Below are positions 1 through 32,908 of a stretch of 32,908 nt of DNA, in pieces. The notes beneath the pieces are model-generated. The model was given only the letters and a program-made list of their open reading frames with translations. It was not told the origin of the DNA and ran no database searches. Each line of letters begins with the position of its first letter. The first letter of the stretch is position 1. Source of the DNA: Thermoproteota archaeon (lineage in GTDB: Archaea; Korarchaeota; Korarchaeia; Korarchaeales; Korarchaeaceae); NCBI GenBank assembly GCA_027491415.1, contig JAOZFH010000014.1, forward strand, positions 1 through 32,908, read 5' to 3'. The position numbers and the translations under genes are program-made.

Positions 1-1177
1 GGCCCCTCTCGGCCTCGTAGAGGATGGTGTCCGCGCCGGCCCTCAGGAGGACGGTCACGGCCTTGGGGTTCTTGCAGTCCTCAACGAACACCATGCGATC
101 CTCACCGATCTTCCTCTCCTCCACAAGTCCCGCGTAGCCCAGCTCGGCCTCGGTGAGATCCTCAAGGTTGTTGACTATCTTCCCGCCGGTGGCTCTCTCG
201 AGCCTCTTCATGTCCTTCTCGCTGACCCTGCGGACGGCCATTATTCCCTTCTGGGCAAGGAAGTGCTGGGCCACCTCGTCGATGCCCTTCTGGCAGAAGA
301 CCACGTTGGCACCGGTAGCGGCGATCTTCTCCACCTTCTCCCTGAGGATCTGGGTCTCTTGGTCTATGAAGGCCCTCAACTCCTCTGGGCTGGATATCTG
401 GATCTCAACATCGATCTCGGGCTTCTTGACCTCGAGGGACAGGTTCAGGAGGGCAATCTTGGCGTCCCTGATGAGCTTCGGCATGTCCCTGTGGACGACC
501 TCCTTGTCGAGCACGACCCCCCTGATGAACTGGGTCTCGTCGAGGCTCTCTCCCTTCTTCTTCATGATCTTCACGTTGTCCACGTCTACGACCCTCTTTC
601 CGCCCTGCACCTCCTCAACGGCCTTGACGGCCTCGACAACGACCTCGGCCAGCTTCTTCCTCGCGCCCCTAACCAGCTTGCTGCTCATAGAGGTCTCGGC
701 AACCTTCTTGAGGAGTTCCAAGTCGTCGGGATCCACCTCTATGGCGATCTTGTCCAGTTCGCCCTCGACGAACCTCAGGGCTCTCTCATAGCCGTCTATG
801 ATGATTGTCGGGTGGATATCCTTGTTGAGAAGGTTCTCCGCCTCGGCCAATAGCTCCCCAGCCAGGACGACCGCGGTAGTGGTGCCGTCCCCCACCTCCT
901 TGTCCTGAGCCTTGGCGAGGTTGACCATGATCTTGGCGGCCGGGTGCGCGACCTCCATCTCCTCCAAGATCGTGGCGCCATCGTTGCTGATGGTGATGTC
1001 GCCCAGCGAGTCCACTATCATCTTGTCCATTCCCTTGGGGCCGAGGGTGGTCTTGATGGCGTCAGAGATGGCCCGAGCCGCCATTATATTGATCCTCCTC
1101 GCCTCTTCTCCTCTGGTCCGGGTGGTACCCTCCTTCAGTATGAGGACGGGTCTTCCGCCTATGGTCGCAAGAGCCAA
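1..1177 (-). CDS. Thermosome (group II chaperonin) subunit, partial
   Basis: ATP-driven cytosolic chaperonin subunit that forms double-ring folding chambers. The reading frame runs off the left edge, so about 392 N-terminal residues are present and the C-terminal equatorial part is missing. Visible group II chaperonin motifs are the N-terminal [28 protein letters not shown] (nucleotide site), [12 protein letters not shown] and the catalytic-loop [14 protein letters not shown], followed by intermediate and apical domain sequence. I chose the TTG at 1177 because GGTGA lies exactly 5 nt upstream and [17 protein letters not shown] matches family N-termini. An in-frame GTG at 1186 overlaps that ribosome site and is less likely. 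It is transcribed away from the MTAP operon. Which paralogue (alpha or beta) it is cannot be told. Confidence 0.96.
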
Positions 1178-1208
1178 TCCGTTCACCCCCCCAGGTTCCT
1201 ATTGAATC

Positions 1209-1229
1209 GGGACCTTCGGCTGCGGTCCC
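1209..1229. repeat. Inverted repeat in the thermosome leader
   Basis: GGGACC at 1209-1214 and GGTCCC at 1224-1229 form a perfect 6-bp inverted repeat with a 9-nt loop. It lies between the TATA-like element and the thermosome start, close to the expected transcript start. It could be an operator or an RNA hairpin. Function is inferred from position only. Confidence 0.4.
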
Positions 1230-1257
1230 CTGATCCGTCGAAAGCGACCCGTTCCGC

Positions 1258-1270
1258 TATTTAAAATATT
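1258..1270. promoter_or_regulatory. TATA-like element between thermosome and MTAP genes
   Basis: The AT-only tract tatttaaaatatt is the only one in this divergent intergenic region. Reading right, it would start transcription near 1290, just ahead of the MTAP ribosome site. Reading left, it would give the thermosome mRNA a leader of about 55-60 nt containing the inverted repeat at 1209-1229. Confidence 0.6.
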
Positions 1271-1304
1271 GCCAGCTAGATAGGGAGCGGGGTGAGCGTC
1301 CAAA

Positions 1305-2123
1305 ATGCCCAAAGTTGGCATTATAGGCGGCAGCGGATTTTACGAGCTTCTAGAGGACCCTGAGAGGCTGATAGTCGACACGCCCTTCGGTCAGGTGAAG
1401 GTCGCGGTCGGCAAGATGGGGGGGAGTGAGGTCGCGTTCATACCGAGGCACGGTGAGAGGCACGAGGTGCCCCCCTTCATGGTCAACTACAGGGCGAACA
1501 TACTCGCCCTCCGCACCCTGGGGGTCGTCAGGATACTCGCCACCAACGCCGTGGGCTCCCTCTATCCCGCCTATGGCCCGGGCACGATACTTATACCCGA
1601 CGACCTCATCGACTTCACCAAGAATCGGCCGACGACCTTCTACGACGGGAAGACAAGAATCCGCATCGGAGACAGGGTAGTCGGCGGCGTCGTCCACGTG
1701 TCGATGACCCCGCACACCTACTGCCCGGAGCTGAGGGGCGCCCTCCTGGAGGCCGGAAGGGAGCTGGGGCTTGATTCGGTCGATGGGGGCGTGTACGTAT
1801 GCGCCGAGGGCAATAGGTTCGAGACGCCCGCCGAGATACGGGCCTTCAGGATGCTGGGCGGCACGGTTGTTGGGATGACCGGGTGCCCCGAGGCCATTCT
1901 GGCGAGGGAGGTGGCCGCCTGCTACGCCACGGTGACCGTGGTGACCAACTACGCCGCCGGAGTATCCGGCCCGGCCAAGCTCACCCACGACGAGGTCAAG
2001 GAGGTCTTCGCCCGCAGAATAGAGGACGTGAAGTCCATGCTCAGGATCGCCGTGGAGAGAATACCCCAAGAGAGGTCCTGCGCCTGTAAGGACGCTCTTG
2101 AGGGGGCGGTGGTGGAGCCTTGA
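1305..2123 (+). CDS. S-methyl-5'-thioadenosine phosphorylase / purine nucleoside phosphorylase (PNP family 2)
   Basis: Cytosolic enzyme that splits 5'-methylthioadenosine, or another purine nucleoside, with phosphate. It serves methionine and purine salvage. The 272-residue protein has the family features GIIGGSGFYE at the N-terminus, IPRHG (phosphate/ribose site), NAVGSL, EGNRFETPAE, and VGMTGCPEAILARE followed by VTNYAAG (base site). A CxC motif (CAC) near the C-terminus resembles the disulfide-forming CxC described in Sulfolobus MTAP II and suggests heat adaptation. The ATG has GGTGA upstream with 9-nt spacing. It is the first gene of an operon with pgk (4-nt overlap) and gap. MTAP versus broader PNP specificity cannot be decided from sequence alone. 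Confidence 0.92.
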   Translation: MPKVGIIGGSGFYELLEDPERLIVDTPFGQVKVAVGKMGGSEVAFIPRHGERHEVPPFMVNYRANILALRTLGVVRILATNAVGSLYPAYGPGTILIPDDLIDFTKNRPTTFYDGKTRIRIGDRVVGGVVHVSMTPHTYCPELRGALLEAGRELGLDSVDGGVYVCAEGNRFETPAEIRAFRMLGGTVVGMTGCPEAILAREVAACYATVTVVTNYAAGVSGPAKLTHDEVKEVFARRIEDVKSMLRIAVERIPQERSCACKDALEGAVVEP

Positions 2124-3373
2124 GGCTCACTGCCACCAGAATCAACCTCACATGGGGGGCAAAGGTGGAGGCCCTCCCCAAGATCGAGGACCTGAACGTG
2201 GAGGGGAAGAAGGTCTTCGTCAGGGTGGACATGAACGTCCCGGTGGAGAGGGGGGACGGCCCGGAGCCCGTGATCATGGACGCCACGAAGATCGAGCAGG
2301 CTGCCGCAACCCTCCGCGAGCTGCTCGATAACGGAGCCGCGGTCGTCGTCGGCACCCACCAGGGGAGGCCTGGGAGCCCAGACTTCATTAGCACGGAAGC
2401 CCACGCCAAGATTCTGAGTCAGATCCTCGGGATGGATGTGCAGTGGACCGACTCCGTCGTTGGAAGCGCCGCGAGGGAGAAGATCCGAGGCCTCAGGCCG
2501 GGGGAGCTGCTCATGCTGGAGAACCTCAGGTTCCACTCGGAGGAGAACCTCGAGGACGAACCTGAGAAGCTCGTGAGGACGCACATGGCAAGGAGGCTGG
2601 CCCCGCTCTTCGACGCATACGTTGACGACGCATTCCAGGCGGCGCACCGCTCTCAGCCCTCTCTGGTCGCTTTCCCGCTCTTGCTCCCCTCAGCCGCAGG
2701 CAGGCTCCTCGTAACGATGCTCAGAGAGCTGGCGGAGATTCACAAGGTCCAAGGAAGGAGGGTCTTCGCTCTTGGGGGAGCGAAGCTCGAGGACAAGATA
2801 AGGGTGCTTGACGCGTCTCTCAGGGGCGGGCTGGTAGACCTAGTAATCACGGGTGGTCTGCTGGGCGTCTTGATGGCCGAGGCGGCCGGCAACAAGATAC
2901 CGAGCACCGCCGCAACGTACAAGAGGAGGGAGATCCTCTTGCCCGCGGCCAAGAGGCTACTGACCGAGTTCCAGGAGAAGATACTCTACCCAGTGGACTT
3001 CGTCGTCTGGGATCCGGACACGGACGAGATCTCTCACGCCCCCGTTTACAACGTGCCAGAGGGCAAGGTCATCGTGGACGTGGGACCGGGCACGACCGGA
3101 ATCTACGCCGACGCATTGGCCGACTCAGACATAGTGGTGGCGAACGGGCCGTTCGGCATGTTCGAGGATCCCAGATTTAGGAAGGGGACCCTGGATTTCG
3201 TCAGATCCTGCTCGAGGGCAAAGAAGGAGGTGGTGTTCTGCGGAGGTCACCTCAGCTTGGCCGCAAAGTTGGCCGGCCTGGAGGAGGGCAGGATTTACAC
3301 GGCGGGGGGCGCCATTCTCTACGCCCTCTCGGGCCTACCCCTGCCAGCAGTCGACGTGTTACTGAGGAGGTGA
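2120..3373 (+). CDS. pgk: 3-phosphoglycerate kinase (archaeal)
   Basis: Cytosolic glycolytic and gluconeogenic enzyme interconverting 1,3-bisphosphoglycerate plus ADP with 3-phosphoglycerate plus ATP. Motifs in order (numbered from the TTG at 2120): substrate-binding RVDMNVP (35-41), GTHQGRPG (78-85), ENLRFHSEEN, DAFQAAHRSQPS, GGAKLEDK, ITGGLLG, nucleotide-site NGPFGMFE and the C-terminal CGGHLSLAA in place of the common GGGHS. The TTG overlaps the MTAP stop (TTGA). A GTG at 2165 gives MEALPKIEDLNVEGKK, closer to other archaeal N-termini, so the first 15 residues are uncertain. The last codons AGG AGG TGA serve as the ribosome site for gap. It works with gap, its operon partner. Confidence 0.96.
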   Translation: MRLTATRINLTWGAKVEALPKIEDLNVEGKKVFVRVDMNVPVERGDGPEPVIMDATKIEQAAATLRELLDNGAAVVVGTHQGRPGSPDFISTEAHAKILSQILGMDVQWTDSVVGSAAREKIRGLRPGELLMLENLRFHSEENLEDEPEKLVRTHMARRLAPLFDAYVDDAFQAAHRSQPSLVAFPLLLPSAAGRLLVTMLRELAEIHKVQGRRVFALGGAKLEDKIRVLDASLRGGLVDLVITGGLLGVLMAEAAGNKIPSTAATYKRREILLPAAKRLLTEFQEKILYPVDFVVWDPDTDEISHAPVYNVPEGKVIVDVGPGTTGIYADALADSDIVVANGPFGMFEDPRFRKGTLDFVRSCSRAKKEVVFCGGHLSLAAKLAGLEEGRIYTAGGAILYALSGLPLPAVDVLLRR

Positions 3374-3380
3374 GGTCCGT

Positions 3381-4418
3381 ATGATAAGGGTGGGCGTGGT
3401 GGGCTACGGGACTATAGGCTCGAGGGTCGCGGATGCCGTCAGGTCCCAGTCAGACATGAAGCTGGTCGGGGTGGTCAAGCCCACGCCAGACTACAGGGCG
3501 GAGATCGCGGTCAGCCTGAGGGGGGTAAGGTTCTTCGCGCCCTCGGAGGGCGGCCTACGGGCGTGGCGAGAGAGGGGGCTGCCGATTCATGGAACGCTCG
3601 ACGATCTCCTGCGTGAGGTGGATGTCGTCGTGGACACGACCCCCGGGGGCAAGGGCCGGGGTATGCGGGACACGTACGAGTCCACTGGTGTCAAGGCCAT
3701 CTTCCAGGGGGGCGAGCCGCCGGATGTGGCTGAGGTAAGCTTCGTCGCCCAAGTCAACTACGATGCGGCCAGGGGGAGGCGGTTCGTGAGGGTGGTCTCC
3801 TGCAACACCACGGGCTTGGCCAGGCTCCTCTACGCGCTCGACAGGGAGTTCGGTGTAGAGAGGGCCATAGTGACGCTCGTTAGGAGGGCGGCCGATCCAA
3901 AGGAGGTCAAGAAGGGCCCCATCGACGCCCTAGTTCCGGACCCGCCGAGGATCCCTTCTCACCACGGACCCGACCTGCAGACCGTGGTCCCGGGGCTCAA
4001 CGTGATCACCATGGCCGTCAAGGCTCCAACGACGCACAGCCACGTGCACAGCCTGGCGGTCAAGCTGGGCCGGGAGACCAGCAGAGAGGATGTCCTCGGG
4101 ATGCTCTCGTCGGAGAGGAGAATCGTGCTCGTGTCGGCGGCCTCCGGATTCAGGTCAACCGCAGACGTCCTGGACATTGGACGGGAACTCGGCAGGCCCA
4201 GGGCTGACATCTACGAGAACGTCGTCTGGGCCGACTCGGTGAGCGTGAACGGGCGGTGGCTCTACCTGTTCCAGGCGATACACCAGGAGGCGATTGTGAT
4301 CCCAGAGAACATCGACGCAATAAGGGCCATCGCCACCGATCTGTCTGCGGAGAGGTCCATGGATCTAACGGATGCGTCGCTGGGAGTCAAATCGGGTAGG
4401 ATCTTCAGGCCCCCCTGA
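3381..4418 (+). CDS. gap: Type II glyceraldehyde-3-phosphate dehydrogenase (archaeal)
   Basis: Phosphorylating NAD(P)-dependent dehydrogenase that makes 1,3-bisphosphoglycerate, the substrate of the adjacent PGK. In archaea with GAPOR or GAPN it usually runs in the gluconeogenic direction. The 345-residue protein starts with a Rossmann GVVGYGTIGSRVADAV, has KPTPDYRA, DTTPGGKG and the catalytic VVSCNTTGL with Cys141. Further on come HHGPDLQTVVPGL, the histidine-rich THSHVHS, and ENVVWADSV near the C-terminus. The ATG is preceded by GGAGGTGA formed from the end of pgk. It ends 6 nt from a convergent membrane-protein gene, so it is the last gene of the MTAP-pgk-gap operon. Confidence 0.96.
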   Translation: MIRVGVVGYGTIGSRVADAVRSQSDMKLVGVVKPTPDYRAEIAVSLRGVRFFAPSEGGLRAWRERGLPIHGTLDDLLREVDVVVDTTPGGKGRGMRDTYESTGVKAIFQGGEPPDVAEVSFVAQVNYDAARGRRFVRVVSCNTTGLARLLYALDREFGVERAIVTLVRRAADPKEVKKGPIDALVPDPPRIPSHHGPDLQTVVPGLNVITMAVKAPTTHSHVHSLAVKLGRETSREDVLGMLSSERRIVLVSAASGFRSTADVLDIGRELGRPRADIYENVVWADSVSVNGRWLYLFQAIHQEAIVIPENIDAIRAIATDLSAERSMDLTDASLGVKSGRIFRPP

Positions 4419-4424
4419 GGCTCA

Positions 4425-4952
4425 TCAGCTCCTCCCCTTGGCCTTCTTCGCCTTGCCTCTCTCCTTGCCCCTGATCTCCCTAGCCTCCCCCCTCCCCTCC
4501 TGCTCTGGCTCTAGAGACCCCTCGGCGAGGAGCGTTAGGTGCTTCCAGCCGGAGGCCAGTATGCTATAGGCCAGCGCCGAGAAGGCGAGCGTGGTCAGCA
4601 GAGTCTCGCCGGTCCTCGCAGCCAGGGCCGACGCGAGCCCGAGCAGAGGTATCTCCAGCCCCCCAATTATCAGGACTCTGCTGAAGGGCCTGGGATCGCC
4701 CTTCCTTATCGCTTTCACGGCCCTATCGGCGTAGAAGAAGAGGAGAATCGCGACCATCAGCGCCGCCAGGTTCAGGGGGCCGTATCCCGGTATGAGGGGG
4801 CATCCCATACGTCCGCATGCCAGTGCCCCGATGAGCATGGAACCCGCCGGACCTAGACATGCCCAGGCCGTCGCCAGACCCAGCTTCTGTAGAGCAGACT
4901 CCTCAAGCCTTGGACCCGATAAGGGTCCGCTCCTAGCCTTTGGCGTTGACAT
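4425..4952 (-). CDS. Small membrane protein of unknown function
   Basis: I do not recognise this 175-residue protein. It has about four hydrophobic segments (roughly residues 25-46, 59-75, 92-112 and 118-136) and a highly charged C-terminal tail rich in Lys, Arg and Glu from about residue 146, likely cytoplasmic. GRMGCPLIPGYGPLN between segments 1 and 2 contains one of its few cysteines. The ATG at 4952 lies about 28 nt from a TATA-like tract shared with EF-1A, so the mRNA may be almost leaderless. It is convergent with gap and divergent from EF-1A, so context gives no functional hint. Confidence 0.75.
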   Translation of the reverse strand: MSTPKARSGPLSGPRLEESALQKLGLATAWACLGPAGSMLIGALACGRMGCPLIPGYGPLNLAALMVAILLFFYADRAVKAIRKGDPRPFSRVLIIGGLEIPLLGLASALAARTGETLLTTLAFSALAYSILASGWKHLTLLAEGSLEPEQEGRGEAREIRGKERGKAKKAKGRS

Positions 4953-4976
4953 CGGCTCCAGCCCCGCTCAAATAAG

Positions 4977-4984
4977 TTTTAAAA
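4977..4984. promoter_or_regulatory. TATA-like element between the membrane-protein gene and EF-1A
   Basis: The palindromic ttttaaaa is embedded in an AT-rich tract starting at 4971. It is about 28 nt from the minus-strand ATG (4952), the distance expected of a leaderless start. It is about 68 nt from the EF-1A ATG, leaving a leader of about 40 nt that holds the EF-1A ribosome site. Confidence 0.6.
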
Positions 4985-5048
4985 CTCGAACGTAAAAAAC
5001 CCAAGGACCCGCGTGAGTGCGGCATTCGTGTGTAGAGGGTGATGAGAG

Positions 5049-6314
5049 ATGCCCGAGAAGGAGCACGTGAACGTCGTGTTCGTGGGACACGTCGACCACG
5101 GCAAGTCCACCCTGATAGGCAGGCTGTACTGGGACGCCGGTATAATCAAGGAGCTCCCGCCCGAGGAGCTGGCTCACGACGCCAAGTTCGCCTGGGTCGT
5201 GGACAGGCTCAAGGAGGAGAGAGAGCGCGGAATGACCATCGACCTGTTCCACACCAAGCTCGAGACCCCCCACAAGCTGATCACAATCATCGACGCCCCA
5301 GGCCACAGGGACTTCGTCAAGAACATGATCACCGGCGCCAGCCAGGCCGACGCCGCGGTCCTCGTGGTCTCTGCCAAGAGGGGAGAGGGAGTCCAGGCCC
5401 AGACCATCGAGCACGTCTTCCTGATCAAGACCCTCGGCGTGAACCAGCTGGCCGTCGCCATCTCCAAGATGGACGACCCGACCGTTAACTACAGTAAGGA
5501 GAGGTTCGAGGAGCTGAAGGAGCAGGTCTCTGAGCTCCTGAGGAAGGTCGGCTACAACCCCGATGAGATCCAGTTCGTCCCCTGCAGCGGTCTTGAGGGC
5601 GACAACGTCTATCGGAAGAGTGACAAGATGCCGTGGTATGACGGCCCGACCCTGTTCGAGGTGATGGACACCTTCAAGGCCCCGCCGAAGCCCGTCGACA
5701 AGCCGCTGAGGATCCCCGTGCAGGACGTCTTCTCCATCACCGGAGTCGGCACCGTGGTCGTCGGCAGGGTCGAGACGGGCGTCATCAAGCCCGGCGACAC
5801 CGTGATCATCGAGCCGCTGCACAAGACCGCTGAGGTCAAGAGCATCGAGATGCACCACGAGAAGCTGCCCAAGGCCGAGCCCGGCGATAACATAGGCATC
5901 AACCTCAAGGGCATCGAGAGGAAGGAGATCAAGAGGGGCGACGTCATCGGCCACCCGAACAACCCGCCCACCGTGGTGGAGGAGTTCACCGCCCAGATAG
6001 TGGTGCTCCAGCACCCCACCGCCATAGCCGCCGGCTACACCCCCGTGATCCACGCCCACACCGGTCACGTGTCCGCGAGGATCACCGAGCTCGTGAAGAA
6101 GCTCGATCCCAGGACCGGCCAAGTCATCGAGGAGAACCCGTCCTTCATCAAGAAGGGAGACGCCGCCATAGTCAAGATGAGGCCCATCAAGCCCTTCGTC
6201 CTCGAGAAGTACCAGGACTTCCCGCAGCTGGGCAGGTTCGCCGTCAGGGACATGGGCATCACGGTAGCCGCCGGCATAGTGCTCGACGTCAAGCCCCTCG
6301 AGAGGAAGAAGTGA
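5049..6314 (+). CDS. tuf: Translation elongation factor 1-alpha (EF-1A/EF-Tu)
   Basis: GTPase that delivers aminoacyl-tRNA to the ribosomal A site. It has 421 residues in three domains. G motifs: G1 GHVDHGKS (13-20), the switch-I end [13 protein letters not shown]3 DAPGH (82-86), G4 SKMD (139-142) where NKMD is expected, and G5 CSGLEG. Domains 2-3 are typical ([42 protein letters not shown]). The stretch between G1 and LKEERERG is several residues shorter than the Pyrococcus sequence as I recall it. The 11-residue insert after the G3 region that eukaryotes and Crenarchaeota share is absent ([13 protein letters not shown]). The ATG has GGTGA 6 nt upstream. uS10 follows, the usual archaeal tuf-rpsJ order. 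Confidence 0.97.
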
Positions 6315-6336
6315 GGGGTCGATCCTCCCCCCACCC

Positions 6337-6344
6337 TTTTATTT
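6337..6344 (+). promoter_or_regulatory. TATA-like element upstream of uS10, or T-rich end of the EF-1A transcript
   Basis: ttttattt lies 23 nt after the EF-1A stop, following a C-rich run, and about 44 nt before the uS10 start. It could act as a TATA box for uS10 (start near 6366) or as the U-rich tract at which archaeal RNA polymerase ends the EF-1A transcript. Sequence alone does not separate the two. Confidence 0.4.
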
Positions 6345-6384
6345 GCGGCGAGTAAAGAGGGGCCTGCGAGGGACGGGATAGAGT

Positions 6385-6699
6385 ATGGTGGAGAGGTTGA
6401 GGATAGAGCTGGTCAGCACCAACGTGAGCAGCTTGGAGTCCACCGCGAGGGAGTTTCGCGAGGTCGCCGAGAAGATGGGCGTCAGAATTCGGGGTCCCAT
6501 CCCCCTGCCCACTAAGAGGCTGAGGGTCACGACACTCCGGAACCCGTCGGGGGAGGGCACAAACAGGTACGACAGGTTTGAACTGAGGATACACAAGAGG
6601 ATCATAGACGTCCTCAACCCGGACGAGAGGTTCATCCGGAGGATAATGGGTATCTCCATACCCGAAGACGTCAAGATCAGCATCGTGATGCTGGCGTGA
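6385..6699 (+). CDS. rpsJ: Small ribosomal subunit protein uS10
   Basis: Component of the 30S head next to uS3 and uS14. The 104-residue protein shows the uS10 pattern: RIELVSTNVSSLESTAREF, PLPTKRLRVTTLRNPSGEGT (the extended loop that threads into the head) and ELRIHKRIIDVLNPDERFIRRIMGISIPEDVKISI, in full family length. The ATG is 70 nt after EF-1A, preserving the archaeal tuf-rpsJ arrangement. The stop codon sits in the loop of a perfect 12-bp hairpin. The downstream tRNA-Ser gene is on the opposite strand. Confidence 0.96.
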   Translation: MVERLRIELVSTNVSSLESTAREFREVAEKMGVRIRGPIPLPTKRLRVTTLRNPSGEGTNRYDRFELRIHKRIIDVLNPDERFIRRIMGISIPEDVKISIVMLA

Positions 6700-6711
6700 G
6701 CCAGCATCACG
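6684..6711 (+). terminator. Perfect 12-bp hairpin enclosing the uS10 stop codon
   Basis: cgtgatgctggc (6684-6695) and its exact reverse complement (6700-6711) flank the 4-nt loop gtga, which contains the uS10 TGA. It sits at the 3' end of the transcript and is followed by attatcg without a long T tract. It could protect the mRNA 3' end or help termination. Archaeal termination normally relies on U tracts rather than hairpins, so the terminator label is tentative. Confidence 0.5.
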
Positions 6712-6781
6712 ATTATCGCTCCTCTCACTCCTTGTCGCTTCCGTCGCCATCCATCGACCTTCGCGGTCGCTGAAGGAGAGG

Positions 6782-6873
6782 TGGCGCCGGGGGTGGGATT
6801 TGAACCCACGCGGCCCCCGAGGGGCCACCGGCTCTCAAGGCCGGCGCCTTGGTCCGGGCTAGGCTACCCCGGC
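6782..6873 (-). tRNA. tRNA-Ser(UGA), encoded CCA, no intron
   Basis: Class II cloverleaf reading leftward. Acceptor GCCGGGG pairs with CCCCGGC, discriminator G, encoded CCA. The D stem is GCCT/AGGC. The anticodon stem CCGGC/GCCGG holds the 7-nt loop CTTGAGA, so the anticodon is TGA (serine). A long variable arm (GGCCCC/GGGGCC) and the T arm GTGGG-TTCAAAT-CCCAC follow. The 7-nt loop leaves no room for an intron. A TATA-like ataaaaa (6897-6903) lies 27 nt upstream of the 5' end. It is convergent with uS10, whereas many archaea carry a tRNA-Ser co-oriented after tuf and rpsJ. Confidence 0.95.
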
Positions 6874-6896
6874 CCATCAAATACCCGTGACTCCGG

Positions 6897-6903
6897 ATAA
6901 AAA
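6897..6903 (-). promoter_or_regulatory. TATA-like element for tRNA-Ser
   Basis: ataaaaa on the plus strand (tttttat in the direction of transcription) is centred 27 nt from the tRNA 5' end, the usual archaeal TATA distance. It stands out in a GC-rich spacer. Confidence 0.6.
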
Positions 6904-6969
6904 GGTGTGAAGTAGGTGAGGGCCTACCCCCCGGGTAGCCAAGCCGGTGGTGGCGAGGGGCTGAAGCCC

Positions 6970-7365
6970 TCACTTGAGGGGCACGTACTTGCTGGACCTG
7001 GTGGCCCCCTTTCCAGGCCGGCCGTGCTGGACTACCCTGTTGGTCATGGCGAACTCGCCGAGGTAGTGCCCTATCATCTCTGGGGTGATCTGAACCTCCA
7101 CAAACTCCTTCCCGTTGTGAACGGCGATCTTCATGCCTACCATCTCAGGGAGGACGGGCATGTCCCTCCTGTGGGTCCTTATCACTTTGTTCACGCCCGC
7201 GACCTTGTACTTCCTGATCTTCTCCAGCAGCTTCTTGTTCTCGGGCGACAGTCCCCTCCTGAGGGTTCTCCTTATCCTCGCCGGCATGACCTCCGCCAGC
7301 TCATCGAGCGTCATCTGAGTGAGCTGCTCCAGCGTGTACCCCCTGTAAGTAAATTCCTTGGGCAT
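6970..7365 (-). CDS. rpsS: Small ribosomal subunit protein uS19
   Basis: Component of the 30S head that contacts uS13 and the A-site finger. It has 131 residues, usual for archaea, with [15 protein letters not shown] at the N-terminus, [36 protein letters not shown] (given in pieces: [24 protein letters not shown]) and the C-terminal [17 protein letters not shown]. It is the last gene of the uL3-uL4-uL23-uL2-uS19 run. uL22 and uS3, which normally follow, are not present here. A TATA-like tract at 7391-7400 may give it an extra promoter. Confidence 0.96.
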
Positions 7366-7390
7366 TCCTCAGATTCCCCCTCACTCCGCC

Positions 7391-7400
7391 TCATATAAGG
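7391..7400 (-). promoter_or_regulatory. Possible internal TATA element for uS19
   Basis: The 44-nt gap between uL2 and uS19 contains ccttatatga (read on the minus strand), centred about 30 nt upstream of the uS19 ATG. Other operon junctions nearby are 7-11 nt gaps or overlaps, so this longer AT-rich gap suggests an internal promoter. Confidence 0.4.
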
Positions 7401-7409
7401 TTTGGTTCT

Positions 7410-8141
7410 CTACAGCTTGGCGCGCTTCTTGGCCCTTCCGGTCTTCCTTGCGGCTATGTGCCCGACCTTCTGGCCTGGAGGAGCCGTTCTCGGTACCGTG
7501 GTGGGCTTTCCGGGTCTCTTGTGCGATCCTCCGCCGTGCGGGTGGCTGGCCGCGTTCATGGCGACGCCCCTGACCTTTGGCCAGCGCTTGGGGTGAACCC
7601 TCTCGCGATAGTACGCGTTGCCCGCCTTCAGGAGGGGCTTCTCCGTCCTCCCGCCGCCGGCGACCACGCCTATGGTGGCCCTGGCCTTGGCGGAGACTAC
7701 CTTATCCTTCCCAGAGGGGAGCCTCAGGATCACGCGGTCTCCGTCGTGAGAGAACACCAGCGCGTAGGTCCCGCTCCTCCTGGCTATCTTCCCGCCGTCC
7801 CCGGGCCTGATCTCAACGTTGCAGACCAGCGTTCCGTCCGGTATGTCCGCCAGGGGGAGAACGTTGCCGGTGACGGGTTCGGCCCCTGGACCTATCTCGA
7901 TCTCTTGGCCGACGTAGGCCCCCTCGGGTGGGATGTAGGTTATTTCCTCGCCGGTCTCCAAGACGACTCTGGCGAGAGGGGTCCACCTGGCGGGCTCGTG
8001 GAGGAACTCAACGACCCTTCCCTTCACCTTCTCCTTCAGTCCCACCTGGGGGTACCTGGCTGGGCCTATCTTCAGGTGAGCGCGAGACCTGAACTGTATC
8101 CCGCCCCTCCCCTTCCTCTGAACCAGGATCCTCTTACCCAT
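7410..8141 (-). CDS. rplB: Large ribosomal subunit protein uL2
   Basis: Core 50S protein near the peptidyl transferase centre and the bridge to the 30S subunit. The 243-residue protein shows MGKRILVQRKGRGG at the N-terminus, VVEFLHEPARWTPLARV, NVEIRPGDGGKIARRSGTY, RLPSGKDKVV and the signature KVRGVAMNAASHPHGGGSH. It ends in a basic tail. The ATG follows GGTGATCG, and the gene is 11 nt after uL23 in the minus-strand ribosomal operon. Confidence 0.97.
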   Translation of the reverse strand: MGKRILVQRKGRGGIQFRSRAHLKIGPARYPQVGLKEKVKGRVVEFLHEPARWTPLARVVLETGEEITYIPPEGAYVGQEIEIGPGAEPVTGNVLPLADIPDGTLVCNVEIRPGDGGKIARRSGTYALVFSHDGDRVILRLPSGKDKVVSAKARATIGVVAGGGRTEKPLLKAGNAYYRERVHPKRWPKVRGVAMNAASHPHGGGSHKRPGKPTTVPRTAPPGQKVGHIAARKTGRAKKRAKL

Positions 8142-8152
8142 CGATCACCACC

Positions 8153-8419
8153 TCACAGTATTCCGAGCTGAGAGGCCACGTCTCTGGCGCTGTACTCGGG
8201 GGCGAGCCTGACGTAGGCCTTCTTCTCTCCCTTGGCTGTTATCAAGACGTTGACCTTTGCCACCTTCACGTCGAAGGCCTCCTCGACGGCCCTCTTGATC
8301 ATCAGCCTGTTGGCCCTCCTGTCGACTATGAAGACGAGCTTGTTCTGGGTGTCGAGGAGCTGAACGGCCTTCTCCGTTGCCACGGGCCTTATGAGCACCT
8401 TGAAGGGGTCGAGCTCCAC
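8153..8419 (-). CDS. rplW: Large ribosomal subunit protein uL23
   Basis: 50S protein at the exit tunnel and docking site for SRP and the translocon. It has 88 residues, the usual archaeal length, with [25 protein letters not shown] (in pieces: [23 protein letters not shown]), [18 protein letters not shown] and [19 protein letters not shown]. The GTG start is preceded by GGAGGTGA, which is made of the last codons and stop of uL4 (AGG AGG TGA), so the two genes are likely translationally coupled. Confidence 0.95.
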
Positions 8420-8426
8420 CTCTCAA

Positions 8427-9230
8427 TCACCTCCTCAGGAACGGCACCTGCTCCTCCCTGAGGGCCTCGATGGCGCCGACGGTCCATATGGTCAGCCTGC
8501 CCGGTACTCCTCCCGGAGCGAGGTGAATGACCCCCACGTTCCTCACGCTGACGACGTCGACCCCGGGCACGTTCCTGGCCGCCCTCGATATGCCCTCGTC
8601 CTCGTGGTACACCACCAGCGGTCCCTTGGCCCTCTGCCTGACCCTGCCCCTCATCTTGCCCCTCCCAGCCCTTATCTTCCTGAACCTCCTCTTGAGCCTC
8701 TCGAGTTCCCCTTGGAGACCTAGCCTCAGCAAGAACCCATGAAAGTCCTTAGTCTTCTGGATTGAGGCCAGATCGTCTACCACTACCACTGGAACTTCCT
8801 TGAGTTCGCCCAGCCTGTGCCGAGCGGACACCAACTCGAGCGAGGCGGTCGCAGCGATGGCCGACCTTATGGCCAGCCTCCGCTCCTTCCTGTTGATTCT
8901 CTCCCACACCACCTTGTCGGCCCTCGGGGCCTGTATCCTCACGCCTCCAACGGCCTGATTGGCCCTCGCCCCCCTCGATGCGGCTGGGTAGCCCCTGCCC
9001 TTGACCCTGGGTACCCTGGCAACGCCGTGACCTGCGCCCCACGACTCGGCCGACGTCCTGAGCCCCGCGAGCGGGTCCCTGCCCTGCGGCTGTATCCTGG
9101 CCGTGAGGCTGGATAGGTAAGCCCTTCTGATCACGTCGGGCCTAACCGGAGTCAGGAAGACCTCAGGGAGCTCCAGCTCGTCAACGACCTGGGCTTCCAG
9201 GTCGAGGATAGGCCTCTTGATGTCGCTCAC
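8427..9230 (-). CDS. Large ribosomal subunit protein uL4
   Basis: 50S protein whose extended loop lines the exit tunnel. The 267-residue protein shows the archaeal/eukaryotic pattern: LPEVFLTPVRPDVIRRAYLS, a long internal loop RTSAESWGAGHGVARVPRVKG rich in Gly and Arg, then IRSAIAATASLELVSARHRL, RAGRGKMRGRVRQRAKGPL and PGVDVVSVRNVGVIHLAPG. The GTG start overlaps the uL3 stop (GTGA) with GGAGGTGA just upstream. The C-terminal FLRR-stop encodes the ribosome site for uL23. Confidence 0.96.
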   Translation of the reverse strand: MSDIKRPILDLEAQVVDELELPEVFLTPVRPDVIRRAYLSSLTARIQPQGRDPLAGLRTSAESWGAGHGVARVPRVKGRGYPAASRGARANQAVGGVRIQAPRADKVVWERINRKERRLAIRSAIAATASLELVSARHRLGELKEVPVVVVDDLASIQKTKDFHGFLLRLGLQGELERLKRRFRKIRAGRGKMRGRVRQRAKGPLVVYHEDEGISRAARNVPGVDVVSVRNVGVIHLAPGGVPGRLTIWTVGAIEALREEQVPFLRR

Positions 9231-10348
9231 CCGCCTTCACCTCCCCCAGCCACGGCCTGCGCCTCCTGCGCCCTCTCCTGCTCTTCCTCAGCCCTGGCCT
9301 TAAGTATCTGCTCTAGGTAACCGACGCCGGAGACGTAGATTATTCGGGGCTCTCGAAGGTCCCTCGTGTAGGGTCTTATCGGGTGCCTCATCATGACGAA
9401 CCTCTTGACGGGCCCCGGCACGGACCCCGAGAGCAGAACGTAGTCGCTCCTAACCCTGCCGTAACCCCTGAAGCCGCCGCTGGGTGGGTTGAGGTCTGGA
9501 AACGCCTCCTCTACGAGCTCGCCCTCCTCGGAGTACTTTGCCAGTCCCATCAGCAGGACGCGCTTGTTGTACTCGGTCCTCTTGTGGTAGCCCGTCTGGC
9601 CGGCGCGAGGCACCCTCCACGTCACGTAGGGCGGGTGCCTAGAGCCGAGGCTGCCCACCCTCCACCTGCCCTTGCCAGCCTTGTGCCGCAGGAGTTCTAC
9701 GCCGAACCTCCTGACGACCCCCTGCCACCCGTGCCCCTTGGTGACCGCCGTGACGTCGATCAGCTGTCCCACCTTGAAGACATCAGATATCCTAACCACC
9801 GTGCCGACCATCTCCATGGCCCTGTCCAGCCGCTCCTGTACCGTGGACCCCTTCAGCGGTATCTCGAGGACCTCTGGCTTCTTCTTCGGCAGGGCGGCGA
9901 GCTTCGGTTGGGTGGCGACGATCAACCTGACTTCTCTGACCGACTCCCTGCCCTCCTCTATTCTCCTGGCGGCCGTGTCCTCGTTGGTCAGGACCCCCTC
10001 CCTCTTGCCAAGGGTCATCGACCTCCGAATCTCTCCGGTTATCTCGAACTTCAGGTAGGTGGTGAGGGGCTTCAGGCCGTAGGGCGTTCCCACGTAGGGC
10101 CTTACCCCTATCACCCTCACGGGAGGGGTCTCAACGACCGTCGAGGGGACGGCGATCTCCTGACCGGTGGTGGGCCTGCCCGGTCGATCCTCAACCATTA
10201 TGACGTGGGTCATGCCGGCTTTGTAGCCGGGAAAGCCGGCTAGGACGACCCCGCTCGATTCAATCTCTGGGTAGGAGCGGAAGACGGCCTTCTGAGTGGC
10301 TGCGCGCTTCCTAGGCCGGAAAGCCAGTGAACCGTGCCTCCTAGGCAT
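9227..10348 (-). CDS. Large ribosomal subunit protein uL3
   Basis: Early-assembly 50S protein that reaches towards the peptidyl transferase centre. From the ATG at 10348 it has 373 residues: MPRRHGSLAFRPRKRA, FPGYKAGMTHVIMVEDRPG, TAVTKGHGWQGVVRRFGVEL, GRWRVGSLGSRHPPYVTWRVP (in pieces) and AGQTGYHKRTEYNKR, all typical of archaeal uL3. A Glu/Ala-rich tail (about the last 25 residues, ending AVAGGGEGG) makes it somewhat longer than usual. A GTG at 10357 is part of the ribosome site and is unlikely to be the start. It leads the minus-strand ribosomal operon. Confidence 0.96.
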   Translation of the reverse strand: MPRRHGSLAFRPRKRAATQKAVFRSYPEIESSGVVLAGFPGYKAGMTHVIMVEDRPGRPTTGQEIAVPSTVVETPPVRVIGVRPYVGTPYGLKPLTTYLKFEITGEIRRSMTLGKREGVLTNEDTAARRIEEGRESVREVRLIVATQPKLAALPKKKPEVLEIPLKGSTVQERLDRAMEMVGTVVRISDVFKVGQLIDVTAVTKGHGWQGVVRRFGVELLRHKAGKGRWRVGSLGSRHPPYVTWRVPRAGQTGYHKRTEYNKRVLLMGLAKYSEEGELVEEAFPDLNPPSGGFRGYGRVRSDYVLLSGSVPGPVKRFVMMRHPIRPYTRDLREPRIIYVSGVGYLEQILKARAEEEQERAQEAQAVAGGGEGG

Positions 10349-10413
10349 CTGTAGCACCCCTCATTTGATACGGGCCCAACCCCGTACAACTCTCGGCGCG
10401 ACCCCCGCCCCGG

Positions 10414-10421
10414 TTAATAAA
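10414..10421 (-). promoter_or_regulatory. TATA-like element for the uL3-uS19 operon
   Basis: ttaataaa on the plus strand (tttattaa in the direction of transcription) lies about 70 nt upstream of the uL3 ATG, in the 88-nt spacer after archease. It predicts an mRNA leader of about 40 nt. Confidence 0.55.
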
Positions 10422-10436
10422 CTTTGGAATAGCCCC

Positions 10437-10865
10437 TCAGACATCCAAGATCACGCGGGCCACCCACTCTCCGCCTTCCTCGTACACCTCCATGCCGTGG
10501 TAGGTGACCGCCTTGATCTCGGTCACTGCCTCATGTCTCTCCGGGTCCACCGGCTCCCCATGCGCGGTGGCCTCGAGTAGGTACTCCCCGTCGCGGTCAT
10601 GAGAGATCTTGACGTCGAAATCGGAGAAGACAAGCCCTTCCGTGTCCGTTATGAAGAGCAGCTCTGACAGCCAGTCGTGCAGGAGTATCACCAGGTCCGG
10701 GGCATCAACTCGCACCGTCCTGAACTCCCTGGGGGAGACCCTCTCCAAGTTGAGCATGGACGCGTACATGGCCTTGGCAGCCTGCCTGAACAGCTCTTCA
10801 AGGCTCTCTCCCCTGGCCTCGAAGGCCACATCTGCGCCGTGCTCCAGGAACATGAAGTTTCCCAT
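10437..10865 (-). CDS. Archease
   Basis: Small metal-binding activator of the RtcB RNA ligase, which joins tRNA halves after intron removal by allowing multiple turnovers and GTP use. The 142-residue protein has the family pattern: N-terminal EHGADVAFEARGESLEELF, LILLHDWLSELLFITDTEG-like segment (LLHDWLSELLFI), DFDVKISHDRDG, and the C-terminal EIKAVTYHGMEV ending in ILDV. The conserved acidic residues near the N-terminus (D12) and the final Asp likely bind metal. RtcB itself is not in this window, but the splicing endonuclease (about 17.7 kb) and an intron-bearing tRNA (27.1 kb) are. It is preceded by an own TATA-like atttaac at 10898-10904. Confidence 0.94.
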   Translation of the reverse strand: MGNFMFLEHGADVAFEARGESLEELFRQAAKAMYASMLNLERVSPREFRTVRVDAPDLVILLHDWLSELLFITDTEGLVFSDFDVKISHDRDGEYLLEATAHGEPVDPERHEAVTEIKAVTYHGMEVYEEGGEWVARVILDV

Positions 10866-10897
10866 AGGGCCACCTGAGCTGCGAGGGGGGATCGGCG

Positions 10898-10904
10898 ATT
10901 TAAC
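10898..10904 (-). promoter_or_regulatory. Possible TATA element for archease
   Basis: atttaac lies in the 48-nt spacer between the upstream membrane-protein gene and archease, about 36 nt from the archease ATG. It is weak but is the only AT-rich tract in the spacer. Confidence 0.35.
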
Positions 10905-10913
10905 TGATCTCGG

Positions 10914-11765
10914 CTAGCCCCTAACCACCACGTACGCGTCTCCGATCCTAAGCGTCCTCTTGAAGGTTCTGGTCTCGGGTTCGAACACGCAGTACCTGTT
11001 TTCCTCCACTAAGACGCGGGAGATCAGGGCTCCGAGCTTTTCAGCGGAGAAGTCGGCTGTCTCGGCTGGGATCGGCCCAACGGTTATTGTGACGTTCACC
11101 CTTCCAAGTCCGACGCTCAGGGACTCCGCTACCAGGGGGTACTCACCTAAGTCCGCGGAGGCCTCCTCTCCAACTCCCAGGGTGAGCCTGTCGAGGCCTA
11201 TCACGTCCAACGCGACGGTCTCGTTCTGGTAGGTAACGTTCACCCAGCCTAAACCAACTGAACTGCCTTGCAGCACCGTGACCGTCGTCCTCAGGGTTAG
11301 TCCCTCCCCTCCCAGAGAGGCCGCCAGGTTCCGCAGCCTCGCCATATCCGACCGAGGGGCGCAGGATCCGATGAGCGCCGTGTAGGTCTCGTCGGTGGTG
11401 TTCAATATCCAGAGCACGTTGTACGGGAAGTTCTCGGATGGGATGACCGGCCTGAGTTCCTGGACCCCTGCGGCGGGAGCGGCCAGGTATAGGGCCAAGC
11501 CGCCCGCTGTGAGGTTGAGCGTCAGGGTCCATAGGAGGAAGTACGCGAGGAAGGACGTCATGAAGAACTCCCTGTACGCCTTGTAGACCCCCACCTCGGA
11601 GACGGCCCCCTTCTTCCAAGTCAAGAAGGCCGTTCCTGCCGCGATATCAGTGAAGAAGAAGAGCGTAAGACCCTCAGTAGCTGATAGGCCTATCAAGCCG
11701 GAGATGATGCCCGTAAGGGACGCCAGTGAGAGCTTGAGCCAGAACAGGGAGTCCTTGAGCGTCAT
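10914..11765 (-). CDS. Membrane protein with EMC6-like N-terminal domain and extracytoplasmic domain
   Basis: The 283-residue protein has three predicted membrane helices (about residues 13-30, 32-50 and 67-86) followed by about 185 mostly soluble residues. The first 85 residues resemble human EMC6: LTGIISGLIGLSATEGL against LSGATAGILGLTGLYGF in the first helix, a charged loop after about 20 hydrophobic residues, and FLAYFLLWTLTLN against FTYVLFWTFLYGM in the third. EMC6 belongs to a membrane-protein insertase complex and has archaeal relatives. The soluble part contains several N-x-S/T sequons (NLT, NTT, NVT, NET) and would lie outside the cell if the N-terminus is inside. I do not recognise that part. 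The EMC6 call is by eye and tentative. Confidence 0.6.
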   Translation of the reverse strand: MTLKDSLFWLKLSLASLTGIISGLIGLSATEGLTLFFFTDIAAGTAFLTWKKGAVSEVGVYKAYREFFMTSFLAYFLLWTLTLNLTAGGLALYLAAPAAGVQELRPVIPSENFPYNVLWILNTTDETYTALIGSCAPRSDMARLRNLAASLGGEGLTLRTTVTVLQGSSVGLGWVNVTYQNETVALDVIGLDRLTLGVGEEASADLGEYPLVAESLSVGLGRVNVTITVGPIPAETADFSAEKLGALISRVLVEENRYCVFEPETRTFKRTLRIGDAYVVVRG

Positions 11766-11795
11766 GCCTATCGGGACGTCCGCGGCCCGCCTCCG

Positions 11796-11803
11796 CTTTA
11801 AAG
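11796..11803. promoter_or_regulatory. Palindromic TATA-like element between the EMC6-like and NFACT genes
   Basis: ctttaaag is a perfect palindrome and the only AT-rich stretch in this 65-nt divergent spacer. Its centre is about 34 nt from the minus-strand start (11765) and 31 nt from the NFACT start (11831), so both mRNAs would have leaders of only a few nucleotides. Confidence 0.55.
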
Positions 11804-11830
11804 ACGTAGACCCGGGGCGCCCGCGCGAAG

Positions 11831-13723
11831 ATGTCGGCCAGACTCAAGATGGCCGGAATAGAGCTCAGGTTCGTACTGCGAGAACTCGAGGAACTCCTCC
11901 CGCTGAGGGTGGAGAAGGTCTACCAGATGGCGGACTCCCTGTTCTCATTCAAGCTCGGTGGAGGGGCCAGAAGGGGCGAACTCATAGCGTGGCTCGGCGG
12001 CGCCCTTTACCTGAGCGGGTACGACTGGGTCAAGCCCAAGACCCCCACCCCCCTCGCGATGGGGCTCCGTAAGAGGCTGAAGGGCGCCAGGATAGTGGAG
12101 GTAGAGCAGCTGAAGCTGGAAAGGGTGGCCAGCCTGCGGTACGAGGGAGATTACTCCGGCTGGGTGCACGTCGAGCTGTTTGGCAGGGGCAACCTGGTGC
12201 TCACCGACGAGGAGGGGGTCATAGTTCAGCTGGCCAGGCCCCTAAAGGTCAGGGCCAGGGAACTCAAGAGGGGAGTCAGGTACGAGTATCCCCCGAGCGA
12301 CTCGGTGGACCCTGATGGGGTTGACGTGGGCGCCCTGATGAGAGAGATGGCGGCGCACCGCGACTCAGAGCTGTGGAGGTTCCTGACCTTCCGGATCGGG
12401 ATCGGCCCCCCCTACGCCGAGGAAGTGGCATTCTCGGCCGGCGCCGACCTGAGATCAAAGTTGGGCGAACAAGAGGACCTCTGGAAGCGAATTGCCTGTG
12501 CCTCCACGGACTTGATGGCCAAGTTGAGCGGGCCCGCGGAGCCCACCCTGTACAAGGAGGGAGACGTCTACGTAGACTTCTCCGCCTTCCCGCTCCGAGT
12601 TCTGGCGGAGAGATACGAGGCTGAGAGGTTCGGTGGCCAGCTGAATGCCGCGCTCGACGCGTACCTCACATCGAGGATAGTCGAGGAGGTCGCGAAGGAG
12701 CGGAGGCCCGCCACCCCCCCAGAGGGCCTGAGGAAGCAGATGGAACTGAAGACCAAGTACGAGGAGGAGGCGGCCAGACTGAGGGCGATGGCGGATGAAA
12801 TCTTCACCAAACTGGCGGAGGTCGAGTCCGTACTCCTGGAGGCCAGGAAGGGTCGGCTCGCCGAGGGGATCAGGCTGGACAGGGGGAGGGGCGTAGTCAT
12901 CCTCAGGCTATCCGCAGGCGAGGCAGAGCTTGACCTCAGGTTGTCCGCGGCGGAGAATGCCTCCAGACTGTACGCAAAGGCAAAGAAGCTGGAGCAGAAG
13001 GCCGCCAGGATTGAGGAGATCTTGAAGGACCTCGAGAGTCGGCTCACCCGACCGGAACCGGGGTATGAGGTCCAAGTCAGGAGGCGGAAGAGGAGGGCTT
13101 GGTACGAGAGGTTCAGGTGGTTCCCCTCGTCCGGCGGAATGCTCGTGGTGGCCGGGCTAGACGCGTCGACCAACAGGGAACTCGTGAGGCGCTACATGGA
13201 GCCTTCAGACCTGTTCTTCCACGTCGACATGCCTGGAGGCGCGGTCGTGATAGTGAAGACTGGAGGAGCCGAGGTTGACGAGGCCACGCTGAGGGAGGCG
13301 GCGTGCTACGCGGCCTCATACTCGCGGGCTTGGAGGGAAGGCCTGTCGCAGGCCGACGTGTTCTACGTTCGCGGGGAACAGGTCTCCACGCACGCGCCTC
13401 CCGGCATGTTCCTGCCAAAGGGTTCCTTCTACATAGTGGGGAAGAGAGGATACTTGAGAGGTGAGCTCAGGCTTGAGATAGGCCTAATGGAGAGAAAGGG
13501 GGAATACGAGCTAATCTCAAGGCCTCCTGGCGCCGGAGGAAACCTGGTGGTTGGATACGAGATCGCGCCCGGCGATCTCCCAAAGGATAGGGCCACAACA
13601 GTTTTAATCGAGAGCCTCAGGGATGCCGCAAGGAAGAGGGGAGTGCCCGCAGAGATCGAGGTGGAGGATCTCCAGAGGCTACTGCCCTCTGGCGGGGTCC
13701 GGATCGTGGCCCCGATCAGTTGA
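11831..13723 (+). CDS. NFACT-family ribosome quality control protein (Rqc2/NEMF/RqcH homologue)
   Basis: Binds stalled large subunits carrying peptidyl-tRNA. Bacterial and eukaryotic members also direct C-terminal tailing of the nascent chain. The 630-residue protein has NFACT-N (residues about 5-180; VLRELEELLPLRVEKVYQM, RGNLVLTDEEGVI), a long charged coiled-coil region (about 300-410), and NFACT-R (about 422-540; WYERFRWFPSSGG, GLDASTNRELVRRYM, DLFFHVDMPGGAVVIVK). The two aspartates essential in yeast Rqc2 (D9, and D98 of the DR pair) are Glu here (E11, and E97 before R98). The ATG follows a very short predicted leader. It is transcribed away from the EMC6-like gene. Confidence 0.93.
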   Translation: MSARLKMAGIELRFVLRELEELLPLRVEKVYQMADSLFSFKLGGGARRGELIAWLGGALYLSGYDWVKPKTPTPLAMGLRKRLKGARIVEVEQLKLERVASLRYEGDYSGWVHVELFGRGNLVLTDEEGVIVQLARPLKVRARELKRGVRYEYPPSDSVDPDGVDVGALMREMAAHRDSELWRFLTFRIGIGPPYAEEVAFSAGADLRSKLGEQEDLWKRIACASTDLMAKLSGPAEPTLYKEGDVYVDFSAFPLRVLAERYEAERFGGQLNAALDAYLTSRIVEEVAKERRPATPPEGLRKQMELKTKYEEEAARLRAMADEIFTKLAEVESVLLEARKGRLAEGIRLDRGRGVVILRLSAGEAELDLRLSAAENASRLYAKAKKLEQKAARIEEILKDLESRLTRPEPGYEVQVRRRKRRAWYERFRWFPSSGGMLVVAGLDASTNRELVRRYMEPSDLFFHVDMPGGAVVIVKTGGAEVDEATLREAACYAASYSRAWREGLSQADVFYVRGEQVSTHAPPGMFLPKGSFYIVGKRGYLRGELRLEIGLMERKGEYELISRPPGAGGNLVVGYEIAPGDLPKDRATTVLIESLRDAARKRGVPAEIEVEDLQRLLPSGGVRIVAPIS

Positions 13724-13739
13724 TGTGGGGGTTTGAGAG

Positions 13740-14234
13740 TTGAGGTGGGCGCTGGTACCGCCCCCCGAGGAAGACGCTTCCGAGGAGGGACTCAAGGTTA
13801 GCGAGGTCATGACGCCGAAGGTCATCGCGGTCGCGCCGGACGACAGCGTGGCTGAGGCCGCCAGGCTCATGAAGGAGCACGACATCGGATCCGTCGTGGT
13901 CATGGAGGGTGGCAAGCTCGTGGGCATCCTCACGGAGCGGGACATAATCACCCGCTTCGTGGCCAAGGAGGACGGTAGGAGGCCCGAAGATGTGAAGGTC
14001 AGGGAGATAATGACGAAGAACCCGATACTCATCAACGAGAACGAGGATCTGATCGAGGCGGCCCGGATCATGTCCGAAAAGAACGTCAGGCGGCTCATAG
14101 TGGTGAACAAGGCGGGTAAAGTTGCTGGGGTCATCTCGGCCAGGGACGTCGTTAGAGTGGCCCCCCACGTCGTGTTCATCCTGAGGGAGAGACTGAGGCT
14201 CGCTAATTCTTGGAAAGGCACATTCCCCGTCTGA
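13740..14234 (+). CDS. Two-CBS-domain protein
   Basis: The 164-residue protein consists of one CBS pair (Bateman module): VSEVMTPKVIAVAPDDSVAEA with VVVMEGGKLVGILTERDI, then VREIMTKNPILINENEDLIEA with LIVVNKAGKVAGVISARDV. CBS pairs usually bind adenine nucleotides or S-adenosylmethionine and act as energy or metabolite sensors. The target is unknown. The TTG start is 16 nt after the NFACT stop. It is followed at 17 nt by another CBS gene, so the three CBS genes are probably one operon. Confidence 0.9.
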   Translation: MRWALVPPPEEDASEEGLKVSEVMTPKVIAVAPDDSVAEAARLMKEHDIGSVVVMEGGKLVGILTERDIITRFVAKEDGRRPEDVKVREIMTKNPILINENEDLIEAARIMSEKNVRRLIVVNKAGKVAGVISARDVVRVAPHVVFILRERLRLANSWKGTFPV

Positions 14235-14251
14235 TTGAGGGGTGAGTCGAG

Positions 14252-15091
14252 TTGGTGGCCAAGGTCGGGGACTACATGACCACCGAGGTGGCCGCCGTCA
14301 CCCCACAAGACACCCTGGGAGCCGTGAAGAACGTAATGCTGGGGAGGAAGGTCAAGAGGGTCCTCGTAGTCGACGGCGAGAGGCCCGTGGGGATAGTGAC
14401 CGTGGACGACCTCGCCAAGGCGTGGGCCAAGAGGGGTCCTCCCTGGAGGTGGAGGAGCCCGGAGAACGCCAGCGTCAGCAGGTACATGACCAGGGACCTC
14501 GTGACCATATCTCCCCACTCGTCAATAGTGGAGGCGGCAAGGCTGATGCTGGAGAAGGGCATAAGCGGCCTGCCCGTCGTCGAGGGGGACCGCGTCGTTG
14601 GGATCATAACGAAGACCGACCTGCTCAGGTACTTCGCCAGAGAGCTGAAGGGCAGGTTCAAGGTGCAGGATCTCATGACGAGGGACGTCGTCACCGTCCG
14701 AGAGACGGACAGCGTGAAGAAGGCCGCCATGCTCATGAAGGAGAGGGGGATAAGCAGGCTGGTCGTGATCGGTCCAGACGGGCGGATCAGGGGAATACTC
14801 ACCGAGACGGACATAGCGTTCGTCGCCCCCGAGAGGACTGGGAAGTTCATCGTCATCGACACCGGAGTGGGGAGATCCAGCCGAGAGGTGAAGCTCGGAT
14901 CAGTTGGGGAGCTGATGAGCAACCCGGTTGTGACTGTTAGGCCGGACGCGGACGCCTCCAAGGCTGCCAGAGTTATGCTGGAATGGAGGATAAGCGGGCT
15001 CCCGGTCTCTCCAGACGGGGAGACCCTCGTGGGTATTATCACGAAGACCGACATCATCAGGGGGATCGTCATTGGGTCGCCTGCGGAGTAA
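14252..15091 (+). CDS. Four-CBS-domain protein
   Basis: The 279-residue protein contains four CBS motifs: VGDYMTTEVAAVTPQDTL, VSRYMTRDLVTISPHSSI, VQDLMTRDVVTVRETDSV and VGELMSNPVVTVRPDADA. Each is followed by a second half such as VVGIITKTDLLRY, IRGILTETDIAFV or LVGIITKTDIIRG. This gives two Bateman modules and presumably two ligand pockets. There is no catalytic or DNA-binding domain, so it would act through a partner. The TTG is preceded by GGTGA with 6-nt spacing. Its 3' end overlaps the next CBS gene by 20 nt. Confidence 0.9.
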   Translation: MVAKVGDYMTTEVAAVTPQDTLGAVKNVMLGRKVKRVLVVDGERPVGIVTVDDLAKAWAKRGPPWRWRSPENASVSRYMTRDLVTISPHSSIVEAARLMLEKGISGLPVVEGDRVVGIITKTDLLRYFARELKGRFKVQDLMTRDVVTVRETDSVKKAAMLMKERGISRLVVIGPDGRIRGILTETDIAFVAPERTGKFIVIDTGVGRSSREVKLGSVGELMSNPVVTVRPDADASKAARVMLEWRISGLPVSPDGETLVGIITKTDIIRGIVIGSPAE

Positions 15092-15875
15092 GCCCGTCGA
15101 GGACTTCATGAATCGGGACCCCATCTCCGTGAGCAAGGACGAGCAGATCGGGGTGGCCCTGGAGATAATGGAGAGGAGGGGCATCACCCACCTGCCCGTC
15201 CTCTCTGGGTCGAGAGTGGTGGGCGTAATAGCCGCCTGGGATCTCATGGAGGGCCTGGGGTCTGCCAGGCTCCAGAGAGTCGTCTCCCGGAGGGTATACG
15301 TGAGCTCGCTCATGACGGAGCCCGCGATAACGGTGAGCCCAAAGGACACCCTCGACAGAGCCATCTCGCTCTTCAAGGACCGAGACATAAGCTTCCTCCC
15401 CGTGGTGGACGGAGACGGGAACCTCCTCGGGACCCTCACGGAGACCGACCTCATGGGACTACTCTCAGATAGGTCCGACCCACCCGTGAGCGAGCTCATG
15501 ACCGTCAACTACCCCAGGACCCTCCCGATCGACCGCATAGTGCACGCAAGATCGAAGATGCTAGAGACGGGGGCCAGGGTTCTCCCCGTGGTTGACCAGG
15601 GGACCGTCGTCGGGCTCGTGACCGACTTCATCCTAGCGAAGGCGTTCATGGAGATCAGGGAGAAGATCGACCCCAAGAGGATGGATGCGGCCGTGAGAAG
15701 GATTCTCATCGAGGACGTGATGATGGAGAGCCCCCCTACACTAAGCCCGACCGATCGCGCGGGGCGGGCCGCCGAGGTTCTCTCAGGGCACGGTATTCCG
15801 GCCGTTCCGGTCGTGGAGAGAGACCTCTCTCTGACTGGGGTTATCGCTAGGAAGGCCCTGCTGGACTTGATCTGA
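15072..15875 (+). CDS. Four-CBS-domain protein
   Basis: The 267-residue protein also has four CBS motifs: VEDFMNRDPISVSKDEQI, VSSLMTEPAITVSPKDTL, VSELMTVNYPRTLPIDRI and IEDVMMESPPTLSPTDRA, with matching second halves (VVGVIAAWDLM, LLGTLTETDLM, VVGLVTDFILA, LTGVIARKALL). The last two motifs deviate most from the consensus. The TTG start lies inside the end of the previous gene, which implies translational coupling. The downstream UbiA-type gene is convergent, so this is the end of the CBS operon. The ligand and partner are unknown. Confidence 0.9.
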   Translation: MGRLRSKPVEDFMNRDPISVSKDEQIGVALEIMERRGITHLPVLSGSRVVGVIAAWDLMEGLGSARLQRVVSRRVYVSSLMTEPAITVSPKDTLDRAISLFKDRDISFLPVVDGDGNLLGTLTETDLMGLLSDRSDPPVSELMTVNYPRTLPIDRIVHARSKMLETGARVLPVVDQGTVVGLVTDFILAKAFMEIREKIDPKRMDAAVRRILIEDVMMESPPTLSPTDRAGRAAEVLSGHGIPAVPVVERDLSLTGVIARKALLDLI

Positions 15876-15891
15876 CCCTGGCAGCGATCGC

Positions 15892-16740
15892 TCAAAGCAC
15901 GACCAGGTTGTCCAGGAGCATGGAGACCAGCCCGAGCATCATGGCGGACTTGAGGATTCCGCTCACCGCCCCCGCACTCTCTGGCGCGATTCCGACTGAT
16001 CTCCTGGCGGCCTCGAGGAGGATCGCGCCAGCCACAGTGGATCCCACGGCGTAGATCTTGCCGGTGAGGCCCATCGCTATGGGTGCGGCCGTCAGGGCAA
16101 TCGTAGTCAGGGTTAGGCCTATTATCACACGCCGCGTTGCCTCTACCCCGGCCGCTATGGGAAACGTCTTGAGACCCAGCGCGCTGTCTCCGGGTAGATC
16201 CTCCACCCCCTTAACAAGCTCTCTCGCCGTGTTTGAGGTGAACGCGATCAGAGAGAAGAGGATGACCTTCACCGGCAGGTCGCCGGCGGCCAGCGCTCCG
16301 TAGAGCAGGGTGCACGCCACGCCCAGACTGACCAGGAGGTTTCCAGGTAGGCCCGTGGCCTTTACTCTGGCGGCGTACAGGAGGTACGCAGCCGAGAAGG
16401 CCGCCGCCATTAGGCCCAGGGCGAGCCCCTGCAGAAACGCTATTGCGGTAGCCGTGAGCGAGAGGGAGGCGTAGGTCAGTATCGCCTCTGCCCTGCTGAC
16501 GACTCCGCTGGGTATCGGCCTCCACGGCTTGTTGATCCTGTCAATCTCCACGTCAAAGTAGTCGTTCACCGCATTGCCGGCCATGAGCACGAGAGGGGGG
16601 ACTATCGCCGCCAGGAGCAGGTCGCGCGAAACGTCCGCCCGGACGGTCGTCCACCCCACGATCGGACCTATCGCGGCCATGACTGCGTTCTTGGGGCGGA
16701 GCAGCCTGAGGAAACCCGCTAACCTTCGCGCGATTCGCAT
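15892..16740 (-). CDS. UbiA-family digeranylgeranylglyceryl phosphate synthase (probable)
   Basis: Membrane prenyltransferase that adds the second geranylgeranyl chain to glycerol-1-phosphate in archaeal ether-lipid synthesis. From the ATG at 16740 it has 282 residues and about eight hydrophobic helices. The first Asp-rich motif is GNAVNDYFDVEIDRINKPWR (N59, D60, D63, D67), followed by PIPSG. The second is KGVEDLPGDSALGLKT (D181, D185). KPWRPIPSG is typical of the DGGGP synthase branch. The open frame extends 144 codons further upstream, but that part has no family similarity and overlaps the divergent oxidoreductase. The start lies 26 nt from a shared TATA element, so it is probably leaderless. 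Other UbiA substrates are possible. Confidence 0.9.
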   Translation of the reverse strand: MRIARRLAGFLRLLRPKNAVMAAIGPIVGWTTVRADVSRDLLLAAIVPPLVLMAGNAVNDYFDVEIDRINKPWRPIPSGVVSRAEAILTYASLSLTATAIAFLQGLALGLMAAAFSAAYLLYAARVKATGLPGNLLVSLGVACTLLYGALAAGDLPVKVILFSLIAFTSNTARELVKGVEDLPGDSALGLKTFPIAAGVEATRRVIIGLTLTTIALTAAPIAMGLTGKIYAVGSTVAGAILLEAARRSVGIAPESAGAVSGILKSAMMLGLVSMLLDNLVVL

Positions 16741-16761
16741 CGGACCCAGTCGGCTTCGCCA

Positions 16762-16770
16762 CTTTATATT
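16762..16770. promoter_or_regulatory. Shared TATA element, exactly midway between two divergent starts
   Basis: ctttatatt is the only AT-rich tract in the 52-nt spacer. The centre of its last 8 nt is 26-27 nt from both the UbiA-family ATG (16740) and the oxidoreductase ATG (16793). This is the normal archaeal TATA-to-start distance in both directions, so both mRNAs should be leaderless. Confidence 0.7.
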
Positions 16771-16792
16771 GCCTGAGGGGACGCTCGCCGAG

Positions 16793-17710
16793 ATGCGGAA
16801 GGTGAGGGTGGGCGTCGTTGGATGCGGCTGGTTTGGCCGAGCCCACGCCCGCGTATACCGGACCCTTGCGGGGGTAGAACTCGTCGCGGTCTCCGACATT
16901 GACCTGCAGCTCGCGAGATCCGTCGCAGAGGGGTACGGGATAGAGGCGTATGGGTCCGCCGGGGAGATGGTGGAGCGCGCCGACTTGGACGCGGTGAGCG
17001 TTGTGGTCACCCCCCAGAAGCTTGTGGAGGCGGCCACCGAGGTGTTGGAGGCCGGGGCGCACGCTCTCGTGGAGAAGCCCGTGGCCACCTCGCTGAGCGA
17101 GCTCGAGGCCCTCCGATCCGCGGCCTCCAAGGCCGGGGCACTGGTGGTGCCCGGCTTCATAGAGCTGTTCAATCCGGGCTACAGGCTCCTCAAGAAGCTC
17201 GTCCAAGGGGGGGAGCTTGGGGACCTGTACGTGGTCTCCGGGAAGAGGATAGGAAGGTCCCCCAAGAGGCAGGTGAAGTGGCAGATCGGGGTCTCGCTGG
17301 ACCTGGGTGTGCACGAGGCCTACGTTCAACTCGACCTGTTAAACGAGGATCCAGAGAGTGTTTGGGCCTTCCGGCGCTCCGTACTTGGGAACGAGGCTGA
17401 AGACGTGGCGCTGTACATCATGGAGTATCCCAGCGGCGTGGTTGGGGTCATAGAGGCGAACTGGCTCACCCCCATCAGCTACCGCGCGGTCCGCGTCTCC
17501 GGGTCGAGGGGGAGCGCCGAGCTGGATTATCTGAGGCAGACTGTGATTCTGGACAGGTCAGACAGGTCCTCAATCCTCCGAACCAGGTGGTCTGAGCCAT
17601 TAGCCGAGGAGCTGGCGTACTTCGTTCAGCACGTCAGGGAGGGAAGGGAGCCCGACCTCAACCTAGACGCGGTGGAGAGGGTCCTCTCGCTGGTTCTCTC
17701 GGGGAGGTGA
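16793..17710 (+). CDS. Gfo/Idh/MocA-family NAD(P)-dependent oxidoreductase
   Basis: The 305-residue protein has an N-terminal Rossmann fold (VRVGVVGCGWFGRAHARVY; VAVSDID), the family motif VEKPVATS that contacts the cofactor and active site, and a C-terminal substrate domain with the likely catalytic DLGVHEAY. Members oxidise or reduce sugars, inositols and related compounds, and this substrate cannot be predicted. The ATG at 16793 is chosen because the Rossmann fold begins two residues later and the TATA element is 26 nt upstream. A frame extension upstream to 16574 overlaps the divergent UbiA-family gene. The final AGG TGA forms the ribosome site of the endonuclease gene. Confidence 0.92.
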   Translation: MRKVRVGVVGCGWFGRAHARVYRTLAGVELVAVSDIDLQLARSVAEGYGIEAYGSAGEMVERADLDAVSVVVTPQKLVEAATEVLEAGAHALVEKPVATSLSELEALRSAASKAGALVVPGFIELFNPGYRLLKKLVQGGELGDLYVVSGKRIGRSPKRQVKWQIGVSLDLGVHEAYVQLDLLNEDPESVWAFRRSVLGNEAEDVALYIMEYPSGVVGVIEANWLTPISYRAVRVSGSRGSAELDYLRQTVILDRSDRSSILRTRWSEPLAEELAYFVQHVREGREPDLNLDAVERVLSLVLSGR

Positions 17711-17715
17711 TCCCC

Positions 17716-18807
17716 TTGGGAACCCTGCAGGGATCGCTCGGGGACGAGCGGGTGGTCGTCACCGGAGAGCTCTCTGAGCTGGCGGAGCTGGCGGAGAAGG
17801 GGTACGGCTCGCTCGAGGGGGGCGCCCTCCGGCTGACCCTGATAGAGGCAGCCGAGCTGGCCCGTCAGGGAGTGCTGAAGGTCGTGGATCGCGGGAAACC
17901 GGTCGAGACCCCGGAGCTTATCGAGCTCATCGCGAGGTCCAATCCCGAGGACTTCCTGAGGTTCCTCGTCTACAGCGACCTCAGGAAGCACGGGAGGGTG
18001 CTCCGGGTCGAGCCGGCCACACCCTTCCTGCGCCTCTACCCGCGCGGTGGGCGAATAGGGAGATCCGTTGCCAAGTCCCTTGTTCTCCCCCTTTCAGAGG
18101 ACGAGCCGATCACCCACTCCGAGCTTCTAGACTACGTCAAGTACGCTGGGAGGCTGAGGAGGAGCCTCGTGATGGCCGTCGTGGACGACGAGATGAACGT
18201 CACGTACTACGAGGCCACCGGCTTCCTCCCGCAGCCGATAGGGCCCCCCCGGATCCCAGAGGGCCTGAGGGTGACCGGCAGGCTCACCCACGACAGGGTG
18301 ATAGTCTGGGACCCCGAGAAGGCCGACGCCCTCTACGCGGGCGGATTCTGGGGGCACCACATAGGGGTCGAGAAGCCGAGGCCGAAAACCCCCTACCGAC
18401 TTCCGCTTCAGATGTCCCTGTTCGAGGCGCTCTACCTCGTCGAGGCGGGGGTTCTCGACGTAGAGTCTCCTAACGGGGGCCTGTCGGCCGACGACCTGAG
18501 GAGAATCCTGTCAGAGGTTAGAAGGGACGCGGAGGCCAGGTATCTGGTGTTCAAGAGGTGGAGAGACCTGGGTTACGTCGCCAAGCCGGCCTCCAAGTAC
18601 GGATCTGACTTCATGGTGTATGAGAGGGGGCCCGGAATAGATCACGCCCCCTACCTGTGCCTCGTGGGACGAGCGGAGTCCAAAATAACTCCCGTAGAGC
18701 TGATAAGGGCTGGCAGGATCGCCACAAGCGTGAGGAAGTCCCTGGTCGTATCTGTGGTCGCAGGGGATTCGATTCTGAGCTACAAGCTCGAGTGGTACAA
18801 GCCCTGA
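17716..18807 (+). CDS. endA: tRNA-splicing endonuclease, two-domain (alpha2) type
   Basis: Cleaves introns at bulge-helix-bulge motifs in tRNA and rRNA precursors. The protein of about 363 residues is two fused endonuclease units. The C-terminal unit has the catalytic triad pattern KYGSDFMVYERGPG (Y295), IDHAPYLC (H310) and SVRKSLVV (K341). The N-terminal unit keeps the fold (SDLRKHGRVLRV, RIGRSVAKSLVL) but lacks the Tyr/His, the usual structural half of alpha2 enzymes. The TTG at 17716 has GGTGA exactly 5 nt upstream. A GTG at 17707 overlapping the previous stop is the alternative. An intron matching its canonical substrate is in the tRNA-Gly gene at 27.1 kb. Confidence 0.93.
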   Translation: MGTLQGSLGDERVVVTGELSELAELAEKGYGSLEGGALRLTLIEAAELARQGVLKVVDRGKPVETPELIELIARSNPEDFLRFLVYSDLRKHGRVLRVEPATPFLRLYPRGGRIGRSVAKSLVLPLSEDEPITHSELLDYVKYAGRLRRSLVMAVVDDEMNVTYYEATGFLPQPIGPPRIPEGLRVTGRLTHDRVIVWDPEKADALYAGGFWGHHIGVEKPRPKTPYRLPLQMSLFEALYLVEAGVLDVESPNGGLSADDLRRILSEVRRDAEARYLVFKRWRDLGYVAKPASKYGSDFMVYERGPGIDHAPYLCLVGRAESKITPVELIRAGRIATSVRKSLVVSVVAGDSILSYKLEWYKP

Positions 18808-18816
18808 CCACCAAGG

Positions 18817-19236
18817 TCACTCAAGCTCGGATATTCTGCCTGACAGCTTCTGGGCCAAGAGTTCTGCTCTTATTCCCTTCCTCTCCGCCAACTCCAGGGT
18901 CACCTGTGCTCCCGCCCCCGACACCTCGAGTTCCTCCAGCGGGAGGGCGAAGAAAACCCCTCTCTTAAGCTTCTTGAACTTCACGACGACCCAGGCAGAT
19001 GCTCCGAGGGCTCGAGACAGCTTCTCGAGGGACTCTATCTCGCCTATGGGCACGTAGGCCCTGTCCGACGAGGTGGTCTTCACCTCTATCACGGCGAGGC
19101 CTCCGGGCCCACCCGCCACGACGTCGGCTGAGGGGAGGCCCGTCGAGCCGCTCCCGGCCACCCTGACCGCGCCGATCCCTTGCCTCCAGAAGAGCCTGAC
19201 CAGGTCTCTCTCGGCCTGGGACCCCCGTCGGGGCAT
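18817..19236 (-). CDS. hjc: Holliday junction resolvase Hjc
   Basis: Archaeal structure-specific nuclease that cuts four-way DNA junctions during recombination and fork repair. From the ATG at 19236 it has 139 residues: MPRRGSQAERDLVRLFWRQG, ADVVAGGPGGLAVIEVKTTS and later WVVVKFKKLKRGVFFAL. E9, D38, E51 and K53 fit the E-D-ExK nuclease spacing known from Sulfolobus Hjc. A longer frame upstream (to 19299) lacks similarity. It starts 2 nt after the stop of the methionine aminopeptidase gene, in one operon, and ends 9 nt from the convergent endonuclease gene. Confidence 0.94.
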   Translation of the reverse strand: MPRRGSQAERDLVRLFWRQGIGAVRVAGSGSTGLPSADVVAGGPGGLAVIEVKTTSSDRAYVPIGEIESLEKLSRALGASAWVVVKFKKLKRGVFFALPLEELEVSGAGAQVTLELAERKGIRAELLAQKLSGRISELE

Positions 19237-19238
19237 TG

Positions 19239-20144
19239 CTATCCCCCCCTTGTGAGGGGCAGCGCCCCGGACTCCGTGACCACGTACGTGTCCTCCCACT
19301 GGGCCACCGGCCCCCCTCTAGACTCGACGAGCGGCGGGTACTCCCGCAGCCCCCTCTTCTTCACGAGCCTCCTGATGGCGTACTCCACCCTCATGCCCGT
19401 GATCGGAATAAGCCACCTCTCGCAGAACGGCAGCCTCTTGAAAGTGTCTCTGGCGGCGACCATGACCCTCCTCTCGGCGACGTCCGAGGTTCGGACGTTC
19501 TTGGCATACGAGAATATGTACCCAGGGCGCGCCTCCACCACGAAGCCCGAGCCCTCGGGGGTAGTCACGAACGGCTCCACGGCGAATACGTCGCCCACCC
19601 TGAACTTGTAGAGGCTGAGCCTCTGGGGGACGTTCGGGACGTCGACGCCAGCGTGCAGCTTGTACTCAGATATCTTGTGCCCGGCGAGGTTTACGATCGG
19701 CTGAAGTCCCCTTGACCTGATCTCATCGTAGATGGCCCTGCTGACCGCCTTCACCGGGACTCCCGGAGCCATCGTCCTGCCCGCGGCCTCGAGGGCAGCA
19801 CGCGCCGCCTCCACAAGCGAGCCGTAGTTCCCGCTGAGGTCTACGGTCCTGGCGGCGTCTACGATGAGGCCGCCGTGTCGGGCGCCCACGTCGACCTTCA
19901 GGAGGGCACCCTCGGGGACGACGGCATCGTCCTCTGGCGGCGGGGTGTAGTGCGCTGCAACCTCGTTGATCGAGAGGTTGACGGGAAAGGCAGGCTCGTA
20001 GCCCACCTCCCTTATCTCCGACTCAATCGACTCTGCGACCTCCAGGAGCTTGACCCCTGGCCTGATCTCTCGAACGACCCTGTCGAGGAGAGAGCCCACG
20101 AACCTGCCCAACTCCACGTAATCTGGCGGGAGGTCGAACCCCAT
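19239..20144 (-). CDS. map: Methionine aminopeptidase, type 2
   Basis: Removes the initiator methionine from nascent proteins. It has 301 residues, close to archaeal type 2 enzymes, and the five metal ligands are recognisable: D85 (KVDVG), D96 (IVDAAR), H156 (LAGHKI), E190 (AVEPF) and the Glu of QWEDT near residue 287. The helical type 2 insert is present. The ATG at 20144 is about 31 nt from the AT-rich element shared with the divergent Sua5 gene, so the leader is very short. hjc follows after 2 nt. Confidence 0.95.
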   Translation of the reverse strand: MGFDLPPDYVELGRFVGSLLDRVVREIRPGVKLLEVAESIESEIREVGYEPAFPVNLSINEVAAHYTPPPEDDAVVPEGALLKVDVGARHGGLIVDAARTVDLSGNYGSLVEAARAALEAAGRTMAPGVPVKAVSRAIYDEIRSRGLQPIVNLAGHKISEYKLHAGVDVPNVPQRLSLYKFRVGDVFAVEPFVTTPEGSGFVVEARPGYIFSYAKNVRTSDVAERRVMVAARDTFKRLPFCERWLIPITGMRVEYAIRRLVKKRGLREYPPLVESRGGPVAQWEDTYVVTESGALPLTRGG

Positions 20145-20170
20145 CTTTCGGCTTCCGAGTTGCGGCGATG

Positions 20171-20179
20171 ATTAATTTA
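20171..20179. promoter_or_regulatory. TATA-like element between map and sua5
   Basis: attaattta is the only AT-rich tract in this divergent spacer. It is about 31 nt from the map ATG. To the right it would start transcription near 20200, which is downstream of the first possible Sua5 ATG (20182). This favours the TTG at 20212, which has GGAGG 6 nt upstream. Confidence 0.55.
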
Positions 20180-20211
20180 ACATGGAGTGCTCAAAAGCCA
20201 GGAGGGCGCAG

Positions 20212-20844
20212 TTGCGCAGGATCATAGCGAGATCTGGGTGCAGCGAGGAGGGATTCAGGATCGCGGTAGAGGTCTTGGGGAGGGGCGGCCTCGTTATCTA
20301 CCCTACAGACACTACCTACGGGTTGGCAGCCGACGCGGAGAACAGGGAGGCCGTGCTGAAGGTCTACAGGGTCAAGGTGAGGCCGAGGAGCAACCCGCTC
20401 ACGATCGCGGTAGGCGACTTCGAGATGATGGCCCGCTACGCGGTCTTTGATGAGAGGCTCGAGAGCTTCATGAGGGAGTTCCTGCCCGGGGCCGTCACGT
20501 TCATTCTGCCGAAGACCGAGAAGGTCCCGGATGAGGTGAACCCCAGGGCGATAGGCGTGAGGATCCCAAACAACCCCATAGCCATCGAGCTGGTTCAGAG
20601 GTTCGGGAGGGCCATAACCGCCACCAGCGCCAACATCAGCGGAAGGCCCCCCGCCTACACGCCGGAAGAGGCTATGATGGCCCTCCCCGATGCCGACCTT
20701 ATAATAGATGCTGGCCCCCTCCCCAGGGGACTGGCCTCTACGGTCGTGGACCTCACCTCCGGGAGGCCAGAACTCGTGAGGCAGGGGCCCGTCCCCTTCG
20801 AGGAGATCCTGAAGAAGTTCCAGGAGGTGGTTGGGGGCGCTTGA
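20212..20844 (+). CDS. L-threonylcarbamoyladenylate synthase (Sua5/YrdC family)
   Basis: Makes threonylcarbamoyl-AMP from threonine, bicarbonate and ATP, the first step of t6A37 formation on ANN-decoding tRNAs. The protein of about 210 residues is a YrdC domain without a C-terminal Sua5 domain. It has VLGRGGLVIYPTDTTYGLAA, VKVRPRSNPLTI (the KxRPxxxPL motif), LPGAVTFILPK, IGVRIPNNP and ATSANISGRP. The TTG at 20212 is supported by GGAGG with 6-nt spacing and by promoter position. An ATG at 20182 would add 10 residues. The stop overlaps the start of Kae1 (TTGA), so the two t6A enzymes are translationally linked. Confidence 0.94.
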   Translation: MRRIIARSGCSEEGFRIAVEVLGRGGLVIYPTDTTYGLAADAENREAVLKVYRVKVRPRSNPLTIAVGDFEMMARYAVFDERLESFMREFLPGAVTFILPKTEKVPDEVNPRAIGVRIPNNPIAIELVQRFGRAITATSANISGRPPAYTPEEAMMALPDADLIIDAGPLPRGLASTVVDLTSGRPELVRQGPVPFEEILKKFQEVVGGA

Positions 20845-21851
20845 TCGCCCTGGGGATTGAGTCCACCGCTCACACCTTCGGCGTGGGCCTGGCGACCTCA
20901 GAGGGCGAGATATTGGCCAACGCCAGGTCCGTCCTCAAGTCCCCCGAAGGCGGGCTCAAGCCGGGTGAGGCTGCGGAGCACCACGCGAGGAATGCCAGGT
21001 CCGTCATCGAGACCGCCCTGAGGGAGGCTGACATCTCGCTGGGTGACGTTGACCTCGTCGGCTTCGCCCAGGGGCCCGGCCTGGGCCAGCCGCTCCAAGT
21101 GGGCGCCGTGGCAGCCAGGACGCTCGCGCTCCGCCTGGGCGTCCCACTAGTTGGGGTGAACCACCCGATAGCCCACATAGAGATCGGGAGGCTGGTTACC
21201 GGGGCTAGAGATCCCCTGGTGGTCTACGTCTCGGGCGGAAACACGCAGATCATGGTTCACCGCGAGAAGGGATTCAGGATCATCGGTGAGACCCTAGACA
21301 TAGGCCTGGGCAACGCTCAGGAGAAGGTGGGCCGCCTTCTGGGCTTCCCCTTTCCGGCAGGCCCCCACCTGGATCGCGTGGAGGGAGGCTGGGTCGACCT
21401 GCCTTACACCGTGAAGGGCATGGACCTCTCGTTCAGCGGCATCGTCACGGAGGTCGAGAGGAGGCTCAAGGAGGGAGCTGACAGGGACGACGTGGCCTGG
21501 AGCTTCGTGGAGGTCGCCTTCTCCATGCTGGCAGAGGTGACCGAGAGGGCCCTCGCGGCAACGGGTCGGGACGAGGTCCTGATCGTGGGAGGGGTAGCCG
21601 CCTCGCCCAGGCTCCAGGAGAAGATCAGGACCATGTGCGAGGCCAGGGGCGCCAGGATGCTGGTGCCCCCGCCAGAGTACCTCAGGGATAACGGGGCCAT
21701 GATCGCCTGGACGGCCCTCCTGGCCTACGCCCAGTTCGGTCCCCTCGGAGTGGAGGAGAGTGCTATCAAGCCGAGGTGGAGGCCTGACGAGGTCGAGTGG
21801 AAGCTCTTAGGGCCCGAGGAGTTGCGCTTAATACTGAGGGATCGTTCCTAG
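20841..21851 (+). CDS. kae1: tRNA N6-threonylcarbamoyl transferase Kae1 (TsaD family)
   Basis: Catalytic KEOPS subunit that moves the threonylcarbamoyl group from the Sua5 product to A37 of tRNA. The 336-residue protein has MIALGIESTAHTFGVGLA, the metal-binding HPIAH (H108, H112), VVYVSGGNTQI, DLSFSGI and LRDNGAMIAWTA (D283). The usual GNALDxF segment reads GNAQEKV, a small departure. The Bud32 kinase is not fused and no other KEOPS subunit is nearby. The TTG start overlaps the Sua5 stop with GGAGGTGG upstream. This is a direct pathway neighbour pair. Confidence 0.95.
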   Translation: MIALGIESTAHTFGVGLATSEGEILANARSVLKSPEGGLKPGEAAEHHARNARSVIETALREADISLGDVDLVGFAQGPGLGQPLQVGAVAARTLALRLGVPLVGVNHPIAHIEIGRLVTGARDPLVVYVSGGNTQIMVHREKGFRIIGETLDIGLGNAQEKVGRLLGFPFPAGPHLDRVEGGWVDLPYTVKGMDLSFSGIVTEVERRLKEGADRDDVAWSFVEVAFSMLAEVTERALAATGRDEVLIVGGVAASPRLQEKIRTMCEARGARMLVPPPEYLRDNGAMIAWTALLAYAQFGPLGVEESAIKPRWRPDEVEWKLLGPEELRLILRDRS

Positions 21852-21868
21852 GTCCGGGTGCCCGGGCC

Positions 21869-22471
21869 TTGAAGATATGCCTCACAGGCTTCACCGGAAC
21901 TGGGAAGAGCACCCTAGCAAGGAGGCTCGCTGCCCACTACGGGCTGGACTACGTCTCCGGTGGAAACGTCCTCAAAAAGCTCATTGGCGGTGAAGAGGCT
22001 CTCAGTGACCCTGGATGGTGGGAGAGGGAGGGTGGTAAGCGCGCAATGGAGCTCAGGAAGCAGGACCCGAGCTTCGACAGGAGGGTGGACGAGGAACTCA
22101 TCAGGCTCGCGATGGAGAGGGGGGACGTGGTGCTGGACTCGTGGACCATGGCCTACCTGCTCGAGGCCGACGACAAGGTGGCGATCTTCCTCAAGGCTGA
22201 CCTCGGAGTCAGGGCCGAGAGGGTGGCCAAGAGGGATGGGACGAGCGTTGAGGAGGCCAAGGTGGCCATTCTCAGGAAGGATGCAGAGACCAAGAAGATC
22301 TACCTCTCCCTCTACGGATTCAGGCTCGGGGAGGACCTGAGCCCATTCAACCTAGTTCTCGACACCACCAGGCTGTCCGCGGACGAGACCTTCGACGTGG
22401 TCAGGAGGTTCATCGACTACTGGTTTAACGTCAGGCTCGGGAGGGGTGATCTCAATGATAAGGAGGAGTGA
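21869..22471 (+). CDS. cmk: Cytidylate kinase (archaeal, AdK-like)
   Basis: Phosphorylates CMP/dCMP to the diphosphate. The protein of about 200 residues has a P-loop GFTGTGKST (7-15), YVSGGNVLKKL, DRRVDEELIRLAMERGDVVLD, then a lid-like region RVAKRDGTSVEEAK and LYGFRLGEDLSPFNLVLDT, matching archaeal cytidylate kinases. The TTG at 21869 places the P-loop normally. An open frame to 21797 extends into kae1 without similarity. Its 3' end overlaps deoC by 17 nt, so it belongs to the sua5-kae1-cmk-deoC operon. Confidence 0.85.
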   Translation: MKICLTGFTGTGKSTLARRLAAHYGLDYVSGGNVLKKLIGGEEALSDPGWWEREGGKRAMELRKQDPSFDRRVDEELIRLAMERGDVVLDSWTMAYLLEADDKVAIFLKADLGVRAERVAKRDGTSVEEAKVAILRKDAETKKIYLSLYGFRLGEDLSPFNLVLDTTRLSADETFDVVRRFIDYWFNVRLGRGDLNDKEE

Positions 22472-23129
22472 GCTCGTCAAGATGATCGACCACACGCTCC
22501 TCAAGCCTCAGGCCACCGAGTCCGACGTGGCCGGGCTCGTGGAAGAGGGTCTGAAGTATGGGTTCCACTCGGTGGTGGTGAACCCGTACTACGTTCCCCT
22601 GGCCGCGAGGCTGGCGAGGGGTTCAAGCCTGAAGGTCTGCTCCGTCGTGGGCTTTCCGCTCGGCGCCACCCTGCCCGAGGTCAAGGCGCGTGAGGCCGAG
22701 CTGGTGGGCAGGCAGGGCGCCTCGGAGGTGGACATGGTGATCAACGTGGGCGCCCTGAGGAGCGGCCTGGACGACATCGTCCTCGAGGACGTGAGGGGGG
22801 TCGTCAGGGCCTTCAGGGGGGTGGTACCCGGGGGAGTCGTGAAAGTCATACTGGAGACGGGGCTGCTGAAACGAGAGGAGATAGAGGCGGCATGCGCCTT
22901 GGTGGAGGAGGCTGGCGCAGACTTCGTCAAGACATCCACCGGTTTTGGGCCGAGAGGCGCAACGGTCGAGGACGTGAGGCTCCTGAGGAACCTAGTGGGC
23001 GACAGGCTCGGGGTGAAGGCCGCCGGTGGAATAAGGACCTATGAGCAGGCCGTTGCCATGATAGAGGCCGGCGCAAACAGGATAGGGACCAGCTCAGGCG
23101 TCAAGATAGCGGAGGGGGCGCCCGAGTAA
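22455..23129 (+). CDS. deoC: Deoxyribose-phosphate aldolase
   Basis: Class I aldolase interconverting 2-deoxyribose-5-phosphate with glyceraldehyde-3-phosphate and acetaldehyde. From the ATG at 22455 it has 224 residues. It shows IDHTLLKPQATESDV, VCSVVGFPLG, EVDMVINVGAL (D93), FVKTSTGFGPRGAT (Schiff-base K159) and VKAAGGIRTYEQA (K188), all the family's active-site groups. The ATG is preceded by GGTGA with 5-nt spacing. The in-frame GTG at 22446 is part of that site. Together with cmk and the MTAP gene it suggests active nucleoside salvage. Confidence 0.96.
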   Translation: MIRRSELVKMIDHTLLKPQATESDVAGLVEEGLKYGFHSVVVNPYYVPLAARLARGSSLKVCSVVGFPLGATLPEVKAREAELVGRQGASEVDMVINVGALRSGLDDIVLEDVRGVVRAFRGVVPGGVVKVILETGLLKREEIEAACALVEEAGADFVKTSTGFGPRGATVEDVRLLRNLVGDRLGVKAAGGIRTYEQAVAMIEAGANRIGTSSGVKIAEGAPE

Positions 23130-23131
23130 CC

Positions 23132-23139
23132 GTAATTAA
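23132..23139 (+). promoter_or_regulatory. Possible TATA element for moxR
   Basis: gtaattaa lies just after the deoC stop and is the only AT-rich tract in the 86-nt spacer before moxR. It predicts a start near 23162 and a leader of about 50 nt that holds the strong GGAGG site. Confidence 0.45.
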
Positions 23140-23215
23140 CCCGGCCCCTGCAGTAGGGAACTGAGGGCGCGCGGCGGCGCGGGTGAGGTTGGACTTGGGA
23201 GCAAAGGAGGGGCTT

Positions 23216-24076
23216 GTGGCAGAGGCCGAGGAGATAAGGCAGCGCTATCAGGTGGTCGGCCGGAGGGAAGAGCTGCGGAGGATACTGGCCGCCGCCAGGG
23301 CAGGGAAGCACATACTCCTCGAGGGGCCCGTGGGGGTGGGGAAGACCTTCCTGGCCAAGGTGGTGGCCTCGCACCTGGGCAGGGAATTCATTAGGGTAGA
23401 CGGAGACGAGAGGCTAACCGAGGCCAGGCTGATTGGATACTGGGATCCCCCGCTGGTCCTCAGCAGGGGGTACGTGCGGGAGGCCTTCGTCGAGGGTCCC
23501 CTGACCAGGGCCGCGCTGAGCGGGGGAGTCCTGTTCATCAACGAGCTGAACAGGCTCCCGGAGTCCGCTCAGAACGCCCTCCTCCCAGTGATGGATGAGG
23601 GCATAATCACGGTCCCACACCTGGGCGAGTTCAGGGCGAGGGAGGGCTTTCTGATAGTGGCAACCCAGAACCCGGAGGAGAGCATCGGCGTGACCAGGCT
23701 CTCGGAGGCGCTCAGGGATAGGTTCGTCCTCGTGAGGCTGGAGTACCAGTCAGAGGAAGAGGAGCGGGAGATTGTGAGGCTGAGGAGCGGAGTCGAGGAT
23801 CCGAGGATCGTCGGCACGGCCGTCAGGATAGTTCGGGAGACCAGGAGCGATCCCTCCATAAGGAGGGGCGCCTCCGTCAGATCGGCCATAGACCTCGCAT
23901 CGGTCGTGAGGCAGATCTGTGAGGACCCGACGGAGGGGGACTGGATCACCGCCGCGATCATGGTCCTCAGCCCCAGGGTTGAACTCCGCGACGGCGTGAC
24001 CGACGACGTCGAGTCTGTGATCAGGGACCTAGTTCTCAGGGCGTTACGGGGAGCGGCCGAGGGTTTTCGGGAGTAG
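23216..24076 (+). CDS. MoxR-family AAA+ ATPase
   Basis: AAA+ ATPase thought to act as a chaperone or metal-insertion factor together with VWA-domain proteins. The protein of about 286 residues has Walker A GPVGVGKT (37-44), Walker B VLFINELNR, the MoxR patterns PESAQNALLPVMDEG and FLIVATQNPEE, and sensor/arginine-finger LSEALRDRFVL. I chose the GTG at 23216 because aaaggagg lies 5 nt upstream. A GTG at 23183 would add 11 residues. A VWA gene follows after 20 nt, the standard MoxR-VWA pairing. Confidence 0.93.
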   Translation: MAEAEEIRQRYQVVGRREELRRILAAARAGKHILLEGPVGVGKTFLAKVVASHLGREFIRVDGDERLTEARLIGYWDPPLVLSRGYVREAFVEGPLTRAALSGGVLFINELNRLPESAQNALLPVMDEGIITVPHLGEFRAREGFLIVATQNPEESIGVTRLSEALRDRFVLVRLEYQSEEEEREIVRLRSGVEDPRIVGTAVRIVRETRSDPSIRRGASVRSAIDLASVVRQICEDPTEGDWITAAIMVLSPRVELRDGVTDDVESVIRDLVLRALRGAAEGFRE

Positions 24077-24096
24077 AGGGGCGGACCGGCGCCCCG

Positions 24097-25128
24097 ATGA
24101 CGCTCAGCCCGCCTCCGAGCACCTCCGGCGTCCCCAGCGAGCCTGAGCCCAGGCTGGGCGAGTGGCGAGAGATTGACCTAGACTACGAATCCCTGTACGC
24201 CAGGGCCGCCTCGGCGGCGTCGTCGGGCTCTCTGGGTGAGCTCATCTCTCTGGCAGCCCTGAGCAGCGTGGCCGTTGCTAGGGCGATCTCGGAGGGTGGG
24301 CTGGAGGGAACCTTTCTCAGGTCCTTGGAGAGAAACCCGGCGGCCGGCATGAGGCTTTACCGACAGATAAGGTGGCACCTCAACCCCGAGCTCAGGAGGA
24401 GGTTCAGGTCCCTCCTCAGCAAGGTCGCGCTGAGGAGTGGGGTGAGGATCGCCTCGCTTGCGTCCGGCAGGTCAATGCGCGTTCTAACGAGGTACGAGCC
24501 GGGCATGGACTTCGACGCCGAGGAGACCATACAGAGGCTGATCTCCAGCGGAAAGAGTCTGAAGGAACTCACCTACGAGGATGTCGTCGGGGTTAGGAGG
24601 GTGGAGCGGAGCCGCGGGGCTGTCATAATATTGGACGCAAGCGGCTCGATGACGGGGGGCAAGATCGCGGCCGCGGCGCTCTCCGCGGCCGTCGCAGCTC
24701 ACCTCATGAGGGCGGACGAGTACGCGATCGTCGCGTTCAACACGGAGCCCTTCGTCTTAAAGGGGGTGAGGGACAAGACCCCCATTGAGAGGGTGATCGA
24801 GGAGATAATGGACTTGGCCCCGCTTGGCTACACCAACATGAGGGGGGCCTTAGAGGTGGCCCTGAAGCAGGGCGCCCTTATCAAGAGGCCAGACAAGAGG
24901 TACGTCCTGATCACCGACGGGCTCTACAACGTTGGAGGAGATCCCCGGTCGGTGGCCAGGCGCCTCAGCGGGCTCAACGTGATAGGGGTGAGGGGATGGG
25001 GCGGGAGAAGGACCGCCGCCGGCATGCGGCTCTGCGCCGAGCTGGCGAAGATGGGAGGCGGGAGGTTCATAGAGCTGAGAAGCCCCCAGGGAGTCCCGAC
25101 GGCCGTGGCCAGGATTCTGGAGTCCTGA
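24097..25128 (+). CDS. VWA-domain protein (MoxR partner)
   Basis: The 343-residue protein has a helical N-terminal half of unknown fold and a von Willebrand A domain from about residue 173. The domain carries a complete MIDAS: ILDASGSM (DxSxS from D180), a Thr in GYTNMRGAL and Asp in VLITDGLYN. It should bind a divalent metal and a protein ligand in the cytosol. There is no signal peptide or membrane segment. It is 20 nt after moxR, and such pairs work together on a client complex. The next gene downstream is tRNA-Leu and then a secreted M1 peptidase. Whether these are functionally linked is unknown. Confidence 0.92.
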   Translation: MTLSPPPSTSGVPSEPEPRLGEWREIDLDYESLYARAASAASSGSLGELISLAALSSVAVARAISEGGLEGTFLRSLERNPAAGMRLYRQIRWHLNPELRRRFRSLLSKVALRSGVRIASLASGRSMRVLTRYEPGMDFDAEETIQRLISSGKSLKELTYEDVVGVRRVERSRGAVIILDASGSMTGGKIAAAALSAAVAAHLMRADEYAIVAFNTEPFVLKGVRDKTPIERVIEEIMDLAPLGYTNMRGALEVALKQGALIKRPDKRYVLITDGLYNVGGDPRSVARRLSGLNVIGVRGWGGRRTAAGMRLCAELAKMGGGRFIELRSPQGVPTAVARILES

Positions 25129-25135
25129 CGCGCAC

Positions 25136-25142
25136 TTTATAT
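25136..25142 (+). promoter_or_regulatory. TATA element for tRNA-Leu
   Basis: tttatat starts 8 nt after the VWA stop and is centred about 29 nt upstream of the tRNA 5' end. It predicts a transcript start at about 25165, at or just before the tRNA. Confidence 0.65.
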
Positions 25143-25163
25143 CCCGGGTGGAAGGTGCGGTCA

Positions 25164-27128
25164 TTGAGCGGGGGTGGCCGAGCCAGGTCAAAGGCGCGGG
25201 GTTTAGGACCCCGTCCCTCAGGGGTTCGTGGGTTCGAATCCCACCCCCCGCACCACCTGATCGCGATCTCTCTCCTGATTCTGATCGCCCCCTCCCTCTC
25301 CCCCGCGGGAGCGCCAGGGTTCCCCCAGGCCGGTGGGTGCCTCCGCCCGAGCTACAGGATGAGGGTGGAGATCTCCCCATCCCTCGACGCCGTGTCCGGC
25401 TGGGAGCAGGTCACGTGGCAGAACTGCGAAGGGGAGGCCGTGAGCGAGGTACACCTGAGGCTGTATCCCAACGCCTTCTCGTCGAGCGGCGGACAGATTG
25501 AGGTGCTGTCGGTGTCCTCACCGGGAAGGAACTCGACCTCTGGCGTCGGGGGGCCCGATGACACTGTCCTAGAGGTCTCCCTTGACCCCCCCGTGGCACA
25601 TGGGGAGAGGGTGACCATCGAGATCGAGTTCACGGTCCACGTCCCGGAGGTGGACGACAGGTTCGGCCGCAGCGAGGGGGTGCTCGCCCTGGGAAACTGG
25701 TTTCCGATACTCTCCGTGCTGAGGAACGGGTCTTGGGTGGATCACCCTTACTTCCACGACGGGGAGTGCTTTTTCAGCAAGTCGTCCGACTTTCTCGTTG
25801 AGCTCGTGGTTCCAGGTGACCTAGTGGTTGCGGCCACGGGTGAGCTGACCTCGGAGAGCCGGCTGGGAGATGGAAGGGTCGTTCAGATGTGGGTGGCCCA
25901 CGGGGTGAGGGACTTCGCGCTGGTCGCGAGTCCCCGCTTCGAGGTCTCGCGGGAGAGGGTAGGAGGGGTGACCGTATACTCCTACTACCTGCCCGAGCAC
26001 GCCGAGGGAGGGAAGAGAGTCCTAGAGTACGCCGTCAACGCGATACGCGTCTTCAGTGAGCACTTCACGCCCTACCCCTTCTCCGCCTTCCGGGTGGCGG
26101 AGGTGCACGGCTGGTTCGGCGGGATGGAGTACCCCCAGCTCATCATGGTGTCCAGCTCGTTCTACGAGGGCGACGAGCGGACGCTCGAGATGATCGTAGC
26201 GCATGAGACGGCGCATCAGTGGTGGTACTCCCTCGTGGGCAACGATCAGTGGGAGGAGCCGTGGCTCGACGAGTCACTGGCGGAGTATTCACAGATCCTC
26301 TACTTTGAGTGGGTCTACGGTCCGGAAAATGCAGAGATGGCATTCTGGGACTTCGTGGGGAACCCCTACAGGTTCTACATCGACTCGGGAGAGCCGGCCC
26401 TGCCTGTCGCGGTCAGCGTCGGCGAGGTCTCCGACGCCCCCGGGCGGTACAGGGCGGCGGTGTACCTGAGGGGCGCCTGGGCCCTGAGGATGCTGCGCGG
26501 GATCCTGGGGGACGAGTCCTTCTTCCGTGCGCTGAGGGTGTACGCGGAGGAGAACGCCTTCGGCGTGGCCACCGGCGAAGACCTCGTATCGGCGTTCGAG
26601 GAGTCATGGGGCGGGGATCTCGACTGGTTCTTCGAGGAGTGGGTGTACTGGGGGTGCGTCCCGTCCTATCGGGTGGCCAGGGTCGGGAGGGTAGCCGAGA
26701 GGTCTTGGATGGAGGTGTACCAGTCCCTCGAGGGCTGTGACGGCGGCGCCCCGAAGTCAATGCCAGTCGAGTTCGAGGTGGACCCCTGCGGACGGGTAGA
26801 GTCCTGGATCAACTCCACCTGGGCGAACGTGAGCCTCCCGGAGGGCTGCGAGCCCGAGGTCGTGTTGCCTGACCCAGACGACGAAATCCCTGGGGCAGAC
26901 TTCGGGTGGTCGGCTCGGAGCGACGGCGTCCCTGCGACGCCGGGAGGTTGTTCGCCCGGCGGGAGCTCATCTAGGGAGTGGACATCGCCGGTCTCTATGG
27001 TCCTGATCCTCTCGGGGACGGCGCTGACCCTGGCCTTCGCGATCTGGCTGGGCAGGACCAGGTCGAGGGCCTCGTCGGAGTCGTGGCCGAGTCAGGAGGA
27101 GGTGGATGGTGCGGCCGCCGGGATTTGA
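25164..27128 (+). CDS. Secreted, membrane-anchored M1-family aminopeptidase
   Basis: Zinc aminopeptidase of the gluzincin M1 family. Numbered from the TTG at 25164 (654 residues), it has the exopeptidase motif GGMEYPQ, the zinc site HETAH (347-351) and E370 18 residues later. The hydrophobic segment LIAISLLILIAPSLSPAGA is a probable signal peptide. VSMVLILSGTALTLAFAIWL near the C-terminus is a probable anchor, so the enzyme faces outward. Eight cysteines in between could form disulfides. No ATG, GTG or TTG lies in frame between the tRNA-Leu 3' end and the ATG at 25359, so the signal peptide is only reached from the TTG at 25164 (AAGGTG 6 nt upstream), which reads through the tRNA. The last codons overlap tRNA-Gly. 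The start is uncertain. Confidence 0.8.
   Translation: MSGGGRARSKARGLGPRPSGVRGFESHPPHHLIAISLLILIAPSLSPAGAPGFPQAGGCLRPSYRMRVEISPSLDAVSGWEQVTWQNCEGEAVSEVHLRLYPNAFSSSGGQIEVLSVSSPGRNSTSGVGGPDDTVLEVSLDPPVAHGERVTIEIEFTVHVPEVDDRFGRSEGVLALGNWFPILSVLRNGSWVDHPYFHDGECFFSKSSDFLVELVVPGDLVVAATGELTSESRLGDGRVVQMWVAHGVRDFALVASPRFEVSRERVGGVTVYSYYLPEHAEGGKRVLEYAVNAIRVFSEHFTPYPFSAFRVAEVHGWFGGMEYPQLIMVSSSFYEGDERTLEMIVAHETAHQWWYSLVGNDQWEEPWLDESLAEYSQILYFEWVYGPENAEMAFWDFVGNPYRFYIDSGEPALPVAVSVGEVSDAPGRYRAAVYLRGAWALRMLRGILGDESFFRALRVYAEENAFGVATGEDLVSAFEESWGGDLDWFFEEWVYWGCVPSYRVARVGRVAERSWMEVYQSLEGCDGGAPKSMPVEFEVDPCGRVESWINSTWANVSLPEGCEPEVVLPDPDDEIPGADFGWSARSDGVPATPGGCSPGGSSSREWTSPVSMVLILSGTALTLAFAIWLGRTRSRASSESWPSQEEVDGAAAGI
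25168..25255 (+). tRNA. tRNA-Leu(UAG), encoded CCA, no intron
   Basis: Class II cloverleaf. Acceptor GCGGGGG pairs with CCCCCGC, discriminator A, encoded CCA. The anticodon stem CGGGG/CCCCG holds TTTAGGA, giving anticodon TAG (leucine). A long variable arm precedes the T arm GTGGG-TTCGAAT-CCCAC. The gene lies inside the 5' end of the M1 peptidase frame on the same strand. Confidence 0.95.
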
Positions 27129-27203
27129 ACCCGGGTCTGGAGCGCTCCGCGCCTCGAGAGGCTTGGCAGGCTCCCATCCTAGACCAGGCTAGACTACGGC
27201 CGC
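27107..27203 (-). tRNA. tRNA-Gly(GCC) with a 19-nt intron, encoded CCA
   Basis: Reading leftward, acceptor GCGGCCG pairs with CGGCCGC, discriminator A, encoded CCA. The D stem GTCT pairs with GGAT, and the T arm is CCGGG-TTCAAAT-CCCGG. The anticodon stem GGAGC/GCTCC encloses 26 nt, 19 more than a normal loop. Removing the intron after position 37 gives the loop CTGCCAC with anticodon GCC. The 3' 22 nt overlap, antisense, the end of the M1 peptidase frame, whose stop codon lies in the T-loop sequence. Confidence 0.94.
27145..27163 (-). other. tRNA-Gly intron with canonical bulge-helix-bulge
   Basis: In RNA sense, CUGC (anticodon loop) pairs with GCGG (intron 3' part) as the 4-bp central helix. 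It is flanked by 3-nt bulges CA|A and AG|C, with an inner GCCU-CUCG-AGGC hairpin inside the intron. Cleavage two nucleotides into each bulge removes exactly 19 nt at the standard 37/38 position. This is a textbook substrate for the endonuclease encoded at 17.7 kb. Confidence 0.9.
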
Positions 27204-27229
27204 CCGTTCCCCCGAATCACCATGATCGA

Positions 27230-27237
27230 TATAAAAG
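27230..27237. promoter_or_regulatory. Shared TATA element between tRNA-Gly and nep1
   Basis: tataaaag in the centre of the 56-nt spacer is about 30 nt from the tRNA-Gly 5' end (27203) and 26 nt from the nep1 GTG (27260). Placement suits transcription in both directions and indicates a leaderless nep1 mRNA. Confidence 0.6.
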
Positions 27238-27259
27238 CTTGTCGAGGGTCTCGGGAGCG

Positions 27260-27937
27260 GTGCTGACCGTACTGCTGGCCGAGGCCTCCCTCGAACTCAT
27301 ACCGAAGAGGCTGCGGCGAGATAGGAGGGTCGTCAAGGCGGCGGCCCGGAGGGGCAAGGATCCCAGCGAGATGCTCCTGGACTCCTCGTACCTGGGGCCG
27401 GACCTCGTGAGGAGGGTAGACACATCCGGGAAGAGGGGGAGGCCGGACGTGGTCCACAGGTCCCTGCTCGCGCTCACGGACTCGCCTCCCTGGCGCGAGG
27501 GGTGGCTCCGCATCTACCTCCACACGGTGGGGGGCAGGATATTCGAGCTTGAGCCGGGACTCAGGCCCCCCAGGAGTTACAATCGCTTCGTGGGCCTGAT
27601 GGAGGCGCTCCTGCGGGATGGGAGGGTTGGTCCCCAAGACAGGCCCCTCATAAGGGAGTTAGACCTCTCCCCCGCGGAGCTGGTGGGGAGCATAAATCCC
27701 GACCTCGTGATGGGACTTACGGCGAGCGGGGGCCTCGCAAATCCACTAGAGGTTTTGGACCCCGGACTCGAAGAGGTGGCGGTCGTAGGCTGCTTTCCCG
27801 TGGGTGATTTCTCGGAAGAGATCAGGGGGCTCTTTGATTCAGAGGTCAGTCTCTACGAGGGCGTCCTCTCCGCCTCGGCCGTGGCCTCAGCCGTCGCGTG
27901 GGCCTACTACATCGTGAGGAGGTGGGGTGGCCGGTGA
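27260..27937 (+). CDS. nep1: 16S rRNA pseudouridine N1-methyltransferase Nep1 (Emg1)
   Basis: SPOUT-class methyltransferase that methylates a pseudouridine in small-subunit rRNA and helps 30S/40S assembly. From the GTG at 27260 it has 225 residues. It shows LLAEASLELIPKRL, ARRGKDPSEMLLDSSY, KRGRPDVVHRSLLALTDSP, LRIYLHTVGGRIFELEP, RSYNRFVGLMEALL and VAVVGCFPVGDFSEEI, following the Methanocaldococcus Nep1 pattern. A TTG at 27239 is directly after the TATA element and therefore unlikely. It is the first gene of a ribosome-related operon and overlaps the RNase P gene by 4 nt. Confidence 0.92.
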   Translation: MLTVLLAEASLELIPKRLRRDRRVVKAAARRGKDPSEMLLDSSYLGPDLVRRVDTSGKRGRPDVVHRSLLALTDSPPWREGWLRIYLHTVGGRIFELEPGLRPPRSYNRFVGLMEALLRDGRVGPQDRPLIRELDLSPAELVGSINPDLVMGLTASGGLANPLEVLDPGLEEVAVVGCFPVGDFSEEIRGLFDSEVSLYEGVLSASAVASAVAWAYYIVRRWGGR

Positions 27938-28308
27938 GGAGGGCCGTCAGGCGCAGCAAGCAGAGGGAGAGGAGGATAGCGAGGGAGCGGATCGTATGGC
28001 TCCTCACTCTCGCCGACGCGGTCGCACCCGAGAGGCCAGATCTAGCCAAGAGGTACGGCGAGCTGGCCAGGAGGATATCGCTCAGGGCGAGGGTCAGGAT
28101 CCCGCGGCGGTGGAGGTGGAGGTACTGCAGGGAGTGTAAGTCCTACCTCATCCCGGGGGTGAACGCGGCGGTCAGGACCAGGCCCAGGAGGATGCCGCAC
28201 CTGGTGATCCGCTGCTTGGAGTGCGGGGCGATCACTAGGAGACCCTATCTGAGGGAGAAGAGGCGGAAGCTAAGGTTTAAAATGCCGGCCGAGGGCCGGC
28301 CTGAGTGA
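27934..28308 (+). CDS. rnp4: RNase P protein component Rpp21 (RNP4)
   Basis: Protein subunit of archaeal RNase P, which matures tRNA 5' ends and pairs with Rpp29 on the RNA specificity domain. The 124-residue protein is very basic, with N-terminal helices ([31 protein letters not shown]) and a zinc ribbon formed by [12 protein letters not shown] and [14 protein letters not shown] (two CxxC pairs). The GTG start overlaps the nep1 stop (GTGA) with GGAGGTGG upstream. eS19 follows 31 nt later. Confidence 0.93.
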
Positions 28309-28339
28309 GGTAAGCCGCCAGCCGGAAAAGGTGATCGGC

Positions 28340-28792
28340 TTGCCGACGGCACGGGACGTGAGGGCAGACTTGCTGATAGATCGGGTCGCCGAGGAACTCA
28401 AGAAGCTCGAGGAGATCAAGCCGCCCGAGTGGGCGTCCCTGGTGAAGACCGGGTCGCACAAGCAGAGGCCGCCGCAGCAGGAGGACTGGTGGTACATCAG
28501 GGCCGCGTCGGTGCTGAGGACCGTCTACCTGCACGGGCCTGTGGGCGTCGAGAGGCTCAGGACCAAGTACGGCGGCAGAAAGGACAGGGGAGTCAGGCCG
28601 GAGCACTTCAGGAAGGCCAGCGGGCACATAATCCGGCTGATACTCCAGCAGTTGGAGGAGGCGGGGCTCGTCGAGAAGGTGCCCGGGAGGGGCAGGAAGA
28701 TCACGAGGAAGGGCGTAGCCCTGCTCGACAGGAAGGCGGCTGAGATCCTCAAGGGGCAGGGGCTGGTGCCCGGGAGGGTTGTGGCCCCGTGA
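28340..28792 (+). CDS. rps19e: Small ribosomal subunit protein eS19
   Basis: Archaeal/eukaryotic 30S protein with a winged-helix-like fold, located in the head. The protein of 150 residues starts [19 protein letters not shown], then has [45 protein letters not shown] (in pieces), [19 protein letters not shown] and [18 protein letters not shown]. The TTG at 28340 is chosen because GGTGA is exactly 5 nt upstream and the N-terminus then fits the family. The GTG at 28331 is within that site. The stop overlaps the PDCD5 start. Confidence 0.95.
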
Positions 28793-29127
28793 GCGCCGAG
28801 GATGAGGAGCTGAGGAGGATTCAGGAGCAGCTTCAGGCCGAGATGCTGGCCAGGCAGAAGGAGCAGAAGGAGGAGGAAGAGAGGAGACTACTCGAGAAGC
28901 AGAGGATAGACGCCCTAGTCCGGCAGCTCCTCGACAGCGAGGCGTGGGCCAGGCTCAAGCGGCTCGAGATGGTGAAGCCCGGGCTGGCCGACGAGGTGAA
29001 GATCTACCTCGTCCAGCTGTACACGTCCGGCAGGCTGACCAGGAGGCTGAGCGACTCCGAGCTCAAGGCCCTCCTGGCCAGGATCGCGAAAAGGTCGAGC
29101 TCAGATTTCAGGATCAGGATAATGTAA
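28789..29127 (+). CDS. PDCD5/TFAR19-family DNA-binding protein
   Basis: Small helical protein of archaea and eukaryotes. Archaeal members bind nucleic acid, and their exact role is not settled. The 112-residue protein has a long charged N-terminal helix ([20 protein letters not shown] and following), the conserved core [25 protein letters not shown] (in pieces: [18 protein letters not shown]) and [20 protein letters not shown], ending in SSDFRIRIM. The GTG overlaps the eS19 stop (GTGA). Its position between eS19 and eL39 is the usual archaeal arrangement. Confidence 0.94.
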
Positions 29128-29149
29128 TGTGATCGCGAGGTGTTGTGGA

Positions 29150-29302
29150 GTGGCGAGGTATCGTCCGCTTGCGTCGAAGCTCAGGTACGCCAGCGCGATG
29201 AAGTCCAACAGGAGGATTCCGATCTGGGTGTACATCCGGACCATGAGGGGAGTCAGACCGCGTCCGCTCAGGAGCTGGAGGAGGAGCAGGCTCCAGCTGT
29301 GA
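29150..29302 (+). CDS. rpl39e: Large ribosomal subunit protein eL39
   Basis: Very small 50S protein threaded through the exit tunnel wall in archaea and eukaryotes. The 50-residue frame from the GTG at 29150 reads MARYRPLASKLRYASAMKSN, RRIPIWVYIRTM and RPRPLRSWRRSRLQL, giving the typical composition rich in Arg and Lys and the WV-x-(I/R)-T core. GAGGTG lies 7-8 nt upstream. It sits between PDCD5 and eL31, as expected. Confidence 0.95.
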   Translation: MARYRPLASKLRYASAMKSNRRIPIWVYIRTMRGVRPRPLRSWRRSRLQL

Positions 29303-29318
29303 GCGGGAGGTGGGTTGA

Positions 29319-29618
29319 ATGGAGGAGTTCAGGGACACCCTCTCGAGGGACTCCGACGAGGGTTACCTCACGCTCAGGCTCGGGAGGATAATCAGGGAGA
29401 AGTACCCCCCAAAGAGGAGAGCCTCCAGGGCGGTGAAGGTCATAGCGCAGGAGGTCCGAAGGAGGCTAAGGCTCGACGACGAGTTTGAGGTGAAGGTGGA
29501 CCCCGAGCTCAACGAGATGATCTGGAGTCGGGGGGCGGGGAACCCCCCGAGGCTGATCAGGGTCTACGTGAGGGTTGACCGCGAGGAGAAGGTGGCCACG
29601 GTCGCCCCCGCGAGGTGA
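29319..29618 (+). CDS. rpl31e: Large ribosomal subunit protein eL31
   Basis: 50S protein near the exit-tunnel rim. The 99-residue protein has DEGYLTLRLGRIIREKYPPKR (in pieces), RASRAVKVIAQEVRRRLRLD, FEVKVDPELNEMIWSRGAG and PPRLIRVYVRVDREE, matching archaeal eL31. The ATG has GGGAGGTGG upstream. The final codon and stop (AGG TGA) build the ribosome site of the aIF6 gene. Confidence 0.95.
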   Translation: MEEFRDTLSRDSDEGYLTLRLGRIIREKYPPKRRASRAVKVIAQEVRRRLRLDDEFEVKVDPELNEMIWSRGAGNPPRLIRVYVRVDREEKVATVAPAR

Positions 29619-29626
29619 GGGGCGAC

Positions 29627-30295
29627 TTGCCCATCGAGAGGGCCAAGCTGGAGGGCAGCCCCGGCCTGGGAATATTTGCCAGGGTCGTCGGGAGGGCCGC
29701 CTTCGTCCCCACAGGAACCGCCAGGAGGTTCAGATCTCAGCTCGAGGAGGTTCTGGGCGCAAGGGCCGTTGAGGTGAGCCTCTACGGCTCTCGCCTAGTC
29801 GGAGTCTTCATGGCGGGAAATGGCGAGGTGGTCCTGCTCCCGTCGATCGTCAACCCAGCGGAGGTTGAGGCCGTCGAGGAGTCCGATCTCCCGACGCACG
29901 TCTTGGACGTCAGGCTGACCGCACTCGGGAATGTGATACTCGCCAACAGCTACGGGGCCGTTGTTCACCCTGAGTTCCGCGACTCCGAGCTGGAGCAGAT
30001 CTCTCGGGCGCTCGGCACCCCGGTAAGGAGGGGGACCATAGGCGGCGTGGGCGTCGTCGGCTCGCTGGCGGTTGCAACAGACAGGGGGGTGCTGGCCTCC
30101 CCTGACCTCACCGACGAGGAGGCCAGGGTCATAGAGGATGTCCTGGGGGTTAGGGTCCTCAGGGGCACGGTGAACGACGGGGTCAGGTACGTGAGGACTG
30201 GCATGCTGGCCAACGACTCCGGCGCACTGGTAGGCTACCCCACCACCCCACTTGAGATAGACGTGATAGCCGAGGCCCTGGGCCTGGAGCCCTAG
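29627..30295 (+). CDS. Translation initiation factor 6 (aIF6)
   Basis: Binds the 50S subunit and prevents premature joining with the 30S subunit. Its fold is a five-fold pseudosymmetric ring of repeated units. The protein of 222 residues shows EGSPGLGIFARVVGRAAFVPT, SRLVGVFMAGNGEVVLLPSI, ALGNVILANSYGAVVHPEF, RGTIGGVGVVGSLAVATDRG and GMLANDSGALVGYPTTPLE, which are successive related repeats. The TTG at 29627 gives the family-like N-terminus MPIERAKLEGSP with GGTGA 8 nt upstream. A GTG at 29615 overlapping the eL31 stop would add four residues. The eL20 (LX) gene that often follows in archaea is absent. Confidence 0.95.
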   Translation: MPIERAKLEGSPGLGIFARVVGRAAFVPTGTARRFRSQLEEVLGARAVEVSLYGSRLVGVFMAGNGEVVLLPSIVNPAEVEAVEESDLPTHVLDVRLTALGNVILANSYGAVVHPEFRDSELEQISRALGTPVRRGTIGGVGVVGSLAVATDRGVLASPDLTDEEARVIEDVLGVRVLRGTVNDGVRYVRTGMLANDSGALVGYPTTPLEIDVIAEALGLEP

Positions 30296-30356
30296 CTCAG
30301 CCTAATTATCCCGGCCTTGGGGGCCCGGGCAGGTCGCGACGCCCAAGTGATCAAGC

Positions 30357-30364
30357 CTTTAACT
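30357..30364 (+). promoter_or_regulatory. Possible TATA element for prefoldin alpha
   Basis: ctttaact is the clearest AT-rich tract in the 86-nt spacer. Its centre is only about 22 nt from the annotated ATG (30382), slightly too close. Transcription may therefore start at or near the ATG, or the true start may be a few codons downstream (TTG at 30394). Confidence 0.4.
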
Positions 30365-30381
30365 ATGGGCGAGCGGGGTGC

Positions 30382-30804
30382 ATGGGATCGAGGTTGAGCG
30401 AGGCAGGTCAGGGGAGGCAGGCTGACGTCGAAACCCTGCAGGCCATGTATCAGGCCCTGATGGATGCCAGCAATCGCCTAGCCGTGCAGATCGCCGATCT
30501 TCAGGGCGCCATTGAGACGCTGGGCATCCTGGAGAAGGTAGACGAGGGGGAGAAGTTCGGCCCGTTCCTCTTGCCGGTTGGCGCGTTCCTCATGCTGAGG
30601 GTCCCGGGGGCGCTGGCCGACAAGGTCCTGGTCAACCTCGGCGGGAACGTCTACGCGGAGATGGATCCAAGGGGGGCGAAGGAGGAGCTGACTAGGATGC
30701 TGGAGGAGTCGAGACAGGAGCTCGGTAGGGTGCAGGCGACCCTCAGGCAGATAGAGGCCCAGCTGACTCAGGCCATTAGCCAATCTAGCCGTAGGGGTAG
30801 GTAA
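30382..30804 (+). CDS. pfdA: Prefoldin alpha subunit
   Basis: Subunit of the hexameric prefoldin (GimC) that holds unfolded proteins with coiled-coil tentacles and passes them to the thermosome, a subunit of which is encoded at the left end. The 140-residue protein has an N-terminal coiled coil (about 15-50), a central beta-hairpin region EKFGPFLLPVGAFLMLRV and ADKVLVNLGGNVYAEMD, and a C-terminal coiled coil (about 97-133). It is separated from the aIF6 gene by 86 nt and probably has its own promoter. Confidence 0.9.
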   Translation: MGSRLSEAGQGRQADVETLQAMYQALMDASNRLAVQIADLQGAIETLGILEKVDEGEKFGPFLLPVGAFLMLRVPGALADKVLVNLGGNVYAEMDPRGAKEELTRMLEESRQELGRVQATLRQIEAQLTQAISQSSRRGR

Positions 30805-30850
30805 GATCCCCGCCCGCCGCGGCGGCTAAGCTCCACCTGTCAGCTCCCCG

Positions 30851-30858
30851 TTATATTT
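30851..30858 (+). promoter_or_regulatory. TATA element for ornithine carbamoyltransferase
   Basis: ttatattt in the GC-rich spacer is centred about 35 nt upstream of the TTG start, predicting transcription from about 30880. The leader would be very short and would include or nearly include the GGTGA site. Confidence 0.55.
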
Positions 30859-30889
30859 TACGCGCGACGGAGGGCGCGGGTGATCCCGC

Positions 30890-31828
30890 TTGAGGTGGGG
30901 TTGGGCGCTCAGGTCCCTCAGGGGGAGGGACTTCCTCACGCTGTCCACCGTAACCCCCGCGGAGTTCAGGGCTCTGGTCGACAGGGCCATGGCGCACAAG
31001 AGGGGGCTCGTGGCCGGCAAGCCCCTCGACGGCATGGTCGTGGCCGGGATATTCGAGAAGCCGAGCACCAGGACCAGGGTCTCCATGGGAACGGCCTGCG
31101 CGCACCTCGGGGCCACCTTCATGACACTCCCGGTGGAGGCCCTTCAGGTCTCCAGGGGAGAGACCCTCAGGGACACCGCCACCGTCCTCAGCAGGTACGT
31201 CAACGCCGTAGCCGCCAGGGTGAAGAAGCACGAGACCCTCGAGGAGCTGGCCAAGTGGGCCGACGTGCCCGTGATCAACATGCTGAGCGACCGCTACCAC
31301 CCGCTGCAGGCCCTCGCCGACGTCATGACCATCGTGGAGAGGTTTGGGGACGAGCGGGTCAAGGTGGTCTTCGTGGGCGACGGCGCGGCCAACACGAGCC
31401 ACAGCCTCATGCTGGCTTCCGCCCTTATGGGCTACGACCACGCGGTCGCCGCACCAAAGGGATACTGGCCCGACAGCTCGGTGGTCAGCAGGGCCCTTGA
31501 GATCGCCTCAGAGACTGGGGCCACCATCGAGATCTACGAGGACCCGGTCAGGGCAGTCCACGGTGCCGACGTGATATACACGGACACCTGGGTGTCCATG
31601 GGCGTGCAGGATGTCGAGGAGCGCATGGAGGTCTTCCCGCCCTACCAGGTGAACGACGAACTCCTCAAGCACACCTCAGAGCGGGCCATCGTGCTGCACT
31701 GCCAACCCTGGTTCCTAGGTCAGGAGATAACCGAGAGCGTGGCGTATGGGCCAAGGTCCGCCGCGTTCGACCAGGCTGAGAACAGGCTCCACACCGCAAA
31801 GGCGGTTCTGGAGGCTCTCTTGGCCTAG
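30890..31828 (+). CDS. argF: Ornithine carbamoyltransferase
   Basis: Condenses carbamoyl phosphate and ornithine to citrulline in arginine synthesis, or runs in reverse in arginine breakdown. The 312-residue protein has the carbamoyl-phosphate motif FEKPSTRTRVS (STRTR 59-63), YHPLQALAD (137-144), VVFVGDGAANTSHSLM, the ornithine-binding loop DTWVSMG (from D232) and HCQP with Cys271, where most family members read HCLP. The SMG loop argues for ornithine rather than aspartate. The TTG has GGTGA 6 nt upstream. No other arginine gene is in the window, so the biosynthetic or catabolic role is open. Confidence 0.93.
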   Translation: MRWGWALRSLRGRDFLTLSTVTPAEFRALVDRAMAHKRGLVAGKPLDGMVVAGIFEKPSTRTRVSMGTACAHLGATFMTLPVEALQVSRGETLRDTATVLSRYVNAVAARVKKHETLEELAKWADVPVINMLSDRYHPLQALADVMTIVERFGDERVKVVFVGDGAANTSHSLMLASALMGYDHAVAAPKGYWPDSSVVSRALEIASETGATIEIYEDPVRAVHGADVIYTDTWVSMGVQDVEERMEVFPPYQVNDELLKHTSERAIVLHCQPWFLGQEITESVAYGPRSAAFDQAENRLHTAKAVLEALLA

Positions 31829-31846
31829 CGCTAGGTCCGCAAAACC

Positions 31847-31853
31847 TTATATA
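31847..31853 (+). promoter_or_regulatory. TATA element of the rRNA operon
   Basis: ttatata is preceded by the purine-rich ccgcaaaacc, which suits a TFB recognition element. It predicts transcription starting near 31876, about 210 nt before 16S rRNA, at the base of the first leader hairpin. Confidence 0.7.
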
Positions 31854-31872
31854 GCGTCCCCCCCTTTCCTCT

Positions 31873-31964
31873 ACTTGCCGCGACATCCCGGTCGCGGGCC
31901 CGAGGGGTGAAGGGTGACCCCCTGACCGGCTGAGGGCCCGTCGATTCCGGTCGCGGCGACAAGT
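31873..31964 (+). other. Long imperfect hairpin at the start of the pre-rRNA leader
   Basis: acttgccgcgac (31873-31884) pairs with gtcgcgg and caagt (31950-31956, 31960-31964), giving 12 bp interrupted by a 3-nt bulge (cga) on the 3' side. Two GGGCCC blocks and a GGGGT/ACCCC pair can extend it inside. It begins at the predicted transcript start, so it could cap the nascent pre-rRNA or take part in processing. Confidence 0.5.
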
Positions 31965-31982
31965 GACGATAAGTGGCCATGT

Positions 31983-32021
31983 GAGCGCGAGGAAAAGGGC
32001 CTCGCCCGACCCCTCGCGCTC
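31983..32021 (+). other. Second pre-rRNA leader hairpin
   Basis: gagcgcgagg (31983-31992) and cctcgcgctc (32012-32021) form a perfect 10-bp stem. The 19-nt loop contains a small GGGC-CTC-GCCC stem. It lies about 68 nt before 16S. The partner of any 16S-flanking processing stem would be outside the window. Confidence 0.5.
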
Positions 32022-32088
32022 GAGAGAGTCCGGGTGTCCCGCGTATAGAGGCAGGGCGGATCGGAGAGGCCTTGCGGCCGCTCCTGAG

Positions 32089-32908
32089 AGACCGGTTGAT
32101 CCTGCCGGAGGGGACCCCTAGCGGGCTCGCACTAAGCCATGCAAGTCGGCTGGGGGCCATTCCGCCCCTGGCGGCGCACGGCTCAGTAATACACGGTCAA
32201 CCTACCCTGGGGACCGGGATAACCTCGGGAAACTGAGGCTAATCCCGGATAGGGGCCGGGTACTGGAATGTCCCGGCCCCGAAAGTAGGCGGGGGGAGCC
32301 CCGCTGAGGCCCCAGGATGGGACCGTGGCCTATCAGGTAGTAGGTGGGGTAACGGCCCACCTAGCCTGAGACGGGTGCGGGCGGTGGGAGCCGGAGCCCG
32401 GAGATGGGCACTGAGACAAGGGCCCAGGCCCTAAGGGGCGCAGCAGGCGGGAAACTTCCGCAATGCGCGAAAGCGTGACGGAGTGAGCCCGCGTGCCGCC
32501 CGCTGAGGGCGGCTGTCCCCGGGTGTAAACAGCCCGGGACAGGAAGGGGAGGGCAAGGCTGGTGCCAGCCGCCGCGGTAAAACCAGCTCCTCGAGGGGTC
32601 CCCACGCATACTGGGCCTAAAGCGTCCGTAGCCGGCCCCGCAAGTCCTCGGTTAAATCCACCGGAAGACCGGTGGGCTGCCGGGGATACTGCGGGGCTAG
32701 GGAGCTGGAGGGGCCGGGGGTATTCCGGGGGGAGCGGTAAAATGCGTAGATCCCCGGAGGACCACCGGTGGCGAAGGCGCCCGGCTGGAACGCGTCCGAC
32801 GGTGAGGGACGAAAGCTGGGGGAGCAAACCGGATTAGATACCCGGGTAGTCCCAGCCGTAAACGATGCCGGCTAGGTGCCGGCCGAGGTTTCGGCCTCGG
32901 CCGGTGTC
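32089..32908 (+). rRNA. rrs: 16S ribosomal RNA, 5' portion (runs off the right edge)
   Basis: The small-subunit rRNA begins near 32089 with ccggttgatcctgccgg and continues through landmarks in the right order: ctaagccatgcaagtc, gggaaacttccgcaatg, gtgccagccgccgcggtaa (the 530 loop), ggattagatacccgggtag and gtaaacgatg. About 820 nt are present with no intron in that part. The sequence is archaeal (ccgcggtaaaaccagct; ctgggcctaaagcg) and very GC-rich, consistent with high growth temperature. The exact mature 5' end is inferred by analogy. Confidence 0.97.

Follow-up and report, generated by a model that had tools for sequence, protein, structure and literature searches.

Where does translation of the peptidase gene behind tRNA-Leu(UAG) begin? 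In the window, the whole 32,908-nucleotide stretch of DNA that was analysed, the reading frame of an M1-family metallopeptidase (Peptidase_M1) is free of stops from 24996 to 27128 and crosses the entire tRNA-Leu gene. An earlier note on this DNA had described this arrangement, and our reading of the frame bears out its anatomy: the signal peptide lies directly behind the tRNA and starts with CTG 25257, a single base beyond the CCA; no ATG, GTG or TTG occurs in frame from the tRNA to ATG 25359; and TTG 25164, 4 nt before the tRNA, is present with AGGTG 6 nt upstream. The features are collected in Table 1. The sequence compared comprised about 400 kb of this genome (G000), 570 kb of G001, which is the only same-genus genome, and 812 kb of G004, which belongs to the same family.

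Table 1. Features at the tRNA-Leu–peptidase locus and CTG starts in conserved genes of the lineage
Feature	Position	Strand	Basis or remark
TATA box TTTATAT, tRNA-Leu promoter	25136..25142	+	Position -32 relative to the 5' end of the tRNA, counted from the first T
SD-like AGGTG (25153-25157) and TTG 25164, start proposed in the earlier note	25153..25166	+	Probably unused
tRNA-Leu(UAG), CCA encoded	25168..25255	+	ARAGORN and Rfam concur
RNase Z cleavage zone (predicted): cut behind 25255, where the CCA ends, or behind 25256	25255..25257	+	Analogy with RNase Z of Methanolobus psychrophilus and Methanococcus maripaludis
CTG, putative start codon of the peptidase (favoured)	25257..25259	+	First NTG behind the tRNA; CTG in Gar1 and eS8 of the lineage
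Signal peptide LIAISLLILIAPSLSPAGAP	25257..25316	+	Hydrophobicity against shuffles; hydrophobic N-termini in family relatives
M1-family metallopeptidase, C-terminal transmembrane segment	25257..27128	+	PF01433; last 22 nt antisense to tRNA-Gly
tRNA-Gly(GCC), antisense overlap with the peptidase gene 3' end	27107..27203	-	ARAGORN and Rfam
Gar1 CTG, this genome	G000 C36 near 121914-121917	-
Gar1 CTG, same-genus genome	G001 C16:36556
eS8 CTG	G004 C1 near 37724-37726		GGGTGA just upstream

The peptidase gene and its signal peptide

The peptidase translation matched the Peptidase_M1 profile PF01433 with 100.2 bits against a curated cut-off of 27.7 (E = 1.7e-28). It shares with M1-family aminopeptidases the zinc-binding HExxH...E motif, in the HExxH-18-E spacing (HETAHQWW...DESLAEY), matches solved M1 aminopeptidases in the PDB by sequence, and carries a hydrophobic segment at its C-terminus. 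Exported forms are known among M1-family aminopeptidases. The enzyme of the window is itself typical of the family and is distinguished by a signal peptide together with a C-terminal transmembrane anchor. Comparison with G001 over 25413-27128 revealed 16 synonymous and 14 non-synonymous changes and a dN/dS of 0.27, indicating that the peptidase is under purifying selection.

CTG 25257 is the first NTG codon behind the tRNA and the point where the signal peptide begins. The frame from this codon reads LIAISLLILIAPSLSPAGAPG, with LIAISLLILIAPS following the CTG. The best 12-residue window of this N-terminus had a mean hydropathy of 2.87; when 25257-25358 was put through 20,000 dinucleotide shuffles, not one was as hydrophobic. 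A comparable hydrophobic N-terminus was present in just 9 of the 413 called genes, and the other two forward frames over 25257-25358 were hydrophilic, one of them containing stops. The hydrophobic segment behind CTG 25257 is a genuine, frame-specific coding signal. Taken together with purifying selection on the gene, this frame-specific signal peptide places the beginning of the coding region at or before about 25257. Read from CTG 25257, the signal peptide has no positively charged n-region, and neither does the ATG-started one of G004.

CUG as a start codon in the lineage

Reviews give AUG, GUG and UUG as the start codons of archaea (PMC7531240), and switches to CUG are very rare among prokaryotes (PMC5622118). 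A genome-wide search through SD and TATA signals found no enrichment of CTG as an SD-led or leaderless start, and CTG, lacking an excess of either signal, is therefore rare as a start here. TTG is strongly used: a 5-mer SD lay upstream of 32.5% of TTG, against a background of about 14% for arbitrary codons (about 42% for a 4-mer).

Conserved genes were then scanned by homology. A first scan for genes lacking any start was noisy because alignments extend into upstream frames, and a strict version was used instead; among 267, 386 and 414 evaluated genes per genome, it left Gar1 and ribosomal protein eS8 as clean cases, in which CTG occupies the conserved start position. In Gar1, CTG stands in G000 and G001 where G004 has TTG and G003 and G007 have GTG; the alignment is ungapped, conserved residues follow directly, and in both CTG-bearing genomes the interval from the upstream stop to the conserved block is free of ATG, GTG and TTG. 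The family call for Gar1 rests on NCBIfam and Pfam matches below their cut-offs. In eS8, CTG in G004 corresponds to GTG in G000, and the 120 codons upstream hold no ATG, GTG or TTG. A clear CTG start was found in only one conserved gene of this genome out of 267, which speaks against common use of the codon. A third candidate, at c4:270560 of G004, was dropped, as an ATG comes after the CTG.

Judged by sequence comparison, CUG initiation thus appears to have precedents in the lineage and to be otherwise nearly absent here. Gar1 and eS8 resemble the rare CUG starts of other prokaryotes in that CUG replaces UUG or GUG at a conserved start, whereas for the peptidase no ancestral start codon is preserved in the alignment. 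Because Gar1 and eS8 are conserved genes, they allow a direct test of CUG initiation.

A possible tRNA-peptidase co-transcript

The tRNA-Leu TATA box lies at -32, the modal TATA position among tRNAs of this genome. With CTG one base after the CCA, the peptidase gene would start as near to a tRNA 3' end as expected under tRNA punctuation; this leaves no space for a separate promoter, and a promoter TATA box is present only upstream of the tRNA. From this anatomy we infer, with roughly even chances of being right, that tRNA-Leu and the peptidase form a co-transcript, that an RNase Z cut at the CCA frees an mRNA beginning with (C)CUG, and that translation starts at CUG 25257. The M1 peptidase, exported and anchored in the membrane, would then be encoded by an independent gene that adjoins tRNA-Leu with almost no spacer, and the two would share one transcript from the tRNA promoter, read-through from the upstream AAA and VWA genes perhaps providing a second source. 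RNase P and then RNase Z would excise the tRNA from the precursor; a 3' cut at the CCA or one base behind it would leave an mRNA starting 5'-CCUGAUCGCG or 5'-CUGAUCGCG, leaderless or with a one-base leader, and translation from CUG 25257 would begin straight away with the signal peptide. On this reading, the open frame across the tRNA would be an untranslated by-product of tRNA sequence in a GC-rich genome.

The predicted cleavage zone follows the RNase Z enzymes of Methanolobus psychrophilus and Methanococcus maripaludis, which cut just after an encoded CCA in 90% and 70% of cases and one base later in 10% and 30%, respectively (PMC7479834). The further proposition, that cleavage at the CCA makes a leaderless CUG 5' end and that tRNA maturation is the obligatory first step in expression of the secreted peptidase, is more tentative, and we regard it as possible rather than probable. 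One of two alternatives in the earlier note had translation start at CTG 25257, on an RNA set free when the tRNA 3' end is processed; the RNase Z analogy and the CTG starts in relatives make it the better supported of the two, with a sequence error or a recently lost start remaining as its rivals.

At least three further tRNA genes of this genome have an open frame running into the gene behind them: tRNA-Leu(UAA) into a CYTH gene with a TTG start 40 nt behind the tRNA, tRNA-Ser(GGA) into a DUF354 gene (TTG, +24 nt), and an intron-bearing tRNA-Leu(UAA) into a PIN-like gene (TTG, +21 nt). The CYTH, DUF354 and PIN starts are too near the tRNA for a separate promoter outside it, and the sequences suggest that co-transcription of a tRNA with an mRNA recurs in this genome. 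The three tRNAs are located at G000 C51:24585-24691, C51:2948-3042 and C30:120455-120542 (minus), with same-strand starts 21-40 nt behind the tRNA and SD-like sequence.

In animal mitochondria, tRNA excision by RNase P and RNase Z defines mRNA ends, and non-AUG starts occur. The proposed co-transcript shares with this tRNA punctuation an mRNA 5' end that is produced by tRNA excision and has almost no leader; it differs in lying on an archaeal chromosome, in comprising one tRNA and one gene with a CUG start, and in being a prediction from sequence. Leaderless mRNAs, with the start codon at or a few bases from the RNA 5' end, are common in archaea (PMC7531240), and the peptidase mRNA would likewise have its start codon at or near the 5' end. 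Known archaeal examples carry a 5' triphosphate at the transcription start and begin with AUG, GUG or UUG, whereas the peptidase mRNA would have an end made by processing and begin with CUG. Direct precedents for archaeal tRNA-mRNA precursors were not found in the open-access literature searched. If the co-transcript reading is true, the locus is an archaeal chromosomal case of tRNA excision defining an mRNA start, comparable to tRNA punctuation in mitochondria; it is evidence that this lineage can use CUG to start translation; and gene finders that assume ATG, GTG or TTG would miscall the peptidase, either placing its start before the tRNA or losing the signal peptide.

The locus in relatives and the missing start

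Comparison of the locus in related genomes, which the earlier note had proposed, gave ordinary starts in several relatives and a gap in the closest one. In G004 (L004), the order VWA, tRNA-Leu(UAG), M1 peptidase and tRNA-Gly is the same as in the window. The frame is open across the tRNA there too, but it is closed two codons ahead of the tRNA by an in-frame TAG, and the peptidase starts at an SD-led ATG that lies 31 nt behind the tRNA and follows GAGGGTGA. In G002 and G006 the peptidase starts at TTG, 76 nt and 90 nt behind the tRNA, respectively, and both genes have a TATA-like box of their own; those of G024 and G025 are ATG-started, with no tRNA adjacent. As read from these genomes, relatives start the peptidase downstream of the tRNA rather than ahead of it. 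On the minus strand of L056 (G028), at about 1386, an M1 homolog has no ATG, GTG or TTG before its hydrophobic N-terminus; a CTG stands right after a stop codon, with GGTGGGG upstream, and this homolog may start at that CTG.

In G001, 341 N cover the interval that corresponds to window 25057-25412, and three other N runs of 105-293 occur in its 570 kb; the 341-N run may be a scaffold gap. Because the only close relative has a gap at the locus, a consensus error near 25257 and a recent loss of the start were kept as rivals.

A local consensus error or strain variant as the source of the missing start, the true sequence having an ordinary start near 25257, we consider unlikely, although a single base change would be enough and the gap in G001, falling exactly over this interval, hints at a locus that may be hard to assemble. 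The tRNA and the gene order are nevertheless intact and syntenic, and the Gar1 CTG occurs in two independent assemblies, which shows that CTG at a start is not necessarily an error. Exact repeats elsewhere in the sequence examined reached 29 nt for the region and no more than 22 nt for the 3' end of the tRNA; an assembly chimera joined at repeated tRNA sequence is therefore also unlikely.

A recent loss of the start by deletion or mutation, leaving a decaying gene or only a cytosolic form made from ATG 25359, is improbable. Between the CCA and the hydrophobic stretch, the window lacks the SD, the ATG and two codons that G004 has, and a protein begun at 25359 would still contain the complete mature domain. 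However, the frame and catalytic motif are intact, selection on the gene (dN/dS 0.27) speaks against decay, the signal peptide is undecayed, and neither an SD sequence nor a TATA box was found at ATG 25359.

Proposed translation through the tRNA

Frames free of stops were counted in about 400 kb of this genome and amounted to 55 of 114 tRNA frames; the openness of the tRNA-Leu frame is not beyond chance. The tRNA-Leu in front of the CYTH gene is open in the same frame as that of the window and reads GGGRARSKAADLRSAPSGVRGFKSHPPH, a nearly identical peptide. A dual role as tRNA and coding sequence gains no support from this frame, which is open at chance frequency, lacks conservation, and is preceded by a stop in G004.

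The shortest well-populated distance from TATA box to ATG among protein genes here is 28 nt, with few boxes closer. Because TATA boxes of protein genes sit down to 28 nt from the ATG, the transcript from the tRNA-Leu promoter is predicted to start at about 25164-25166, and the SD sequence at 25153-25157 would therefore fall outside it. TTG 25164 would at best be at the very first base of this transcript and may be cut off, so that SD and TTG would together be carried solely by read-through RNA from upstream genes.

The other alternative of the earlier note, that translation starts at TTG 25164, the tRNA encoding an Arg-rich n-region and the precursor serving uncut as mRNA and cut as tRNA with competing products, draws on the strong use of TTG here, on AGGTG 6 nt upstream, on a 28-nt distance from the TATA box that is populated among ATG genes, and on the basic n-region that it would supply to the signal peptide, but is the least probable of the readings, since it is impossible in G004, which starts after the tRNA, would have its SD outside the RNA and its TTG perhaps cut if transcription begins at 25164-25166, relies on an openness that is ordinary among tRNA frames of this genome, and places the start on RNA that RNase P and RNase Z would remove.

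Two minor observations concern the flanks of the gene. At 27107-27128, the 3' end of the peptidase gene overlaps tRNA-Gly(GCC) in antisense over 22 nt, and in G004 (L004 7886-7971) the open frame crosses the whole tRNA-Gly in antisense. A partial archaeal SSU rRNA gene occupies 32089-32908 of the window, where it is ended by the contig edge.
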